A stretch of 64,000 nucleotides of DNA from Maribacter polysaccharolyticus (lineage in GTDB: Bacteria > Bacteroidota > Bacteroidia > Flavobacteriales > Flavobacteriaceae): contig NZ_JARBUY010000006.1 of assembly GCF_028882255.1 (NCBI RefSeq), positions 42,592-106,591 on the forward strand, given 5' to 3'. Position 1 is the first letter of the stretch, and the number at the start of each line of letters is the position of its first letter. A program made the position numbers and the translations under genes. This document shows positions 1 through 64,000 of this stretch, piece by piece. The notes below the pieces were generated by a model. The model was not told where the DNA came from, did not search any database, and was given only the letters and a program-made list of their open reading frames with translations.

Positions 1-209
1 AAGCCACGAAACCATACAGGGATTGGCTAACGCCTTTCCCTACAAGGCTCCGCCTTGAAAGTCAAAAAGCCACAAAACCATACTGGGATTGGCTAGCGCC
101 TTTCCCTACAAGGCTCCACCTTGAAAGTCAAAAAGCCACGAAACCATACAGGGATTGGCTAACGCCTTTCCCTACAAGGCTCCGCCTTGAAAGTCAAAAA
201 GCCACAAAA
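1..209. repeat. 66-bp tandem repeat, three full copies plus an 11-bp partial copy
   Basis: Units start at 1, 67, 133 and (partial) 199, each opening with AAGCCAC. Copies one and three are identical; copy two differs at four positions. Each unit contains a small inverted repeat (CAAGG-CTCCG-CCTTG). The array may continue to the left of the window. No reading frame of interest crosses it. It sits directly downstream of the tRNA-Arg terminator. Confidence 0.9.
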
Positions 210-210
210 T

Positions 211-246
211 CAAAAAAGCAAGCTTTATGATTTAGCTTGCTTTTTG
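211..246 (-). terminator. Intrinsic terminator of the tRNA-Arg gene
   Basis: A 12-bp stem (213-224 with 234-245, core GCAAGCT/AGCTTGC) with a 9-nt loop. On the minus strand it ends in a run of T residues. It lies just 3' of the tRNA. The A-tract on the other side could also let it act on the plus strand. Confidence 0.8.
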
Positions 247-255
247 ACTTATTCG

Positions 256-329
256 TGACCCCGGAGGGATTCAAACCCCCAACCCTCAGAGCCGAAATCT
301 GATGCGCTATTCAGTTGCGCCACGGAGCC
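256..329 (-). tRNA. tRNA-Arg, anticodon TCG
   Basis: The minus strand folds into a full 74-nt cloverleaf. The acceptor stem is GGCTCCG with CGGGGTC (two G-U pairs), the D stem GCGC/GCGC, the anticodon stem TCAGA/TCTGA around the loop TTTCGGC, and the T stem GGGGG/CCCTC around TTTGAAT. Counting from T33 gives anticodon TCG (complement of 293-295), which reads CGA/CGN Arg codons. The 3' CCA is not encoded, as is common in this phylum. Confidence 0.93.
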
Positions 330-358
330 AGATAATATAACACTCGGTTAAGAGCGCG

Positions 359-808
359 CTAATATAGTTTATTTTTTACAATGGAGGAAATGGTTTTTCC
401 ATCTGCTTGTCCGGCGAGTTCCTTGGACACTATGCCCATAACCTTCCCCATATCCTTCATACCTTCCGCACCAATGGAATCAATGGTCTGTACCACCACT
501 TTCTCTATTTCCTCTTCGGTCAATTGCTCAGGTAAAAATTGTTCTATTATGGCAGCTTGTGCAAGTTCTGGTTCAGCCAGATCCTCACGCCCCTGCTCTT
601 TGAAGATCGCTGCACTATCTTTTCTTTGTTTAACCAATTTTTGAACCAACTTGGTTTCTTCAACTTCGGATAATTCGCCCCCTGCCCCACTGCTGGTCTG
701 TTCTAAAAGCAAGGCGGATTTAATGGCCCGCAACGATTCCAACGCTACGGTATCCTTAGCTTTCATCGCTGCCTTCATTTTTTCCATTACCTGTGTTTGC
801 AAACTCAT
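359..808 (-). CDS. yqeY: GatB/YqeY domain protein
   Basis: A 149-residue protein of full length for the YqeY family. The family is helical and related to the tRNA-binding tail of the GatB amidotransferase subunit, but lacks a catalytic part; its role is unproven, with tRNA-linked functions suspected. The sequence shows the usual N-terminal amphipathic helix with MKAAMKAKD and LESLRAIKSA, a central QRKDSAAIF segment, and the C-terminal KDMGKVMGIV region near residues 115-125. It lies just after ftsZ in the same direction, but a strong terminator separates the two, so it is probably transcribed on its own. The ATG at 808 is the only sensible start. Confidence 0.9.
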   Translation of the reverse strand: MSLQTQVMEKMKAAMKAKDTVALESLRAIKSALLLEQTSSGAGGELSEVEETKLVQKLVKQRKDSAAIFKEQGREDLAEPELAQAAIIEQFLPEQLTEEEIEKVVVQTIDSIGAEGMKDMGKVMGIVSKELAGQADGKTISSIVKNKLY

Positions 809-837
809 AACCCAAAATTTTTTAAGACTACGAAGAT

Positions 838-875
838 AAAAAATAAACCCGAAAATAGCGCTTATTTTCGGGTTT
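838..875 (-). terminator. Terminator at the end of the dcw cluster
   Basis: A perfect 13-bp stem (845-857 with 863-875, core AAACCCGAAAATA) with a 5-nt loop is followed on the minus strand by TTTATTTTT. It begins 22 bp after the ftsZ stop and should end the division operon transcript before yqeY. Confidence 0.88.
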
Positions 876-897
876 AAAGTAGGTTGTTCACCAGTGG

Positions 898-2799
898 TTA
901 ATCCACATTGTCATGTAAAAATGAGTTGTTGGAACGCAATTGGATCTCATCATTACTATCCTCACTCAATGTAGTCCTGGAAACTTTCTTTTGAATCGGA
1001 TTTTCGTTTAAGTTGACACCATGTCGCTTATATGCCGGTTCCTTTTCAATTTCATCGATATTACTCAGGTTATTCTGGAATTTATAATTGAAATCCTTCA
1101 GTTTCCTTCTTCGTTCATCGGCACGTTGTTTCAATAGTTCCTCTATGGGGCTATCCATAGGGTCTACTTCTTCAATTGGCTGCGGAGCTTTTTTTATGGT
1201 TTTCCTTTCAAAAACCAGTTCCTCTTCCATGATTTTCGGCTCAAACTCCTCGGCCTTTGATTTGGCCCCCGTAAGCTTGTTCTCCAACTCCATATAATCA
1301 TCCAAACTATATCGGGTCTCACCTTCCTTGTTATATTCCAAAACCGGAATGACTTCCACATGCTCATTCACGTCCATGTCCTTAACCTCATCGTTAAGAT
1401 TAAAGGTTACGACATTTTCCTTTTCTTCCTTCGCATCATTCAATGGCATATCAAAACTGAAGGTAAATTGATCTTCATCGACCTTCGTTGATGGAACTTC
1501 TTCCTGATCGATCACTTCAATGTCCCTGACCTTATCCTTGGTTTCAAAAATCACAAAATCATCTTCAGAAACATTTTCCGCAATGACCTCGTCGTAAAAA
1601 ACATTGAAGTTCCTGATATAATTCGTGGTCGGGATCAAATCCAAACCATCATTTTGTTCCTTTTTCGATTTAACGAACAATGAAGCGATTTCCTCTTCAT
1701 CTTCCACCAATTGGTGCACCACGTTTTGGGGTGTTAGATTCTGGACAGCTTTTTGCTCATCTTCAAGGGTATGGATTATTTTTTTTGATTCCGTATTTAC
1801 GATATCATCTTGTTGATCTACATTAAAACCCGTAGCAATAACGGTTACTGCTATGGCCTCGCCTAAAGATTCGTCCTCACCGACACCCATTATGATATTG
1901 GCGCCAAACCCGGCTTCCGTTTGTATATGGTCGTTTATTTCACCGATTTCATCAATAGTGATTTCCTGTGAGCCTGAAACGATCAACAGCAATACGTTCT
2001 TGGCCCCCGAAATCTTATTATCGTTCAACAAGGGTGAATCCAACGCCTTCATTATGGCCTCATTGGCCCTTGAAGAACCGGACGCCATCGCAGAACCCAT
2101 GATAGCGGTTCCACTATTGGAAAGAACGGTCTTAGCGTCGCGTAAATCTATATTCTGTGTGTAATGATGGGTAATAACTTCTGCGATACCGCGGGCAGCG
2201 GTTGCCAACACTTCATCTGCCTTGGAAAAACCAGCCTTAAATCCAAGATTACCGTACACCTCCCTTAACTTGTTGTTATTGATGACTATGAGCGAGTCAA
2301 CATTAGCGCGAAGTTTCTCGATACCCTGTTGGGCTTGTTCACATCGCATTTTACCTTCAAATTGAAAAGGCATGGTTACGATACCAACGGTAAGAACATC
2401 CATTTCCTTGGCCTGCTTGGCAATGACAGGGGCAGCACCAGTACCTGTTCCCCCACCCATACCGGCAGTTATGAATATCATCTTTGTGGTAGTGTCCAAC
2501 ATGGCCTTTATGTCTTCCATACTCTCTATGGCAGCTTGTTCCCCGACCTCGGGATTTGCCCCGGCACCCAACCCTTCGGTCAAAGAGACACCAAGTTGGA
2601 TTTTGTTTGGGACCGGACTATTGTTCAAAGCCTGTGAATCGGTATTGCAGATAACGAAATCAACACCGTTTATTCCGGCTTGGAACATGTGGTTTATGGC
2701 ATTGCTACCACCCCCACCTACACCAATGACCTTTATGACATTGCTTTGGTTCTTTGGTAAATCAAAGGAGATACTATCTATTTCAGTGTTCTTGCTCAT
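898..2799 (-). CDS. ftsZ: Cell division GTPase FtsZ with long C-terminal extension
   Basis: A tubulin-like GTPase that polymerises into the division ring. Residues 1 to about 330 form the conserved core: the GVGGGGSNAINH loop near residue 26 and the nucleotide signature GGGTGTG at 115-121. The following 300 residues are acidic, rich in Glu, Asp, Lys and Asn, and look disordered. They end in a conserved-looking tail (EIQLRSNNSF) that could contact FtsA. At 633 residues it is far longer than the 350-400 typical of proteobacteria, but long tails are usual in flavobacteria. It is the last gene of the dcw cluster, 48 bp after ftsA, and is followed by a strong terminator. Confidence 0.98.
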   Translation of the reverse strand: MSKNTEIDSISFDLPKNQSNVIKVIGVGGGGSNAINHMFQAGINGVDFVICNTDSQALNNSPVPNKIQLGVSLTEGLGAGANPEVGEQAAIESMEDIKAMLDTTTKMIFITAGMGGGTGTGAAPVIAKQAKEMDVLTVGIVTMPFQFEGKMRCEQAQQGIEKLRANVDSLIVINNNKLREVYGNLGFKAGFSKADEVLATAARGIAEVITHHYTQNIDLRDAKTVLSNSGTAIMGSAMASGSSRANEAIMKALDSPLLNDNKISGAKNVLLLIVSGSQEITIDEIGEINDHIQTEAGFGANIIMGVGEDESLGEAIAVTVIATGFNVDQQDDIVNTESKKIIHTLEDEQKAVQNLTPQNVVHQLVEDEEEIASLFVKSKKEQNDGLDLIPTTNYIRNFNVFYDEVIAENVSEDDFVIFETKDKVRDIEVIDQEEVPSTKVDEDQFTFSFDMPLNDAKEEKENVVTFNLNDEVKDMDVNEHVEVIPVLEYNKEGETRYSLDDYMELENKLTGAKSKAEEFEPKIMEEELVFERKTIKKAPQPIEEVDPMDSPIEELLKQRADERRRKLKDFNYKFQNNLSNIDEIEKEPAYKRHGVNLNENPIQKKVSRTTLSEDSNDEIQLRSNNSFLHDNVD

Positions 2800-2847
2800 A
2801 CTGTTTATATTACTGGTTTTTATAAGTGTTCTTTTTATACACGCCGA

Positions 2848-4173
2848 TTATTCCGCGTTGTCCAAGAAATCCTTCAATTTTTCGGACCATTTATCAAATA
2901 CTGATTTTCGTTCCCGTTTCTGGGGCGTTCCATTCGCGTTTACTTCATCTTCATTGGCAAAGACCATTTCCTTCTCTTCTTGTTGATCTCTTTGGGGAAT
3001 TTTAACCTTTCTATCGTTCTTAACGGCGTTCATTAGCAATCCAACCGCGGTAGCATATAAAGGACTTGCGACCTCCTCATCGGAATCCCCTGCCAAATGC
3101 TCATTGGGGTACCCGATCCGGGTATCCATTCCGGTGATATATTCAACCAATTGCTTAAGATGTTTTAACTGACTACCGCCACCTGTCAACACAATGCCCG
3201 CAATCAATTTTTTCTTTTGCTCGTCGTGCCCATAGTTCTTTATTTCAACATAAACCTGCTCGATGATCTCAACAACCCTGGCATGGATTATCTTCGATAG
3301 GTTCTTAAGGGTGATTTCCTTAGGCTCACGACCCCGTAATCCGGGTATGGAGACTATTTCGTTATCTTTATTTTCACCTGGCCATGCCGATCCGAATTTG
3401 ATCTTCAAAAGCTCGGCTTGCTTTTCAATGATCGAACAACCTTCTTTTATGTCTTCGGTAATAACCCCCCCTCCAAAAGGGATGACCGCGGTATGACGGA
3501 TAATTCCATCCTTGAAAATGGCCAAATCGGTAGTACCGCCTCCTATATCGATCAATGCAACGCCGGCTTCTTTTTCCTCCTGACTCAAAACGGCGTCTGA
3601 GGAAGCCAATGGTTCCAAGGTGATTTTCCCCAAATCCAATCCGGCACTTTTAATACACCTACCTACATTCTTTATGGACGACACCTGACCTACGACCACA
3701 TGAAAATTGGCCTCGAGCCTTCCTCCGTACATTCCCATGGGCTCTTTGATCTCTGCTTGCCCGTCTACCTTATATTCCTGGGGCAATACGTGTATGATCT
3801 CCTCTCCGGGAAGCATAACCAGCTTATACACCTGATTGCACAGTCTATCCAGATCATCCTCATTGATCACTTCTTCAGAATCTGCCCTCGTGATGTAATC
3901 ACTATGCTGTAGACTACGGATATGTTGGCCGGCGATACCTACGACCACGGACCCTATTTTCAATCCTGAATTGACCTCTGCTTGCTCGACCGCCTGTTGG
4001 ATCGATTTTATGGTTTGGGTTATATTATTGACTACACCTCGGTGTACACCCAGACTTTTAGACCTACCGATACCCAATATCTCAATTTTGCCATATTCGT
4101 TTTCCTTACCGATTATGGCCACTATTTTGGTAGTTCCAATATCTAACCCAACTGAATATTTCCCCTGTTCCAT
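2848..4173 (-). CDS. ftsA: Cell division protein FtsA, actin-like membrane anchor of FtsZ
   Basis: FtsA is an actin-fold ATPase that tethers FtsZ filaments to the membrane. The phosphate-binding motif VGLDIGTTKIVAIIG is at the start, a second one (LIDIGGGTTDLAIF) lies mid-protein, and the adenosine motif (GIVLTGGGSQL) is near residue 335. The C-terminus SVFDKWSEKLKDFLDNAE is the expected amphipathic membrane-binding helix. I chose the ATG at 4173: it has AAGGA just in front and lies 8 bp after the ftsQ stop. The frame could open upstream at a GTG (4197) that overlaps ftsQ, but this is less likely. Length is about 441 residues. Confidence 0.97.
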   Translation of the reverse strand: MEQGKYSVGLDIGTTKIVAIIGKENEYGKIEILGIGRSKSLGVHRGVVNNITQTIKSIQQAVEQAEVNSGLKIGSVVVGIAGQHIRSLQHSDYITRADSEEVINEDDLDRLCNQVYKLVMLPGEEIIHVLPQEYKVDGQAEIKEPMGMYGGRLEANFHVVVGQVSSIKNVGRCIKSAGLDLGKITLEPLASSDAVLSQEEKEAGVALIDIGGGTTDLAIFKDGIIRHTAVIPFGGGVITEDIKEGCSIIEKQAELLKIKFGSAWPGENKDNEIVSIPGLRGREPKEITLKNLSKIIHARVVEIIEQVYVEIKNYGHDEQKKKLIAGIVLTGGGSQLKHLKQLVEYITGMDTRIGYPNEHLAGDSDEEVASPLYATAVGLLMNAVKNDRKVKIPQRDQQEEKEMVFANEDEVNANGTPQKRERKSVFDKWSEKLKDFLDNAE

Positions 4174-4181
4174 TTCCTTAC

Positions 4182-4901
4182 TTATATTTTGGTGCACACT
4201 ACTTGATTGTTAAACTCTAGACTTACAACATTGTATTCTCCCAAGGTACCATCCTTGTCCGCTTTTGAGTAAAATGCCTTGAAGTTGTTGAATTTCACAT
4301 CCAAATTCACTATGTCCCCCAAGTTTACTACAAACTGTTCCATCCGAAACCTTAATTGATAATGCCCCACATCAACGATATGGATACCAATTACGTTCTT
4401 TCGCAAAAAATCGTCTTTGTTTATATATTGTAAAGTTTTATAAACATCCTCGATACTTTTACCTGTCACCTTTCCCGTGATCAATGGGACTCTTGCGGAA
4501 TGACTGACGGATAACGGCATACGTTTCCCTTGATCATCCAAATAACACTTCAAATCCCCCTCTATTCTTCCGATTGGCTTACGTTGTGTGATTTTCGACG
4601 TAAGCTCCCCATTTACAGCAAGATACACTTGGGCACTTTTCACCATTTCATTGGTCTCAATGACCTTCTCTATAGTATTCAAAACTAATTTTTCTTTAGG
4701 CACATTTACAAGGGGTCCAAATTTTTGTATTAACAATTTATTAACCATGCCTTCGGTGATGTACAAATTGTTATCCCCTATGAATTCTATATGCACTTCC
4801 TTTACGTTTTTCCGACTACTCCTATGGTTCGAAAATGCGTATAGTCCTGTTATGACGAACAGTAGAACCCCCAGTTTTATGTAGTTCCAATCAATGCGCA
4901 T
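4182..4901 (-). CDS. ftsQ: Cell division protein FtsQ
   Basis: A bitopic membrane protein of the divisome that links cytoplasmic FtsZ/FtsA to septal wall synthesis. A short cytoplasmic N-terminus (MRIDWNYIK) is followed by one membrane helix (LGVLLFVITGLYAF) and a periplasmic part that begins with a POTRA-like segment (VKEVHIEFIGDNNLYITEGMV). Sequence conservation is low, as usual for FtsQ, and the position between murC and ftsA supports the call. Three nearby ATG codons (4913, 4907, 4901) are possible starts; 4901 gives the shortest overlap with murC (11 bp) and a typical flavobacterial N-terminus. Confidence 0.9.
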   Translation of the reverse strand: MRIDWNYIKLGVLLFVITGLYAFSNHRSSRKNVKEVHIEFIGDNNLYITEGMVNKLLIQKFGPLVNVPKEKLVLNTIEKVIETNEMVKSAQVYLAVNGELTSKITQRKPIGRIEGDLKCYLDDQGKRMPLSVSHSARVPLITGKVTGKSIEDVYKTLQYINKDDFLRKNVIGIHIVDVGHYQLRFRMEQFVVNLGDIVNLDVKFNNFKAFYSKADKDGTLGEYNVVSLEFNNQVVCTKI

Positions 4902-6243
4902 GTTCATATCCATTTTGTATTTTTGACACTTCCAATCCAATATCCCCAGCACCCATAGTCACCAGTATATCAGGACTCTGCGACTTTATCTCTTCCAAGA
5001 GATCGTCTTTACTTACCAGTTTTTTCTTCGGGCCCGCTATCTTATCCAGCAACCATGACGCGGTAATCCCCGGTATGGGCTCCTCCCTTGCGGGATAGAT
5101 ATCCAACAAAAGAACACTCTGGAATTTCGACAAACTTTCCGCAAAGGCATCGGCAAAATCCCTGGTCCTGGAAAATAGATGGGGCTGAAAAACCGCCAAT
5201 ACCCCCTTATTCGGATGCATTTCGGTAATTGCCTGATATACCGCATTTATTTCCGTCGGGTGATGTGCATAGTCATCGATGAAAACAAAATCTTCCCCCT
5301 TGATCTTATATGAAAATCTACGCTGCACCCCTTTAAAGGTCTCCAAAGCCTTGACCAAAAGATCAGGTGAAGCACCGACTTCCAGTGCCATTGCAAAGGC
5401 CACAAGTCCATTAAGCAGATTGTGCTTTCCCGGTTTGTTGAACCTGACTTTGGCCATGGTCCTCCCCGGCGTTACCAAATCAAACACATAAGTCCCTTTT
5501 TGGATCCTTAAATTTTGGATACAAAAATCCGAATCATCTTCAATACCATAGGTTATGCCCTTTATCGGCAAACCCTTGCGAACGAATAATTTACCTTCAG
5601 GGGCTACCTTATCCGCGAATTCCCCGAAAGACTTTATCAGTTCATCCTTGGTACCATAAATATCCAAATGGTCGGCATCCATAGAGGTAATACAGGCCAC
5701 ATCGGGATGTAATCTCAAGAACGAACGGTCGAACTCATCGGCCTCCACAACGGAATATTTCGACCCCTTGTACAAAAAATTACTGTTGAAATCTTCCGAA
5801 ATCCCTCCTAAAAAGGCCGTAAACGGAGTACCCGTCTCATTCAGCAAGTGTGCCAAAATACTCGAAGTGGTCGTTTTGCCATGGGTACCCGCAACTGCAA
5901 GACAAAACGTATCCTTGGTAATGAGACCCAAAACCTCGGATCGCTTTAATACCCCAAAACCATGGCCTAGAAAATACCGGTACTCCGAATGGTTCCCGGG
6001 TACGGCAGGCGTATAAACCACCAAGGTATTACGGGCATCCAAAAAGCGATCATCAATGGCCTTGACATCATCATGGTAATGGATCGCGATACCCAATTCG
6101 GAAAGTTCTTCCGTTAACGGGGTCTTGGTTTTATCGTAACCTGCAACATTCTTTTTAAGGAACTTAAAATAACGCGCTAAGGCGGACATACCTATGCCCC
6201 CTATGCCTATAAAATATACGTTATGTATTTCTTTAAGATCCAT
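4891..6243 (-). CDS. murC: UDP-N-acetylmuramate--L-alanine ligase MurC
   Basis: Adds L-alanine to UDP-MurNAc, the first amino acid of the peptidoglycan stem. Full length at 450 residues. The N-terminal UDP-binding Rossmann motif FIGIGGIGMSALA, the ATP-binding loop AGTHGKTTTSS, the central-domain motifs VEADEFDRSF and DADHLDIYG, and DDYAHHPTE of the Mur ligase C-terminal domain are all visible. The stop overlaps ftsQ and the start is 6 bp after murG, so it is translationally embedded in the dcw operon. Confidence 0.98.
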   Translation of the reverse strand: MDLKEIHNVYFIGIGGIGMSALARYFKFLKKNVAGYDKTKTPLTEELSELGIAIHYHDDVKAIDDRFLDARNTLVVYTPAVPGNHSEYRYFLGHGFGVLKRSEVLGLITKDTFCLAVAGTHGKTTTSSILAHLLNETGTPFTAFLGGISEDFNSNFLYKGSKYSVVEADEFDRSFLRLHPDVACITSMDADHLDIYGTKDELIKSFGEFADKVAPEGKLFVRKGLPIKGITYGIEDDSDFCIQNLRIQKGTYVFDLVTPGRTMAKVRFNKPGKHNLLNGLVAFAMALEVGASPDLLVKALETFKGVQRRFSYKIKGEDFVFIDDYAHHPTEINAVYQAITEMHPNKGVLAVFQPHLFSRTRDFADAFAESLSKFQSVLLLDIYPAREEPIPGITASWLLDKIAGPKKKLVSKDDLLEEIKSQSPDILVTMGAGDIGLEVSKIQNGYEHAH

Positions 6244-6249
6244 TTATCC

Positions 6250-7380
6250 TTACCCTATCAATTTTTCAATTTCATCAACAATCGAAGCGGTCGCATATGG
6301 CATCGCCAACTTCTTGATGTTTTTTCCCAATTGTTCTTGTTTTTCCTTTGAGTGTAACACTTCCGAAAAAACTTGCTCAAAACTTCCGTCCAAATCCTTT
6401 TCCTTCACCATTACCGCCGCATCTTCGTTTACCAAAGCCCTGGCATTCTTCGTTTGGTGGTCTTCGGCCACATTAGGCGAAGGGATAAAAAGCACTGGTT
6501 TACCTACGATACAAAGTTCGGACACCGAGCTTGCCCCTGCCCTCGAAATGATCATATCGCCGGCCGTATAAGCAAGATCCATCCTATTCAAAAAATCAAG
6601 CACCTTAACGTGTTCCGAATTGAACTTTTTATATTCCTCAAAATAGATCTTACCACATTGCCAGATTACCTGAATTCCCAGATCCTCGAAATAATCCAAT
6701 TTTTGGGCAATCAGCTGGTTGACCCTTCTTGCCCCCAAACTTCCACCCAATACCAAGAGTACGGGCCGATCGGGATTCAATCCAAAAAAGTGCAACGCTT
6801 CCTCTTTACCCGTTCCCAAGGCCACCAAATCCCCTCGGACAGGGTTACCGGTTTTTACGATCTTATCCGACGGAAAAAAAGCCTCCATACCATCATAGGC
6901 CACACAAATTTTGGCTACTTTATCTTTCAACAATCTATTGGTTATGCCCGCATAGGAATTTTGCTCCTGCAAGACACACGGTATTCCCCGGCCGGAAGCT
7001 ACCCTTAAAACGGGACCACTGGCAAACCCCCCGGTACCGATTACGGCATGGGGTTTGAATTTGGATACTATTTTACCTGCTTTGAACAAACTACTTATCA
7101 ATTTAATCGGAAACATCAAATTCTTTAAGGTCAGTTTGCGTTGTAACCCGGTTATCCATAATCCTTCGATCCGGTACCCGGCTTGGGGTACTTTTTCCAT
7201 CTCCATTCTATCCTTGGCCCCTACAAAGAGAAACTCGGCATTCGGATGCCTGTTTTTCAATTCATTCGCAATGGCGATGGCCGGATAGATATGCCCCCCT
7301 GTACCGCCACCGGAAAGTATGAATCTAAGAACTTTTCCAGGGTTCTTACCATCCGCTAAGTTTTGCTCTTTTAAGCCCAT
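6250..7380 (-). CDS. murG: MurG, lipid II-forming GlcNAc transferase
   Basis: Transfers GlcNAc from UDP-GlcNAc to lipid I on the inner face of the cytoplasmic membrane, giving lipid II. The hallmark N-terminal loop [17 protein letters not shown], the second glycine-rich loop ([13 protein letters not shown]) and the nucleotide-sugar segment with [11 protein letters not shown] near residue 280 are all present. The 376 residues fit the family. An extra 15 or so residues precede the first loop. The gene starts 8 bp after the ftsW stop. Confidence 0.97.
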
Positions 7381-7388
7381 ACCTCAAT

Positions 7389-8588
7389 TTATAATTGTCC
7401 ACTTAAAATCTCCAACGGATTGGAATCATCCATCCCGATTTGTGTATCCTCCACTTCTTCACTTTTTCTACTGGCACTCAATATGATCCCAATAGCCAAA
7501 CATGTCATCCAGCTAGACGTACCCCCACTACTGATCAACGGTAGGGTTTGACCCGTTACCGGAAATAGCTCTACGGCTACCGCCATATTGATCATGGCCT
7601 GAAAAACAATGGGCAATCCCACTCCCAGTACCAACAATTTACCAAAGATCGTTTTATTGGCATTGGCCACCACTACGATACGAAACAATAGCAGCAGGTA
7701 GAAAAACATAAGGACAAATCCCCCCAACAAACCGTACTCCTCAATAATAATGGCATAAATAAAATCCGAAGAACTTTGTGGCAAAAAGTTTTTTTGAACA
7801 CTCTTGCCCGCCCCTCTGCCGATCAATCCACCAGAGGCTATCGCTATTTTCGCCCTTTCGATTTGATAATCGGCCTCGGTATCCTCGGGGTTTGCGAAAT
7901 TCTCTATCCTACTTATCCATGTATCCACCCGATTGGGAAACATATCCGGTGCCACCTTGGCGGTCAAAACAAACAGGGTTAGGAACAAAATACCCGTACC
8001 CACGATACCCAGCAAATATTTTATGGGATATCCGCCCAAAAAACACAACAACAACACCATGGAAAACATGATGGCGGCGGTGGAAAAGTTAGCGGGCAGA
8101 ATCAATATCAACACCAAGAATACCGGTAACCATAGGGGAAGTATGCTTTTTTTAAAGGTGATGACCTCATCCTTGACCTTGGTCAGATAGCGCGCCACAT
8201 AAATCATCAAAACCACTGCCGCAAGATTGGAGGTCTGAAAGGTGAAACCAACCAAAGGGATACGGATCCATCGACTGGCATTGGCCCCATCAATAGTGGT
8301 TCCCTGTGCCAGGGTAAACAGCAATAACACCAAAACAATCGGCATTGCAATCAAGGAAAGCCCCTTAAAGAAATGAACGGGAATTTTATGGACCCCATAA
8401 ATAATACCGAAACCTAAAAACAGCAAAAAGGCATGTTTCACCAAATGTCCGCCAGTGGTACCATTACCGACCACATAGACTAAATTACTACTGGCGCTAT
8501 AGACGGGCAAAAACGAAAACAAGGCCAAAAGTGCAACTACGGCCCAAATGGCTTTATCCCCTTCGATATTTTTAAAAAAGTTCAACAC
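7389..8588 (-). CDS. ftsW: FtsW, SEDS-family septal peptidoglycan polymerase
   Basis: A polytopic SEDS glycosyltransferase that works with the FtsI transpeptidase at the septum. The 399-residue protein is strongly hydrophobic with about ten predicted membrane segments. It has family signatures GRGAGKSVQKNFLPQSSSDFIYAIIIEEYG (residue positions about 255-285) and TGQTLPLISSGGTS near residue 345. The start appears to be GTG at 8588. It is flanked by murD and murG with gaps of 2 and 8 bp, so co-transcription is clear. Confidence 0.97.
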   Translation of the reverse strand: MLNFFKNIEGDKAIWAVVALLALFSFLPVYSASSNLVYVVGNGTTGGHLVKHAFLLFLGFGIIYGVHKIPVHFFKGLSLIAMPIVLVLLLFTLAQGTTIDGANASRWIRIPLVGFTFQTSNLAAVVLMIYVARYLTKVKDEVITFKKSILPLWLPVFLVLILILPANFSTAAIMFSMVLLLCFLGGYPIKYLLGIVGTGILFLTLFVLTAKVAPDMFPNRVDTWISRIENFANPEDTEADYQIERAKIAIASGGLIGRGAGKSVQKNFLPQSSSDFIYAIIIEEYGLLGGFVLMFFYLLLLFRIVVVANANKTIFGKLLVLGVGLPIVFQAMINMAVAVELFPVTGQTLPLISSGGTSSWMTCLAIGIILSASRKSEEVEDTQIGMDDSNPLEILSGQL

Positions 8589-8590
8589 CC

Positions 8591-9925
8591 CTATAGATTT
8601 TTAACAGCTTCTTTAAATTGATCACCCCTATCTTCATAGTTCTTGAACAGGTCAAAACTCGCACAGGCCGGTGACAACAATACGGTATCGCCACGTTCGG
8701 CTATTTTGTAGGCTACTTTCACGGCCTCATCCATAGCAAAGGTTTCAACCAAAAGATCGACAACATTACCAAAGGCATCAATGATCTTTGAATTATCAGT
8801 ACCCAAACAAATAATGGCCTTGACCTTTTCGCGTACCAAAGGCATCAATTCCTTATAATTATTACCCTTATCGACACCCCCGACAATCCAGACCGTTGGA
8901 GCGCTCATGCTATCCAACGCATAATAGGTCGCATTCACATTCGTCGCTTTCGAGTCATTGATATATTGGACATGCTGAATTTTAAGCACCTTCTCCAAAC
9001 GGTGCTCCGCCCCCTGGAAATTGGCTACACACTCGCGTATGGTCTGCTTTCGGATTCCAACAAGCTTGGCCGCCAATGATGCCGCCATAGTGTTCTTTAC
9101 ATTGTGTTTTCCTTCCAGTGCCAGTGTATTCTCTTTCATTTCAAATGTTTCGTTATTAATCTTTATTATTATTTTATCATCTTTTAAAAATGCCCCTTGA
9201 TCCATTTCCTTTTTAATCGAAAATGGCATTAACATGGATTTAACCGGGTGCTTGGCCAACCAACTTTCAATCACTTCATCGTCTGCATCATAGATAAGGT
9301 AATCTTCAACGGTCTGGTTCATTGCAATCCTGAATTTAGACGCTATATAATTCTCAAATCTGTAAGCATAGCGATCTAAATGATCGGGTGTAATATTCGT
9401 GATAATGGCCACATGGGGCTTAAACCCTACAATGCCATCCAACTGAAAACTACTTATTTCCAATACATAATTCCCATACTCATTTTCAGCAACCATCTTG
9501 GCGAAACTGTCACCGATATTTCCTGCCATCCCGACACTTTGCCCGCCTCCCTTTAAAATATGGTGGGTAAGCATCGTAGTCGTGGTTTTGCCATTACTAC
9601 CCGTAATCCCTATGATTACCGCATCGGTAAATTGTGATGCGAATTCTATTTCGGAGATCACAGGGATGCCCGCCTCGACCAACTCAAGGACCAAAGGAAC
9701 CGTATCAGGTATTCCCGGACTCTTCATGACTACATCCGCATGTAATATCCTTGATTTGGTATGGGCCTTTTCTTCCCAATCAATCCCATAATGTTCAAGA
9801 ACTTTTTTATACTTTTCCTTTATTTCCCCTTTATCGGAAACAAAGACCCTATATCCTTTTTTCAACCCCAAAATGGCAGTACCTACGCCACTTTCCCCTC
9901 CACCAAGGACTACCAAGCACTCCAT
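8591..9925 (-). CDS. murD: UDP-N-acetylmuramoyl-L-alanine--D-glutamate ligase MurD
   Basis: Adds D-glutamate to UDP-MurNAc-L-Ala. The short N-terminal VLGGGESGVGTA loop, the ATP-binding GITGSNGKTTTTML loop, the central ITNITPDHLDRY motif and the C-terminal NDSKATNVNATYYAL and LSPACASFDLFKNYEDRG motifs identify MurD rather than the other Mur ligases. Length of 444 residues is normal. Its ATG directly follows the mraY stop (TAAATG), which suggests translational coupling. Confidence 0.97.
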   Translation of the reverse strand: MECLVVLGGGESGVGTAILGLKKGYRVFVSDKGEIKEKYKKVLEHYGIDWEEKAHTKSRILHADVVMKSPGIPDTVPLVLELVEAGIPVISEIEFASQFTDAVIIGITGSNGKTTTTMLTHHILKGGGQSVGMAGNIGDSFAKMVAENEYGNYVLEISSFQLDGIVGFKPHVAIITNITPDHLDRYAYRFENYIASKFRIAMNQTVEDYLIYDADDEVIESWLAKHPVKSMLMPFSIKKEMDQGAFLKDDKIIIKINNETFEMKENTLALEGKHNVKNTMAASLAAKLVGIRKQTIRECVANFQGAEHRLEKVLKIQHVQYINDSKATNVNATYYALDSMSAPTVWIVGGVDKGNNYKELMPLVREKVKAIICLGTDNSKIIDAFGNVVDLLVETFAMDEAVKVAYKIAERGDTVLLSPACASFDLFKNYEDRGDQFKEAVKNL

Positions 9926-11146
9926 TTATCGGACTTTAAGGGTAATGACCGTTATTATTGCCAACATGACACCCACAATCCAAAAACGGGTTACTATCTT
10001 GCTCTCATGATACCCCCTTTTCTGATAGTGATGATGCAACGGTGCCATCAGGAATATCCGCTTTCCTTCCCCTAGGGTTTTCTTGGTATACTTAAAATAT
10101 CCAACCTGCAACATGACGGAAATGGACTCCGCAAAGAAAATCCCGCACAATACCGGTATCAATAATTCCTTGCGTATGATAATGGCTATTACGGCGATTA
10201 CCCCACCAATGGTCAAACTCCCGGTATCCCCCATGAATACGGTAGCGGGAAACGCATTGTACCACAAGAAACCGACCAAGGCACCTACAAAGGCCGTAAT
10301 AAAAACCAATAGCTCACCAACACCTGTGATGTACATAATATCCAAATAGTCGGAAAATATAATATTCCCGGACACCCAAGTAAAAACCCCCAGGGTAAAG
10401 ACGATGATCGCCGACGTCCCGGCCGCCAATCCATCTATCCCATCGGTTAGGTTCGCCCCATTGGAAACCGCCGTAACGATCAATATGATCATCGGAATGA
10501 ATATCAACCAGGCATAATCCTTGGCCCCTTCTCCGGCCCAAGCGATAAGGTTACCATAATCGAATTCATTGTTCTTTATGAAGGGTACCGTTGTACGGGT
10601 TGATTTTATATCGGCCCCTTTGACCTGCTCAACCTTGTACTCGGCGTTTATTATGGTTTTGTCATGATCACGCATTGTTACTTCGGGATGAAAATACAAG
10701 GTAGCCCCTACGATGAGCCCTAAAACCACTTGACCCAAGATCTTAAACCGCCCTTTCAATCCCTCTTTATCCTTTTTAAAGGTCTTGATATAATCATCGA
10801 CAAACCCGATAATCCCCATCCAGAGCATTGTCACGATCAAAAGAATGATATAAATATTAAGGATATCGGCAAACAACAATACAGGGATCAATGTGGCCAA
10901 AATAATTATGAGACCACCCATGGTAGGCGTACCTGCTTTTTGCTCTTGACCTTGCAGTCCCAGGTCCCTGATCTGCTCCCCGATTTGCTTTCGTTGCAAA
11001 AACAAAATCACTTTTTTACCGTAAACCGTAGCAATAATCAAGGAAAACAGAATGGTCATGGCCGCACGAAAGGTGGTAAAACCGAAGAGGCCCGCCCCCG
11101 GCAGCTGGTATTCCTTTTCCAAATATTCAAACAGATAATATAGCAT
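9926..11146 (-). CDS. mraY: MraY, phospho-MurNAc-pentapeptide transferase
   Basis: Forms lipid I from UDP-MurNAc-pentapeptide and undecaprenyl phosphate in the inner membrane. A polytopic protein with the family motifs TPTMGGL, the catalytic region FVDDYIK (adjacent Asp residues), [18 protein letters not shown] and the histidine-rich [12 protein letters not shown] near residue 380. At 406 residues it is longer than the E. coli enzyme (360) because of an insertion of about 50 residues near 150-200, typical for Bacteroidetes. Confidence 0.97.
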
Positions 11147-11167
11147 TCCTAGTGATCGTTATGTATT

Positions 11168-12631
11168 TTATTTATCCAATGTCCTTAAAACTTCCCTTAC
11201 TATTTTAAAATCGTCGAAATCAATCCGCTTCCCATTGGTTTCCTGATAGGTTTCGTGTCCTTTACCTGCGATAAGGATAATATCTTTGGGCATCGCCAAT
11301 TGACAGGCCGTCTTTATCGCCTGTTTTCTATTTTCTATAGACAATACTTTACCGACATATTGAGGTTCTACCCCGGCTTCCATTTCCTCAATGATGACCG
11401 CTGGAAGTTCAGACCTCGGATTATCGGAGGTGAAAATGACCTTATCACTCATTTGGGCAGCGATTTTACCCATTACCGGACGCTTAGACTTGTCTCTATC
11501 GCCACCACACCCCACAACGGTGATGACGTTTTCATTTCCTGTCCTCAATGTTTCGATTGTCTCAAGTACATTCTTCAAAGCATCCGGAGTATGGGCATAA
11601 TCCACTATAGCCGTAATTTTTTCTTTTGATATATGATATTGGAACCTTCCGTCCACAGTATCCAATTCACTGAGTAAACGAAGGGTCTCCAATTTTTCTA
11701 GCCCCAACAAATCGGCCGTGGCATAAATGGCCAAAACATTGTAGGCATTAAAACTCCCAATAAGTTTCGTCCACAATTGATCCTCATCAATCCGCAACAA
11801 TTGTCCGTCAAACTGATTCTCAAGAATCTGGGCCCTATAATCGGCATAGGTCTTTAAAGCATAAGTGACTTTTCTGGCCTTGGTATTCTGTACCATGACC
11901 AAACCGTTCTTATCGTCGATGTTGGTAAGGGCAAATGCTTTTTTCGATAAATTATCGAACAATGATTTCTTGGTATCACGATAATCCGCGAACGATTTAT
12001 GGTAATCCAAGTGATCATGGGTAAGATTCGTAAATATCGCCCCTTCGAACTGTAACCCTTCGGTTCGTTTTTGATGGATCCCATGGGAACTCACCTCCAT
12101 AAAACAAAATTCGACCCCCTCATCGTTCATTAGGGCCAAGTACTTATTTATGGTCAAAGCATCAGGGGTGGTATGCAATGTTTTGAATTCCTTGTCATCG
12201 ACCATTATTTTAATAGTGGATATCAGCCCCACCTTAAAACCGGCCTTTTTGAACAATTGATACAATAGACTACTTATGGTGGTCTTACCATTCGTTCCCG
12301 TGATTCCGATCAATTTTAAATTTCGGGATGGGTTCCCGTAATAATTGGAAGCCATTATGGCCAAAGCTTTGTTCGCATTATCGACTTCGACATAGACCAC
12401 ACCGTCTATCAATTGCTCGGGCATCGTTTCACACACAATGCAGACCGCACCCGAATCAATGGCCTTTTCAATATACTTATGACCGTCTGTCAAAACCCCT
12501 TTGATTGCCACAAAGACATCATCCAAACCCACTTTTCGCGAATCGAAAGTTATGGCATTTACCATGGTAGTGGTAGAACCACTCACCGCGGAGATACTGA
12601 CCCCGAACAATATGTCTTTTAATAGATTCAC
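11168..12631 (-). CDS. murE: MurE, UDP-MurNAc-tripeptide synthetase (meso-DAP type)
   Basis: Adds the third amino acid of the stem peptide. The ATP-binding loop GITGTNGKTTISSL and the motifs TNLTHDHLDYH and DYAHTPDALKN are present. The specificity motif DNPR (TSDNPRSE, around residue 405) marks enzymes that take meso-diaminopimelate rather than lysine, so the wall is of the DAP type. Full length at 487 residues. The start overlaps the ftsI stop by 4 bp. Confidence 0.97.
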   Translation of the reverse strand: MNLLKDILFGVSISAVSGSTTTMVNAITFDSRKVGLDDVFVAIKGVLTDGHKYIEKAIDSGAVCIVCETMPEQLIDGVVYVEVDNANKALAIMASNYYGNPSRNLKLIGITGTNGKTTISSLLYQLFKKAGFKVGLISTIKIMVDDKEFKTLHTTPDALTINKYLALMNDEGVEFCFMEVSSHGIHQKRTEGLQFEGAIFTNLTHDHLDYHKSFADYRDTKKSLFDNLSKKAFALTNIDDKNGLVMVQNTKARKVTYALKTYADYRAQILENQFDGQLLRIDEDQLWTKLIGSFNAYNVLAIYATADLLGLEKLETLRLLSELDTVDGRFQYHISKEKITAIVDYAHTPDALKNVLETIETLRTGNENVITVVGCGGDRDKSKRPVMGKIAAQMSDKVIFTSDNPRSELPAVIIEEMEAGVEPQYVGKVLSIENRKQAIKTACQLAMPKDIILIAGKGHETYQETNGKRIDFDDFKIVREVLRTLDK

Positions 12632-14634
12632 GAAAGTTCCAATATTATCGTTTTAACTTTATTGATATCCGTTCCCTGCGAAATGGATTGTTTTTTGACC
12701 TTACCGTTACCTTTGACTTCTACATTCAATCCCAGGTTCTCAAGGATGGCTACGGCATCCATACCGCACATTCCCTTTACGTTAGGCACTTTTTCATATT
12801 TCTTTTGGGCTTCGGCATAGTACTTTTGATACGATTGTTCCAATCGCTCATCTTCCTCCTTGATCATTTCAACTTCATCGACCAATGGACTGGTGGCGTA
12901 TACCTTTTGGGCCACCGATTTAAAAACAGGTCCCGAAACATCGGCCCCATAATATCCTACACTTTTGTCGGGCTCATGAATGACCACGATACAGGAATAT
13001 TTCGGATTTTCGGCAGGAAAATAGCCCGCAAAAGTGGAAATATACCTTAGTTTATCGGGATCCTTGGACACATAATTCTTTTGTGCCGTACCTGTTTTAC
13101 CCGCCATGGAAAAATTAGGGGAATACAACCTATGCCCCGTTCCGTGTTTTTTCTCCACAACATCCTTAAGTAACTGCTGTACTTTTTCGACGGTTTCCTT
13201 AGAGCATATTGAAGGATTGATCACTTCCTTATCAAATTTCACAATGGTCCTGTTCCACTCTTTAACCTCTTTGATCAATCTGGGCTTAACCATTTCCCCA
13301 TCGTTCGCAATGGCATTATAAAAGGTCAGAACCTGCAGGGGCGTCATCGAGACCTCGTAACCATAAGCCATTTGCGCCAAGGAAAGGCCAGACCAACCCT
13401 TATCGCCGGGAGAACGCAATACGGGTTTACCTTCTCCCTTTATCGGCAGCCCCAATTCCGCACCGACCCCCATACTAAGAAGACGGTTCACATATTTCGA
13501 AGGCTTCTCTTTATAGCCGTTGTGGATTGTTTTTGCAAAAGCCGTATTTGAGGAAACCTCAAAAGCCTTTGCCATTGAAATTTTACCATATCCCCCGTGT
13601 TTGGAATCCTTTACCCTATGGTTATAGATCTTCCAATATCCTTTTTCCGTATCAACAACCGAACTCGTATCGATTACCTTATCCTCCAAAGCGGCAACCA
13701 AATTCATTAATTTAAAGGTCGATCCCGGTTCATGGGACTCCCCAATGGCATAGTTCAATCGCTCGTAGTATTTTCCTTCTTGGGTTCTACCCAAATTGGA
13801 AATGGCCTTAACTTCCCCCGTTTGGGTCTCCATAACGATCACCGTCCCATGTTCGGCCTTATAATGTTCCAATTGCCTTAACAAGGCATGATGGGCGATA
13901 TCCTGAATATTGATATCTATGGTCGATATCACGTCGTACCCATCTTTTGGCTCAACGATATTATCCATACCGATGGGCTTCCATTGGCCCTTCGCTATTT
14001 TTTGTTTTAAACGCTTACCCTCAACACCGCGCAAATACTGACCGAAAGCACCTTCCAATCCAACCCGGGTATAGTAGCCGTTTTCATCCCTTCGTTCATA
14101 CCCCACACTGCGTTCCGCGATTTTCCCCAAAGGGTGTTCCCGAACCGTTTTCTGCTCAACGATCAATCCGCCCTTATACGGTCCTTTATTCAACAAAGGA
14201 AAGCCCTTAACAGCCATATAATCGGAATAATCCAGATTGCGCACCAAAAGTGTGTACCGATTTTTATTGGCCTTCGCCTTACGTAAGATCTGTTGGTAAT
14301 GGGAAGACGTCTTTCCGGTCAACTTGGACAACGCATCGGAAAGCGGCTTTACATTCTCTTTGAAATCGGCATCACTTACGGTAACGGCATCAAAGCGAAT
14401 CGTATATTTCGACACCGAGGTTGCCAACAAGCTACCATCATCGGAATACAGGTTACCCCGATTTGGCGCAATGGTAAACATCTTCTCTGTTCGCTTATAG
14501 GCCAGATCCCTGTATTTATCCCCATCCACCAATTGGATGGACACCATCTTGAAAAGCACGGCACAAGCGAACAGGAATAGAAATACCGCCACAACGTATA
14601 ACCTATTTAATATTCTCTTTTCGGAAACTGCCAT
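12628..14634 (-). CDS. ftsI: FtsI, septal penicillin-binding protein with a PASTA domain
   Basis: Class B transpeptidase that cross-links septal peptidoglycan. One N-terminal membrane anchor (LYVVAVFLFLFACAVLF) is followed by the dimerisation domain and the transpeptidase domain with SxxK (GSTFK, near residue 305), SxN (SSNTAF) and KTGT (GKTGTAQKN). The last 60 residues (VPNVKGMCGMDAVAILENLG) form a single PASTA domain, which proteobacterial FtsI lacks but Bacteroidetes and Gram-positive enzymes have. 668 residues. Its start overlaps the upstream ftsL-like gene by one base (TAATG). Confidence 0.96.
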   Translation of the reverse strand: MAVSEKRILNRLYVVAVFLFLFACAVLFKMVSIQLVDGDKYRDLAYKRTEKMFTIAPNRGNLYSDDGSLLATSVSKYTIRFDAVTVSDADFKENVKPLSDALSKLTGKTSSHYQQILRKAKANKNRYTLLVRNLDYSDYMAVKGFPLLNKGPYKGGLIVEQKTVREHPLGKIAERSVGYERRDENGYYTRVGLEGAFGQYLRGVEGKRLKQKIAKGQWKPIGMDNIVEPKDGYDVISTIDINIQDIAHHALLRQLEHYKAEHGTVIVMETQTGEVKAISNLGRTQEGKYYERLNYAIGESHEPGSTFKLMNLVAALEDKVIDTSSVVDTEKGYWKIYNHRVKDSKHGGYGKISMAKAFEVSSNTAFAKTIHNGYKEKPSKYVNRLLSMGVGAELGLPIKGEGKPVLRSPGDKGWSGLSLAQMAYGYEVSMTPLQVLTFYNAIANDGEMVKPRLIKEVKEWNRTIVKFDKEVINPSICSKETVEKVQQLLKDVVEKKHGTGHRLYSPNFSMAGKTGTAQKNYVSKDPDKLRYISTFAGYFPAENPKYSCIVVIHEPDKSVGYYGADVSGPVFKSVAQKVYATSPLVDEVEMIKEEDERLEQSYQKYYAEAQKKYEKVPNVKGMCGMDAVAILENLGLNVEVKGNGKVKKQSISQGTDINKVKTIILELS

Positions 14635-14954
14635 TATTCCTTAAATGATTTAACCTTTATTTTCTTTGGGGGTGTTTCAGAGGGATACAATCCCTTACTT
14701 TCCACAATCTTCGTAATTGTGGATTCCAACTTTAAACGCTGTACATCGGAACGTAGTTCAACAAATTCGCTACGCAGTTCCTTCACCTCTTCGTTCAGGG
14801 CGGCAATCTGATGCACTTTCCTATCGGCACTGTGTGAACTACCGATCATCACCGTTGCCAAAAAGGAGACGAAAATAATAAACAACCAGTGTTTCGGGGC
14901 GTCTCCGCTCACCAAAAACTTACCTTTCAAGACGTCCAATATTCCTTTTTTCAT
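14634..14954 (-). CDS. ftsL: FtsL-like divisome protein
   Basis: A 106-residue bitopic protein with a short cytoplasmic N-terminus, one membrane helix (HWLFIIFVSFLATVMIGSS, about residues 22-40) and a predicted coiled coil of heptad pattern (IAALNEEVKELRSEFVEL and on). Size, topology and location between rsmH and ftsI match the FtsL slot of dcw clusters. FtsL proteins share almost no sequence, so the name rests on architecture and synteny. It probably forms a complex with FtsQ and a FtsB homologue that is not in the window. Confidence 0.85.
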   Translation of the reverse strand: MKKGILDVLKGKFLVSGDAPKHWLFIIFVSFLATVMIGSSHSADRKVHQIAALNEEVKELRSEFVELRSDVQRLKLESTITKIVESKGLYPSETPPKKIKVKSFKE

Positions 14955-14961
14955 CGTGTTG

Positions 14962-15855
14962 TCAAATGCGTTCCGCTATTCTCAATTTCGCACTTCGCGC
15001 CCTGTTGTTCACTGCAATTTCCTCTTTCGTCGGCACTACCAAACCACCAACTTTCCTTAAGGGCACATCAATGTTCCCATAAAAATCCTTCTCAGGCTCC
15101 CCTTCGAACAGTCCCGACCTAATAAAGCGTTTCACTAACCGATCCTCCAAAGAGTGATAACTGATAACACTTAATCTACCACCGGGTTTCAGCAATTCAG
15201 GCACCTGTTGTAAAAATTCCTTGATCACCTCGATTTCCTGGTTCACCTCTATACGGATGGCCTGATAAATCTGGGCCAAGATCTTATGCTCTTTATGCTT
15301 TGGTAAAAACCTCCCCAACACCTCCTTCAATTGGGCCGAGGTTTTTATCGGAGCTTTCTCCCTACTTGCAACGATCACATTCGCCATGGCGTTGGCATTT
15401 CGCAAATCACCATATTGAAACAACACCCGCCTCAAGTCATTATATTCGTAGGAATTCACGACATCATAAGCCGATACAAGTCCTTTTTGACTCATTCTCA
15501 TATCCAAATCGGCATCAAAACGCGTGGAAAATCCACGTTCCGCCTTATCGAACTGATGGGAAGAAACCCCAAAATCGGCCAGGATACCATCTACTTTTCG
15601 AATGCCATAGAACTTTAAAAACTGCCTTATATACCTAAAATTTTCATTGATCAATGTTAACCTAGCGTCATCCACTTTGTTATCCAACGCCTCTTCATCC
15701 TGATCAAAAGCAAACAACCTACCTTCCGGACCGAGGCGTTTCAGGATTTCTTTTGAATGCCCTCCTCCTCCGTAGGTCACATCCACATAAACCCCATCGG
15801 CCTTGATATCAAGTCCATCAACGGACGCCTCGAGAAGTACCGGATTATGATACAT
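14962..15855 (-). CDS. rsmH: RsmH, 16S rRNA m4C1402 methyltransferase
   Basis: SAM-dependent methyltransferase that modifies the N4 of C1402 in 16S rRNA. The motifs MYHNPVLLEASVDGL, DVTYGGGGHSKEIL (SAM-binding), DFGVSSHQFD and SYHSLEDRLVKRF are diagnostic. Length of 297 residues fits the family. The frame opens at 15870, but homologues begin at MYHNPVLL, so the ATG at 15855 is preferred; it overlaps the mraZ end by 11 bp. Confidence 0.95.
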   Translation of the reverse strand: MYHNPVLLEASVDGLDIKADGVYVDVTYGGGGHSKEILKRLGPEGRLFAFDQDEEALDNKVDDARLTLINENFRYIRQFLKFYGIRKVDGILADFGVSSHQFDKAERGFSTRFDADLDMRMSQKGLVSAYDVVNSYEYNDLRRVLFQYGDLRNANAMANVIVASREKAPIKTSAQLKEVLGRFLPKHKEHKILAQIYQAIRIEVNQEIEVIKEFLQQVPELLKPGGRLSVISYHSLEDRLVKRFIRSGLFEGEPEKDFYGNIDVPLRKVGGLVVPTKEEIAVNNRARSAKLRIAERI

Positions 15856-16318
15856 CAGGAATGTTTTCACCTAGACCTCCCATAACTTCCTCTGCCAAGA
15901 CCTCAAAATCATCATCAGTGATCTCGATGGCCTTTTCATAACTGTCCTTATCCCATATCTCAATAATATCAACAGACGGACTTAGCGCTATTTCCTTTAC
16001 GATGCCCGCTATTGACATTAGATTTTTCGGAATCAACAACCGCCCTGCATTATCAACCTCAACCTCTTTTACCCCAGCCATGAAAATGCGAATGAAATCA
16101 TTGTTCTTTTTAACAAAGCGATTCAACTTTTTGATCTTAAGCATCATCTCGTTCCACTGGGCCATGGGCCAAAGCTCCAAACAAGCACCACTGACCGAAC
16201 GCTTTAAGACAAAGCCTTCGTTCAAAACCGGCAATAGCCTATTTTTGAGGGCAGATGGTAACATTACCCTACCTTTGGCATCAGCTTTACAGTAATATGC
16301 TTCGTTAAAATTTATCAC
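15845..16318 (-). CDS. mraZ: MraZ, transcriptional regulator of the dcw cluster
   Basis: DNA-binding protein with two AbrB/SpoVT-like domains. The N-terminal copy has YYCKADAKGRVMLPSALK and the second has VEVDNAGRLLIPKNL near residues 88-102. 157 residues is close to the usual 150. The start codon is GTG. In E. coli and mollicutes MraZ oligomers bind 10-bp-spaced repeats upstream of their own gene; exactly such a repeat is present here about 50 bp before the start, so autorepression of the cluster is likely. Confidence 0.95.
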   Translation of the reverse strand: MINFNEAYYCKADAKGRVMLPSALKNRLLPVLNEGFVLKRSVSGACLELWPMAQWNEMMLKIKKLNRFVKKNNDFIRIFMAGVKEVEVDNAGRLLIPKNLMSIAGIVKEIALSPSVDIIEIWDKDSYEKAIEITDDDFEVLAEEVMGGLGENIPDVS

Positions 16319-16348
16319 CCTAAACGGTTGGTTTTCTTATATAGAACT

Positions 16349-16396
16349 CAAATATATAGAATTTATTACCACTATTTACCACTATTTACCACTTTG
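16349..16396 (-). promoter_or_regulatory. dcw promoter with putative MraZ operator
   Basis: On the minus strand AGTGGT occurs three times at exactly 10-bp spacing (16388-16393, 16378-16383, 16368-16373), the first preceded by AA. Twelve bp downstream is TATATTTG (16356-16349), a perfect match to the Bacteroidetes -7 motif TAnnTTTG. The repeats cover the -33 region, so bound protein would block the promoter. The expected start of transcription is about 25 bp before the mraZ GTG. Confidence 0.75.
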
Positions 16397-16541
16397 TTAA
16401 TAAATTCATGGCTTTCGAAGCTTTTTTCGGCCATGGGCCGAGTTGACACCTTTCGTGGTTTTTAAAAAAAGCTTTGGTTATTCCTTAGTGAAAACAGCCA
16501 ATTACCAATCAGATCAATAGATATATCAATAAGGAATTGCC

Positions 16542-16549
16542 TATATTTG
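16542..16549 (+). promoter_or_regulatory. -7 promoter element of the hydrolase-engB pair
   Basis: TATATTTG on the plus strand matches TAnnTTTG and lies 25 bp before the ATG of the hydrolase gene. No clear -33 TTG is seen at the usual distance. Confidence 0.5.
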
Positions 16550-16574
16550 TCAATTCAGACCAGAAGTATTCTCA

Positions 16575-17339
16575 ATGGAAGAAAAGATTATTACAGAGGG
16601 CAAATACCGATATATTGAGAAAGGAGAAGGAATCCCGATTATTATTTTGCATGGACTTATGGGAGGTTTAAGCAATTTCAAAGGGGTCTCTGAACATTTC
16701 CCGAAAAAAGGCTACAAAGTGTTGATCCCGGAATTACCCATCTACACCATGCCCCTGTTAAAGACCACAGTAAAGAGTTTTGCCAAATACCTTGAAGGCT
16801 TCATAGAATATAAAGGGCTGAAAGATGTGATTTTATTGGGCAATTCCCTAGGAGGACACATAGGACTGCTACATACCAAATTGTACCCCGAAATGGTAAA
16901 AGCCCTTGTCATTACCGGTAGTTCCGGACTTTATGAAAGTGCCATGGGTGATGGGTACCCCAAACGAGGCGATTACGAATTCATAAAGAAAAAGGCCCAA
17001 GACGTATTTTATGACCCTGCGGTCGCAACCAAAGAAATCGTTGATGAAGTTTTTGCAACGGTAAACGACCGGGTCAAACTGGTAAAAACATTGGCCATCG
17101 CAAAGAGTGCCATTCGCCACAACATGTCCAAGGACCTGCCCAAAATGAAAACCCCCACCTGTATAATCTGGGGGGAGAACGACTCGGTCACCCCTCCCAA
17201 TGTGGCGAAGGAATTTCACGAACTATTACCCGATTCCGAATTGTTCTGGATAAAGAAATGCGGGCATGCCCCGATGATGGAGCACCCCAACGAGTTTAAT
17301 GAGATACTCGATGCCTGGTTGGAAAAACGGAATTTTTAA
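16575..17339 (+). CDS. Alpha/beta-fold hydrolase
   Basis: A 254-residue soluble hydrolase. The oxyanion-region motif LHGLMGG (around residue 24), nucleophile elbow GNSLGGH (Ser near residue 93), an Asp in WGENDSVTPP and the final His in KKCGHAPMMEHP make a complete catalytic triad. It resembles carbon-carbon hydrolases and haloperoxidase-like esterases, but no substrate can be named. It lies 11 bp before engB on the same strand, so the two are probably co-transcribed away from the divergent dcw cluster. Confidence 0.88.
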   Translation: MEEKIITEGKYRYIEKGEGIPIIILHGLMGGLSNFKGVSEHFPKKGYKVLIPELPIYTMPLLKTTVKSFAKYLEGFIEYKGLKDVILLGNSLGGHIGLLHTKLYPEMVKALVITGSSGLYESAMGDGYPKRGDYEFIKKKAQDVFYDPAVATKEIVDEVFATVNDRVKLVKTLAIAKSAIRHNMSKDLPKMKTPTCIIWGENDSVTPPNVAKEFHELLPDSELFWIKKCGHAPMMEHPNEFNEILDAWLEKRNF

Positions 17340-17350
17340 ACCCGAATTAC

Positions 17351-17968
17351 ATGAAAATCAAGTCGGCCGACTTTGTAATGAGCAATTCCGATGTTGCCAA
17401 ATGCCCTAACGAGCCTTTACCCGAGTACGCCTTTATCGGCCGGTCCAATGTCGGAAAATCCTCCTTGATAAACATGCTTACAGAACGTAAGAGTTTGGCC
17501 AAAACATCGGGAAGACCGGGAAAGACCCAACTGATCAATCATTTCAAAATAAACGACAATTGGTTTTTGGTGGATTTACCGGGGTACGGTTACGCCCGTG
17601 TTTCCAAAAAGGACAAAAAAACTTTTCAAAAATACATTACCGATTACTTTTTAAAACGGAAACAACTGGTAAGTGCCTTTGTATTGGTTGATATTCGTCA
17701 TACCCCACAGAAAATAGACATGGAATTCATGGAGTATCTGGGCGAAAACATGATTCCGTTCAGTATTGTGTTTACCAAAGCCGACAAATTGAAGCCCGCG
17801 AGCATCGCGAAGAACGTGGATGCCTATCTCAACGAATTGATGACCGGTGTTTGGGAAGAAGCCCCCAACCATTTCATCACCTCTTCATCCAAGAATGTTG
17901 GGCGGGAGGAACTGCTGACCTATATCGACGAAGTTAACCGACTGTTTTTTGAAGAGAACAAATTATAA
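17351..17968 (+). CDS. engB: Ribosome biogenesis GTP-binding protein EngB (YsxC/YihA)
   Basis: A TrmE-Era-type GTPase needed for maturation of the large ribosomal subunit. G1 is GRSNVGKSSL, G2/switch I contains RPGKTQLINHF, G3 is DLPGYGYA, G4 is TKAD and G5 is TSSS. The 205 residues match the family. The 3' end overlaps the convergent minus-strand gene by 6 bp. Confidence 0.95.
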   Translation: MKIKSADFVMSNSDVAKCPNEPLPEYAFIGRSNVGKSSLINMLTERKSLAKTSGRPGKTQLINHFKINDNWFLVDLPGYGYARVSKKDKKTFQKYITDYFLKRKQLVSAFVLVDIRHTPQKIDMEFMEYLGENMIPFSIVFTKADKLKPASIAKNVDAYLNELMTGVWEEAPNHFITSSSKNVGREELLTYIDEVNRLFFEENKL

Positions 17969-18364
17969 CCCCATTCTCGATTGTAGCAATTGAATCAATT
18001 CTTCCGGATTTTCGATGGCATCAAGTCGATCCTTGGCCACTAGCACCTCCATACCACCTTTTGAAGCCACTAAGATTATGGGATACTGAAACGCATAACC
18101 GAATTTTGAAGCGTATTGTTTTTGAAACTCATCTTTATGCAAGAATTCCAATTCCCTTGCAGCTTTTTTCCTGAAGTCTTTCCAAGCCTTCTTTTCAGAA
18201 AATACCCCGAAAGTCACATTACAAAGATTACAATCGTATGTTTTCGGACTCCATATTTTATGCAAACTATCCATGACCCCATTGCGGATACCGGAATTCG
18301 CATTATACACAAATATGAGCTTTTCCTGATTTGATTTTCCCCGATGTAAAGTCCCCGAATCCAT
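17963..18364 (-). CDS. Conserved hypothetical protein with a CxxC motif
   Basis: About 133 residues of unknown function. It contains TYDCNLCNVTFG, with two cysteines spaced as in a thioredoxin-like or metal-binding pair, a basic helical middle (KKAWKDFRKKAARELEF) and a hydrophobic strand (YPIILVAS). Some relatives are labelled GTPase, but no G motif is visible here and I do not support that. The frame opens at a TTG (18397); the ATG at 18364 has AAAGGA in front and is preferred. No signal peptide. Confidence 0.65.
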   Translation of the reverse strand: MDSGTLHRGKSNQEKLIFVYNANSGIRNGVMDSLHKIWSPKTYDCNLCNVTFGVFSEKKAWKDFRKKAARELEFLHKDEFQKQYASKFGYAFQYPIILVASKGGMEVLVAKDRLDAIENPEELIQLLQSRMGL

Positions 18365-18434
18365 ATTTCCTTTCTGAATTGGTCTTTCGGGATCCAAAAA
18401 ACTTACAATGATGTAACACGGGCCATACGTGATA

Positions 18435-18463
18435 GCGGTCAGCAGCTTAAAGCCACTGACCGC
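18435..18463. other. Inverted repeat downstream of pfkA
   Basis: GCGGTCAG and CTGACCGC form an 8-bp stem separated by 13 nt, 16 bp after the pfkA stop. No T-run follows on the minus strand, so it may be a stabilising 3' hairpin or a protein site rather than a classic terminator. Confidence 0.45.
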
Positions 18464-18478
18464 ATTATGGTTTCGATA

Positions 18479-19807
18479 TTATCTCATTTCGAATGGTTGC
18501 CCGGTACTTTCAAGCGCGGCAAACCAGAATCCACCCTCCATGTTGATCTTCTTTCTTGAAGAAGTAACGGCACTGATCGGCAGGTACACATATTGGTTAT
18601 TTACCACGCCTACAACGAACTTCGTTTTACCGGCCATGGCCCCATGGAGCGCATGATATGCCAAACCGCTACAAAATACGCTATCGCCTGGATTGGCAGG
18701 AGCACTTCTGATGATATAACTTGGATCTATATATTTAATGGTCACCTCGTAATCCTTTTTCTTGAAGAACTCGGAAATTTTATTCTTTAGCAATATTCCG
18801 ATATCATCATGTTGAATATTCCCGGAAGCATCGGTAACTTGCTCCTTGTCGTCTTTATCGAATAAATTCTGTCCGGCCCCTTCGGCTACAACGATAACCG
18901 CATGTTGTTTTGCATCCAACCGCTTCTTCAGGGTTTCCAAAAATCCGTTTTCCCCTTCGAGTTCAAAATGCATTTCGGGAACCAGGACGAAATTCACCAC
19001 AGGCATCGAAATCGCTGCAGAAGCCGCAATGAATCCACTGTCACGCCCCATTAGTTTTACGATGGCTATACCGTTGTAAGCCCCTGTCGCTTCATTATGC
19101 GCATCCCTTATAATCGCATTTGCCACATTATATGCGGTTTCAAAACCGAATGTTTTGTCTATGATACTGACATCGTTATCAATGGTCTTGGGAATACCGA
19201 TAATCGATATGTTCAATCCTTGCCTGGCAATTTCCTCTCCAATGGCGTTGGCGCCTTTTAACGTACCATCACCACCGATTGCAAATAGCATATCGATACC
19301 ATTATCATAAAGGGTATTCACCATTTCCTCCACGTCTTGCCCCCCTCTTGAGGAACCTAGGATGGTTCCACCAAATTGATGGATGTTATTTACGCTCGCG
19401 GGAGTCAAATCGACAAAACCATGCCCATAAGAGGGTATTAAGCCTTCATATCCATAGCGTACCCCTACAATCTCCTTAACCTCATAAAAATAATGGAGCC
19501 CCATGACCAAACTACGGATCACATTGTTGATACCAGGACACAATCCGCCACAAGTGACTATTGCCGCTTTGGTCTTTTTGGTATTGAAGTATATCTTTTC
19601 CCTAGGACCCGCTTTCTCCAAGGTAACGGGCTCTAAATTTTCATTAACACAATTATCGTGGTCTTTCAACGAGATGTGTCGCAATATCCTATCGTTATCG
19701 GTAACAAAGTTGAAGATATCATCACCTTTTCGCTTACTTAAACCCAAAGGTGAATCATATGTAGCTTCACCTAAAACATCGATATCAAATTTCTCTACGT
19801 CTGCCAT
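18479..19807 (-). CDS. pfkA: 6-phosphofructokinase
   Basis: Phosphorylates fructose 6-phosphate at the committed step of glycolysis. About 442 residues, longer than the 320 of E. coli PfkA and close to the long clades found in plants and spirochaetes. Motifs: GGLCPGINNVIR, GSSRGGQD, GGDGTLKGA, PKTIDNDVSIID and MGRDSGFIAA. The second Gly of GGDG indicates ATP as donor, while the Lys of PKTIDND is the residue usual in PPi-dependent enzymes; this mix is known from plant-type ATP enzymes. The ATG at 19807 (MADVEKFD) fits better than the upstream opening at 19873. Confidence 0.92.
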   Translation of the reverse strand: MADVEKFDIDVLGEATYDSPLGLSKRKGDDIFNFVTDNDRILRHISLKDHDNCVNENLEPVTLEKAGPREKIYFNTKKTKAAIVTCGGLCPGINNVIRSLVMGLHYFYEVKEIVGVRYGYEGLIPSYGHGFVDLTPASVNNIHQFGGTILGSSRGGQDVEEMVNTLYDNGIDMLFAIGGDGTLKGANAIGEEIARQGLNISIIGIPKTIDNDVSIIDKTFGFETAYNVANAIIRDAHNEATGAYNGIAIVKLMGRDSGFIAASAAISMPVVNFVLVPEMHFELEGENGFLETLKKRLDAKQHAVIVVAEGAGQNLFDKDDKEQVTDASGNIQHDDIGILLKNKISEFFKKKDYEVTIKYIDPSYIIRSAPANPGDSVFCSGLAYHALHGAMAGKTKFVVGVVNNQYVYLPISAVTSSRKKINMEGGFWFAALESTGQPFEMR

Positions 19808-19842
19808 ATTTCGATTGTTTGTTGTTGTATTAAAACAAGCTT

Positions 19843-19850
19843 CAAAAGTA
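19843..19850 (-). promoter_or_regulatory. -7 promoter element of pfkA
   Basis: TACTTTTG on the minus strand matches TAnnTTTG and lies 35 bp upstream of the preferred pfkA ATG. The upstream alternative start (19873) would lie before it, which supports the shorter protein. Confidence 0.5.
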
Positions 19851-20001
19851 CTACAATTGCGTAAAAATCGCACACTGATTCAAGCCAATCTTACATTAAA
19901 TTTTTCATTTTTCGGATTATGCCCCAATCGGAATTCAACTTAGGAAGTCATTTCTTCTTGTTCGAACCTTAAAAATTAAAATATTGGCAACGAATTCCCG
20001 A

Positions 20002-20337
20002 TTATTTATTCAATTCAAGCTTTTCTGCAAAATATGCACAAAAATCCTTCATGGTCGCCGTCATTTTTTCATCTTGGGTCGCTTTCATAAACGTATCCGA
20101 CATCGCGACCAAGGTTTGATGAAAGAACACCTTCATCTCATCAACAGGCATATCCTTTGTCCATAAATCTATCTTCAGGGATTCTTGGTTATTACTATCC
20201 CAGACAGACAACATCATTGCTTTGGCCTCCTCATTATCGATTCCCCCATCTTCAGCGGACCAGGTAAGTTTTTCGGGTACCCGGTTTTCATCCAACCCCA
20301 CTTTTAAACGTATTTCGGATGTATGTAGTTTTGCCAT
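20002..20337 (-). CDS. gldC: Gliding motility protein GldC
   Basis: A 111-residue soluble protein that matches GldC in length and pattern (SEIRLKVGLDENRVPEKLTWSAEDGGI at the start, then KIDLWTKDMPVDEMKVFF). In Flavobacterium GldC supports gliding and probably interacts with GldB; its molecular role is unclear. The ATG follows the gldB stop directly (TAAATG), indicating translational coupling. Confidence 0.93.
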   Translation of the reverse strand: MAKLHTSEIRLKVGLDENRVPEKLTWSAEDGGIDNEEAKAMMLSVWDSNNQESLKIDLWTKDMPVDEMKVFFHQTLVAMSDTFMKATQDEKMTATMKDFCAYFAEKLELNK

Positions 20338-21294
20338 TTATTTATTTGGTTTGTAATTCGATTTTTTAAATATCTCTTCTCCGGAAAGGTCCATGAGCTG
20401 TTGCAAAGTAAGCGTATTGCGATCCATAAAGGAACGTACGATCTGCCAGCCTAAATAACGCCCCAACCGTCCTGGGGATTCGTTATCAAGCTCCAATCCG
20501 AATTTCGAAAAAGGAGCTGGGTCCAGAAATCGTTTTGCCAACTTGTTATCCGTACTGTAAAGCAATTCCCTTTCGACAAAATAACGCCAAATAGGCTCCT
20601 CATTGGCCTGGGCCCATAGTAATTGATCATCGGTGTAGCCTATTTTCCGTTCATCGGTCTGAAAGGGCATTATCCTATCCTTGAGATACAGAATCTTGCC
20701 ATAATATATCAGCTGTTCCAAAAAGGTACGGTCTTTGGGCAGGGGTACTTTTTTATTGGCATAAGCCCCTGCAATATCACTCACCATAAAACGACGGTCC
20801 ATCTCCGCGGCTATATATCGCTGCAATCCTGCATAGTACTTATGTTCGGGACCCAGATAATTATCCAACCCCACCAGCAACAAACTGTCGGCCAATATAA
20901 CGCGATTTTGATAATCAACATCATTGGTCACTGTGATCATTCTTGGAATCCGATCTTTTGGGAAGTAATACTTAATATACTTAAACAACATTTCAACATC
21001 GGAAATCTCCTCATCAAAATCCTTGAATTCCGCCATGACCTCCCCTCTCAATTCAATCTGAAGGGAATCATTCAATTTGGCCACCCATACACTATCGGGA
21101 GCAGGAAAAAAATATGGATATGCCTTTCTCAGTTTGGGAATATCCTCTGGGGTAGCTTGCGCAAATTCATTGTCGAATCTTGAAACCTTCAGTTGCAAAG
21201 GAATTTTACTCACTGCTTCCGCAATTTTATCCTCATTCTTACAACCTACGATGGTAAAAGCAAATACGATGAATAAAAAAAGTGGGTTTTTCAT
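20338..21294 (-). CDS. gldB: Gliding motility lipoprotein GldB
   Basis: A lipoprotein required for gliding on surfaces in flavobacteria. The N-terminus MKNPLFLFIVFAFTIVGCK is a lipoprotein signal with the lipobox cysteine at residue 18, followed by a periplasmic domain of about 300 residues containing the conserved YFVERELLYSTDNK and PGRLGRYLGWQIVRSFM segments. The frame can open 4 codons earlier (21306), but the AAAGG sequence is correctly spaced only for the ATG at 21294. It forms a two-gene unit with gldC. Confidence 0.93.
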   Translation of the reverse strand: MKNPLFLFIVFAFTIVGCKNEDKIAEAVSKIPLQLKVSRFDNEFAQATPEDIPKLRKAYPYFFPAPDSVWVAKLNDSLQIELRGEVMAEFKDFDEEISDVEMLFKYIKYYFPKDRIPRMITVTNDVDYQNRVILADSLLLVGLDNYLGPEHKYYAGLQRYIAAEMDRRFMVSDIAGAYANKKVPLPKDRTFLEQLIYYGKILYLKDRIMPFQTDERKIGYTDDQLLWAQANEEPIWRYFVERELLYSTDNKLAKRFLDPAPFSKFGLELDNESPGRLGRYLGWQIVRSFMDRNTLTLQQLMDLSGEEIFKKSNYKPNK

Positions 21295-21318
21295 AAAAAG
21301 AATCATCCTTTAAATTTT

Positions 21319-21358
21319 AACCTTAGACCGTAAGGTTTTATTTTTATCGGCAAAGTTA
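21319..21358 (-). promoter_or_regulatory. gldB promoter element and leader hairpin
   Basis: TAACTTTG (21358-21351) matches the -7 motif. Just downstream an inverted repeat AACCTTA-gaccg-TAAGGTT (21319-21337) would fold in the 5' leader, ending 24 bp before the gldB ATG. Function unknown; it could be a stabilising hairpin or an operator. Confidence 0.4.
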
Positions 21359-21832
21359 ATCGTTTTAACCAAATAAAATCTTCCTTGAAAACCGAAGTTC
21401 AATAAGTTGGGCCGTTTGCAAGGGCCGTCCAAGATTCCACTGTTGCATCACCCACCCATGGTTTTGTACCGATAGGCGTAGGAACAGGGCCCAAATCGGC
21501 ACTTCTTACCCTGGGTCGTCATGGGCGATGAAAATAAAGACAAGGGAAAGACCCCAAGGGAATTTCATGGAAGGGAAAACGGATTTTCGGTGTTATCAAA
21601 AGACGGGACACCACCATTCAACCTTAAAAATTGAACGTTAAACCTATTATTTTATTCCGAATGCATAAAAACAACCGCTTAACTAGTAATCAAGCACATA
21701 AGACGAGTAAAATACCATAATATCTCAAATAAATTCAATTTTGCCTAAGGAATTAAAGGAATTAGCCCTACATTGTACGTCATATTTTAAATACGTCACT
21801 ATGGGTGAATTTTCAAGAAAAAAAACAACAAG
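21359..21832. other. Non-coding gap upstream of the response regulator, with short direct repeats
   Basis: About 470 bp without a convincing gene. Near the right end are two direct-repeat pairs: AAGGAATTA twice in tandem (21747-21764), and TACGTCA at 21776-21782 and 21792-21798, 16 bp apart. Both lie within 90 bp of the regulator start and could be binding sites. The rest shows no RNA fold that I recognise. Confidence 0.4.
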
Positions 21833-22462
21833 ATGATCAAAGTGTTAATTGCTGACAACCATCCTATTATAAGAATGGGCGTTAAACAAGTATTGAACAA
21901 TGCAAGTGGATTTGAAGTTATCGACGATGTTTCAACTACTTCCGAGCTTTTCAGTAAGCTGGAAACGACTTCCCCTGACGTGGTAATGTTGGAAATGGAC
22001 ATTCCGGAGATCAATGGCATCGCCACGTTAAGAAAGATTAAAAAAGAATACCCCAACGTTCGGGTGTTAATGTACAGCGGACAATCGGAGGATGTATACG
22101 CACTTAGCACCATTAGGGCCGGAGCTTCCGGTTACCTATCTAAATCCGCGGAAATCGATTATATCATTTCTGCCGTTAAAAAAGTAAGTGAAGGAAACAT
22201 GTTCATAACCAACGAACTTGCCCAACGATTGGCTTTTGACGAAGGAACCCAAAAACCCCGCAGATTCTTCAGAAAGTTGTCTACAAGGGAAGTGGAAGTC
22301 CTAAAACTGTTGGCCAGTGGAAAACGCAACAAGGATGTGGCCGAAGGCCTGAACCTTAACGAAAAAACCGTAAGTACCTATAAGGCCCGTTTAATGAAAA
22401 AATTAAACGTGGACAATATGGTCGATTTATTGCAACAAGCCAAGGCCTTGGAGTTGTATTGA
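21833..22462 (+). CDS. LuxR/NarL-type response regulator with atypical receiver
   Basis: A 209-residue two-domain regulator: receiver (1-120) and LuxR-type helix-turn-helix (about 145-205, LSTREVEVLKLLASGKRNKDVA then NLNEKTVSTYKARLMKKL). In the receiver, the position of the phosphoacceptor Asp (NarL: LLDLNMP) is Glu54 (MLEMDIP; codon GAA), and one residue of the acidic pair is Asn (ADNHP). The conserved Lys (YLSKS) and Ser (MYSG) remain. It may therefore act without phosphorylation. No histidine kinase is adjacent. It converges with dnaG, and a terminator lies between them. Confidence 0.92.
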   Translation: MIKVLIADNHPIIRMGVKQVLNNASGFEVIDDVSTTSELFSKLETTSPDVVMLEMDIPEINGIATLRKIKKEYPNVRVLMYSGQSEDVYALSTIRAGASGYLSKSAEIDYIISAVKKVSEGNMFITNELAQRLAFDEGTQKPRRFFRKLSTREVEVLKLLASGKRNKDVAEGLNLNEKTVSTYKARLMKKLNVDNMVDLLQQAKALELY

Positions 22463-22483
22463 ATTCAAAAATTGACAAAACCG

Positions 22484-22515
22484 AAAAAACCTGACCGAAT
22501 GGCCAGGTTTTTTTT
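22484..22515 (+). terminator. Terminator of the response regulator gene
   Basis: AAAAAACCTG pairs with CAGGTTTTTT around the loop, followed on the plus strand by eight T residues, 21 bp after the stop. The A-run on the other side means it may also stop dnaG transcription coming from the right. Confidence 0.85.
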
Positions 22516-22549
22516 GTTTGGAACATCCCCAAAGTACGCTTTTCAAATC

Positions 22550-24529
22550 CTAGGACAGTACCCGATTCAGTTTTTTATTCAATAGCTTGTTCAATTGAAG
22601 ATAATTCATGATCTCCTCCAAGGTTTCGGTATTATCCGCTGTTCTTTCTTCCGTACTATTCTGCAAAACCTCCATTCTTTTTTTGATCAAATAACACCGA
22701 AGCGTCAAAATAGTTTCACTTACCAATTGGGATACCCCTACTTCCTTTTCCTTGGGATATATATCCTTGCTTTCCCATTTATGCAGGGTATACTTCTCCT
22801 CTTCCATTAAAATGGAAGATATCTCGGTCACCATTTCTTGGTCCAATTCGGCGATAAAGGTATTGACCGCAAAATCCTGCTTTTGGTTCAGTTCCTCGAT
22901 CAACTTGTAATATATATTTTTGAAATTAGGATTTGTCAATTCAATTTCGTCATCCTGAAGGTCCAAATATATTTTCTCAAAAACCTTGGCCTCCATCGAT
23001 TCAGGCTCCAAAACCAAATCACCCTGATCATTCTCTTTCAATATCAAGTCCTCAAAATTTTCTTGCCGGTTACCATATAACAGCAATAGCTCTATGATCT
23101 TTCGTTCCAGTTCGTATTGCACATCGACCTTTTGGGGCAAAGGCTCATTTTTAACCACCTCAAAAGCCTGCTGTTCCTGTTTAACTTTCTTGGCGGCATC
23201 GGCAATATCCTTTTTACCGATCTGGGCCAGGGTGTTGAAAAGGACAGCTTCGGAAATGTTCATGATCTGGGCACATTCCTGGATATAGATCTCTTTTTGT
23301 ATTCGGTCCGGGATTTTTGAAATGCTATGTACGATATCCCGTACCGTATCGGCCCTTTTTATGGGATCGTTGGCAGCCTCCTTGACCAATAGGGAAGCCT
23401 TGAATTGGATAAAGTCCTTTGAATTTCCCTGTAGATATCGGTTCAATTCCTCCAGATCATTGTTCTTGGCAAAACTATCGGGATCTTCACCCTCTGGAAA
23501 AGTGCAGACCTTTACGTTCATCCCCTGTTCCAATATAAGGTCTATCCCCCTTAGCGACGCCCGGAGTCCGGCGGCATCACCATCGAAAAGGACGGTTATA
23601 TTTTTGGTCAACCGGTTAATAAGTCTGATCTGCTCAGGGGTCAATGCCGTTCCACTGGAGGCCACGACATTATGGATCCCCCTTTGATAAAATTGGATCA
23701 CATCGGTATACCCTTCTACCAAATAACAATTATCCTCTTTGGCAATGGCTTGTTTCGCGTGATAGATGCCGTAAAGCACCTTACTTTTATGGTAAATATC
23801 ACTCTCTGGGGAATTTAAATATTTGGCCGCCTTTTTATCGTTGGTCAGGATCCGCCCCCCAAAACCCAAAACCCTTCCGCTCATCGATTGGATCGGGAAC
23901 ATGACCCGCCCTTTGAACCGATCGAACTTCCTTGGATTGTTGGGATTGTTCACATCCTCCTTTACGATGGTCAATCCCGTTTTCTCCAAATAATGGAGTT
24001 TATACCCTTTGTCCAAGGCTGCAGTGGTAAAACCGTCCCATTGATCCAGGCAATACCCCAAACCGAATTTCTTTATGGTTTCGTCGGTAAAGCCCCTTTC
24101 CTTGAAATAGGTCATCCCTATGGCCTTGCCGAGTTCGGATTCCCAGAGCATTTGTGCAAAATGCTTTTGGGCGAACTCAGAGACCAGATACATGCTTTCG
24201 CGTTCATTGGCCTCCTGCTTCTGCTCATTGGTACGCTCGGTCTCCTCTATTTCGATATTGTATTTCCTAGCCAAATACTTTATGGCCTCGGGATAGGTGA
24301 AGTGTTCGTGCTCCATTAAAAAAGCCACGACGTTACCCCCTTTTCCGCTACTGAAGTCTTTCCAAATCTGCTTTACGGGCGAAACCATAAAGCTGGGCGT
24401 ACGCTCATCGGAAAACGGACTAAGTCCCTTAAAATTGGAACCTGATTTTTTCAACTGCACAAAATCGCCTATGACCTCCTCCAAACGGGCGCTCTCATAT
24501 ACTTTGTCTATGGTCGATTTTGAAATCAT
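22550..24529 (-). CDS. dnaG: DNA primase DnaG lacking zinc ligands
   Basis: Synthesises RNA primers at the replication fork. The 659-residue protein has the usual order: N-terminal CHC2 domain (1-100), RNA polymerase core with TOPRIM motifs (VEGYTDVI and the metal-binding LFDGDAAG), and a helicase-binding C-terminus. The CHC2 fold motifs are kept (NFKGLSPF, TPSFMVSP, GKGGNVVAFL), but the four zinc ligands Cys-His-Cys-Cys are Ser37, Ser40, Asp58 and Ser61. I recall that this loss is shared by related flavobacteria, so the domain probably folds without zinc. Confidence 0.95.
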   Translation of the reverse strand: MISKSTIDKVYESARLEEVIGDFVQLKKSGSNFKGLSPFSDERTPSFMVSPVKQIWKDFSSGKGGNVVAFLMEHEHFTYPEAIKYLARKYNIEIEETERTNEQKQEANERESMYLVSEFAQKHFAQMLWESELGKAIGMTYFKERGFTDETIKKFGLGYCLDQWDGFTTAALDKGYKLHYLEKTGLTIVKEDVNNPNNPRKFDRFKGRVMFPIQSMSGRVLGFGGRILTNDKKAAKYLNSPESDIYHKSKVLYGIYHAKQAIAKEDNCYLVEGYTDVIQFYQRGIHNVVASSGTALTPEQIRLINRLTKNITVLFDGDAAGLRASLRGIDLILEQGMNVKVCTFPEGEDPDSFAKNNDLEELNRYLQGNSKDFIQFKASLLVKEAANDPIKRADTVRDIVHSISKIPDRIQKEIYIQECAQIMNISEAVLFNTLAQIGKKDIADAAKKVKQEQQAFEVVKNEPLPQKVDVQYELERKIIELLLLYGNRQENFEDLILKENDQGDLVLEPESMEAKVFEKIYLDLQDDEIELTNPNFKNIYYKLIEELNQKQDFAVNTFIAELDQEMVTEISSILMEEEKYTLHKWESKDIYPKEKEVGVSQLVSETILTLRCYLIKKRMEVLQNSTEERTADNTETLEEIMNYLQLNKLLNKKLNRVLS

Positions 24530-24597
24530 TCGTTAAATGAAATAGCCGATAAAAATAGGTAATTTTTAGCTTATCTTAGTTATTCAATTCAATACAG

Positions 24598-24855
24598 ATG
24601 ATTCTATTCTTCGGCACACGCCCCGGAAAGGGACAAATGGTTAATCTCCCCAATGTGAAATGCGTATTTTGCGGACAGGCCAATACACTTTCCGCATGGA
24701 CCCAAGCGAACTATTTTCATTTATTTTGGATCAAGATCTTCAAGATATCCACCCAAAAAGCCATCGAATGTTCCCATTGTAAACGTGTGTATTACAAAGA
24801 GGAGTTTACCCAGGAAATGGTCGACGCCTTAAAACAGGTCGATCTTATGGACTAA
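24598..24855 (+). CDS. Small zinc-ribbon protein
   Basis: An 85-residue protein with two CxxC pairs, Cys22/Cys25 and Cys58/Cys61, spaced as in a zinc ribbon, around an aromatic-rich middle (ANYFHLFWIKIFKI). A 20-residue basic head precedes the first pair and an acidic helix closes the protein. No catalytic motif; it is probably a small structural or nucleic-acid-binding ribbon. It is divergent from dnaG, with 68 bp between starts. Confidence 0.75.
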   Translation: MILFFGTRPGKGQMVNLPNVKCVFCGQANTLSAWTQANYFHLFWIKIFKISTQKAIECSHCKRVYYKEEFTQEMVDALKQVDLMD

Positions 24856-24916
24856 ATAGGCCATAAACCGATCAAGGCACCGGCTTTGGCCAAGACCCTA
24901 TACAATGAAGTATTAT

Positions 24917-26002
24917 TCATAAATCGAAACGAAGGCCTAGGGAGATGTTATGCTGATCCACCAAAGCATCCTTGAACATTGGATTAAGATCATACTTTGC
25001 ATACAACAACACCCCTTCCACACCGGCATAGGCACTTAGACCATAGATCAAATCATTGGTATTATATCCTCTTTTTAATTTATCCTTTACATTCTCCCCA
25101 TCCCGATCGTATTTTAATTTTTGACGGGTGCCCAGATTAAAACCACCATACGCGCCTATGCCCAATCGGAATTGGTTCTTTAAGGAATACCGAATACTAT
25201 TATCGGTTCTGTGCACTTTGGACGGTCCCAATTCAAAATGGACAGGGAATACCAGATTATCCATCCGCAACTTGGATTTCTTTAATTCATATTCAAATTC
25301 CCGCAACACCACTTGCCCATCTTCTTCCACGAAATACTGATTGTCATTAGGCTTTAGTCCGTTGAATTGCAAAGAGAAGCCATAATTGAACCGTAAAAAA
25401 TTACTGTGTTCAAAAACCCTTGTACGCCAGGACCATCCCATTTCAAAAAAACGGCTTCCACCAATTTTATACGGGGAATCGTTGATGGATTGCCCATCGA
25501 TCAAGGCATTGTTTAAACCTATGGCGAAAACAAAATCGGAATAGGTCCTACGGTCATATTTCAACTCCCTTTTCTGCTTTCTTTTTGTTGCCAAAAGTAT
25601 TGTTGAGCCATCGGACCTCTTGAGGTTAAGATTGAATTCAACAGCGGAAATACCCGTAGAATCGGTGGCTTCCACATTCATGACATTACCATTGTTACGT
25701 TCGAGTAGAAGAATTTCATTATCGACGATTGCTATCCGGTTTTCAATGTTCAAGGCCCTCTTCTTAGCGGCGGACTCCTTGAGAAGTTTAGCCTCTTCAT
25801 AGCTTATTTGGTTTTTCCCATACCGCTTGTTGATTTCCTCAACCTCAATTTTCAATGCTTCCTTTTCCTGTTCGCCAATAAGCTCTTTTTTAGCTTTTAA
25901 CATTTCAATCTTGCGTTGATAATCCCCGTTTTCCTGGGCAACGGCCTCCTGGACTGCAAAAGCCGTTAACCAAACTGCTAGATAGATAATAATGACCCTC
26001 AT
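24917..26002 (-). CDS. Outer-membrane beta-barrel protein with coiled-coil head
   Basis: 361 residues. A signal peptide (cut near AVA-Q, residue 22) is followed by a charged helical stretch (about 25-105, EKEALKIEVEEINKRYG), probably a coiled coil in the periplasm. The remainder alternates polar and hydrophobic residues with aromatic belts (FLRFNYGFSLQFNG) and ends in SLGLRFDL, a typical barrel end with a hydrophobic-x-Phe-x-Leu pattern. Function is unknown. It lies 85 bp downstream of an ECF sigma/anti-sigma pair on the same strand and may be its target or sensor. Confidence 0.8.
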   Translation of the reverse strand: MRVIIIYLAVWLTAFAVQEAVAQENGDYQRKIEMLKAKKELIGEQEKEALKIEVEEINKRYGKNQISYEEAKLLKESAAKKRALNIENRIAIVDNEILLLERNNGNVMNVEATDSTGISAVEFNLNLKRSDGSTILLATKRKQKRELKYDRRTYSDFVFAIGLNNALIDGQSINDSPYKIGGSRFFEMGWSWRTRVFEHSNFLRFNYGFSLQFNGLKPNDNQYFVEEDGQVVLREFEYELKKSKLRMDNLVFPVHFELGPSKVHRTDNSIRYSLKNQFRLGIGAYGGFNLGTRQKLKYDRDGENVKDKLKRGYNTNDLIYGLSAYAGVEGVLLYAKYDLNPMFKDALVDQHNISLGLRFDL

Positions 26003-26034
26003 ACTGATTTTGATTTTTAGGACCCTCCTCTCCC

Positions 26035-26053
26035 ACCCTCATTAATAGAGGGT
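26035..26053 (-). other. Small hairpin between the anti-sigma gene and the barrel gene
   Basis: ACCCTC and GAGGGT form a 6-bp stem with a 7-nt loop in the 85-bp gap. No T-run follows on the minus strand, so it is not a clear terminator. Confidence 0.3.
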
Positions 26054-26087
26054 AGAATAAAGAAGATCGTTGATTGATTGATGAATA

Positions 26088-26828
26088 TTAATCGTTGCGA
26101 TCAGCGACCGCTGTTCTTACTTTATGGAACCCTGTTTTCAAGGATTCGAAAATCTGCTCCCTGAATGTCCGATCAAGATCATTTTCGACCTCATCGAGCA
26201 AAGCCATGGCATCGACCTTACCCTGTTCATTAAAGATCTCTTCACTCAGGATTTCCCGTTGGGCCTGCCGCAATAAGGAATCTACTTCGGCGTCCGTTAC
26301 TTGAAGGTCGGAACCTTCCAAAAGTTCGACCTGCACGGCCAATTCCGCTACTTTAGCGGCTATAAGATGTTCGGTTTTCAAGTCTAGGGTTTGGGAACTT
26401 CCATCCGAACTGACCCCTTCCGATAATGCAAATCGGGTTTCACGGTCAATTACCCCTTTGGTCGGAATTGCAGCAGGACCATCCTCTTTACGTAATTTTT
26501 CCTTATCCGATTCGGCGAAATTGTCTTCTTCCTTGATCGGCCTTATCAATACCGCTTCCTTTTTAGGATCATTGTTTAGTTCCCTTGGCGCTTCAACCAC
26601 CTCGATTTCCGTCTTTATGGGCATGCGCTTTGACTTGAAAAAAAGCGCTGCTACCAACAACACCCCGATAAAAGCTGCCGCTACGCCATACCAAAAGAAC
26701 GGATTCTTTTTTTTAGGGGCGACTTCCGGCAACTGCGCTGACAATATATCCCATGCACCTTCGGAAGGACGGATTTCCCGTTCATTCAAATGCTTTTTTA
26801 TATGTTCTTCAAACTTATCGACTTCCAT
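26088..26828 (-). CDS. Putative anti-sigma factor, single-pass membrane protein
   Basis: 246 residues. A cytoplasmic N-terminus (VDKFEEHIKKHLNERE, SEGAWDILSAQL) resembles the sigma-binding start of Bacteroidetes anti-sigma proteins. One membrane helix spans about residues 44-64 (FFWYGVAAAFIGVLLVAALFF). The remaining 180 residues are charged, likely periplasmic and partly disordered. No zinc-binding HxxxCxxC motif is present. Its ATG overlaps the end of the sigma gene by 14 bp, and this arrangement is the main support for the call. Confidence 0.75.
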   Translation of the reverse strand: MEVDKFEEHIKKHLNEREIRPSEGAWDILSAQLPEVAPKKKNPFFWYGVAAAFIGVLLVAALFFKSKRMPIKTEIEVVEAPRELNNDPKKEAVLIRPIKEEDNFAESDKEKLRKEDGPAAIPTKGVIDRETRFALSEGVSSDGSSQTLDLKTEHLIAAKVAELAVQVELLEGSDLQVTDAEVDSLLRQAQREILSEEIFNEQGKVDAMALLDEVENDLDRTFREQIFESLKTGFHKVRTAVADRND

Positions 26829-27378
26829 AACCTATAATATTTTGGTGCTGCAATCGCTCTTGCAATAATTTTCTCGCTTTGAACAATTGCGATTTTGAGG
26901 TGTTTTCCGAAATCCGTAAAAGTTCCGCGATTTCATGGTGCTTGTACCCTTCGACCACGTATAGGACAAAAACCATCCTATAGCCTTCGGGCAAGGCATC
27001 GATCAACATTTGAATATGCTCCACATCCAGATCTGTTGTCAGCGATTGCGTCCCCACTTCATTGCGTTCATACAAATCGTCATCATACACCACAAACTGT
27101 TGTTTTCTGATATAGGAGATACTTTCCCGAATCATTATCTTTCTGATCCATCCTTCGAAACTCCCTTTGAATTTATAAGAATCCAGATTTTTAAAGACCT
27201 TTAGAAAACCGTTGATCATCACATCCTCTGCAAAATGCAGGTCTTTTACATATTGCCTACAGACCCCCAACATTTTAGGTGAAAATTTCCCATAAATACA
27301 CTGCTGCGCTTCCCGATTTCCCGCAGCTGCCCTTTTAATGAGTTGTTTCTCGTTCTTGTAAATTGGGATGATCTTCAC
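26815..27378 (-). CDS. ECF RNA polymerase sigma factor
   Basis: About 187 residues with region 2 (EDVMINGFLKVFKNLDSYKFKGSFEGWIRKIMIRE; the FEGW motif is typical) and region 4 (LPEGYRMVFVLYVVEGYKHHEIAELL and SENTSKSQLFKARKLL, a helix-turn-helix). The frame opens at 27471, but the first 31 residues are hydrophobic and unlike the family. A GTG at 27378 gives a normal N-terminus (KIIPIYKNEKQLIKRA). A near-consensus -7 element (TATCTTTA at about 27396-27403) just upstream also favours the shorter form. Confidence 0.88.
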   Translation of the reverse strand: MKIIPIYKNEKQLIKRAAAGNREAQQCIYGKFSPKMLGVCRQYVKDLHFAEDVMINGFLKVFKNLDSYKFKGSFEGWIRKIMIRESISYIRKQQFVVYDDDLYERNEVGTQSLTTDLDVEHIQMLIDALPEGYRMVFVLYVVEGYKHHEIAELLRISENTSKSQLFKARKLLQERLQHQNIIGYGSR

Positions 27379-27493
27379 ACTAATCGGTTTGGCTTCTATA
27401 AAGATAGACGCAATAAAAGGGAAGATAGTTGCCTGAAAAAGAAATAATAATTGTTTTTTTTGACCAAACACCTAAATTACAGGCGTTAGAAAA

Positions 27494-28471
27494 CTATTTT
27501 TTTCTATCAACCACGTAATTAACCATCAATTCCAAGGAATCCCGATAATTGGTTTGGGGATAGGTGAGTAATATATCGAGGGCCAGTCGCTTGAATTCGT
27601 GCATTTTGCGTTCAGCGTAGTCCAATCCCCCTTGGTCTTTTACAAATTGAATGACCTCCCTTACCCTTTTTTTATCGCGATTGTGGTTTTTTACGGAATT
27701 GATCAACCACTTTTTCTCCTTTTTGGAGCAATTATTGAGCGCATAAATCAACGGCAAGGTCATTTTCTGCTCCTTGATATCTATACCCGTGGGTTTACCG
27801 ATCTGTTGATCACCATAATCAAATAGGTCATCTTTAATCTGAAAGGCCATACCGCAGTATTCCCCGAATTTCCTGAAAGTTTCCACTTCTTCAGAATCAG
27901 GTTTGACCGAGCAGGCTCCCATACTACAGCAGGCAGCGATCAATGTTGCGGTTTTTTGACGTATGATATCGTAATAGACATCCTCTACAATATCCAATCT
28001 TCTGGCTTTCTCTATCTGCAACAGTTCCCCCTCACTCATTTCACGTACGGCCACGGAAATGATACGAAGCAAATCAAAATCGCCGTGATCCAAGGACAGC
28101 AACAATCCCTTGGAAAACAAATAGTCCCCGACAAGAACGGCAATCTTGTTCTTCCATAAGGCATTTATTGAGAAGAACCCCCGTCGTTTGTTACTTTCAT
28201 CCACCACATCGTCATGAACCAAACTTGCGGTATGGATAAGCTCTATTATCGATGCCCCCCGATACGTCCGTTCATTGACTTCCCCATTATTCAGAAGTTT
28301 TGCGGTCAAGAAAACGAACATAGGCCGCATTTGCTTCCCCTTGCGGTTAACGATGTAATAGGTAATTCGGTTCAACAGGGCGACTTTCGAAGACATGGAG
28401 TCTCGGAACTTATTCTCAAAAAGTTCCATTTCCCGAATAACGGGATCTTTTATTTGGGCAACTATTTTCAA
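27494..28471 (-). CDS. Polyprenyl diphosphate synthase
   Basis: A trans-type prenyltransferase that elongates isoprenoid chains, probably for the menaquinone side chain. The first Asp-rich motif DDVVD is at residues 87-91 and the second (KDDLFDYG) near 220; a GKQMRP motif lies before them. 325 residues. There is no bulky aromatic at the positions just before the first motif (IELIHTASLVHDD), consistent with a long-chain product. The start codon appears to be TTG. It could equally be called octaprenyl or heptaprenyl synthase. Confidence 0.92.
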   Translation of the reverse strand: MKIVAQIKDPVIREMELFENKFRDSMSSKVALLNRITYYIVNRKGKQMRPMFVFLTAKLLNNGEVNERTYRGASIIELIHTASLVHDDVVDESNKRRGFFSINALWKNKIAVLVGDYLFSKGLLLSLDHGDFDLLRIISVAVREMSEGELLQIEKARRLDIVEDVYYDIIRQKTATLIAACCSMGACSVKPDSEEVETFRKFGEYCGMAFQIKDDLFDYGDQQIGKPTGIDIKEQKMTLPLIYALNNCSKKEKKWLINSVKNHNRDKKRVREVIQFVKDQGGLDYAERKMHEFKRLALDILLTYPQTNYRDSLELMVNYVVDRKK

Positions 28472-28564
28472 GTAATAGGGTTTATTGTCTTACCTGGTTT
28501 GGCGGTTAAATTTAGGGAAAAAATCGAGGTAAACAGAAAATTCAAAATTTTGCATGCAGAATTT

Positions 28565-29611
28565 CTAGGACTTATTCGCCAACTGACCACAGGCAGCGTC
28601 GATATCCTTGCCCCGGGAACGTCTAACGGTTACCGTTATCCCCCTTCGTTCCAAGGTGGTTACATACATCTCGATGGCCTTATCATTGGCTTGTTGGAAT
28701 TCCCCGTCATCGATGGGATTATATTCGATCAAATTTACCTTTGAAGGGGCAAAGCGGCAGAATTGGACCAAGGCATCGGCATCTTTTTGGGCATCATTGA
28801 TCCCTTTCCAAACCACATATTCGTATGTTATCCTATTTTTGGTTTTCCCATACCAATATTGAAGGGCCTCCCTAAGGTCTGCCAAGTTCATCTGGGCATT
28901 AAAAGGCATTATCGAAGTACGGATCTCATCTATCGCGGAATGTAAAGACACGGCAAGGTTGAACTTTACGCCTTCATCGGCCATTTTCTTGATCATTCTT
29001 GGAACACCCGACGTGGATACCGTGATTCTTTTGGGCGACATGCCCAAACCTTCAGGGGAGGTTATTTTTTCTATCGCCTTCAATACGTTTTTATAATTCA
29101 TCAAAGGCTCCCCCATGCCCATGAACACGATATTACTCAACGGACGATCAAAATACAAACGACTTTCGTTATCTATGGCGACCACCTGATCGTAAATCTC
29201 GTCTGGATTCAAATTACGCATGCGCTTTAACCTGGCCGTGGCACAGAATTTACAGTCCAAACTACATCCCACTTGACTGGACACACAGGCGGTTGTCCTG
29301 GTCTTTGTCGGAATAAGTACGGACTCGACGACTAAATCATCGTGTAGACGAACGGCATTCTTAATCGTGCCATCCGAACTCCGTTGCATTAGATCCACCT
29401 TAATGTGGTTGATCACAAAATTAGCGTTCAATAAGTCCCGGGTCTCTTTCGAAATATTGGTCATTACTTCAAAGGTATGGGCAGATTTTTGCCATAGCCA
29501 TTCATAGACCTGATTACCCCTGAATGCCTTATCCCCACTTTTCACGAAAAAATCGCGGAGCTGCTCCAAGGTCAATGCCCTTATATCCTTCTTACTGGTT
29601 TTTTCCTCCAT
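28565..29611 (-). CDS. rlmN: RlmN, 23S rRNA/tRNA adenine C2 methyltransferase
   Basis: Radical-SAM enzyme that methylates A2503 of 23S rRNA and A37 of some tRNAs. The radical-SAM cluster motif CxxxCxxC is present as CSLDCKFC, preceded by TTACVSSQVG. FMGMGEPLMNYKNV and the C-terminal RRSRGKDIDAACGQL, with the catalytic cysteine, complete the family set. Full length at 348 residues. It lies downstream of queA but is separated by a terminator. Confidence 0.96.
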   Translation of the reverse strand: MEEKTSKKDIRALTLEQLRDFFVKSGDKAFRGNQVYEWLWQKSAHTFEVMTNISKETRDLLNANFVINHIKVDLMQRSSDGTIKNAVRLHDDLVVESVLIPTKTRTTACVSSQVGCSLDCKFCATARLKRMRNLNPDEIYDQVVAIDNESRLYFDRPLSNIVFMGMGEPLMNYKNVLKAIEKITSPEGLGMSPKRITVSTSGVPRMIKKMADEGVKFNLAVSLHSAIDEIRTSIMPFNAQMNLADLREALQYWYGKTKNRITYEYVVWKGINDAQKDADALVQFCRFAPSKVNLIEYNPIDDGEFQQANDKAIEMYVTTLERRGITVTVRRSRGKDIDAACGQLANKS

Positions 29612-29625
29612 TTCATTTAGGCAAT

Positions 29626-29668
29626 AAAAAATCCCACAGTATTTTCAAATCGATAAAGTGGGATTTTA
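29626..29668 (-). terminator. Terminator of queA
   Basis: AAAATCCCAC (29628-29637) pairs with GTGGGATTTT (29658-29667); on the minus strand it is followed by more T residues. It lies about 50 bp after the queA stop and before rlmN. Confidence 0.8.
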
Positions 29669-29716
29669 CATTTCGGTAATTTCAAAATCCCCATCACTTA
29701 GGAGATCGTTATAAGT

Positions 29717-30766
29717 CTATAAAATCAACATGGCATCCCCATAAGAATAAAACTTATAGTTCTCCAATATGGCTTCTTTATAAGCCCTTTTCATTAAATC
29801 GTGGCCAATAAAAGCAGATACCATCATCATCAACGTTGATTTTGGCAAATGGAAATTGGTTATCATACACGTAGCAATACTGAAATCATAAGGTGGGAAA
29901 ATGAATTTGTTCGTCCACCCATTAAAGGTATTCAATGTTCTCTCCGAAGAAACGGCACTTTCCAAACCACGCATGGCAGTAGTACCAACGGCACATACTT
30001 TTTTCTTGTTCGTTTTGGCGGCATTGACTATTTCAGTCGCTTTTTCATCAATGATCAGCTCCTCACTGTCCATCTTATGCTTTGAAAGGTCCTCTACCTC
30101 GACCGGATTGAACGTACCCAGACCAACATGCAAGGTAACCTCCGCGAAATCGATGCCTTTTATCTCCAATCGCTTTAATAGATGCCTGGAGAAATGGAGT
30201 CCGGCCGTAGGTGCCGCAACAGCCCCTTCATGCTTGGCATAAATGGTCTGGTAACGTTCCTCATCTTCTGGCTGAACCTCCCTTTTAATATACTTTGGCA
30301 ATGGGGTCTCTCCCAATTCGCGAAGTTTTCTTCTAAAATCAGAATAAGAACCGTCGTATAAAAAACGCAATGTTCTTCCTCTTGAAGTCGTATTGTCTAT
30401 AACTTCTGCGACCAAACTTTCATCTTCCCCGAAATACAGTTTATTCCCAATACGTATTTTTCGCGCGGGATCGACCAAGACATCCCAAAGACGTTGTTCT
30501 TCATTAAGCTCCCTTAAAAGGAACACTTCGATACGTGCACCTGTTTTTTCCTTATTACCATACAATCTGGCTGGGAAAACTTTGGTATTGTTCAATACCA
30601 TCACATCACCTTCATCAAAATAATCGATCAGGTCCTTGAACATTCTATGCTCTATTTTTCCTGTCTCCCTGTGAATGACCATTAATTTGGATTCGTCCCT
30701 GTTTTCAGAAGGATACTCGGCCAATAACTCTTTTGGAAGTTCAAAATTGAAGTGTGATAATTTCAT
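29717..30766 (-). CDS. queA: QueA, S-adenosylmethionine:tRNA ribosyltransferase-isomerase
   Basis: Transfers the ribosyl part of SAM to preQ1-tRNA to make epoxyqueuosine. The motifs [49 protein letters not shown] and [14 protein letters not shown] identify it, with full length of 349 residues. No other queuosine gene is near. It has its own promoter and terminator and is thus a single-gene unit. Confidence 0.97.
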
Positions 30767-30810
30767 ATGGTGTACGTGTTGTAAATTTTATTAGCAAAAT
30801 TTTGCGGATG

Positions 30811-30842
30811 CAAATATACGACCTTGAGATAGGGGTTGTCAA
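30811..30842 (-). promoter_or_regulatory. queA promoter
   Basis: TATATTTG (30818-30811) is a perfect -7 motif, and TTGACA lies upstream (30842-30837) with the TTG-to-TA gap of 21 bp typical for Bacteroidetes -33/-7 promoters. The predicted start lies about 40 bp before the queA ATG. Confidence 0.7.
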
Positions 30843-30865
30843 GTAAAACAATGATTAAATGACAA

Positions 30866-32095
30866 CTACAACTCTTGGAGCTGAAACCCCAAATGCTTTA
30901 AGTCGTCCCAAAAATCGGGATAGGATTTTGAAACCACCTCGGCATCATTGACTGCAAATGAAGTTTTTAAGGCCAATGGGGCAAAGGCCATAGCCATTCT
31001 ATGGTCATTATACGTGTCAACAGCCACCCCCGATTTCAAATTGTCGGCAGGCTCTAAATGGAGTGACTTGTCCGTTACGGCAACATGGGCCCCGAATTTT
31101 GATAGCTCGGCCTGCATGGCCAGCAACCTATCGGTCTCCTTGATCTTTAGGGTATGTAGCCCTGTCAATTCGCAACCCATGGCCAACCCAAGACAGGTAA
31201 CCGCTATGGTCTGTGCAATATCAGGGGCATTGGCCAAATCGAAGTACACTGTCTCCTGCTGAGGGTTTCGCTCTTTTTTCAGAATGATCTTATGTTCTTG
31301 GTACGTTGTTTCAACCCCAAAATCCTTATAGATTTCAGCAAGGACACTGTCGCCCTGAAGGCTTTCTTTTTTGTACGAACCCAATTCGATAACAGATCCT
31401 ACTTCACTCAAGGCAACAATACTGTAGAAATAGGAAGCGGAACTCCAATCCGATTCAACAACCAAGGTAATGGGGTCAACCTTTTGTTTTGGGGAAACCT
31501 TTATGGTATTCCCGATGAAAGATGTGGTCACCCCAATTTGATTGAGTAAACCCAAGGTCATTTTTATATACGGAACGGAAGTTATTTTTCCTATCAATTC
31601 CATTTCAAGACCATTTTCCAAACTCGGGGCTATCAAGAGCAATGAGGAAATATATTGACTGCTGATGTCCGCAGGAAGACGAACACTGTTTTTCGTTAAA
31701 TTCTTTCCTTGTATTTTGATGGGTGGATAGCCTTCTTCATTTTGATATTCGATATCGGCCCCCAAACCCCTAAGGGCATCCACCAAAACCTTTACAGGTC
31801 TTTCGGTCATTCGTTTGGAACCCGTCAACACCACATGCTTCCCTTCTTGGGAAGCGAAATAGCCGGTCAAGAAACGCATTGCCGTACCCGCATGGTGTAT
31901 ATCAACCGTACCATTCTCGATGGCCAGCCCTTTTTTCATGACCACGGCATCATCGGAATTGGAACTGTTTCGTATGGAAATATCGGGATATAGGGCTTGC
32001 AATAAAAATGACCTATTCGATTCGCTCTTCGAACCCGTGATTTGGATACTGGACGTTAATAAATGCTTTGACGGACCAATTAGGTGTAACTTCAA
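30866..32095 (-). CDS. aroA: 3-phosphoshikimate 1-carboxyvinyltransferase (EPSP synthase)
   Basis: Sixth step of the shikimate pathway; joins phosphoenolpyruvate to shikimate 3-phosphate. The substrate-binding GSKSESNRSFLLQAL, the GTAMRFLTGYFA motif, LPADISSQYISSLLL and KETDRLLAM are visible. 409 residues is normal. The start codon seems to be TTG, because an in-frame stop lies just upstream and no ATG is near. It is the last gene of an rsgA-dtd-mazG-like-aroA unit and feeds the aromatic operon located 4 kb away. Confidence 0.95.
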   Translation of the reverse strand: MKLHLIGPSKHLLTSSIQITGSKSESNRSFLLQALYPDISIRNSSNSDDAVVMKKGLAIENGTVDIHHAGTAMRFLTGYFASQEGKHVVLTGSKRMTERPVKVLVDALRGLGADIEYQNEEGYPPIKIQGKNLTKNSVRLPADISSQYISSLLLIAPSLENGLEMELIGKITSVPYIKMTLGLLNQIGVTTSFIGNTIKVSPKQKVDPITLVVESDWSSASYFYSIVALSEVGSVIELGSYKKESLQGDSVLAEIYKDFGVETTYQEHKIILKKERNPQQETVYFDLANAPDIAQTIAVTCLGLAMGCELTGLHTLKIKETDRLLAMQAELSKFGAHVAVTDKSLHLEPADNLKSGVAVDTYNDHRMAMAFAPLALKTSFAVNDAEVVSKSYPDFWDDLKHLGFQLQEL

Positions 32096-32130
32096 GTTGT
32101 ATCGTTTTTATAGAAGGATCAAATATACTA

Positions 32131-32457
32131 TTATTTGAGTTTTTCGTTATTATGATGCCTATCGTGGTCCCTTTTGGTCTTTATGGCCATTTTTTTATCA
32201 AAAGCAGCCTCAAGGTCTACCCCGGTTTGATTGGCAAGACATAAAACCACGAAAAGAACATCTGCAAGTTCTTCGCCAAGGTCTTTGTCTTTATCGGACG
32301 CTTTTTCACTTTGCTCCCCGTATCTACGGGCGATGATCCGTGCGACCTCCCCTACTTCCTCGGTAAGTTGGGCCATATTGGTCAGTTCATTGAAATAACG
32401 CACCCCGTGCTCCTTGATCCAATTATCTACCTCCTGTTGTGCTTTCTGTATTCCCAT
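32131..32457 (-). CDS. MazG-like nucleotide pyrophosphohydrolase
   Basis: A 108-residue helical protein of the all-alpha NTP pyrophosphatase superfamily. The metal-binding pattern EExxE (LTEEVGEVARII) and the downstream ExxD (GEELADVLFVV) are both seen. Single-domain MazG homologues hydrolyse non-standard NTPs. The start overlaps the dtd stop by one base (TAATG). Confidence 0.9.
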   Translation of the reverse strand: MGIQKAQQEVDNWIKEHGVRYFNELTNMAQLTEEVGEVARIIARRYGEQSEKASDKDKDLGEELADVLFVVLCLANQTGVDLEAAFDKKMAIKTKRDHDRHHNNEKLK

Positions 32458-32909
32458 TATTCTTTATTTTTTGTATCGATAATAATCGTCACAGGGCCAT
32501 CGTTCAATAAGTCGACTTTCATATCCGCCCCAAAAATACCGGTACCCACTTCCTTACCCAGGTCGGTCTGAAACCTTTGCACGAATTTCTTATATAAGGG
32601 TATCGAAACATCGGACTTGGCCGCCTTGATATAGGAAGGCCTATTTCCTTTTTTGGTCGAAGCTTGCAGGGTAAACTGGCTGACCACAATGGCATCCCCT
32701 TCTTTCTCCAACAACGATTTATTCATGACTTGGTTTTCATCATTGAAAATCCGAAGATTGACGATTTTACGGGAGAGCCATTCCACATCACTTTCATCAT
32801 CTTCATACCCCACTCCCAATAGAATAAGTAGTCCGTCCCCTATTTTGGAGACCATTTCACCATTAACCGAAACACTTGCCCGAGAAACCCTTTGAATTAC
32901 AGCCTTCAT
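32457..32909 (-). CDS. dtd: D-aminoacyl-tRNA deacylase
   Basis: Removes D-amino acids (and glycine from mischarged tRNA-Ala). The start MKAVIQRVSRASVSV, the catalytic-pocket motif SQFTLQAST, the KGNRPSYIKAA region and the Gly-cisPro motif GPVTIIIDT are all present in a protein of the normal 150-residue length. It is in an operon between rsgA and the mazG-like gene. Confidence 0.96.
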   Translation of the reverse strand: MKAVIQRVSRASVSVNGEMVSKIGDGLLILLGVGYEDDESDVEWLSRKIVNLRIFNDENQVMNKSLLEKEGDAIVVSQFTLQASTKKGNRPSYIKAAKSDVSIPLYKKFVQRFQTDLGKEVGTGIFGADMKVDLLNDGPVTIIIDTKNKE

Positions 32910-32942
32910 GACCCTACCCCTGCATTTTAATTTGAAATAATT

Positions 32943-33893
32943 TTATGGTTTTTCAAAGATATCAATTCTATAGGTATCGTCATCCCCGGTTACCATCTGT
33001 ACATAACTCTTGTATCTGCTCCAGGCCACTTCATCATTTTCAAGCGCTTCTTTCACTGCACATTTGGGCTCATCCAAATGCAGGCAGTTATTGAATTTGC
33101 ATCCGCTTTTGAGCTTGAAAAATTCAGGGAAATAGTCCCCTATTTCATCTTTTTCCATGTCAAAAATACCAAAGCCACGGATACCAGGGGTATCGATTAT
33201 CTGGGCATCGAAACTTAAATCGAACATCTCGGCAAATGTCGTGGTATGTTGTCCTTGAAGATGCTGTTCGGATATTTCAGTGGTCTTAATCTGCAATGAA
33301 GGCTCTAAAGCGTTGATCAGCGTGGATTTTCCCACCCCGGAATTTCCGGAGAACATACTGGTCTTCCCGACCATCAATTCCTTTACCTTATCCACATTTT
33401 TTCCCGTTGTTGCAGAAAGCCCTATGCAGGTATAACCGATTTTCCGATAAAGGGCCGCCAAATACTTCACTTCCAACAACTCATCTTCATCATAACTGTC
33501 TATCTTATTGAAAAGAAGTATCGCCGGAATGTCATAAGCTTCCGCCGTAACTAAAAAACGATCGATAAAAATCGTATAGGTCTTGGGGTTCTTAAGGGTC
33601 ACCAATAAAAAAACCTGATCTAGGTTTGCCGCTATGATGTGGGTCTGCTTCGAAAGTTTTACCGATTTTCTTACGATGTAATTTTTGCGGTCCTCGATTT
33701 CGGTAATAATCCCGATGGTCTCTTCATCGGCATTTTCCACCTCGAAAACAACATGATCCCCGACCGCTACGGGATTGGTACTTTTAATCCCTTTTATACG
33801 AAACTTGCCTTTTATACGGCATTCGAAAAAATCCCCATTAGTTGCTTTTACCGTGTACCAACTTCCCGTTGATTTATAAACAATACCCTTCAT
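32943..33893 (-). CDS. rsgA: RsgA, small-subunit ribosome biogenesis GTPase
   Basis: Circularly permuted GTPase that acts late in 30S assembly. An N-terminal OB fold (residues 1-80) is followed by the motifs in permuted order: G4 (LLFNKIDSYD), G1 (GNSGVGKSTL) and G3 (IDTPGIRGFG). The C-terminal zinc domain has GCKFNNCLHLDEPKC with Cys-Cys-His-Cys ligands. The frame opens with TTG directly before ATG; I use the ATG at 33893. Probably first gene of its operon. Confidence 0.96.
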   Translation of the reverse strand: MKGIVYKSTGSWYTVKATNGDFFECRIKGKFRIKGIKSTNPVAVGDHVVFEVENADEETIGIITEIEDRKNYIVRKSVKLSKQTHIIAANLDQVFLLVTLKNPKTYTIFIDRFLVTAEAYDIPAILLFNKIDSYDEDELLEVKYLAALYRKIGYTCIGLSATTGKNVDKVKELMVGKTSMFSGNSGVGKSTLINALEPSLQIKTTEISEQHLQGQHTTTFAEMFDLSFDAQIIDTPGIRGFGIFDMEKDEIGDYFPEFFKLKSGCKFNNCLHLDEPKCAVKEALENDEVAWSRYKSYVQMVTGDDDTYRIDIFEKP

Positions 33894-33963
33894 CAAATAG
33901 ATTAAAAAAAAGAAATTGGTGCGATTTGAACAAAATAACGATTTTTCTGGCTAACAATTAATT

Positions 33964-33971
33964 TATCTTTA
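33964..33971 (+). promoter_or_regulatory. Near-consensus -7 element before the small secreted protein gene
   Basis: TATCTTTA matches TAnnTTTG at seven of eight positions and lies 33 bp before the ATG. Confidence 0.4.
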
Positions 33972-34003
33972 CTTTATTAATAACCTATAACAAAATCAGT
34001 ATT

Positions 34004-34444
34004 ATGAAAAAAACCAATCTATTCGCTTGCCTAATATGCCTTATTACCTTTAGTCTAGGTGCCCAGGAATTCAAGGTGATTACCAGTGTAGAATCGATCG
34101 TACCCAATGGTTTGGGAAGATCACGGATCATCAGTGCCTTAGAGGACAAAGATTATAAGGAATTCTCAAGTGTACAGACCGAGGAGGACAATACCCGGAA
34201 CAAATCGAAAAGAGAGGAAATCCGCGTTAAGAATTTTGAGGAAACCAAATTGCTGAATTTCTATAACCTAGGAGGTATCCGTTTCCAGAATATTGCTGCC
34301 AATGACGCCATTATCACTTCTAAGATAAACACAATGATCGCTGAGGGCTGGGAGTTGGCCTTCGTGACCAGTGCCGTTGAAAGTGAAGGGGGCAAAGGTG
34401 ACGGACAAGGTATTTTCATTACGAGGTATATTTTTAAGCGATAA
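34004..34444 (+). CDS. Small secreted protein, DUF4177-like
   Basis: 146 residues with a Sec signal peptide (MKKTNLFACLICLITFSLGA, cleaved before QEF). The mature part is charged. Its C-terminal half (ITSKINTMIAEGWELAFVTSAVE, then ITRYIFKR) resembles the DUF4177 pattern of 'eGWEL' followed by a terminal Lys-Arg strand. Function unknown. Single gene with its own terminator, convergent to a head-GIN gene. Confidence 0.75.
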   Translation: MKKTNLFACLICLITFSLGAQEFKVITSVESIVPNGLGRSRIISALEDKDYKEFSSVQTEEDNTRNKSKREEIRVKNFEETKLLNFYNLGGIRFQNIAANDAIITSKINTMIAEGWELAFVTSAVESEGGKGDGQGIFITRYIFKR

Positions 34445-34456
34445 ATAACAGCCCAT

Positions 34457-34486
34457 AAAAAAGCCGGTTTTTTAACCGGCTTTTTT
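34457..34486. terminator. Bidirectional terminator between convergent genes
   Basis: AAAAAAGCCGGTT and AACCGGCTTTTTT form a 13-bp perfect stem with a TTTT loop, exactly between the stops of the two converging genes. The symmetry gives a U-run in both directions. Confidence 0.9.
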
Positions 34487-34491
34487 ACCTC

Positions 34492-35166
34492 TTAATCCAC
34501 GATATGGACCCTGCCACCGGCAAGGGTTTTTTTATTGACATCCTTGGGGCTGCCATATACATAAACATCGCCCCCTGCCCTTACGTTGATATCGACCTTT
34601 TCAGAAGCGAATACTTCAGCCTCACCTGCAGCGGTAATCTTTACATCGGTATTGGAGGTATGAAGTTTCCTGCCTTCAAAAACCCCACCCGTATTCAAAA
34701 CGACCCATTGGTTTTTTGCCAATCCGGAAGCTTCGACAATGCCACCGGTCACGGCCCTTACTTCCAAATCAACGACATTCAAACCGGCTTTGATCCGGGC
34801 ACCTTCCTGTGAACGTATTTCAAGATGGTCCTGTTCGATCAATTCGTTACAAACGATCTTGGCACCTTCATTACCGTCAATCACATCCAAACGCTTGTAA
34901 AACACCTCGATAAAGGTATCCTCCCCTGTAAATTTCTTATCCAACTGCATTCTTAATTTCAGCGTACCATCCGTATTCACGAATTTGATATCATAAACAT
35001 TTTCACCTTTTATGACAATCTTATTTTCGTCCGATTTTATAAGATTCACTTCTATGAGATCGAAAACCTTTATTTTATTGAAATCCCCTACTTCTTTATC
35101 TATCATTCTTTGGGCCGATGCGGTCAGGCCAACCAGTATCGCAAAAAGGAAAAGTATTTTTTTCAT
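34492..35166 (-). CDS. Secreted head-GIN (DUF2807) domain protein
   Basis: 224 residues. A signal peptide (MKKILFLFAILVGLTASA-Q) precedes a repetitive beta-rich domain with short strands such as NKIKVFDLIEVNLIKSD, LEIRSQEGARIKAGL and VKITAAGEAEVFAS. These turn-by-turn repeats are typical of the DUF2807 putative auto-transporter adhesin head GIN domain, a right-handed beta helix. Bacteroidetes carry many copies; the role is unproven. A GTG lies one codon upstream of the chosen ATG. Confidence 0.85.
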   Translation of the reverse strand: MKKILFLFAILVGLTASAQRMIDKEVGDFNKIKVFDLIEVNLIKSDENKIVIKGENVYDIKFVNTDGTLKLRMQLDKKFTGEDTFIEVFYKRLDVIDGNEGAKIVCNELIEQDHLEIRSQEGARIKAGLNVVDLEVRAVTGGIVEASGLAKNQWVVLNTGGVFEGRKLHTSNTDVKITAAGEAEVFASEKVDINVRAGGDVYVYGSPKDVNKKTLAGGRVHIVD

Positions 35167-35222
35167 CACTGTTCGTTTATTTTACCTAAAGATGCCCATG
35201 ATCGGATAATGTTACAGTTTTC

Positions 35223-35264
35223 AAAAAAAAAAAAATCCTGATTTCTAAATCAGGATTTTTTTTT
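35223..35264 (-). terminator. Terminator of the aromatic amino acid operon
   Basis: ATCCTGATTT (35235-35244) pairs with AAATCAGGAT (35247-35256), flanked by A and T tracts that extend the stem. It starts 2 bp after the stop of the last gene. A very strong hairpin. Confidence 0.92.
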
Positions 35265-35265
35265 G

Positions 35266-36348
35266 CTAGCCTTGCATGATCTTTTCTTGATGATTGATGG
35301 ACTCCTGGTGGATGGCCTTGAACATTCTAAGGACAAACTCCTCACTCAGCCCCTTAGATTCCCCTTCGAGGATCATACTGCCAAGAATGGAATTCCATCG
35401 GTTACTTTGCAGTACCGAAACATTCTTTTGCTTTTTAAGGGCTCCGATCCCGTCTGAAATCTTCATCCGCTTACCAAGCATATCGATCAATTGATTATCT
35501 ATTATATCTATCTGGGCCCTAAGGTTACTCAACTTGCTATTGAATTCGGCCTCTTCATCGGATTCTTTACGGATGCGTAGATCTTTCATAATCTGTACAA
35601 GGGTTTTTGGTGTTACTTGCTGTGCAGCATCACTCCATGCATTATCGGGATCATAATGGGTCTCAATGATGAGTCCGTCAAAATTAAGATCCAATGCTGT
35701 TTGTGAAACGTCAAAGATCATATCCCTATTTCCTGTAATATGTGATGGATCATTGATCAATGGAAGGTCTGGGAATTTGGTCTGTAATTCAATGGCCAAC
35801 TGCCATTCCGGAATATTCCTGTATTTCGATTTCTCGTAAGTGGAAAATCCCCTATGGATAACCCCCAGCTTCTTTATATTCTTGCTATGTAACCTTTCAA
35901 CGGCCCCTAACCATAATGATAGATCCGGGTTTACGGGATTCTTGACCAACACGATCTTATCCGTTCCTTCCAGAGCATCCGCTATTTCCTGTACGATAAA
36001 CGGACTTACCGTAGAACGGGCACCGATCCACAATAAATCGATATCGTGCTCCAAGGCCAATTCAACATGTGCTTTGTTCGCTACTTCGGTTGCGGTCTTT
36101 AAACCGGTTTCTTCCTTTACTTTCTGTAACCATTTAAGGCCCAAAGCGCCAACGCCCTCAAAATTACCAGGACGTGTTCTAGGTTTCCAAATACCGGCCC
36201 TATAGTAGTTTACATCGGTATCTTTAAGTTCGTGGGCTATTTTCAAGACTTGCTCTTCAGTTTCCGCGCTACATGGTCCTGCAATTACTAACGGATGATC
36301 TAGTCCCAAATCATCCAACCATGTTCTCATTTCTTTTGAATTCTCCAT
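35266..36348 (-). CDS. DAHP synthase/chorismate mutase fusion
   Basis: Bifunctional 360-residue enzyme. Residues 1-260 are a KDO8P-type (I-beta) 3-deoxy-7-phosphoheptulonate synthase with VIAGPCSAETEEQ, AGIWKPRTRPG, LLWIGARST, KNPVNPDL and NDPSHITGNRD. Residues 270-360 are an AroQ-type chorismate mutase (LRAQIDIIDNQLIDMLGKRMKISDGIGALKK, key Arg and Lys visible). Fusing the first step of the shikimate pathway to the branch-point mutase allows feedback control by prephenate or chorismate, as in some Bacteroidetes and Bacillus (with opposite order). It is the last gene of the phe/tyr operon. Confidence 0.95.
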   Translation of the reverse strand: MENSKEMRTWLDDLGLDHPLVIAGPCSAETEEQVLKIAHELKDTDVNYYRAGIWKPRTRPGNFEGVGALGLKWLQKVKEETGLKTATEVANKAHVELALEHDIDLLWIGARSTVSPFIVQEIADALEGTDKIVLVKNPVNPDLSLWLGAVERLHSKNIKKLGVIHRGFSTYEKSKYRNIPEWQLAIELQTKFPDLPLINDPSHITGNRDMIFDVSQTALDLNFDGLIIETHYDPDNAWSDAAQQVTPKTLVQIMKDLRIRKESDEEAEFNSKLSNLRAQIDIIDNQLIDMLGKRMKISDGIGALKKQKNVSVLQSNRWNSILGSMILEGESKGLSEEFVLRMFKAIHQESINHQEKIMQG

Positions 36349-36360
36349 TTTACTTTCCTC

Positions 36361-37218
36361 TTATTTGTTCAAAGGTATTCCTTTTAATATTTCCTTGATT
36401 TTATTCGTATTGTTCATTTCATCATAAATGCCGGTATAGTCATCATTGAGCAACAATCGTTTAAACGCTTTCAGATTTTGGATATACTCGTCCAAAGATG
36501 CTACGACATTTTCTTTATTCTGCTCAAAGATGGGGGTCCACATGGCTGGCGAACTTTTTGCCAAACGCACCGTACTTTCAAATCCACTCCCCGCCATGTC
36601 AAAGATATCCCGTTCATTTCTTTCCTTATCAATTACCGTCTTCCCTAACATAAATGAACTTATATGTGACAAATGGGAAACATAGGCGATATGCTTATCG
36701 TGGGCCACGGGGTTCATATACCGTATTCTCATTCCAAGTTCCTGAAAGAGTCCCAAGGCCCTTTCCTGAAGTTTAAAGGCGGTTTTTTCAATCTCACAGA
36801 TAATATTGGTCTTCCCAAGATACAAATTTTCAATGGCCGCGGACGGACCTGAAAATTCGGTACCCGCAATCGGATGGCATGCCAAGAAATTCCTCCGTTT
36901 GGGATGCGCGTCCAAACTTTTACATAAGGCTGCTTTGGTAGAGCCTGCATCGAAGACCACACAATCATCATTTACTTGATCCAATATTTTCGGCAGTTCT
37001 ACCAACATGGCATTCACAGGAATACTTACGATTACGATATCTGCTGAAGGCAAGTCGGCATAACCGGCTTTATTATCGATTAAATCAAGGGCCATTGCCT
37101 CTTCCAGATGCGACACATTGGTATCTATGCCAAATATTTTAGCCTCGGGGTACTTCCGTTTTATATCCTTGGCCATGCTGCCCCCAATTAAACCAATACC
37201 GACTACGAATACATTCAT
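36361..37218 (-). CDS. tyrA: Prephenate dehydrogenase
   Basis: Oxidatively decarboxylates prephenate to 4-hydroxyphenylpyruvate, the tyrosine branch. The NAD-binding loop VGIGLIGGSMAKDIK, DAGSTKAAL, the catalytic HPIAGTEFSG motif and the helical C-terminal dimer domain with AYVSHLSHISSFML are present. 285 residues, without ACT or mutase domain. It is between the aminotransferase (2-bp gap) and the DAHP synthase fusion (12-bp gap). Confidence 0.95.
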   Translation of the reverse strand: MNVFVVGIGLIGGSMAKDIKRKYPEAKIFGIDTNVSHLEEAMALDLIDNKAGYADLPSADIVIVSIPVNAMLVELPKILDQVNDDCVVFDAGSTKAALCKSLDAHPKRRNFLACHPIAGTEFSGPSAAIENLYLGKTNIICEIEKTAFKLQERALGLFQELGMRIRYMNPVAHDKHIAYVSHLSHISSFMLGKTVIDKERNERDIFDMAGSGFESTVRLAKSSPAMWTPIFEQNKENVVASLDEYIQNLKAFKRLLLNDDYTGIYDEMNNTNKIKEILKGIPLNK

Positions 37219-37219
37219 T

Positions 37220-38365
37220 TCAAAACCTATCTAATGCAACTTTTATTTTTTCCTCCTTTACACAAAGTGAAAATCGAATATAACCTTCACCATTACTACC
37301 GAAAATCGTACCTGGGGCAATAAAGATATCCTTATCATAGAGCACCTTATCGATGAAATCCTCTGAAGCCAATGAATTTTCGGGCAATTTTGCCCAAACG
37401 AACATCCCCACGGCATTCTTGTCATAAGTACAGCCGAGTGCATCGGCCAATTCGAAGATCAGCTTCCTTCTACTTTGGTAAACCCCTTCCAAAGATTTAA
37501 ACCAATCCTCCCCACTTTTCAATGCCGCAATGGCTCCTTTCTGAATTCCGTAGAACATTCCCGAATCCATATTGCTCTTTACCTTTAATACCGCATTGAT
37601 ATGGGCTTCATTACCAATGACCATACCCACGCGCCAACCGGCCATATTAAAGGTCTTACTCAAGGAATTCAATTCCAACGCCACTTCCTTTGCCCCATCG
37701 ATGGCCAAAATACTGAAAGGTTCCTTATTGAGAACAAAACTATAGGGGTTATCGTTCACCAAAAGAATATCATTGTCCTTGGCGAATTGGACCAAACTTT
37801 TCAATTGTTCCCTGTTGGCCGTGGTCCCTGTAGGCATATGGGGGTAGCAGACCCACATTATCCTTACTTTTGACAAATCCTGTTGTCCCAAAGCTTCCAA
37901 ATCGGGAAACCAACCATTTTCCGCATTCAGATCGTATTGCCTGGGGATGGCCCCTACCAACTTTGTTACCGAAGTATAGGTCGGGTAACCGGGATTGGGT
38001 ATCAACACCTCATCCCCAACATTCAAAAAGGCCATACTGATATGCATAATCCCTTCTTTGGACCCCATTAGGGGTAAAATTTCGGTAAGGGGATCGGCAG
38101 CTACACCGAACTTTGTGTTATAAAAATCAGCAAATCCTTCCCTCAGTTCCGGCAATCCTTGATAACTCTGGTACTGATGCGCCCCTTGATCGGTCAATGA
38201 ATCGGTAATGGCATTTATCACCGCTTCCGAAGGTGCCAGATCGGGACTTCCTATTCCCATATTGATTATCGGCTTACCCGCAGCAATGAGTCCACGTACC
38301 TCCCTCAACTTCTTGGAGAAGTAGTACTCTTCAACCGTTTTCAATCTATCGGCGGTTACTATCAT
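37220..38365 (-). CDS. Class I/II PLP-dependent aminotransferase, probably aromatic
   Basis: 381 residues with the fold-type I layout: substrate-region NMGIGSPDLAPS, NPGYPTYTS, WVCYPHMPTGTTA, NDNPYSFV and the PLP lysine in ELNSLSKTFNMAGWRVGM (near residue 235). It is related to aspartate, LL-DAP and aromatic aminotransferases. Its position between prephenate dehydratase and dehydrogenase suggests it converts phenylpyruvate and hydroxyphenylpyruvate to Phe and Tyr; this is inferred from context. Start overlaps the pheA stop by 4 bp. Confidence 0.9.
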   Translation of the reverse strand: MIVTADRLKTVEEYYFSKKLREVRGLIAAGKPIINMGIGSPDLAPSEAVINAITDSLTDQGAHQYQSYQGLPELREGFADFYNTKFGVAADPLTEILPLMGSKEGIMHISMAFLNVGDEVLIPNPGYPTYTSVTKLVGAIPRQYDLNAENGWFPDLEALGQQDLSKVRIMWVCYPHMPTGTTANREQLKSLVQFAKDNDILLVNDNPYSFVLNKEPFSILAIDGAKEVALELNSLSKTFNMAGWRVGMVIGNEAHINAVLKVKSNMDSGMFYGIQKGAIAALKSGEDWFKSLEGVYQSRRKLIFELADALGCTYDKNAVGMFVWAKLPENSLASEDFIDKVLYDKDIFIAPGTIFGSNGEGYIRFSLCVKEEKIKVALDRF

Positions 38366-39189
38366 ATTCTTGCATTTTTATATTCCCCCAAAACCTTGAG
38401 ATCATGGGACATGATTTTCAAGAGCGATTTTGCTTTTGCAAAATTATCATATTCATCAAAGGTCACATCAACAAAAAAGGCATATTTCCAAGGAGATTCG
38501 ATTATTGGCAAGGATTGTATCTTCGTCAGGTTCAGATTGCAATCACTCATCACATTCAATACGGTTGCGAGACTGCCCCGTTTATGATCCGTAACAAAGC
38601 GCACCGAAGCCTTATTGATTTCATTTTTCGGCAACTCCTTGTTCTTCGTCTTTACGATAATGAATCGGGTCGAATTGTCTTTTATGGTCTGTATTTGAGG
38701 GGCGATGATCTCCAGGTGGTATAAATCGGCCGCCACTGCCGGGGCGATAGCCGCAATCCCCTTGAGTTGTTTATCGTGAATCTGTTTGGCGGTCTCCGCA
38801 GTATCCACATCCTCTACCATTTTTATATGCGGATAGGTCTTTAAAAATTCACGGCATTGCAAGAGGGCCATGGGATGGGAACGCACCTCGGAAATTTCTT
38901 GGATCGATTGCCCTTCCAACGCCATTAAATTATGATTGATGTTCAGATAGTACTCCCCGATAATGTGAAGGTTTTTATCATTGACAAGGGCATAATTCGG
39001 GATTATGGATCCCGCGATGGAGTTTTCAATGGCCATTACCCCTTTATCCGCCGTGGCATCCAACAAGCAGTCGACCAAGTTATGAAACGACATGCACTCT
39101 ACGAGTTCACATGTGTCATTAAAATAATCCAAGGCTACCTGATGATGGTTAGACCCTTTGATTCCCTGTATGGCTATCTTTAAACCCAT
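38362..39189 (-). CDS. pheA: Prephenate dehydratase
   Basis: Converts prephenate to phenylpyruvate. The catalytic domain (1-180) holds the TRF motif (NSTRFIIVKT), and the C-terminal ACT domain has a GSLATVL variant of the Phe-binding GALxxxL and an ESPWKYAFFVD variant of ESRP, so allosteric Phe binding is likely. About 275 residues; the ATG at 39189 (MGLKIAIQGIKG) fits the family, and the upstream opening at 39231 falls inside the leader terminator. First gene of the operon, preceded by a leader-peptide attenuator. Confidence 0.94.
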   Translation of the reverse strand: MGLKIAIQGIKGSNHHQVALDYFNDTCELVECMSFHNLVDCLLDATADKGVMAIENSIAGSIIPNYALVNDKNLHIIGEYYLNINHNLMALEGQSIQEISEVRSHPMALLQCREFLKTYPHIKMVEDVDTAETAKQIHDKQLKGIAAIAPAVAADLYHLEIIAPQIQTIKDNSTRFIIVKTKNKELPKNEINKASVRFVTDHKRGSLATVLNVMSDCNLNLTKIQSLPIIESPWKYAFFVDVTFDEYDNFAKAKSLLKIMSHDLKVLGEYKNARI

Positions 39190-39229
39190 TTTTTTTCCAT
39201 TGGTTATATGTAACCGACATTTTTTTAAC

Positions 39230-39256
39230 AAAAAAAGTCCCGTTTTTCACGGGACT
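39230..39256 (-). terminator. Attenuator terminator before pheA
   Basis: AGTCCCGT (39256-39249) pairs with ACGGGACT (39243-39236) around a GAAAA loop, followed by six T residues on the minus strand. It lies 41 bp before the pheA start, inside the leader, and its 5' arm can pair alternatively with an upstream copy of ACGGGACT. Confidence 0.88.
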
Positions 39257-39299
39257 CAATGTTATATTTTTTGTTTGCAATACACTACAACAGTCCCGT
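39236..39299 (-). promoter_or_regulatory. Antiterminator/terminator switch of the phe operon leader
   Basis: Three mutually exclusive segments on the minus strand: segment 2, ACGGGACT at 39299-39292 (inside the last leader codons); segment 3, AGTCCCGT at 39256-39249; segment 4, ACGGGACT at 39243-39236. Segments 2:3 make an 8-bp antiterminator with a 35-nt loop; 3:4 make the 8-bp terminator. A ribosome that finishes the leader covers segment 2 and permits 3:4; a ribosome stalled at the Phe codons leaves segment 2 free to capture 3. Confidence 0.82.
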
Positions 39300-39356
39300 T
39301 TCCTTCCTAAAAAAGAAGAAAAAATAAAAACCGTTATAGAAATACTGCTTTCTCAT
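39285..39356 (-). CDS. Phe leader peptide
   Basis: A 23-codon frame, ATG (39356) to TAG (39287-39285). It begins MRKQYFYNGF and contains seven Phe (positions 6, 10 and 12-16) and three Tyr (5, 7, 11), five of the Phe in an unbroken run, and ends Gly-Leu-Leu. The control codons lie 10 bp before the antiterminator segment, and codons 20-22 are themselves part of that segment. This is the design of enterobacterial pheA, pheST and trp leaders. The peptide product has no function apart from translation. No strong Shine-Dalgarno is seen, normal for this phylum. A possible -7 element (TAGACTTTG, one base too long) lies about 50 bp upstream. Confidence 0.85.
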   Translation of the reverse strand: MRKQYFYNGFYFFFFFRKETGLL

Positions 39357-39480
39357 TATCTTGAAAATCTGCGGCTAAGGTAATTATTAAATTTAAAAAA
39401 CTAATTCAAAGTCTATCTTTTTTTTATTTTTTTCTGAAAAAACTGCTATTGCGCTGTTTTTTACGATGATAAACCCGATT

Positions 39481-40578
39481 TTATTGGCAATCGCTTAACA
39501 TTATCGCCACCGATTTATCCAACACATCCTGTATTCTTGGGTTCGTACAATTGGTCAGGATGGAAAAAACCATCCCCTCATTGGGGTAGATGAACAAATT
39601 GGAATAGCCTCCAACCCCATTCCCTATATGGCCAAAATACGATCGGCCCTCCGCATCCTGGCTTACCTGCCAACCCAAACCGTAGTAAGTGGATGCGCCA
39701 TTTATTTTTTGGGCCGTTAAAAATTCGGAGACCAACGCATCGCCCAATACCCCTTCTTTTAAATAGGCCTGACCGAACTTGGCTATATCATCTGCGGTTG
39801 ACAAATAACCGCCACCAGCAATTTTATACCGATTATTTACCGGTATCGCCTTATAAAACCCCGATTTTCTTCGGGAATAGAATTCAACCAAATGGCGATC
39901 ACCCTTTCCCATTTCCACTCGATCCCTGGATATACCATTTTCCCCAAACGTATTGGAAAGTCCTAAAGGCACCAATACCTTTTCCTTTACATAGTCCTCA
40001 AAAGGCACCCCGCTGGCCTCCTGCATGGCCAATGATATCAGTACCCAATCATAACTGTTATACTGATAACCGGTTCCCGGTTTAAAAAGCAGGTCATCAT
40101 CCTTGAAGATCCTTAAGCCATCCTTGATGGTATAGGGCTCATCCAACCCATATTCCCTTCCTTTATACCCTCGGATCCCTGCGGTGTGGCCGGCCAATTG
40201 ACGAATGGTAAAATCATGTTCTTTCTTCGGAAAGTAGGGCACATAATCGTATAGGGAAGCATCCAGATCAATAGTCCCTTCCTTCACCATATGAACCAGG
40301 GCCGTTGCCGCAATGTTTTTCGAAATACTGGCTATCCTGAACACGGTGTGTCGGGGATCTACTTTTATCCCTGCTTCCAAATCCGCATATCCGTAGCCTT
40401 TTTGATACCATATTCCACCATTCTTACGTACGGTAATTGCCAAACCGGGTACCCTCTTTTCGGTAATCAGCGCATTGAGCAGATCATCGACTTCCTCCAG
40501 CCTTTTTAAGGGCCTTTCCTGCGATGGTCCACTTATGGGTATCCATAGATTTTTCAGATATGCGATAAAGGATTTCAA
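39481..40578 (-). CDS. Serine hydrolase of the beta-lactamase/PBP4 family
   Basis: 365 residues of the class C beta-lactamase-like fold. Catalytic SxxK is Ser84-Ile-Ser-Lys87 (RIASISKN), the YxN motif is YQYNSYDW, and the third motif is GHIGNGVGGYSN in place of KTG. Such proteins are esterases, D-aminopeptidases or peptidases and rarely true beta-lactamases. No signal peptide is visible, so it may be cytoplasmic, or the true N-terminus may be missed; the only start in frame after the upstream stop is TTG. It lies directly before the phe leader. Confidence 0.85.
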   Translation of the reverse strand: MKSFIAYLKNLWIPISGPSQERPLKRLEEVDDLLNALITEKRVPGLAITVRKNGGIWYQKGYGYADLEAGIKVDPRHTVFRIASISKNIAATALVHMVKEGTIDLDASLYDYVPYFPKKEHDFTIRQLAGHTAGIRGYKGREYGLDEPYTIKDGLRIFKDDDLLFKPGTGYQYNSYDWVLISLAMQEASGVPFEDYVKEKVLVPLGLSNTFGENGISRDRVEMGKGDRHLVEFYSRRKSGFYKAIPVNNRYKIAGGGYLSTADDIAKFGQAYLKEGVLGDALVSEFLTAQKINGASTYYGLGWQVSQDAEGRSYFGHIGNGVGGYSNLFIYPNEGMVFSILTNCTNPRIQDVLDKSVAIMLSDCQ

Positions 40579-40663
40579 ATCACCAAACTATTATACACCC
40601 GGCAAAGTAGCTTCTTCTTTGATCGGGCTTCAACAGAAGACCTAAAGGTACTTTTTCCTGGCT

Positions 40664-41458
40664 TCAATCCATAAAAATAAGCTTTCCGGTATACAATTCC
40701 TCAACCTCTATGGTGTCGGGTTCGTTATACCCTATAACATCCCCAGTGCCGCGAATTACACCCGAAATGGATTCTTGCGGATTTACTTGGATATCATTCG
40801 TGCCGCGATGGTTCAATATTACGGAATTTGCCATTAGGTTTTCCGCTTCAATCCTGGAATCCCCGGCTGCCACCGTAATGTTAATACTATTCGAAGTGCC
40901 TTTCAATTTAAAATAGGCAATACCGTTTGTCAAAATCACCAGACTTTCGGAATCCACTTCCAAGTCGAATTCCCCGTCCGTGGTTTCCATGTCCGGATCT
41001 GTATAACTTTCGGAATACAAGGTAAGGTCTTCGTAACTTAAAACCCCATCACTGCTTATCGACAACCCGGTATTACTCCTGATTTCGGTTATATTGGGGG
41101 ATGTTACATATACTTTGGTAACGCCGTAATCCCTAAAAAGGTTACAACCATTGTCATTGCTTAAGAGCAAACGGCCATCAACGACCTCTGCGGTAATTTC
41201 ATCCATAAGGAATTCCCCCGTTTCAATTTCAACCTTTTGGGTATCCCCTTGTTTCAAGATGAGACTTACCTTTTCAAGTACGGTTATCTTGGTGAATTCG
41301 GATACCTCGATTTCATTACGTACGATATCACCCGTTTCCTGAATGCAATCCGGGGCATTTTCACTATTGCAGGAAAAAAAGAAAAACACGCATAAGAGCA
41401 AGCCCTGCCTCCCTATATTCCAGGAGTGCTTCTTCGGTAAAACTTTTTTGCTTCGCAT
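40664..41458 (-). CDS. Head-GIN (DUF2807) lipoprotein
   Basis: 264 residues. A long basic N-terminus leads into a lipoprotein signal with Cys30 in FFFFSCNSE. The mature part has the short repeating beta strands of DUF2807 (ITVLEKVSLILKQGD, KVYVTSPNITEIRSNTG, ITVAAGDSRIEAENL). It is a surface or periplasmic protein of unknown role, a distant paralogue of the one at 34492-35166. It lies 17 bp after the PagL-like gene, so they form a likely envelope operon. A TTG two codons upstream is an alternative start. Confidence 0.82.
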   Translation of the reverse strand: MRSKKVLPKKHSWNIGRQGLLLCVFFFFSCNSENAPDCIQETGDIVRNEIEVSEFTKITVLEKVSLILKQGDTQKVEIETGEFLMDEITAEVVDGRLLLSNDNGCNLFRDYGVTKVYVTSPNITEIRSNTGLSISSDGVLSYEDLTLYSESYTDPDMETTDGEFDLEVDSESLVILTNGIAYFKLKGTSNSINITVAAGDSRIEAENLMANSVILNHRGTNDIQVNPQESISGVIRGTGDVIGYNEPDTIEVEELYTGKLIFMD

Positions 41459-41475
41459 TTTCAATGTCCTGTCTT

Positions 41476-42585
41476 TTATAATCTGACCCCCACCCCAAAC
41501 TCAACAGCCTCTGCCTTGGCTCCATGTGATTTTAGGGTTATGGCCCCAAATATCGTATTTCCAAAATATCTTTTCAACCCAATCCGATTGTACATTCGCC
41601 CTTCAAAATCAAAAGGATAATACACGTAATATCCCAATTGCGTTACCACCGACATTTTATTGATGAACAGTTCATGTCCAACAAATACCCCAACCCGCCT
41701 ATAGTCATCATCGGCAGAAACCCCATTTTCAGGGAAGGAAATAGACTGGTAACGGATCAACTCCTTTAAAAATCGGGAGAAAAAGACATCCCCTCCGATT
41801 TGGATCGCACTCTTTCTCCCGATGCGTTTATCGGCATAGGCCGAAACGATATAAAAGGGATACTGCCCCATATCAATGACATCGCTCTCATTCAATCCGG
41901 CCCTGAAAACCAAATTGTATCGCATCGGTTCCGTAACCCTTTCCTTTTCCCGCTTGGGCAAAAAAGCCATTTCCTGTCCCCCATCCAAATCGTATATCAG
42001 ACCAGCGTTCAAAGCAAAGGTATTGGTAGAGGTATTGGGGGCCTTGAAATTGGCATTTGAATAGTGAACCAATGAAATCCCCACCTTAAAGCCCAATCCT
42101 TTAAATAGATTCTCTTTATGGTAATTCAACATCAAATATGTGGAACTTAACAAATGGGAGCCATAGGCATTGTTCCTGAAATTATCGTATTTGTCGTAGG
42201 GGTCGGTATTGTAGGCTACGCCCTGTCCTATCCGAAACTGCATCAGCCGCCTAAAGAAGTAAAAGTTATAATGGGCATAAATACCATAATTATCCCCCAG
42301 GGTGCCATTATTCATGTTTTGATAGATGAACGATGCCCCGATATCGGGATAATTGAATTCTTCCTGCCAAGTTTCATCCCCATACGTTTTTCGGTTATAG
42401 CTCAATATAATTCCGGCCGGATGGTTCGAAATAAGATGCGATATATCGGTATTATGGAGCAATACCGAACCATAAAACTGGTTAAAGTCCATCGTATATT
42501 TTTTGACTTTTCCACTGTCTTGGGAAAAACCGATCGAACATACAAATAGAATAACGGGGAGCAACCTATGGTTTATCAAGGGCAA
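41476..42585 (-). CDS. PagL-like acyloxyacyl hydrolase/lipid A 3-O-deacylase
   Basis: 369 residues with a signal peptide (cut near GFSQ, residue 21) and a beta barrel that ends in VEFGVGVRL. The motif LVHYSNANFKAPN has the His174-x-Ser176-Asn pattern of PagL, in which His and Ser are catalytic. PagL removes a 3-O-linked acyl chain from lipid A at the outer membrane. At 369 residues it is about twice the size of classical PagL, with extra strands in front. The start codon is apparently TTG. Confidence 0.8.
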   Translation of the reverse strand: MPLINHRLLPVILFVCSIGFSQDSGKVKKYTMDFNQFYGSVLLHNTDISHLISNHPAGIILSYNRKTYGDETWQEEFNYPDIGASFIYQNMNNGTLGDNYGIYAHYNFYFFRRLMQFRIGQGVAYNTDPYDKYDNFRNNAYGSHLLSSTYLMLNYHKENLFKGLGFKVGISLVHYSNANFKAPNTSTNTFALNAGLIYDLDGGQEMAFLPKREKERVTEPMRYNLVFRAGLNESDVIDMGQYPFYIVSAYADKRIGRKSAIQIGGDVFFSRFLKELIRYQSISFPENGVSADDDYRRVGVFVGHELFINKMSVVTQLGYYVYYPFDFEGRMYNRIGLKRYFGNTIFGAITLKSHGAKAEAVEFGVGVRL

Positions 42586-42674
42586 AAGAAATTAAAATGC
42601 TTATGCAGGGCACGAAGTTAATACATTTGTTTACACATTGGCGGTAAGACGGCCTTTGAATTAAAAACAATAAT

Positions 42675-43628
42675 TTAAAACACCTCTCTTGCAATGGCGT
42701 GTATATTATCCGATTTACCCATAGAATAATAATGTAAAACCGGCACCCCGGCCGCTTTCAACTCTTTTGATTGCTGAATGGCCCATTCCACACCAACTTG
42801 ACGAACGGCCTTGTTATCCGAACACGCATCAACGGCATCGATCAAATCCTGGGGAAGATCTATACGAAAAACCTGGGGCAATAACTGCAGGTGTCTTTTG
42901 ACCGCCATCGGCTTAATCCCGGGAATGATCGGAACGGTAATTCCCATTTCCCTTGCTGCTGCCACGAATTGAAAATACTTTTGATTATCAAAGAACATTT
43001 GGGTCACCACATAATCCGCACCGGCATCGACTTTCTGCTTCAACCGCTTAAGATCTGACTGTAGGGATGGGGCCTCCAAATGCTTTTCAGGATACCCGGC
43101 CACCCCAATACAAAAATCGGCATGATCGTCGTTTTCGATCATTTCGTGCAGATATTTCCCCTGATTCAGGTTATGGATCTGTTCTACCAAATTCACGGCA
43201 TAGGCATGCCCGCCTTTTGTAGGTTCGAAATATTTCTGTTCACTTCGGGCGTCGCCCCGTAAGGCCATCACATTTTCAATTCCCAGGTAATGGCAATCGA
43301 TCAACACATATTCGGTTTCCTCTTTGGTAAACCCACCGCACAGGATATGTGGAACGGTATCGACTTGATACTTATGTTTTATAGAAGCACAGATACCAAC
43401 GGTACCCGGGCGCATACGGGTCAACTTCTTATCCAACAGCCCGTCACGATCAATATAAATATATTCTTCCCGTGAAGTGGTCACATCAATAAAAGGTGGT
43501 TTGAACTCGATCAAAGGATCGATATTGTTATACAACTCCTGTATGCTTCTTCCTTTTACCGGTGGAATCAATTCAAAAGAGAACAAAGTCTCACCTTTGG
43601 CATTCTTAATATGTTCTGTTACTTTCAT
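42675..43628 (-). CDS. metF: 5,10-methylenetetrahydrofolate reductase
   Basis: FAD enzyme that makes 5-methyl-THF for methionine synthase. TIM-barrel motifs FSFELIPPVKG, DVTTS, LRGDAR, GVAGYPEKH and TQMFFDNQKYF are all present; 317 residues fits the bacterial type. It lies downstream of the two metH genes on the same strand, but a 167-bp gap containing a GC-rich palindromic element separates it. Confidence 0.96.
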   Translation of the reverse strand: MKVTEHIKNAKGETLFSFELIPPVKGRSIQELYNNIDPLIEFKPPFIDVTTSREEYIYIDRDGLLDKKLTRMRPGTVGICASIKHKYQVDTVPHILCGGFTKEETEYVLIDCHYLGIENVMALRGDARSEQKYFEPTKGGHAYAVNLVEQIHNLNQGKYLHEMIENDDHADFCIGVAGYPEKHLEAPSLQSDLKRLKQKVDAGADYVVTQMFFDNQKYFQFVAAAREMGITVPIIPGIKPMAVKRHLQLLPQVFRIDLPQDLIDAVDACSDNKAVRQVGVEWAIQQSKELKAAGVPVLHYYSMGKSDNIHAIAREVF

Positions 43629-43664
43629 TTATACTGCACTTATGGTATATTGTTCATTCCTGTA

Positions 43665-43712
43665 ATGGCGTTGCCCTATCGGGCCCGGGCTATCCGCTAT
43701 ATTTTTTTCGCA
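43665..43712. repeat. GC-rich palindromic intergenic element before metF
   Basis: GCCC-tatc-GGGC (43673-43684) is followed by CCGGGCTATCCGCTATA and a T-run. The segment is much richer in G+C than the surrounding spacer. It resembles a short dispersed element that I recall from many flavobacterial intergenic regions, but I see only one copy here. Confidence 0.4.
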
Positions 43713-43795
43713 AAAACCACTATTTGCCCAAAGGGTTTTTAAAATCCATATGGGCGAAAAAAGATGCCGCTTTTATCCCTAACGCAAAATTTTTC

Positions 43796-46522
43796 CTAAT
43801 CATCACTTATATTCGGTGCCAACCATTTCATAGCGTCTTCAAAGGGCATTCCTTTTCGTGCCGCAAAATCCTGTACTTGGTCTTCCTTGATTTTTCCCAA
43901 ACCAAAATAGCGGGCCTCGGTATTTGCAAAATAATACCCACTTACACTGGCTGCGGGCCACATGGCCAAACTTTCGGTAAGCGCTACACCGATCTTCCCT
44001 TTTACCCCCAAAACTTCCCATAAGGTCAGTTTCTCCAAATGGTCGGGGCATGCAGGATATCCCGGTGCGGGGCGTATGCCTTTATACCCTTCATTGATCA
44101 ATTCCTCATTACTTAATTGCTCATCCTTGGAATAACCCCAGTGGTTCGTACGTACCTCCTTATGCAGGTATTCGGCGAAGGCCTCCGCCAAGCGGTCGGC
44201 CAAGGCCTTGATCATTATGCTATTGTAATCATCATGGTCCTTTTCATATTTCGCGGCCAATTCCGCGGTACCAAATCCCGTACTTACACAAAAACACCCT
44301 ACATAATCATCCAAGCCCTCCGCTTTGGGAGCGATAAAATCAGATAAGGCAAAATTAGGCACCCCTTCCCGTTTTTTCAACTGTTGCCTCAAGGTTCTGA
44401 AAACGTATTTTTTACCTTCGGCCTCTATTTCAATATCATCCTCATTGACCGTATTGGCCTTGAACAGTCCGAAAACCGCTTTTGCCTTTAGCAGTTTCTT
44501 TTCAACGACTTCCTTCAACATGGCCTGTACATCGGCAAACAATTCCGTTGCCTGCTTTCCAACGACCGCATCGGTCAGGATATCCGGATATCTTCCGTGT
44601 AACTCCCAACTTCGGAAAAAAGGCGTCCAATCGATATAAGGTACCAATTCACCCAGATCAAAATCCGTCAATACCTGTATACCCATGGTATTGGGCTTTT
44701 TAATAGTGGCATTCCCCCAATCAATTTGAAACTTATTGGCCCGTGCATCTTCCAAAGATCTGTATTCTTTATGTTTTGAACGGTTTTTGAATTTATCCCT
44801 AAACGTTTCATAATCGAGCTTGATCGATCGCTTATAGGTTTCCGATGTATCTTTTTGTAACAAATCGCCGACGACCGTAACCGCCCTGGAAGCATCATTG
44901 ACATGGACCACGGCATTCTGGTATTCGATATCTATTTTTACGGCGGTATGGGCTTTACTGGTAGTAGCCCCACCTATGAGTAGGGGCACGTTAAAATGCT
45001 GTCTTTGCATTTCCTTGGCCAGAAATACCATCTCGTCCAATGAGGGCGTGATCAAACCGCTTAAACCGATAATATCCACATTATTCTCCTTGGCGGCCGC
45101 AATGATCTTTTCCGGAGGCACCATTACCCCAAGGTCTACGATCTCATAATTGTTGCAGGCCAAAACGACACTTACGATATTTTTTCCAATATCATGGACA
45201 TCCCCTTTTACGGTGGCCATAAGGATTTTCCCGGCCGCCCCCCCTGAGACCGCATCGGGATTGTTTTTCTTTTCCTCTTCGATATAGGGTAAAAGATAGG
45301 CCACTGCCTTCTTCATGACACGGGCCGATTTTACGACCTGTGGCAAGAACATTTTCCCACTTCCGAACAGGTCGCCGACAACATTCATACCGGTCATTAA
45401 ATGCCCTTCGATAACCTCAATGGGTTTATCCACACTCTTACGGGCGGTTTCCACATCTTCCACGATATATTGGTCGATACCTTTGACCAAAGCCCGTGTA
45501 ATCCTGTTCTGTAAGGGTTCTTCCCTCCAGGACAGGTCCACTTTGTTTTCCTTGGCTTTTCCCACTACCGATTCCGCAAAATCCAACAATCGTTCGGTAG
45601 CATCGTCCCTACGATCCAGGATCACATCTTCGACATATTCCAGTAAATCCTTTGGGATATCATCATAAACCTCCAACATCGCAGGATTTACGATACCCAT
45701 ATTCAACCCAGCTTTAATGGCATGGTAAAGAAAGACCGAATGCATGGCCTCCCTGACGGGATTGTTTCCCCGAAAACTAAAGGAAACATTGCTTATACCC
45801 CCACTAACACTACAATAAGGCAGGTTCTCCCTTACCCATTTAGTGGCCTCGATAAAGTCGATTGCATTTCGCCTATGTTCCTCCATTCCGGTGGCAACGG
45901 GAAAAACGTTCAAATCGAAAATGATATCCTCGGGTGCGAAATGGACTTCGTTGACCAAAATATCATAAGATCGTTTGGCAATCTCGATCCTTCTTTCGTA
46001 GTTATCGGCCTGGCCAACCTCGTCAAAGGCCATGACGATTACGGCAGCACCGTACCGTCTGATCAGTTTTGCATGCTGAACGAATTGTTCCTTACCTTCT
46101 TTTAAACTGATGGAATTCACCACCGATTTGCCCTGAACGACCTGTAACCCTGCCTCAATGATCTCCCATTTGGAACTATCGATCATAATGGGCACCCTTG
46201 CGATATCGGGTTCTGCCATCAACAAATTCAAATACTTGACCATGGCCTCTTTCCCATCGATCAGTCCATCATCCATATTGATATCGATGACTTGGGCCCC
46301 ACCTTCGACCTGATGACGGGCTACATCCAAGGCCTCATCATATTTATCCTCTTTGATAAGACGAAGGAATTTTCGTGACCCGGCCACATTGGTACGTTCC
46401 CCAACATTGATGAAATTACTTTCAGGGGTTACGATCAAAGGTTCCAGACCACTCAGTTTTAGGTATCTATCCCCTTGCAAATGATCGGATGTCGCTTGTT
46501 TATCAGTCTCTTGACTTACCAT
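43796..46522 (-). CDS. metH: Cobalamin-dependent methionine synthase, folate/B12/activation part
   Basis: 908 residues covering the pterin-binding domain (about 20-280, [14 protein letters not shown] and [11 protein letters not shown]), the cap, the B12 domain with the cobalt-ligating His motif DVHDIGKN (near 447), and the C-terminal SAM-dependent reactivation domain ([14 protein letters not shown], near 845). The homocysteine-binding domain is missing from this protein and is encoded by the gene just upstream. Together they transfer the methyl group of 5-methyl-THF to homocysteine. Confidence 0.96.
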
Positions 46523-46590
46523 CGCATTTTATTTTTTTGTTGACAAATACATCGCATTTTATATCGATTTTCACCCTATTCAAACAACCA

Positions 46591-47592
46591 CTATTTATCA
46601 ACCAATGATTTTCTAGGTTTATGGTCCTTTACCAAGGCTGCCATTGCTGAAATATGTTCCGGGGTCGTTCCACAACAACCTCCGACAATATTCACTAAGC
46701 CCTTTTCCAAATATTCCTTTATCTGTTCGGCCATTTGTTCGGCGGTTTCATCATACTCCCCAAAAGCATTTGGCAAACCGGCGTTCGGGTGTGCCGAAAC
46801 CGCGAAATGGGTTTTTGAAGCCAGAACTTCCAAATGGGGAACCAGTTGACTGGCCCCCAATGCACAATTGAATCCGACCGAAAGGATGGGGATATGTGAA
46901 ATGGAAATTAAAAAAGCTTCTGCCGTCTGCCCGGATAAGGTACGCCCCGAAGCATCGGTAATCGTACCGCTGACCATGATGGGAATATCCACATTACGAT
47001 CTTCTTTCACCTCTTCTATGGCGAAAAGTGCCGCTTTGGCATTAAGGGTGTCGAAAATGGTCTCGACCAATAACAGGTCAACACCACCATCGACCAAAGC
47101 CTCTACTTGCTGTTTATAGGCCAATCTCAAATCATTGAAAGAAACTGCCCTGAACCCCGGATCGTTGACATCGGGAGACATACTGGCGGTTTTATTGGTA
47201 GGGCCTATGCTCCCCGCAACAAACCGTGGCTTATTAGGTTCTTTGGCCGTAAAGTCATCGGCTACCTTTCTTGCGATTTTAGCAGCTTCAAAATTAAGTT
47301 CGTATACCAGATCCTCCATATGGTAATCGGCCATGGCTATCGTGGTACACGAAAATGTATTGGTCTCAATAATATCGGCACCGGCCTCGAGGTATTTTGC
47401 ATGAACCGCAGCAATAGCTTCGGGTTGCGTTAATGACAAAAGGTCATTATTGCCCTGTAAAGGACTGGGCCAATCCTTGAATCGCTCCCCCCGAAAATCG
47501 GCTTCGGTAAACTTGTAGCGTTGTAGCATGGTACCCATGGCGCCATCCAAAACCAAAATCCGTTCTTTCAGTATTTCTTTTATATCACTCAT
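46591..47592 (-). CDS. Methionine synthase homocysteine-binding subunit
   Basis: 333 residues equal to the N-terminal module of one-piece MetH: a zinc-dependent homocysteine S-methyltransferase barrel. The start [14 protein letters not shown], the first zinc Cys in VGFNCALGA, and the paired Cys in [10 protein letters not shown] are intact. It ends about where the pterin domain starts in E. coli MetH. The second part follows after 68 bp. A SAM-I riboswitch lies upstream and should control both. Confidence 0.95.
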
Positions 47593-47823
47593 GCCTCCTA
47601 TTTTGCAAAAATATTCTTTTCCGTATTCGTCCTTTTGTATTTCATACCCTTACACACCCTCAAGATAAAAGTTTGTAGCGGAACTTTAATATGACACAAG
47701 CCGTTTGAAAACTCACGTACTACTAAATTAATTCCACAGTCCTACCATCTATTCCGCTGGAAATGGCTTCGTACGATTGTTGTTACTTGATCAAGGAAAG
47801 GGTGAGACAGATGTCTTTTTTTG
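47593..47823 (-). other. Leader between the SAM-I aptamer and metH
   Basis: About 230 bp without a gene. Just after the aptamer is a small AGACA/TGTCT hairpin. No terminator with a U-run and no clear Shine-Dalgarno sequestration is visible, so how the riboswitch acts cannot be read from sequence. Confidence 0.35.
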
Positions 47824-47940
47824 GTTATCTTCCACGCCTGAATTGTGATAGAATGTAGCACCTTCTTGTCCCCTGTTATGGATTGGGAAAAGGGTTGCCA
47901 AGGTTTCTTTGGGTCTAGTCCCTCCGCCTTTCTTGATAAC
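47824..47940 (-). ncRNA. SAM-I riboswitch (S box) of the metH operon
   Basis: The minus strand has the conserved SAM-I core in order: P1 GTTATC (47940-47935) with GATAAC (47829-47824), then AAGAAAGGCGGAGGGAC, GACCC, GAAACCTTGGCAACC, AAGAAGGTGCTACATTC, and a P4 stem CAC/GTG. These match the S-box consensus (GAGGGA, GGCAACC, GGTGCTA). The aptamer binds SAM and lowers expression of methionine genes. Confidence 0.93.
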
Positions 47941-47962
47941 TTTTTCAACGTACTAAAGAACT

Positions 47963-47983
47963 CAGTGCAAATTAACGGCACTG
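47963..47983 (-). promoter_or_regulatory. Putative metH promoter with flanking palindrome
   Basis: CAGTGC and GCACTG form a 6-bp inverted repeat separated by 9 bp, enclosing TTAATTTG (47975-47968), one mismatch from the -7 motif; a TTG lies about 20 bp upstream. It is 23 bp before the riboswitch P1. The palindrome could be an operator. No T-run follows, so a terminator is unlikely. Confidence 0.45.
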
Positions 47984-48036
47984 TTTGCTCAAAAACAAGG
48001 AATAACCTTAGTTTTAGGGTATTGTTCCCCTATTTT

Positions 48037-48615
48037 CTATTTAGAGGACAGGAGGCTTTTGGTCACCTCGTTCATTTTTTCGACTTTCTCCTCAAAATCC
48101 CCTTTTAAGGTGCTCCTAAAAGCGTTTAAATTGAGTACCATTTGATTGATGTCTTCCGGAATGACCTCCTCGAAAAATTGCCGTAGTCGTTTGGCCGTTG
48201 TGGGGGATTTTCCATTCGTGGAAATAGCGACCTTGACATTGCCTTTTGTTACGATGCCCCCCATATAAAAATCGCAATAAGGTGGATTATCGGCCACATT
48301 TACCAATTTATCCATCTCCCGGCAATCTTCATACACCTCGATATTCACCTCCGGCTTATCGGTGGTTGCAATCACGAAGTGTTTGCCTCTAAGGTACTTT
48401 TTATCGTAACGGTCTTGGATCAATTCCACTTGATGCCTTTTGGCCAATGCTATGGTACCGACACCAAAATCCGGGGAGACAATGGTCACCTTGGCATCCG
48501 GACTCGATTTGGTCAAAAATGTCAGCTTTTCCTCGGCCACGTTGCCTCCACCAACAATAAGTATGGATAACTTTGAGGTCTTGAGGAAAATTGGATATAA
48601 ATTGTTGCGTTCCAT
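48037..48615 (-). CDS. Precorrin-2 dehydrogenase/sirohydrochlorin ferrochelatase
   Basis: 192 residues, like yeast Met8 and the N-terminal part of CysG. The NAD-binding loop SILIVGGGNVAEEKLTFL, the VNVADNPPYCDFYMGGIV region (with the conserved Asp) and STNGKSPTTAKRLRQFFEE are all present. It finishes siroheme synthesis for the sulfite reductase two genes upstream; cobA is 2 bp away. Confidence 0.92.
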   Translation of the reverse strand: MERNNLYPIFLKTSKLSILIVGGGNVAEEKLTFLTKSSPDAKVTIVSPDFGVGTIALAKRHQVELIQDRYDKKYLRGKHFVIATTDKPEVNIEVYEDCREMDKLVNVADNPPYCDFYMGGIVTKGNVKVAISTNGKSPTTAKRLRQFFEEVIPEDINQMVLNLNAFRSTLKGDFEEKVEKMNEVTKSLLSSK

Positions 48616-48617
48616 GA

Positions 48618-49385
48618 TTAACGAACCATTTGTTTCTCCAAATGGGTTTTTTGAAGTTCAAGTAGGCGTTCCCGATGTTTTACAACCTCCCCTATTATGA
48701 TAATGGCAGGGTTCTTTAACTCATTTTCCTCAACGATTTTTTCGATGGTCGAAATGGTACCTACCCCCACCTTTTCATTCTCCCTTGTTCCGTTTTGGAT
48801 AATGGCAATGGGCGTATCACTTTTACCTTCTTTGGCAAAAAGGGAAACAATGGCCCCTAATTTCCCCATGCCCATCAGTATGACCACTGTGGCGTTGGAT
48901 TTTGCCGCCAAATGGACATCGTTGGATAATTTATGTTCTTTGGTCGTACCTGTAATCACCCAAAAACTTTCAGCAGATCCTCTCTTGGTTACGGGTATAT
49001 GCTGGAAAGCGGGCACCGATACCGATGAGGAGACCCCGGGAACCATGGCAACTTCCAAACCATGGGCCGCGGCATATTCCATTTCTTCGGCCCCACGTCC
49101 AAAAACAAAGGGATCACCTCCTTTTAAGCGAACTACATGACCATGGCTCAATGCCCTACTCACGATCAAATCGTTGATCTGTACTTGTTCATAGGCATAA
49201 CACCCCTTTCTTTTACCGACAAAAATATGTTCGGCATTGGGGGCATACGCCAAAAGGCCGTCATCAACCAGGGCATCGTACAATACGACGCTTGCACTGG
49301 CCAAAGCCTTTACGCCTTTTACGGTAATTAGATCGACATCCCCCGGACCAGCGCCGATTACTGTAAGTTTCGGATCTTTACACAT
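48618..49385 (-). CDS. cobA: Uroporphyrinogen-III C-methyltransferase
   Basis: SAM-dependent enzyme that makes precorrin-2 from uroporphyrinogen III. VIGAGPGDVDLITVKG at the start, VLYDALVDDGLL, VRLKGGDPFVFGRGAEEMEY, VPGVSSSVSVPAF and ILMGMGKL are all typical. 255 residues matches the single-domain type. It overlaps the sulfite reductase stop by 8 bp. Confidence 0.95.
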   Translation of the reverse strand: MCKDPKLTVIGAGPGDVDLITVKGVKALASASVVLYDALVDDGLLAYAPNAEHIFVGKRKGCYAYEQVQINDLIVSRALSHGHVVRLKGGDPFVFGRGAEEMEYAAAHGLEVAMVPGVSSSVSVPAFQHIPVTKRGSAESFWVITGTTKEHKLSNDVHLAAKSNATVVILMGMGKLGAIVSLFAKEGKSDTPIAIIQNGTRENEKVGVGTISTIEKIVEENELKNPAIIIIGEVVKHRERLLELQKTHLEKQMVR

Positions 49386-51471
49386 TTGACAAATCGGCTT
49401 TTCTATAGATTTCTATATTCTTCAAAAATTCCTGTGCTTCATTTAAATACCGCTTTGCAAATTCCTCTGTGGGCTCGTTCGTTTTTATCTGAAGTACCTT
49501 TTCGGAGAAGCCCCCATCGATCGTAAAGCGTTCGGATTTTACGAAAATTTCATCAAAATCCTTGATGATACTGGCATGTGTGTTCGTTTTCGTTTTTTCA
49601 GCAGTCAATAACGCCTTTGCCGCATTCACCATGGCGGCATACGAATGATAAATACTTGCCGCCCATTTTTTTTCATCGATGCATGCAAGGGCATTTTCTA
49701 TTTTTTCATCACTTTCGTACAGCAAGGTGGCGACAAGGTCGATGACCACCCCTGCGCATTCCCCTACACCAATGGCTTTTTGGTATTTTTTATCGGAACC
49801 CCAATCTATATAATCACTTGAGGTAATCGTATCCAAATTCGCCAAGGGCTTTAATAGATCGTAGAAATAGGATTTCCCTTTTTTGGCATAATAGGAAACA
49901 TAGGATGCGCCATTACCATTCGCTTCAAAATCGTCCAATATCAATCGTAACGCCTCAGGTCCTCTTTTACTGGGCACTTTCAACACCTTATCCGCAAATT
50001 CGGCATTGCCATCCCCTAAATTGCCCCCACCTAACAAAATCTGTAACGCCGGTGCCACCAATTTATCCTTGGTTTTTATGGACATCCCTTGAAAACCGAT
50101 ATTTGCCATATTATGTTGGCCACAGGCATTCATACAGCCACTGACCTTGATCAGTACATCAGGATTGTTTATATAATGTGGATATTCCGTTTTGATTACC
50201 CTTTCGAGCTCCCTGGCAATTCCCGTACTACTGGCAATTCCCAGATTACAGGTGTCCGTACCGGGACAAGAGGTAATATCCCCCGCTTTGTTGTAACCGG
50301 CATCGGCAAATCCCAATTTAAGGAGTTCCGTATAAAAGAAAGGCACCAATTCTTCCTTTACGTAAGGAATCAAAATATTCTGACGTAAGGACAAGCGCAA
50401 TTCCCCCGCCGCGTATTTTTCAACCAATGTTGCCAACAAACGGGCCTTATCGGTATAGAAATCCCCTAACAGCACTTTGATGCCAATGGCGACATATCCT
50501 TTTTGTTTTTGGGAAATGATGTTGGTCGATTTCCAAGCTTCAAAGGCCTCGGCATCGACGATTTCCACATGGGGTATATCCACGACATCCGCTATTTGGG
50601 GTTTTGGATAAGCCTCGGCATCTATGGGGTAGCTCTTTACGGGTATGGCCTTTTGCTCTTCTTCGACCAATTGCTTAAACCCTTCCAAACCAACATCCTT
50701 CAATAAGAATTTCAACCTTGCCCTAGACCTGCTTTTGCGTTCCCCATAGCGATCGAATATACGTACGACCCCTTCCATCAAGGGAATGATCTTGTCTGCG
50801 GGTAAAAATGGGAACAACAAATCCCCGTGTCGGGGCTGGGAACCCAAACCACCGGCAAGCATCACTTTAAAACCACGCACCCCATTTTCGATTTTTGCGA
50901 TAAAACCCAAATCGTGCATGTAGGACAATCCCGTATCGGCATCACTGGCAGAGAAAGAAACCTTGAATTTCCTACCCATCTCTTGACTGATCGGGTTTCG
51001 CAGGAAATATTCGAAAAGCGCATGTGCATATGGGGAAACATCAAAAGGCTCATCAACATCGATACCGGCAGTTTCACTGGCGGTTACATTACGGACGGTA
51101 TTGCCACAGGCCTCCCTTAAGGTAATATCGTCCTTTTCCAATTGGGCCCAAAGCTCAGGGGTACGGTCGAGATCCACATAATGGATCTGAATATCCTGCC
51201 TAGTGGTTATATGCAATCTTCCCGTTGAATATTCATCGGATACCTCACATATTCTCCGAAGTTGGGTTGAGGTCACCTTCCCATAAGGCAGTTTAATGCG
51301 AATCATCTGGACACCGAATTGACGTTGCCCATAAACCCCACGCGCCAATCGAAGGCTACGGAATTTTTCTTCATCCAATTTGCCTTCTTTGAACTGCCGA
51401 ATTTTGGCTTCCAACTCGATGATATCCTTTTCTACTATCGGATTCTCTATTTCTGATCTAAAACTTCGCAT
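49378..51471 (-). CDS. Siroheme sulfite reductase with a HEPN-like C-terminal domain
   Basis: Reduces sulfite to sulfide with a siroheme-4Fe4S centre. Residues 1-550 hold the duplicated NIR/SIR modules; cluster cysteines are Cys402, Cys408 (SCPGTDTC), Cys446 and Cys450 (CMNAC). The last 130 residues are extra: AASIYHSYAAMVNAAKALL and THASIIKDFDEIF have the helical pattern of a HEPN domain. 697 residues against about 550 for plain enzymes. Some relatives are annotated as nitrite reductase; the cys context makes sulfite the likely substrate. Confidence 0.92.
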   Translation of the reverse strand: MRSFRSEIENPIVEKDIIELEAKIRQFKEGKLDEEKFRSLRLARGVYGQRQFGVQMIRIKLPYGKVTSTQLRRICEVSDEYSTGRLHITTRQDIQIHYVDLDRTPELWAQLEKDDITLREACGNTVRNVTASETAGIDVDEPFDVSPYAHALFEYFLRNPISQEMGRKFKVSFSASDADTGLSYMHDLGFIAKIENGVRGFKVMLAGGLGSQPRHGDLLFPFLPADKIIPLMEGVVRIFDRYGERKSRSRARLKFLLKDVGLEGFKQLVEEEQKAIPVKSYPIDAEAYPKPQIADVVDIPHVEIVDAEAFEAWKSTNIISQKQKGYVAIGIKVLLGDFYTDKARLLATLVEKYAAGELRLSLRQNILIPYVKEELVPFFYTELLKLGFADAGYNKAGDITSCPGTDTCNLGIASSTGIARELERVIKTEYPHYINNPDVLIKVSGCMNACGQHNMANIGFQGMSIKTKDKLVAPALQILLGGGNLGDGNAEFADKVLKVPSKRGPEALRLILDDFEANGNGASYVSYYAKKGKSYFYDLLKPLANLDTITSSDYIDWGSDKKYQKAIGVGECAGVVIDLVATLLYESDEKIENALACIDEKKWAASIYHSYAAMVNAAKALLTAEKTKTNTHASIIKDFDEIFVKSERFTIDGGFSEKVLQIKTNEPTEEFAKRYLNEAQEFLKNIEIYRKADLSNV

Positions 51472-51557
51472 ATAATTTAATTGAAAAATCTAATATTAAT
51501 TACTTTTAGGATTTTACCCCTATTTTGCCCATAGTTTTAATAGGCAATTAAACCCGC

Positions 51558-51585
51558 AAGCGAATGACTATTCGTCAATTCGCTT
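51558..51585 (-). other. Hairpin between cysN and the sulfite reductase gene
   Basis: AAGCGAAT-GAC pairs with GTC-(A)-ATTCGCTT around a 5-nt loop, an 11-bp stem with one bulge. Only a weak T-run follows on the minus strand. It may be a partial terminator or a processing/stability element in the cys operon. Confidence 0.5.
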
Positions 51586-51597
51586 TGGATTCAAATT

Positions 51598-52845
51598 TTA
51601 GTTGATAAAACCGGCTCCTACGGTGTTATTGGATTGTGGGTCTATTAAAATAAAAGAACCATTGGTCCTGTGATCCTTGAAGGCATCAAAGAAAATCGGT
51701 TTGTTCAATTTAAAGGACACTTTCGCAATATCGTTGATCTTAAGGGAATCGACTTCTTCTTCGATACCCGAATAATCCGGATTTATTTTATGGAGAATAT
51801 TATCCACTTTTGCCAACACCTTATTTACGCCATGTTGTATAACGTACTTGCCACCAGCGTTCAATTCCTTGGAATCCATCCAGGAGATTGTTGCCGTAAA
51901 TTGCTTATCTATTTTCGGTAAATCGCCGACCTTTACCAACATATCTCCCCTACTCACATTTATTTCATCCTCGAGGGTAATGGTCACCGATGAACGCCTT
52001 GAAGCCGTTTCGTATTTTTTGTCGTAAAAATAAATCTCCTTTATTCTTGATTTGGTTTGGGAAGGCAAGGCAACGACCTCATCCCCAACACTTAACTGGC
52101 CACCATATACCTTACCTGCAAATCCCCTGAAATCATGGAACTCTTCGGTTTTTGGTCGGATCACGTATTGCACGGGAAATCTTGGCGTACCGGTATTGAA
52201 AACATCCTTCTTATCCAATTGCTCCAAATGCTCCAATAGCGTCTTTCCCTTATACCATGAAATATTATCGGTTTTATGAACCACATTATCCCCTTTTAGG
52301 GCGCTAACCGGAATAAAGGTGATATTCTGGTCCTGATAATCCCGCTTCTCCATCAAAGTTTCAAAATCGGCCTTGATCGAATTATAGGTTTCTTCCGAAT
52401 AATCCACAAGGTCCATTTTGTTAATGGCGACAATAACATCCTTGATCCTTAATAGGTTATTGATGAAAAAGTGACGATTGGTCTGTTCGATCACCCCTTT
52501 ACGGGCATCGATTAAAATAATCGCCGCTTGGGAGGTTGATGCACCCGTCACCATGTTCCTGGTATACTCCACATGCCCCGGGGTATCGGCGATGATATAA
52601 CTTTTATTGGGGGTCGAAAAATAAATATGGGCAACGTCGATGGTAATTCCCTGTTCCCTTTCGGCTACCAGTCCGTCAGTGGCCAAGGAAAAATCCAAAT
52701 AATCGTATCCCTTCTGTTTACTTGTTTTCTCAATGGCTTCCAATTTATCGGTAGTCAATGACTTGGTATCGTATAAAAGCCTTCCGATCAAGGTGCTTTT
52801 TCCATCATCAACACTACCTGCTGTTGCAATTTTCAGTACTTCCAT
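51598..52845 (-). CDS. cysN: Sulfate adenylyltransferase subunit 1 (CysN)
   Basis: GTPase subunit of ATP sulfurylase; GTP hydrolysis drives formation of APS. EF-Tu-like motifs G1 (GSVDDGKST), G3 (DTPGHVEYTRNM) and G4 (NKMDLVD) are followed by beta-barrel domains. 415 residues from the ATG at 52845 (MEVLKIATAG); the frame opens 20 codons earlier but those residues are not family-like. There is no fused APS kinase (CysC) domain. Confidence 0.95.
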   Translation of the reverse strand: MEVLKIATAGSVDDGKSTLIGRLLYDTKSLTTDKLEAIEKTSKQKGYDYLDFSLATDGLVAEREQGITIDVAHIYFSTPNKSYIIADTPGHVEYTRNMVTGASTSQAAIILIDARKGVIEQTNRHFFINNLLRIKDVIVAINKMDLVDYSEETYNSIKADFETLMEKRDYQDQNITFIPVSALKGDNVVHKTDNISWYKGKTLLEHLEQLDKKDVFNTGTPRFPVQYVIRPKTEEFHDFRGFAGKVYGGQLSVGDEVVALPSQTKSRIKEIYFYDKKYETASRRSSVTITLEDEINVSRGDMLVKVGDLPKIDKQFTATISWMDSKELNAGGKYVIQHGVNKVLAKVDNILHKINPDYSGIEEEVDSLKINDIAKVSFKLNKPIFFDAFKDHRTNGSFILIDPQSNNTVGAGFIN

Positions 52846-52914
52846 TTTCGTTATAAATTGTTGGTTTAAAATCTGATGGTTTATCCACAATTGGCCACCA
52901 TCCACAGATTACCA

Positions 52915-53823
52915 TTAAAAATATCCTTGTTGTTTTCTTTTTTCCATGGCCGCTTCGGACCTTTTGTCGTCTATTCGCGCCCCTCTTTCGGAAATCGTGG
53001 AATCCCTGATTTCCTGTACCACACTGGCAATATCAGCAGCTTCCGAAAAGACGGCGGCCGTACAGCTCATATCGCCTACCGTTCTAAAACGGACCAGTTC
53101 TTCCAATACTTCCTCATGGTCATCCTGATACACATAATCAGAGTGTGACCAAATCATACCGTCCCTTAGGAAAACCTTTCTTTTGTGGGCGAAATAAATG
53201 GATGGGATTTCTATATCCTCCTTTTCGATATATGACCAAACATCCAATTCGGTCCAGTTACTGATTGGAAAGACACGAACATTCTGGCCTAAATCGATTT
53301 GTCCGTTCAGCATATCGAACAATTCCGGTCTTTGGTTTTTTTCATCCCATTGCCCAAAGTCATCCCTTACCGAGAAAATACGTTCCTTGGCCCTGGCCTT
53401 TTCCTCATCTCGTCTTGCCCCACCGATACATGCATCGAATTTGAATTCCTCAATGGCATCCAACAAAGTGGTCGTCTGCAAGGCATTTCGACTGGAATAC
53501 CTTCCGGTTTCTTCTTTTACCTTTCCTTGGTCTATGGAATCCTGGACATTCCTAACAATCAATTCCAGACCTAATTCCTCTACCAACCTATCCCGAAATT
53601 CAATGGTCTCAGGAAAATTATGACCTGTATCGATATGCATTAAAGGAAACGGGATCTTCGCAGGATAAAATGCCTTCTGTGCCAACCGCACCAAGGTTAT
53701 GGAGTCTTTTCCCCCGGAAAACAACAGAACAGGTTTCTCAAATTGTGCCGCCACTTCCCTAATAATATAAATAGCTTCGTTCTCCAAAGAATTTATATGT
53801 GATGTATCTTTCAATAATGCCAT
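52915..53823 (-). CDS. cysD: Sulfate adenylyltransferase subunit 2 (CysD)
   Basis: Catalytic PP-loop subunit that adenylates sulfate. LFSGGKDSITLVRLAQKAF is the ATP pyrophosphatase loop; HIDTGHNFPETIEFRD, RRDEEKARAKERIFS and the C-terminal RTVGDMSCTAAV complete the family set. 302 residues, normal. It is between cysH (24 bp upstream) and cysN (69 bp downstream). Confidence 0.96.
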   Translation of the reverse strand: MALLKDTSHINSLENEAIYIIREVAAQFEKPVLLFSGGKDSITLVRLAQKAFYPAKIPFPLMHIDTGHNFPETIEFRDRLVEELGLELIVRNVQDSIDQGKVKEETGRYSSRNALQTTTLLDAIEEFKFDACIGGARRDEEKARAKERIFSVRDDFGQWDEKNQRPELFDMLNGQIDLGQNVRVFPISNWTELDVWSYIEKEDIEIPSIYFAHKRKVFLRDGMIWSHSDYVYQDDHEEVLEELVRFRTVGDMSCTAAVFSEAADIASVVQEIRDSTISERGARIDDKRSEAAMEKRKQQGYF

Positions 53824-53847
53824 GATTTTCAGCTTTTAAATACTTCG

Positions 53848-54471
53848 TTATATGTGCAATCCACACTCCCGGTTCTCGAGAACCTTGGTGGGATCAAAAT
53901 ACTTATGTTCGTTTGGAAGTTTCCTTTCCTCCAAGTATGCATCCAATTGTTCATCGGTCCAATGATAAAACGGACTTACCTTCAACACCCCATCTTTACT
54001 TAGACTGAAAATATCCAAGGTATCCCTTAGCGCTGTCTGCCCTTTTCTCAGGTTGGTAAACCAAACATCGGGTTTAATTTCCGCCATGGCCCTTTTAAAG
54101 GGCTCCAGTTTAACTTGTTCGGTAAACACGGCATGCCTCGGGTCGTCTATCCCGGGAATACCCATGACGACATCGCGATGTGCAGCGGTTTGTTTGGGCA
54201 CGTACAATTTGATTTTCAAATCCAATGTAGCAATCAGCTCCTCGGCATGGGCATATGTTTGGGGCGTATTATAGCCCGTATCACACCATACCACCGGAAT
54301 GGAAGAGTCCACTTTGGTGACAGCATTGAGGATAGCTACCTCGTAAGGCCTGAAATTCGTGGTGACCACGGCATTTTTTGAATGCTCAATAGCCCAAGAA
54401 ACAATCGCTTCGGGTTGAGCTTCCTTGAATTGTTCGTTGAATTCCTTTAATTGATCTTCGGTAAAAGCCAT
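53848..54471 (-). CDS. cysH: Phosphoadenylyl-sulfate reductase (CysH)
   Basis: Thiol-dependent reduction of activated sulfate to sulfite. A PP-loop-like fold with VVWCDTGYNTPQTY, the LRKGQTALRD motif and the catalytic cysteine in the C-terminal ECGLH. 207 residues. The paired-cysteine motifs that hold the 4Fe-4S cluster of APS reductases are absent, so it looks like the PAPS type. Confidence 0.92.
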   Translation of the reverse strand: MAFTEDQLKEFNEQFKEAQPEAIVSWAIEHSKNAVVTTNFRPYEVAILNAVTKVDSSIPVVWCDTGYNTPQTYAHAEELIATLDLKIKLYVPKQTAAHRDVVMGIPGIDDPRHAVFTEQVKLEPFKRAMAEIKPDVWFTNLRKGQTALRDTLDIFSLSKDGVLKVSPFYHWTDEQLDAYLEERKLPNEHKYFDPTKVLENRECGLHI

Positions 54472-54497
54472 TGTTCTATTATTTTAAAATCCCAACC

Positions 54498-54764
54498 TTA
54501 CTTTTTTCCCCAATTAACCAGGTTCCAAGCCCTTTCGTGAAAAAAGTACAGGATCATTTTAGTTACAAAATCAATTGAAGCTATAGACGCGGCTACGGCA
54601 ATTTTCCCCGTTAACAGATACGATATCAACAATGTATCCAGCGTTCCTACAACCCTCCAACTCAATGCCTTGGCAATACTACGAACTGGACTTTCTGATT
54701 TTTTGTCGGTGCCAAAATCACTTTTGGTCGTTTTCTTGTTTAAAATCAATTGGTCTGCAATCAT
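54498..54764 (-). CDS. DUF2061 small membrane protein
   Basis: 88 residues. SIAKALSWRVVGTLDTLLISYLLTGKIAVAASIASIDFVTKMILYFFHERAWN is in parts the DUF2061 signature (segment about 30-82): two hydrophobic helices and a conserved aromatic His-Glu-Arg end. DUF2061 genes often sit first in cys operons of Bacteroidetes; a role in sulfate uptake is plausible but unproven. It is the first gene of this cys operon, 26 bp before cysH. Confidence 0.88.
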   Translation of the reverse strand: MIADQLILNKKTTKSDFGTDKKSESPVRSIAKALSWRVVGTLDTLLISYLLTGKIAVAASIASIDFVTKMILYFFHERAWNLVNWGKK

Positions 54765-54781
54765 TATTTTTTTAATTTTAA

Positions 54782-54814
54782 TACCCTATCGATTTGATAG
54801 AGTATGCAAATTTA
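54782..54814 (-). promoter_or_regulatory. cys operon promoter with Rrf2-type operator overlapping the start site
   Basis: TAAATTTG (54814-54807) is a perfect -7 motif. Directly downstream, over the expected transcription start, is a 23-bp palindrome (54782-54804) of form TACnCTATC-N5-GATAGnGTA. Spacing and symmetry are as for Rrf2-family sites. The DUF2061 ATG is 18 bp further. Confidence 0.7.
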
Positions 54815-54861
54815 GAACTATATCTGAAAATGGCACCTAAAATCCCTACAAATATTAGATT

Positions 54862-54884
54862 TATCCTATTGATTTAGTAGATTA
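54862..54884 (-). promoter_or_regulatory. Second Rrf2-type operator of the cys operon
   Basis: A 23-bp element identical to the first at 18 of 23 positions (shared core CCTATyGATTTrrTAGA), centred 80 bp upstream of it. The pair could allow cooperative or looped binding by the regulator encoded about 100 bp upstream. Confidence 0.65.
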
Positions 54885-54990
54885 CTAAATTTCAAGCCGA
54901 TTAATAAAAGAATTATCGATCAAAAATTAATATCGTTGATGAATCTTTTGGAAATTTCGAAAAAGGTTAAACCCGTGGAAGAATTTCGGT

Positions 54991-55401
54991 TTATTCAATT
55001 AAATCGGCTAAGGTATTGTGTCGATAAACCGTCAATGCACTATCCCGGACCTGAAGCATGAGTTTGTGTACGGAACAGGTGGCTTCATCGGGACAATCCT
55101 CACATTTTTCGTAAAAATTAAGACTGACACATGGGACCAAGGCTATGGGTCCTTCGAGTATACGCATAACATCGGTCATCAAGATATCCTTGGGTTCCTT
55201 AATCAGATAATACCCCCCACCCTTGCCTTTTTTAGAGCCCAAAAGCCCCGATTTACGTAAGGTAAGTAGAATACTTTCAAGAAACTTTTGGGATATATTC
55301 TCCTGTTTCGCAATTTCAGCGATTTGTACAGGTTGTCTATCTTCTAAGGAAGCGAGGTAACTTAAAGCCTTTAATCCGTATTTTGTTTTCTTCGAAAGCA
55401 T
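54991..55401 (-). CDS. Rrf2-family transcriptional regulator, probably of cys genes
   Basis: 136 residues: a winged helix (KTKYGLKALSYLA, VQIAEIAKQENISQKFLESILLTLRKSGLL) with the Rrf2 wing GKGGGYYLIKEP, then a dimerisation helix. Cysteines 91, 100, 103 and 109 and His112 are present; CPDEATCSVH has the Cys-x5-Cys-x2-His spacing of IscR, so an Fe-S cluster is possible. Placed between metZ and the cys promoter that holds two candidate sites, it is the best candidate regulator of sulfate assimilation, like CymR or IscR. Confidence 0.9.
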   Translation of the reverse strand: MLSKKTKYGLKALSYLASLEDRQPVQIAEIAKQENISQKFLESILLTLRKSGLLGSKKGKGGGYYLIKEPKDILMTDVMRILEGPIALVPCVSLNFYEKCEDCPDEATCSVHKLMLQVRDSALTVYRHNTLADLIE

Positions 55402-55451
55402 TTAGCGAAGATATGTAAAATCTTAGATTCATTTTACCTATAACAACAAAA

Positions 55452-56621
55452 CTAACCTAAGGCTTGTGCTATATCCTGAATAATATCGGTGATGTTTTCA
55501 AGTCCGACTGAAATTCGTACCGAACCATCGGTAATACCGACCGATTCCCTTTCCGCTGGAGTCAGCTTACTATGGGTCGTGCTTGCAGGATGCGTAACGA
55601 TACTTCTTGAGTCCCCAAGATTGGCCGATAAGGACAACAATTGAATCGCATCGAAAAATTTGCGCCCTTCTTCCAATCCGCCCTTTACTTCGAAAGCCAC
55701 GACACAGCCCCCGGCTTTCATCTGTTTTTTGGCAATCTCATATTGGGGATGGGATTTTAAGAAAGGATATTTCACCCAATTGACCTTTTCGTGTTGCTCT
55801 AAATACTCTGCCAATTTCAAGGCATTTTCACAATGCCTATCCACCCTTAGTGCCAAGGTCTCCAAACTTTTGGACAAAATCCATGCGTTAAAGGGCGATA
55901 ATGCCGGACCTGTAATCCTTGAAAAACGATAGACTTTATCGACCAAATCCGCACTTCCCACAGTGATCCCCGCAAGGACCCGTCCTTGACCATCCATTAA
56001 TTTGGTCCCAGAGTGAATGACCAAATCGGCCCCGAATTTTATGGGCTGTTGCAAATATGGGGAAGCAAAGCAATTGTCGATGACCAGAATCAAATTGTGT
56101 TTTTTGGCAATCTTGCCGAGGGCTTCCAAATCCAATACATCTACCCCGGGATTGGTAGGGGTTTCCGCATAGAGGATTTTGGTTTTCGGTGTCACCATTC
56201 GATCGATGGTATGCAGCTCATCTATTTTGAAATAACTATGTGATATATTCCATTTTGGAAAAAAATTCATGAACAAGCTATGGGTAGATCCAAAAACACT
56301 CCGTGCCGAAATGATATGATCCCCACTGTCCAAAAGGGCCGCTAACGTCGAAAATACGGCGGCCATGCCCGAAGCAAAAGCGAAACCATCCTCTGCCCCT
56401 TCCATTTTACAGACCTTCTCGATGAATTCAGAGGAATTGGGGTTGGAATAACGGGAATATATATTCCTTTCCTTTTCTTCCGCGAAGGAAGCCCGCATGT
56501 CCTCTGCATCCTCGAATACAAAACTGGAAGTCAAGTACAAGGGAGATGAATGCTCCAAAAATCGGGTGCGTTCCAGTTGTGTCCTAATAGCTTCTGTTTC
56601 GAATTTATGTTTTTTATCCAT
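55452..56621 (-). CDS. metZ: O-acyl-homoserine sulfhydrylase MetZ, PLP-dependent
   Basis: Cys/Met metabolism PLP enzyme of about 389 residues. YSRYSNPNSSEFIEKVCKMEGAE, ASGMAAVFSTL, ETPTNPGVDVLDL and the PLP Lys in HSGTKLMDGQGRVL are typical; the GQGRVLAG motif is nearest to O-succinylhomoserine sulfhydrylases. It likely makes homocysteine from sulfide; the acyl donor here should be acetyl-homoserine from the adjacent MetX fusion, but that is inference. The ATG at 56621 is preferred over 56627 because AGG abuts the latter. Confidence 0.88.
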   Translation of the reverse strand: MDKKHKFETEAIRTQLERTRFLEHSSPLYLTSSFVFEDAEDMRASFAEEKERNIYSRYSNPNSSEFIEKVCKMEGAEDGFAFASGMAAVFSTLAALLDSGDHIISARSVFGSTHSLFMNFFPKWNISHSYFKIDELHTIDRMVTPKTKILYAETPTNPGVDVLDLEALGKIAKKHNLILVIDNCFASPYLQQPIKFGADLVIHSGTKLMDGQGRVLAGITVGSADLVDKVYRFSRITGPALSPFNAWILSKSLETLALRVDRHCENALKLAEYLEQHEKVNWVKYPFLKSHPQYEIAKKQMKAGGCVVAFEVKGGLEEGRKFFDAIQLLSLSANLGDSRSIVTHPASTTHSKLTPAERESVGITDGSVRISVGLENITDIIQDIAQALG

Positions 56622-56623
56622 GA

Positions 56624-59600
56624 TCATCCTTTTTCTGCAATCCGTAATATATCCCCGAAAACCCCTCTGGCAGTTACTGCTGCCCCGGCACCTGCGCCTT
56701 GGATCACAAGGGGGTGCTCCCCATAAGATTCGGTATAAATCTCAATAATGGAGTCGGAACCCTTTACCTGCCCCAAAGCACTTTCTTTGGGCACTGAAAT
56801 CAATTTGACTTCCAAAGTACCCTTTTCCTTGGTTAAATCGCCATGCAAATCCCCAACGTACCGCAAAACATGGTTCGGCTTCTGTTTTTCCTTCATCGCA
56901 TTAAAGGTATGGTCCAAGATATCCAAATTACCTAAAAAGTTCTGAACGTTCCCTTCCTGAAGGGCTTCGGGAATAAGATTCTGGATCTGTATATCCGAAA
57001 ACTCATTCCTCAGATCCAATTCACGGGCAAGAATCAAAAGCTTACGGCCAACATCGTTACCAGAAAGGTCTTCCCTTGGGTCGGGCTCCGTAAAACCTTT
57101 GTTCATTGCGTCTTCCAGGATCGTGGAAAAAGCAGCATCCGCTTCTGAAAACGTATTGAAAATATAGCTCAATGACCCCGAAAAAACCCCTTTGATCCGC
57201 GTGATGTTCTCTCCGGACAAATGCAATAATTTAATGGTGTCAATAAGCGGTAACCCTGCACCTACATTCGTCTCATACAAATATTGCTTTTGGTTTTTAT
57301 CCAATTCCTCCCGCAATAATCCGTAATAATCAAATCCAAGGGTATTTGCGATTTTATTGGATGACACCAAATCGAATCCGTTTTCCACGAATTCAAAATA
57401 ATTTGCCACAAAATCCTTACTGGCCGTATTATCGACAGCAATCAAATTCTCCAAATGGTTCTTTTGGGCAAAGTCTATTATATCCTTGATCTCATAAGGA
57501 ACACCTTTTTCCTTTATCGCTGATCGCCAATTCTTTGAAATCCCCTTTTTATTCAAAAGGACTTTCCTGGAATTGGCCACGGCAAACACATTCAAATCGA
57601 TGCCTTTTCGTTTCTCTATGGTTTTGGAGGATTTCAGGATCTGATCGATCAGGGTGCCTCCGACATTGCCATGCCCGAAAACGACCACATTCACTTTTTT
57701 ACTGATTCCGAAAATCTGTCCGTGCATTACATTCAACGCTTTGTGCAGATCCGATTTCTTGACCACCAGGCTCACATTCTTGCCGGTAACCGTATTGTTG
57801 AAAAGCAAAGGCACGATTTGATTCTTTATCAAAGCGTTGTAGGGTTTGTGGAACGTACTTAAATCCTGACCCACGATCGAGATCACCGATACATCGCTCA
57901 CAACGGTTATCTGATTAATATCCTTGGATTGGAAATCATGGGAAAATTCGCGTTGCAAGGCCAACTTCGCCCTTTGCGCCTTATCGGCATTCACCACCAA
58001 ACCGATTCCCCGTTCGGAAGAGCCTTGGGCAACAATGCTCACACTTATATTATTATCTCCCAAGGACCTGAAAATCCTGGCATCAACACCGACCTTACCC
58101 AATAACCCACGACCTTCAAGATTGATCAGGGCGACATTCTCCAAGACCGATAAAGACCGAATACCCTCCTTATTTGATTTGGCACTAATAAGCGTACCTT
58201 CATTATCACTGTTGAACGTATTCAATATTCGCAACGGAATATTTTTTTCGATCAGGGGAATGATCGTCTTGGCATGCAAAATCGTCGCTCCGAAATTTGC
58301 CAATTCGTTGGCCTCACTATAGGAAAGTTCGGCTATTCTTTTCGCTTCAGGAACATAATCGGGGTTCGCCGTATAGATCCCATCGACATGTGTATAGTTC
58401 TGCAATTCTGCCGCATCAAGATAATTGGCCATCATCGCCGCGGAGTAATTACTGCCATTTCTTCCCAAAGTAGTGGTCTCACCATCAATGGTGGAAGCGA
58501 TAAAACCGGTTATGATAGGTACCGTGTCTTGGCTTAATCGGGAAAATTCGCGCAATACGTTTTCTTTGGATAAAGCTTCGATTACATGGGCATCCCCAAA
58601 AGTATTGTCGGTCTTTATCAATTTTCTGGAGTCCATCAATTTTGCATTAACCCCTTTTCCTATCAAAAGCTTGGTCACTAATTTTGCGGAAATCAGTTCA
58701 CCATAGGCCAACACCTGATCCCTTATTTTCGGACTATAATCCCCCAGTAGGGAAACCCCTTCGAACAATTTAAATAAAGCTTCATATTCCTTTCCAAGGT
58801 TCACGTTCTTGAACGAATGGGTCTGATAATTTTCAAATTCCGTGAAATCCTTTGAATAATCTTCCCCTCGTGCCGCTTTTTCGAGCATGGTCTCCAATTG
58901 ATCGGTGGCTTTCGCCCGGGCAGATAGCACCACGGCAATATTCTCACCACTCTTCACCTTATCGGTAATGATATCGAGCACATATCCTATACCTTCACCA
59001 TTACTCAACGATTTACCGCCGAACTTCAAGATCTTTACCCGATCGGTCTTTCCATTGGCATTGAAAATTCCCGTAAGGAGTTTCTGCATTTGTTCAAACT
59101 CGATCAGAAAGGCATCGTGCCCATGCAATGATCGCACCTCCCCGTAAGTGACGTTGCTGTTCGCTTGTGCCAATTGCCTAAAGGTGTCTTTATTCTCCTT
59201 GGCGGTAAAAAAAAGATCTGAATCGACCCCGATGATATGGATATTGGTATCGCTGTTCTGAAGTGCAGCAAACGCAGCATCCCCATTACGGGTAATATCG
59301 ATGGTCTTTAACAATTGGTTCATCAATTTATAAGCGGAAAGTTGAAAACGGTCCTTTAGTTTTTCACCATGGTGCATTAACCAACTTTCCACATTAAACA
59401 CCTGCAACTCCTCATTGGTACTTCTCTTAAACCGTTCCTTGAACGACTCCGGTGTCCTATAGCACAACATGGCATGCATACGGGCATCATGCACCGGCTG
59501 TTTCGAATTGACCAAGAATTGTTCCTGTATTTGGCAATTGGCAATAAGCCAATCGGTAGATTTCCAATCGGAGGCTACGGGTATCAAATGCGTTGTAAGA

Positions 59601-60010
59601 TTGGGATCGACCGCCGCCATTTCCCAAGCAATGCCCCCGCCTAACGAACCCCCTATCAAAGCAAAGAGCTTTTCTATTTTCAAGGCCTTCAATCCCAACA
59701 AAAAAATACGGGCAATATCCCCTGCCACGAAATCCTTGTAATTCTCGATAACAAACCCATCATAACCATTCCCGGGAATATTGAAGGCCATAATGGTATA
59801 CTTGTCGGTATCGATACATTTTCCTTTCCCGATAATGGCAGACCACCACCCTTCAGGTCCGGTGACATTCGAGTTTCCGGTAAGGGCATGGTTTACCAAT
59901 ACAATGGGTGCCTCATGGAGGGGTTGACCAAAAAGTTGGTAGGATAGTGAAATATCCTGGGACACTCCACTTATCGTTTTGAAATCTTTTAATTCTATTT
60001 GATGTAGCAT
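56624..60010 (-). CDS. thrA: MetX-like homoserine O-acyltransferase/aspartokinase/homoserine dehydrogenase fusion
   Basis: 1128 residues with three enzymes. Residues 1-320: alpha/beta hydrolase of the MetX family, with nucleophile Ser122 (IGGSLGGG), Asp265 (GVDSDLFF) and His298 (LHGHDAFL). Residues 326-770: aspartokinase, KFGGKSLSNGEG and GRNGSNYSAAMMANYLDA, with regulatory ACT repeats. Residues 795-1128: homoserine dehydrogenase, VFGHGNVGGTLI and the SSNKIANT and GAGLPLIDT motifs. One chain thus covers aspartate phosphorylation, aspartate-semialdehyde reduction and homoserine acylation; the dehydrogenase of the middle step is elsewhere. It is between metY and metZ. The MetX part diverges from classical MetX, where GGCxGS replaces NGYDG. 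Confidence 0.93.
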   Translation of the reverse strand: MLHQIELKDFKTISGVSQDISLSYQLFGQPLHEAPIVLVNHALTGNSNVTGPEGWWSAIIGKGKCIDTDKYTIMAFNIPGNGYDGFVIENYKDFVAGDIARIFLLGLKALKIEKLFALIGGSLGGGIAWEMAAVDPNLTTHLIPVASDWKSTDWLIANCQIQEQFLVNSKQPVHDARMHAMLCYRTPESFKERFKRSTNEELQVFNVESWLMHHGEKLKDRFQLSAYKLMNQLLKTIDITRNGDAAFAALQNSDTNIHIIGVDSDLFFTAKENKDTFRQLAQANSNVTYGEVRSLHGHDAFLIEFEQMQKLLTGIFNANGKTDRVKILKFGGKSLSNGEGIGYVLDIITDKVKSGENIAVVLSARAKATDQLETMLEKAARGEDYSKDFTEFENYQTHSFKNVNLGKEYEALFKLFEGVSLLGDYSPKIRDQVLAYGELISAKLVTKLLIGKGVNAKLMDSRKLIKTDNTFGDAHVIEALSKENVLREFSRLSQDTVPIITGFIASTIDGETTTLGRNGSNYSAAMMANYLDAAELQNYTHVDGIYTANPDYVPEAKRIAELSYSEANELANFGATILHAKTIIPLIEKNIPLRILNTFNSDNEGTLISAKSNKEGIRSLSVLENVALINLEGRGLLGKVGVDARIFRSLGDNNISVSIVAQGSSERGIGLVVNADKAQRAKLALQREFSHDFQSKDINQITVVSDVSVISIVGQDLSTFHKPYNALIKNQIVPLLFNNTVTGKNVSLVVKKSDLHKALNVMHGQIFGISKKVNVVVFGHGNVGGTLIDQILKSSKTIEKRKGIDLNVFAVANSRKVLLNKKGISKNWRSAIKEKGVPYEIKDIIDFAQKNHLENLIAVDNTASKDFVANYFEFVENGFDLVSSNKIANTLGFDYYGLLREELDKNQKQYLYETNVGAGLPLIDTIKLLHLSGENITRIKGVFSGSLSYIFNTFSEADAAFSTILEDAMNKGFTEPDPREDLSGNDVGRKLLILARELDLRNEFSDIQIQNLIPEALQEGNVQNFLGNLDILDHTFNAMKEKQKPNHVLRYVGDLHGDLTKEKGTLEVKLISVPKESALGQVKGSDSIIEIYTESYGEHPLVIQGAGAGAAVTARGVFGDILRIAEKG

Positions 60011-60069
60011 TCTAATAATACTGTATTAACCTTATCACCCCCATTACCTGAACCAAATAAAGGAGTATG

Positions 60070-60077
60070 CAAATTTA
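60070..60077 (-). promoter_or_regulatory. Possible internal promoter before the fusion gene
   Basis: TAAATTTG is a perfect -7 match and lies 60 bp before the fusion gene ATG, just after the metY stop. It could give expression of the aspartate-family enzymes independent of the SAM-I riboswitch. Confidence 0.4.
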
Positions 60078-60086
60078 CGACAAAAC

Positions 60087-61367
60087 CTATTGTCCTATGG
60101 AAGAAAAAGCCTGTTCCAAATCGGCTTTAAGATCCTCAATATCTTCCAAACCGACAGAGAGACGAATCAAATCCTGACCAACACCGGCAGCCTCTTGCTG
60201 TTCTGCCGTCAATTGCTGGTGGGTCGTACTTGCCGGATGGATAATCAAGGATTTCGTATCCCCGATATTTGCCAACAGAGAGAATATTTTAGTGGCATCG
60301 GTAACTTTTTTAGCTGCTTCAAACCCGCCTTTGACCCCGAAGGTCACCAATCCACTTTGCCCTTTTGGCAAATACTCCTGTGCCAAATCGTAATATTCAC
60401 TACTCTTTAAACCTGGGTAATCCACCCATTCAACCTCTTCCCTACTTTCTAACCAGGTAGCCAACTCCAAAGCATTCTCACTATGTTGTTTAATGCGTAC
60501 CGATAAGGTTTCCAAACCTTGAATGATCTGGAATGCATTGAACGGACTTAGCGCTCCACCAAAATCGCGCAACCCTTCCAAAATCAATTTAAAAGTAAAT
60601 GCAGCTGCACCTAAGGCCTCGCTGTACACCAAGCCGTGATACCCTGCGGAAGGCTCGGTAAATTCAGGATATTTCCCGTTTGTCCAATCAAAAGTACCCG
60701 CATCGATTACGGCCCCACCCAAAGAGGTGCCTTGGCCTCCGATATATTTTGTCAACGAATGGATCACAAGGTTCGCCCCGTGTTCTATAGGATTCAACAA
60801 AGCCGGTGAAGCAACCGTATTATCGACGATAAATGGCACTTGGGCCGTTTTGGCCTGTTTTGAGATTTCCTTTAGATCCAATACGTCCAATTTTGGATTT
60901 CCCAAAGATTCCACAAAGATCGCCCTGGTGTTTTCCTGTATGGCTTTTCCGAAATTCCCAGGATCGGAGGCATCCACAAACGTAGTGGTAATCCCCAATC
61001 GCGGTAAGGTAACGTTCAATAAATTGAAGGTACCCCCATACAAACTGCCCGATGCCACAATATGATCCCCGGTTTTCAAGAGGGTCAATAAAGTAGTTGA
61101 AATGGCCGAAGTCCCCGAAGCAAACACCACGGCACCGATCCCGCCCTCAATGGCTGCCAATCTTTTCTGCAAAATTTCATTCGTCGGATTGTTCAACCGG
61201 GTGTAAATGAAGCCCAATTCGGCCAAGGAGAACAAATTCGCCGCATGATCGGTGTTATCGAATACATACGATGAAGTTTGATAAATAGGCACTGCACGGG
61301 TTCCACCTGTTTGTGTGGTGTCGTGACCGGCATGCAATGCGTTTGTTTTAAATTTTTGATTACCCAT
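60087..61367 (-). CDS. metY: O-acetylhomoserine aminocarboxypropyltransferase (sulfhydrylase)
   Basis: Makes homocysteine from O-acetylhomoserine and sulfide. 426 residues, the length of MetY. ALHAGHDTTQTGGTRAVPIYQTSSYVF at the start (residues about 9-36), YTRLNNPTNEILQKRLAA, ASGTSAISTTLLTLL and the PLP Lys in HSLTKYIGGQGTSLGG are diagnostic. The presence of both MetY and MetZ gives two direct sulfhydrylation enzymes. It is the first gene behind a SAM-I riboswitch. Confidence 0.94.
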   Translation of the reverse strand: MGNQKFKTNALHAGHDTTQTGGTRAVPIYQTSSYVFDNTDHAANLFSLAELGFIYTRLNNPTNEILQKRLAAIEGGIGAVVFASGTSAISTTLLTLLKTGDHIVASGSLYGGTFNLLNVTLPRLGITTTFVDASDPGNFGKAIQENTRAIFVESLGNPKLDVLDLKEISKQAKTAQVPFIVDNTVASPALLNPIEHGANLVIHSLTKYIGGQGTSLGGAVIDAGTFDWTNGKYPEFTEPSAGYHGLVYSEALGAAAFTFKLILEGLRDFGGALSPFNAFQIIQGLETLSVRIKQHSENALELATWLESREEVEWVDYPGLKSSEYYDLAQEYLPKGQSGLVTFGVKGGFEAAKKVTDATKIFSLLANIGDTKSLIIHPASTTHQQLTAEQQEAAGVGQDLIRLSVGLEDIEDLKADLEQAFSSIGQ

Positions 61368-61494
61368 GATCTTAATTTGTTTTTGTTGTTGTTACTAAAA
61401 TAAACCAAAACACGCGAATCCATGTTGCGGTGGGCAACGAGGATAATCAAAAAGTTATTAAGAAAGAGACAATTACATGAATGTAATTCGTTTC

Positions 61495-61635
61495 GTTATC
61501 TATTCTTGACCGATTCGGTGCTGTGACCCCGAAGCTTCGGGCAGCATCAAGATAGAATTTAGCACCTTCTTTACATTGGACGTAAAGGGTTGCTAAGGCT
61601 TCAAAGGGTCTATTCCCTCCACCTTTCTTGATAAC
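61495..61635 (-). ncRNA. SAM-I riboswitch (S box) of the metY operon
   Basis: Minus strand: P1 GTTATC (61635-61630) with GATAAC (61500-61495); core AAGAAAGGTGGAGGGAA, GACCC, GAAGCCTTAGCAACC, AAGAAGGTGCTAAATTC. All invariant SAM-I blocks are present. P4 is unusually long: CTTGA/TCAAG and GCTG/CAGC stems around a perfect CCCGAAGCTTCGGG palindrome. A hairpin AATTACA/TGTAATT follows (61471-61488), without a good U-run. Confidence 0.93.
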
Positions 61636-61664
61636 AATTCAATTTGTGTTTGAACTTTGAACGG

Positions 61665-61672
61665 CAAATATA
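61665..61672 (-). promoter_or_regulatory. -7 element of the metY operon
   Basis: TATATTTG on the minus strand, a perfect TAnnTTTG, 30 bp before the SAM-I P1 stem and 36 bp after the metK stop. Transcription should begin just upstream of the aptamer. Confidence 0.65.
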
Positions 61673-61708
61673 AGGCCGTGATTTTGTTTTATCCTAATTA
61701 TTTTAAAA

Positions 61709-62965
61709 TTATAATTCGAATGCCGATTTAACGGCCGCTACCATATCCAATTTTTCCCATGTGAACAATTCCACCTCCTTTTCGATCCTTCCATTATAGG
61801 GGGATTCAAAAATCTTGGTGATTTTTTGGGGTTCTTTACCCATGTGTCCGTAGGCCGCGGTTTCCAAATAAATAGGGTTACGCAGTTTTAGACGCTCTTC
61901 AATGGCAAAAGGGCGCATATCGAACAATCGTGAGACGATACTTGCTATTTCCCCATCGGAATGTGAAATATTGGATGTCCCGTAGGTGTTCACAAAAATG
62001 GATGTTGGTTCTACAACGCCGATGGCATAACTTACTTGCACTAAAATCTCATCGGATACTCCGGCTGCCACCAAATTTTTCGCAATATGACGGGCCGCAT
62101 AGGCTGCACTTCGATCGACTTTACTGGGATCCTTGCCACTAAATGCCCCACCTCCATGGGCGCCTTTACCACCGTAGGTATCCACGATGATTTTTCTACC
62201 CGTAAGTCCGGTATCGCCGTGCGGACCACCGATCACGAACTTTCCGGTCGGATTGATGTGGTATTTTATTCGACCATCGAATAATGCCCGGTCACTCTCG
62301 GGCAATTGTGCAATGACCTTAGGCATCAAAATCGAAATGATGTCCGATTTGATTTTGGCAAGCATTTTATCGTCGTCCTTATCAAAGGCATCATGTTGGG
62401 TAGAAACCACGACGGTATCGATGCGTTGTGGTACATTGTCATCCGAATATTCGATAGTTACCTGGGCCTTGGCATCCGGTCTTAAATACGGGATCTCGGT
62501 CCCTTCCCTTCTTAAGGTCGCTAGGGTTTTCAATATTCTATGTGAGATATCCAATGCCAAAGGCATGTAATTCTCCGTTTCCTTGGTCGCATAACCGAAC
62601 ATCATGCCCTGGTCTCCTGCTCCTTGCTCTTCCTTGACCCCACGGTCTACGCCTTGGTTAATATCTTGCGACTGCTCATGGATCAAGGAAATAACCCCAC
62701 AAGAATCCCCGCTGAATTGGTATTCCCCTTTCGTATAACCGATTTTATTAACGATATCCCTGGCGATGTTCTGAACGTCCAGATAAGTATCACTTTTCAC
62801 TTCCCCGGCCAAAACCACCTGACCGGTAGTGACCATGGTCTCACACGCTACCTTACTTTCGGGATCAAAAGCCAAAAAACTATCCAATAATGCGTCGCTG
62901 ATCTGATCGGCAACCTTGTCGGGATGCCCTTCACTTACGGATTCTGATGTGAATAAATATGCCAT
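61709..62965 (-). CDS. metK: S-adenosylmethionine synthase
   Basis: Makes SAM from methionine and [59 protein letters not shown] and the C-terminal ETAAYGHMG are the family motifs. 418 residues, with a longer middle segment than the E. coli enzyme (384). Its leader carries a SAM-II-like pseudoknot, so product feedback on its own synthesis is likely. Confidence 0.97.
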
Positions 62966-63040
62966 TTTCGATTTAATTTACAGGAGGAAACAAGAGAAAG
63001 ATTGCGAAAAAGGCGAATATACCGAAAGACATCGGCTATT

Positions 63041-63155
63041 ACTGCTTTAGCATTTTTACAATACCGAACAAACTACGGTATCCGGCTCCTTTTGGAACCA
63101 GGTCCTAAAGTATTTTTAGGACTATGAGGTTGCAATCAGTCAAATCTTTCCTCTC
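63041..63155 (-). ncRNA. SAM-II-type riboswitch with long loops, upstream of metK
   Basis: On the minus strand, P1 GAGG (63153-63150) and CCTC (63129-63126) enclose GATTTGACTGATTGCAA, matching the SAM-II loop. The 3' element TGCTAAAGCAGT (63052-63041) matches the SAM-II GCTAAA block, and its CAGT can pair with ACTG (63140-63137) to give the required pseudoknot. Three extra hairpins fill the connecting loop: GTCCTAAA/TTTAGGAC, CTGG..CC/GG..CCGG and ATACCG/CGGTAT. A long-loop SAM-II class has, as I recall, been described by comparative genomics in Bacteroidetes. Confidence 0.75.
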
Positions 63156-63166
63156 AAGATTGGGGA

Positions 63167-63174
63167 CAAAGGTA
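63167..63174 (-). promoter_or_regulatory. -7 element of metK
   Basis: TACCTTTG on the minus strand is a perfect TAnnTTTG. The start of transcription would be just before the first stem of the SAM-II-like RNA, leaving a leader of about 200 nt before the ATG. Confidence 0.65.
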
Positions 63175-63264
63175 TGAAAATGTTTTCTTATTAATGTAAT
63201 CAACCCGTAATTTTCAACCCATGATAAAAAAATTTCACGGAAACCCCAGGTAGGTATACAAGCC

Positions 63265-64000
63265 CTAAATGTCGTATTTGACCGTAAACAACACATATCT
63301 GGGCTGCACATAATACGATTGGGTGGTAAAGTAAAGTTCACTCGTGCTGTCCCTATTGAGTATGCCGGTATTGAATAGGTTGGTCCCTTTGATACCGAAC
63401 TCCCACCGACTGTCTTTTTGTTGGTAGGTCAAATTCGAATCCATAAAGCTATACTTATTGTCTATGGTATCATCCTTATCGGTATAATTATAGAAATCAT
63501 AATCTACGGTTAGGATGAAATTTTTCAAAAATGCGGCATCGAACCGAGCGTAGGGCCTATTCGTAAAATAGGTCGTCTCCCCTCCTCCGTTGTCATAATT
63601 GTTAACGGAATAACGATACCCCAATTCAAGATTGGGCGCATTCTTGAAATTGGTCGACAGGGCCCCGGTATAGCTTTGCGTAAACGAATTTGAAGTAAGC
63701 TGCTCATCATCTACCAGGTTATTGGTCGTAGACCAAGACAAACTGCCCCTTACCGAGCCTTTTATTTTACCAAAAGTACGCTCGTACCTACCATTCGCCG
63801 AAAACGATTCATCTTCAAAATCGGAATTGATCGTACTGCTAATTCGGTTGATCCCGACAATTTCAGCACTGCTTTTAAGTGCGTCAATTCTTTTCGTATA
63901 GGTCAGATTTCCGAAAATATTAGTGAAATTGAACATGTTAAAACTGAAAAAATTCAAGGACAGGTTGTGGTTTAGGGCACTTTCAAGATCCCTATTGCCT
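63265..64000 (-). CDS. C-terminal part of a TonB-dependent outer-membrane receptor (partial)
   Basis: The reading frame is open to the right edge, so the gene begins outside the window; at least 245 residues are visible. Alternating strands with aromatic girdles (LSLNFFSFNMFNFTNIFGNLTY, NLELGYRYSVNNYDN, FILTVDYDFYNYTD), a typical WEFGIKGTNLFNT segment and the final YVLFTVKYDI, with a terminal aromatic-type barrel strand, fit the outer-membrane beta-barrel (OMP_b-brl_3) group of TonB-like receptors. Substrate unknown. Confidence 0.85.
   Translation of the reverse strand, partial: GNRDLESALNHNLSLNFFSFNMFNFTNIFGNLTYTKRIDALKSSAEIVGINRISSTINSDFEDESFSANGRYERTFGKIKGSVRGSLSWSTTNNLVDDEQLTSNSFTQSYTGALSTNFKNAPNLELGYRYSVNNYDNGGGETTYFTNRPYARFDAAFLKNFILTVDYDFYNYTDKDDTIDNKYSFMDSNLTYQQKDSRWEFGIKGTNLFNTGILNRDSTSELYFTTQSYYVQPRYVLFTVKYDI

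Follow-up and report, generated by a model that had tools for sequence, protein, structure and literature searches.

A probable Phe/Tyr leader-peptide attenuator upstream of the pheA operon of Maribacter polysaccharolyticus, with counterparts across Bacteroidia

Does the short reading frame that precedes pheA in Maribacter polysaccharolyticus encode a leader peptide through which a translating ribosome could control transcription of an aromatic amino acid operon? We addressed this question in a 64,000-nucleotide stretch of contig NZ_JARBUY010000006.1 (hereafter the window), for which a sequence-only reading had proposed a Phe/Tyr leader followed by three RNA segments and a U-run. The frame, MRKQYFYNGFYFFFFFRKETGLL, lies on the minus strand at 39285-39356 and runs from ATG to TAG. 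As proposed, its 23 codons include seven for Phe, five of them consecutive, and three for Tyr. Segment 3 (AGTCCCGT, 39249-39256) is predicted to pair either with segment 2 (ACGGGACT, 39292-39299), giving an antiterminator, or with segment 4 (ACGGGACT, 39236-39243), which has the same letters as segment 2, giving an intrinsic terminator that is completed by a T7 run at 39230-39236; all of these lie on the minus strand. The sequence and a terminator scan both agreed with the proposed segments and U-run, since the scan of 39000-39600 returned precisely the 3:4 hairpin, with nine pairs at 39257-39235 (shuffle mean 0.4). The proposed overlap of segment 2 with the final leader codons was likewise correct, 39299-39292 corresponding to codons 20-22.

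Folding predictions added a structure that was absent from the earlier reading. Segment 1 (39327-39339, minus strand), read from the predicted fold, extends from the last base of codon 6 to codon 10 and finds its partners in segment 2 and the stop-codon region, so that segment 2 is sequestered in a predicted 1:2 hairpin. The predicted fold from the leader ATG through segment 3 reached -29.2 kcal/mol. A 142-nt strand folded at -49.2 kcal/mol into the 1:2 hairpin and the 3:4 terminator, compared with -23.9 +/- 3.67 kcal/mol for its shuffles (z -6.9).

Downstream on the same strand, Pfam matches bore out the expected gene order of pheA, aminotransferase, tyrA, and DAHP synthase/chorismate mutase. 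The pheA gene for prephenate dehydratase (38362-39189; PDT, 193 bits) probably includes an ACT domain, whose match of 22 bits is below its cut-off of 27. It is followed by a class I/II aminotransferase gene (37220-38365; 203.6 bits), tyrA for prephenate dehydrogenase (36361-37218; PDH_N 107.2 bits, PDH_C 84.2 bits), and a gene for DAHP synthase fused to chorismate mutase (35266-36348; DAHP_synth_1 131.2 bits, CM_2 75.3 bits). When both of the locus sets described below were pooled, an aminotransferase homologue was present on the same strand at 132 of 133 family loci.

We examined regions upstream of pheA in two samples, 12 genomes of the genus and 120 of the family, 102 of the latter carrying PheA. 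This yielded 112 loci (12 from the genus and 100 others from the family), with one second, weak PheA (L013) left out. Under the criterion of a short frame with at least six Phe/Tyr in 10 residues, a leader preceded pheA at 107 of the 112 loci. All 107 leaders were followed by an intrinsic terminator, consisting of a hairpin and a T run, before pheA, and in 91 of them segment 3 formed a duplex with the leader end (segment 2) at z <= -2. Among the misses, L111 is truncated by a contig end, its sequence beginning inside the leader, and no leader was found in the upstream stretch examined at L022, L062, L073, and L112. As a chance control, 2,240 dinucleotide shuffles of the 112 upstream regions contained 117 with at least six Phe/Tyr in 10, 15 with at least seven, and two with eight, which is the score of the leader in the window; the reverse strands of the same regions gave a qualifying frame in 5 of 112. 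A second set, comprising the best 80 loci from named genomes and overlapping with the first, spanned Flavobacterium, Maribacter, Arenibacter, Zobellia, Flagellimonas, Cellulophaga, Tenacibaculum, Polaribacter, and others, and contained a leader at all 79 loci with upstream sequence.

Merging the overlapping locus sets by identical region gave 218 distinct leaders, after frames with fewer than six Phe/Tyr in 10 and, with one exception, non-ATG starts were left out. At least four consecutive Phe/Tyr codons were found in 215 of these, and all four codons were in use across the set (TTT 787, TTC 413, TAT 554, and TAC 166). A Trp codon was present in 118 of the 218 leaders and in none of those at the 12 loci of the genus to which the window belongs.

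If the frame is to act as a leader, transcription has to begin upstream of it. A probable -7 promoter box of the Bacteroidetes type TAnnTTTG (TACCTTAG, 39375-39382, minus strand) lies 26 nt 5' of the leader ATG, and a weak, possible -33 element, TTG, lies 24 nt 5' of this box (39407-39409, minus strand). The same motif is given as the sigma-A -7 consensus of Flavobacterium psychrophilum in the text of PMC9723704. Of the 218 distinct leaders, 196 had TAnnTTnG within 60 nt 5' of their ATG, mostly at -24 to -27, versus 557 of 4,360 mononucleotide shuffles. As a raw count, a TTG was found 17-25 nt 5' of the box in 156 of the 197 leaders with a box inside 75 nt. A transcription start 3' of the leader, which the sequence-only reading had named as evidence against itself, is thus not indicated by the sequence. 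In addition, a beta-lactamase-fold gene (Pfam PF00144, 39481-40578) on the same strand has its 3' end just upstream of the leader region, and read-through from it into this region is possible. An SD-like 4-mer was detected in just four of the 218 leaders, meaning that these leaders begin without Shine-Dalgarno help; A was enriched 5' of the start at positions -3 (0.74) and -6 (0.60).

We then analyzed whether the paired segments change together among relatives, a check that the sequence-only reading had proposed. For this, 216 of the 218 leaders were used as rows, two with a distant terminator (L137 and L167) being left out. Standard pairs between segments 3 and 4 were found in 213 to 216 of the 216 rows at all seven columns. 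Between segments 3 and 2, pairing was seen in 202 to 216 rows at the five inner columns, falling to 161 and 155 at the outer two. Whole triples of segments 2, 3, and 4 switched jointly: G-C-G became A-T-A in 44 rows at one column and in 30 at another, and C-G-C became T-A-T in 41 rows.

Because segment 2 had been located as the best complement of segment 3, which biases the comparison toward 2:3 pairing, we carried out two further tests, a segment swap and an analysis on a PheA tree. In the swap, leader ends bound their own segment 3 at a mean of -9.12 kcal/mol versus -5.62 for other segment 3 types; the own segment 3 ranked in the top tenth for 141 of 216 leaders and beat all other types in just 14. 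The PheA tree covered the 145 rows with a full gene. For segments 2 and 3, independent tree pairs amounted to 19.1 with concordant change, 2.3 with opposite change, and 10.6 with none, and for segments 4 and 3 to 22.6, 0.1, and 9.3, respectively, each figure being summed over seven columns on one shared tree. Single-column tree tests at four columns gave no significance among the results listed, the independent pairs being too few. Together with the triple switches, the concordant pairs amount to changes shared by the segments, and relatives keep both the Phe/Tyr run and the alternative stems, contrary to the outcome that the sequence-only reading had named as refuting it.

Other approaches recovered less of this structure. 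With 30 aligned leaders, RNAalifold and a covariance model recovered the terminator as the sole structure, and inspection of the MAFFT alignment by eye revealed that segment 2 is displaced by one base between lineages. The core of segment 2 was paired with the upstream part of the leader in 203 of 216 predicted folds versus 681 of 1,080 folds in which the upstream part was shuffled, at -19.4 and -13.1 kcal/mol, respectively. These predictions suggest that 1:2 pairing is only partly above what composition would lead one to expect.

The spacing between control codons and segment 2 was a further conserved feature. Measured from its first base to the core of segment 2, the last Phe/Tyr codon preceding that segment lay 12-14 nt away in 170 of the 216 leaders and 13 nt away in the window. 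A ribosome reaches about 12-13 nt beyond its A site, so a ribosome with this codon in the A site would halt just short of segment 2 and leave it free. In the window, Phe/Tyr codons 5, 6, 7, 10, and 11 overlap or adjoin segment 1, with codons 12-16 coming just past it; a waiting ribosome would for this reason hinder 1:2 pairing as well. A Phe/Tyr codon in or beyond segment 2 was observed in 79 of 216 leaders.

The stop codon stood at more variable distances from segment 2, with peaks at 11, 16, and 21 nt. Masking of segment 2 by a ribosome at the stop codon fits the geometry of the window (11 nt) and of 127 of the 216 leaders. In the remaining 89, segment 2 starts at least 16 nt before the stop (46 at 16-17 nt, 37 at 18-24 nt, and 6 further), and such a ribosome would therefore not clearly cover all of it. 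A 7-base search puts segment 2 in the wrong place at a few loci of group f9 (L131, L134, and L135) and probably in trp leaders too.

Based on the leader, segments, covariation, spacing, promoter box, and operon, all of them features of the sequence, we consider it very probable that transcription of the pheA-aminotransferase-tyrA-DAHP synthase/chorismate mutase operon is subject to ribosome-mediated attenuation at this locus. It combines a short ORF rich in codons for the products of the operon with a terminator and an antiterminator that are mutually exclusive by sequence and predicted pairing. From these features we infer regulation, ribosome stalling, an actual switch between the stems, and the sensing of both end products; sensing of Tyr alongside Phe would fit the codons.

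The proposed mechanism would run as follows. Transcription would begin shortly 5' of the leader ATG, with a ribosome trailing RNA polymerase. When charged Phe-tRNA and Tyr-tRNA are ample, the ribosome would reach the stop codon and mask segment 2, or the 1:2 hairpin would re-form behind it; with segment 2 unavailable in either way, 3:4 would form and transcription would terminate in the T run. When either charged tRNA is scarce, the ribosome would pause on the Phe/Tyr codons, on or just past segment 1, with its front edge just short of segment 2. Segment 2 would then pair with segment 3, no terminator would form, and the operon would be transcribed. If the leader were not translated at all, 1:2 and 3:4 would both form, and termination would be expected.

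Leaders of other biosynthetic operons bear on this reading. The leader before trpE in this genome, MKINGANTWWWNNLRKTS (L271, 2018-2134), matched the Rfam family RF01692 at 72 bits (gathering score 49), and trpE leaders contained WWW at 9 of 12 loci and WW at one, with none found at two. The hisG leader of the same genome (L283) is MKNNNTHHHFFTCSQAR, and hisG leaders (L281-L291) contained HHH at 10 of 11 loci and HH at one, accompanied by a strong terminator and mostly by a complementary segment. Codon identity thus tracks the operon, given that trpE leaders carry WWW and hisG leaders HHH.

This bears directly on the possibility that the pheA leader frame is incidental, in which case basal expression would be tuned by a terminator, constitutive or partial, whose core is repeated, and the Phe/Tyr codons would be only U-rich structural sequence. 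Such an account can draw on the very T-rich region and on the 117 of 2,240 shuffles that qualified at six or more Phe/Tyr. However, this account is at odds with runs of at least four Phe/Tyr codons in 215 of 218 leaders in which TTT, TTC, TAT, and TAC are mixed, and with the WWW and HHH runs before trpE and hisG, and we regard an incidental frame as very unlikely. We give even less credence to a metabolite riboswitch or a protein-binding attenuator, in which a ligand or an RNA-binding protein rather than the ribosome would switch the stems. SAM riboswitches do occur elsewhere in the window, and a terminator with an antiterminator would by itself be compatible with a riboswitch; however, the alignment of 30 leaders showed by eye no conserved block beyond the leader's reading frame and the three segments, no Rfam family reached its gathering score at 18 pheA loci, and the features that are conserved are the Phe/Tyr codons and the spacing between them and segment 2.

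The leader might also set the translation of pheA by coupling or re-initiation, rather than termination. An ORF does stand 5' of pheA, and the text of PMC4833913 proposes re-initiation at leader genes for bacteria including Bacteroidetes, with a distance peak of 11-14 bp for the latter. The 95 nt between the leader stop and the pheA ATG (39189) are far above this peak and contain the terminator hairpin and T run, which makes a coupling role extremely improbable. Ribosome-mediated attenuation is thus the reading we retain.

We further extended our analysis beyond the family. In the order, 23 loci were taken from 24 PheA-bearing genomes outside the family (G178 was left out), one of which (L136) was not testable with merely 14 nt of upstream sequence. 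A leader, a terminator, and a complementary segment 2 were found together at 11 of the 22 testable loci, three of them (L119-L121) with five rather than six Phe/Tyr in 10. No attenuator was found in groups f5 (five loci with a distant PheA), f16 (four loci, genome size 0.6 Mb), and f12 (one locus), and the single locus of f13 is doubtful. Four genomes of about 0.6 Mb (L128, L129, L130, and L132) retained pheA and the aminotransferase gene with no attenuator seen, as if reduced genomes were losing this control. A leader-like match at L128 was discounted, having a GTG start and no terminator, as were those at L137 and L167, whose terminators lie at distances of 162 and 198 nt.

In the rest of the class outside the order, 13 of 16 loci had an attenuator, and L167 is doubtful. 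Two loci of family f22 (L150 and L151) had no leader, and their pheA overlaps the 3' end of an EPSP synthase gene; their PheA clustered with that of f15 and of the family of the window (support 94). Two other genomes of f22 (L166 and L168) retained the leader. The tree placement suggests that pheA at L150 and L151 is likely a replacement by transfer. In other classes, we examined 19 of the 95 PheA-bearing genomes in the phylum sample, three of them chosen for having the closest PheA and the other 16 picked by hand. A leader was found in three (L153, L154, and L164) and in none of the other 16; at L164 the 2:3 duplex was weak (z -1.8). PheA from these three was nested with Bacteroidia of f17-f19 (support 97), a placement that suggests transfer despite long terminal branches.

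The 12-14 nt spacing recurred at 11 of 13 positive loci of the class outside the order and at two of eight order loci outside the family, three of the remainder reflecting a misplaced segment 2. At the three loci outside the class, the spacing was 17, 11, and 21 nt, in no case 12-14. A covariance model built from 30 leaders gave one strong site in the genome of the window (126.9 bits; the next scored 36.2), and none of the four weaker matches inspected in that genome (L293-L296) lay before pheA. In the class sample, it matched 39 of 149 genomes at E <= 0.01. Of 12 class-sample matches inspected, including the own genome and three family genomes, nine lay before pheA and three elsewhere (L299, L305, and L306), and we rejected the model as an unreliable class-wide detector.

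These distributions allow a broader, tentative idea: an old attenuator of Bacteroidia may read Phe, Tyr, and Trp at once, with the 12-14 nt interval as a ribosome ruler, and may travel with pheA between classes. We consider this idea possible, and rather unlikely. It is favored by the Phe and Tyr codons that are nearly always present, the Trp codon that 118 of the 218 leaders contain, and the DAHP synthase in the operon of the window, which makes the common precursor; for travel between classes, it draws on the three loci outside the class whose PheA nests among Bacteroidia. Against it stand the 12 own-genus loci, which have no Trp codon, and the relatedness of the leaders, which are not independent cases. 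The analysis provides a concrete anatomy for aromatic amino acid control in a large bacterial group, and the conserved spacing makes possible a quantitative test of the reach of a stalled ribosome in these bacteria.

The pheA element had already been noticed at the level of Flavobacteriaceae and is not wholly new. The text of a 2021 transcriptome study of F. psychrophilum (PMC9723704) gives strong clues for leader-peptide attenuation 5' of amino acid biosynthesis operons, names a conserved hisG 5' element, and describes a structured 5' element of pheA, found in other Flavobacteriaceae genera too and without an Rfam hit. That element precedes the same gene in the same bacterial family as the present leader; the section on pheA lists neither a leader sequence nor segments or codons for it, and the supplements of the paper may hold more. 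Within the main-text PMC literature, we found no account of pheA leader anatomy in Bacteroidetes. The sequence-only reading had called ribosome-mediated attenuation little described in this group; this is overstated, because RF01692 covers the trp leader and PMC9723704 gives the clues just mentioned. Relative to the literature found, the new elements are the anatomy, covariation, and spacing rule, the mixture of Phe and Tyr and often Trp codons, and the class-wide reach.

A search of the whole window with Rfam at the gathering threshold gave no match at the leader. Elsewhere in the window, three riboswitches (two SAM, RF00162, and one SAM-II, RF01726) are located at 47822-47942, 61521-61637, and 63037-63159, all on the minus strand. 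Among 601 bases searched at E up to 10, there were twelve sub-threshold matches, led by Phe_leader (27.2 bits) and Trp_leader (23.2 bits). Bacteroid-trp (RF01692; gathering score 49), listed in a passage of Weinberg et al. 2010 (PMC2864571), was absent from these matches; it is a leader-peptide attenuator of Bacteroidetes like the pheA leader, with Trp codons and the trp operon instead. The hisG leader of the same genus resembles the pheA leader in being short, with a His run, a terminator, and a complementary segment, and differs in amino acid and operon; it too reached no Rfam gathering score.

The enterobacterial pheA leader encodes a Phe-rich peptide and forms 1:2, 2:3, and 3:4 alternatives 5' of pheA. 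Its Rfam model (RF01859 Phe_leader, positions 1-125) aligned over its whole length to the leader in the window at 27.2 bits (E 0.023 for 601 bases), below the gathering score of 55, which none of the 18 pheA loci reached; with no gathering-score match at these loci, the pheA leader is a candidate for registration as an RNA family. Compared with the enterobacterial leader, that of M. polysaccharolyticus mixes in Tyr codons, and its operon adds tyrA and DAHP synthase/chorismate mutase.
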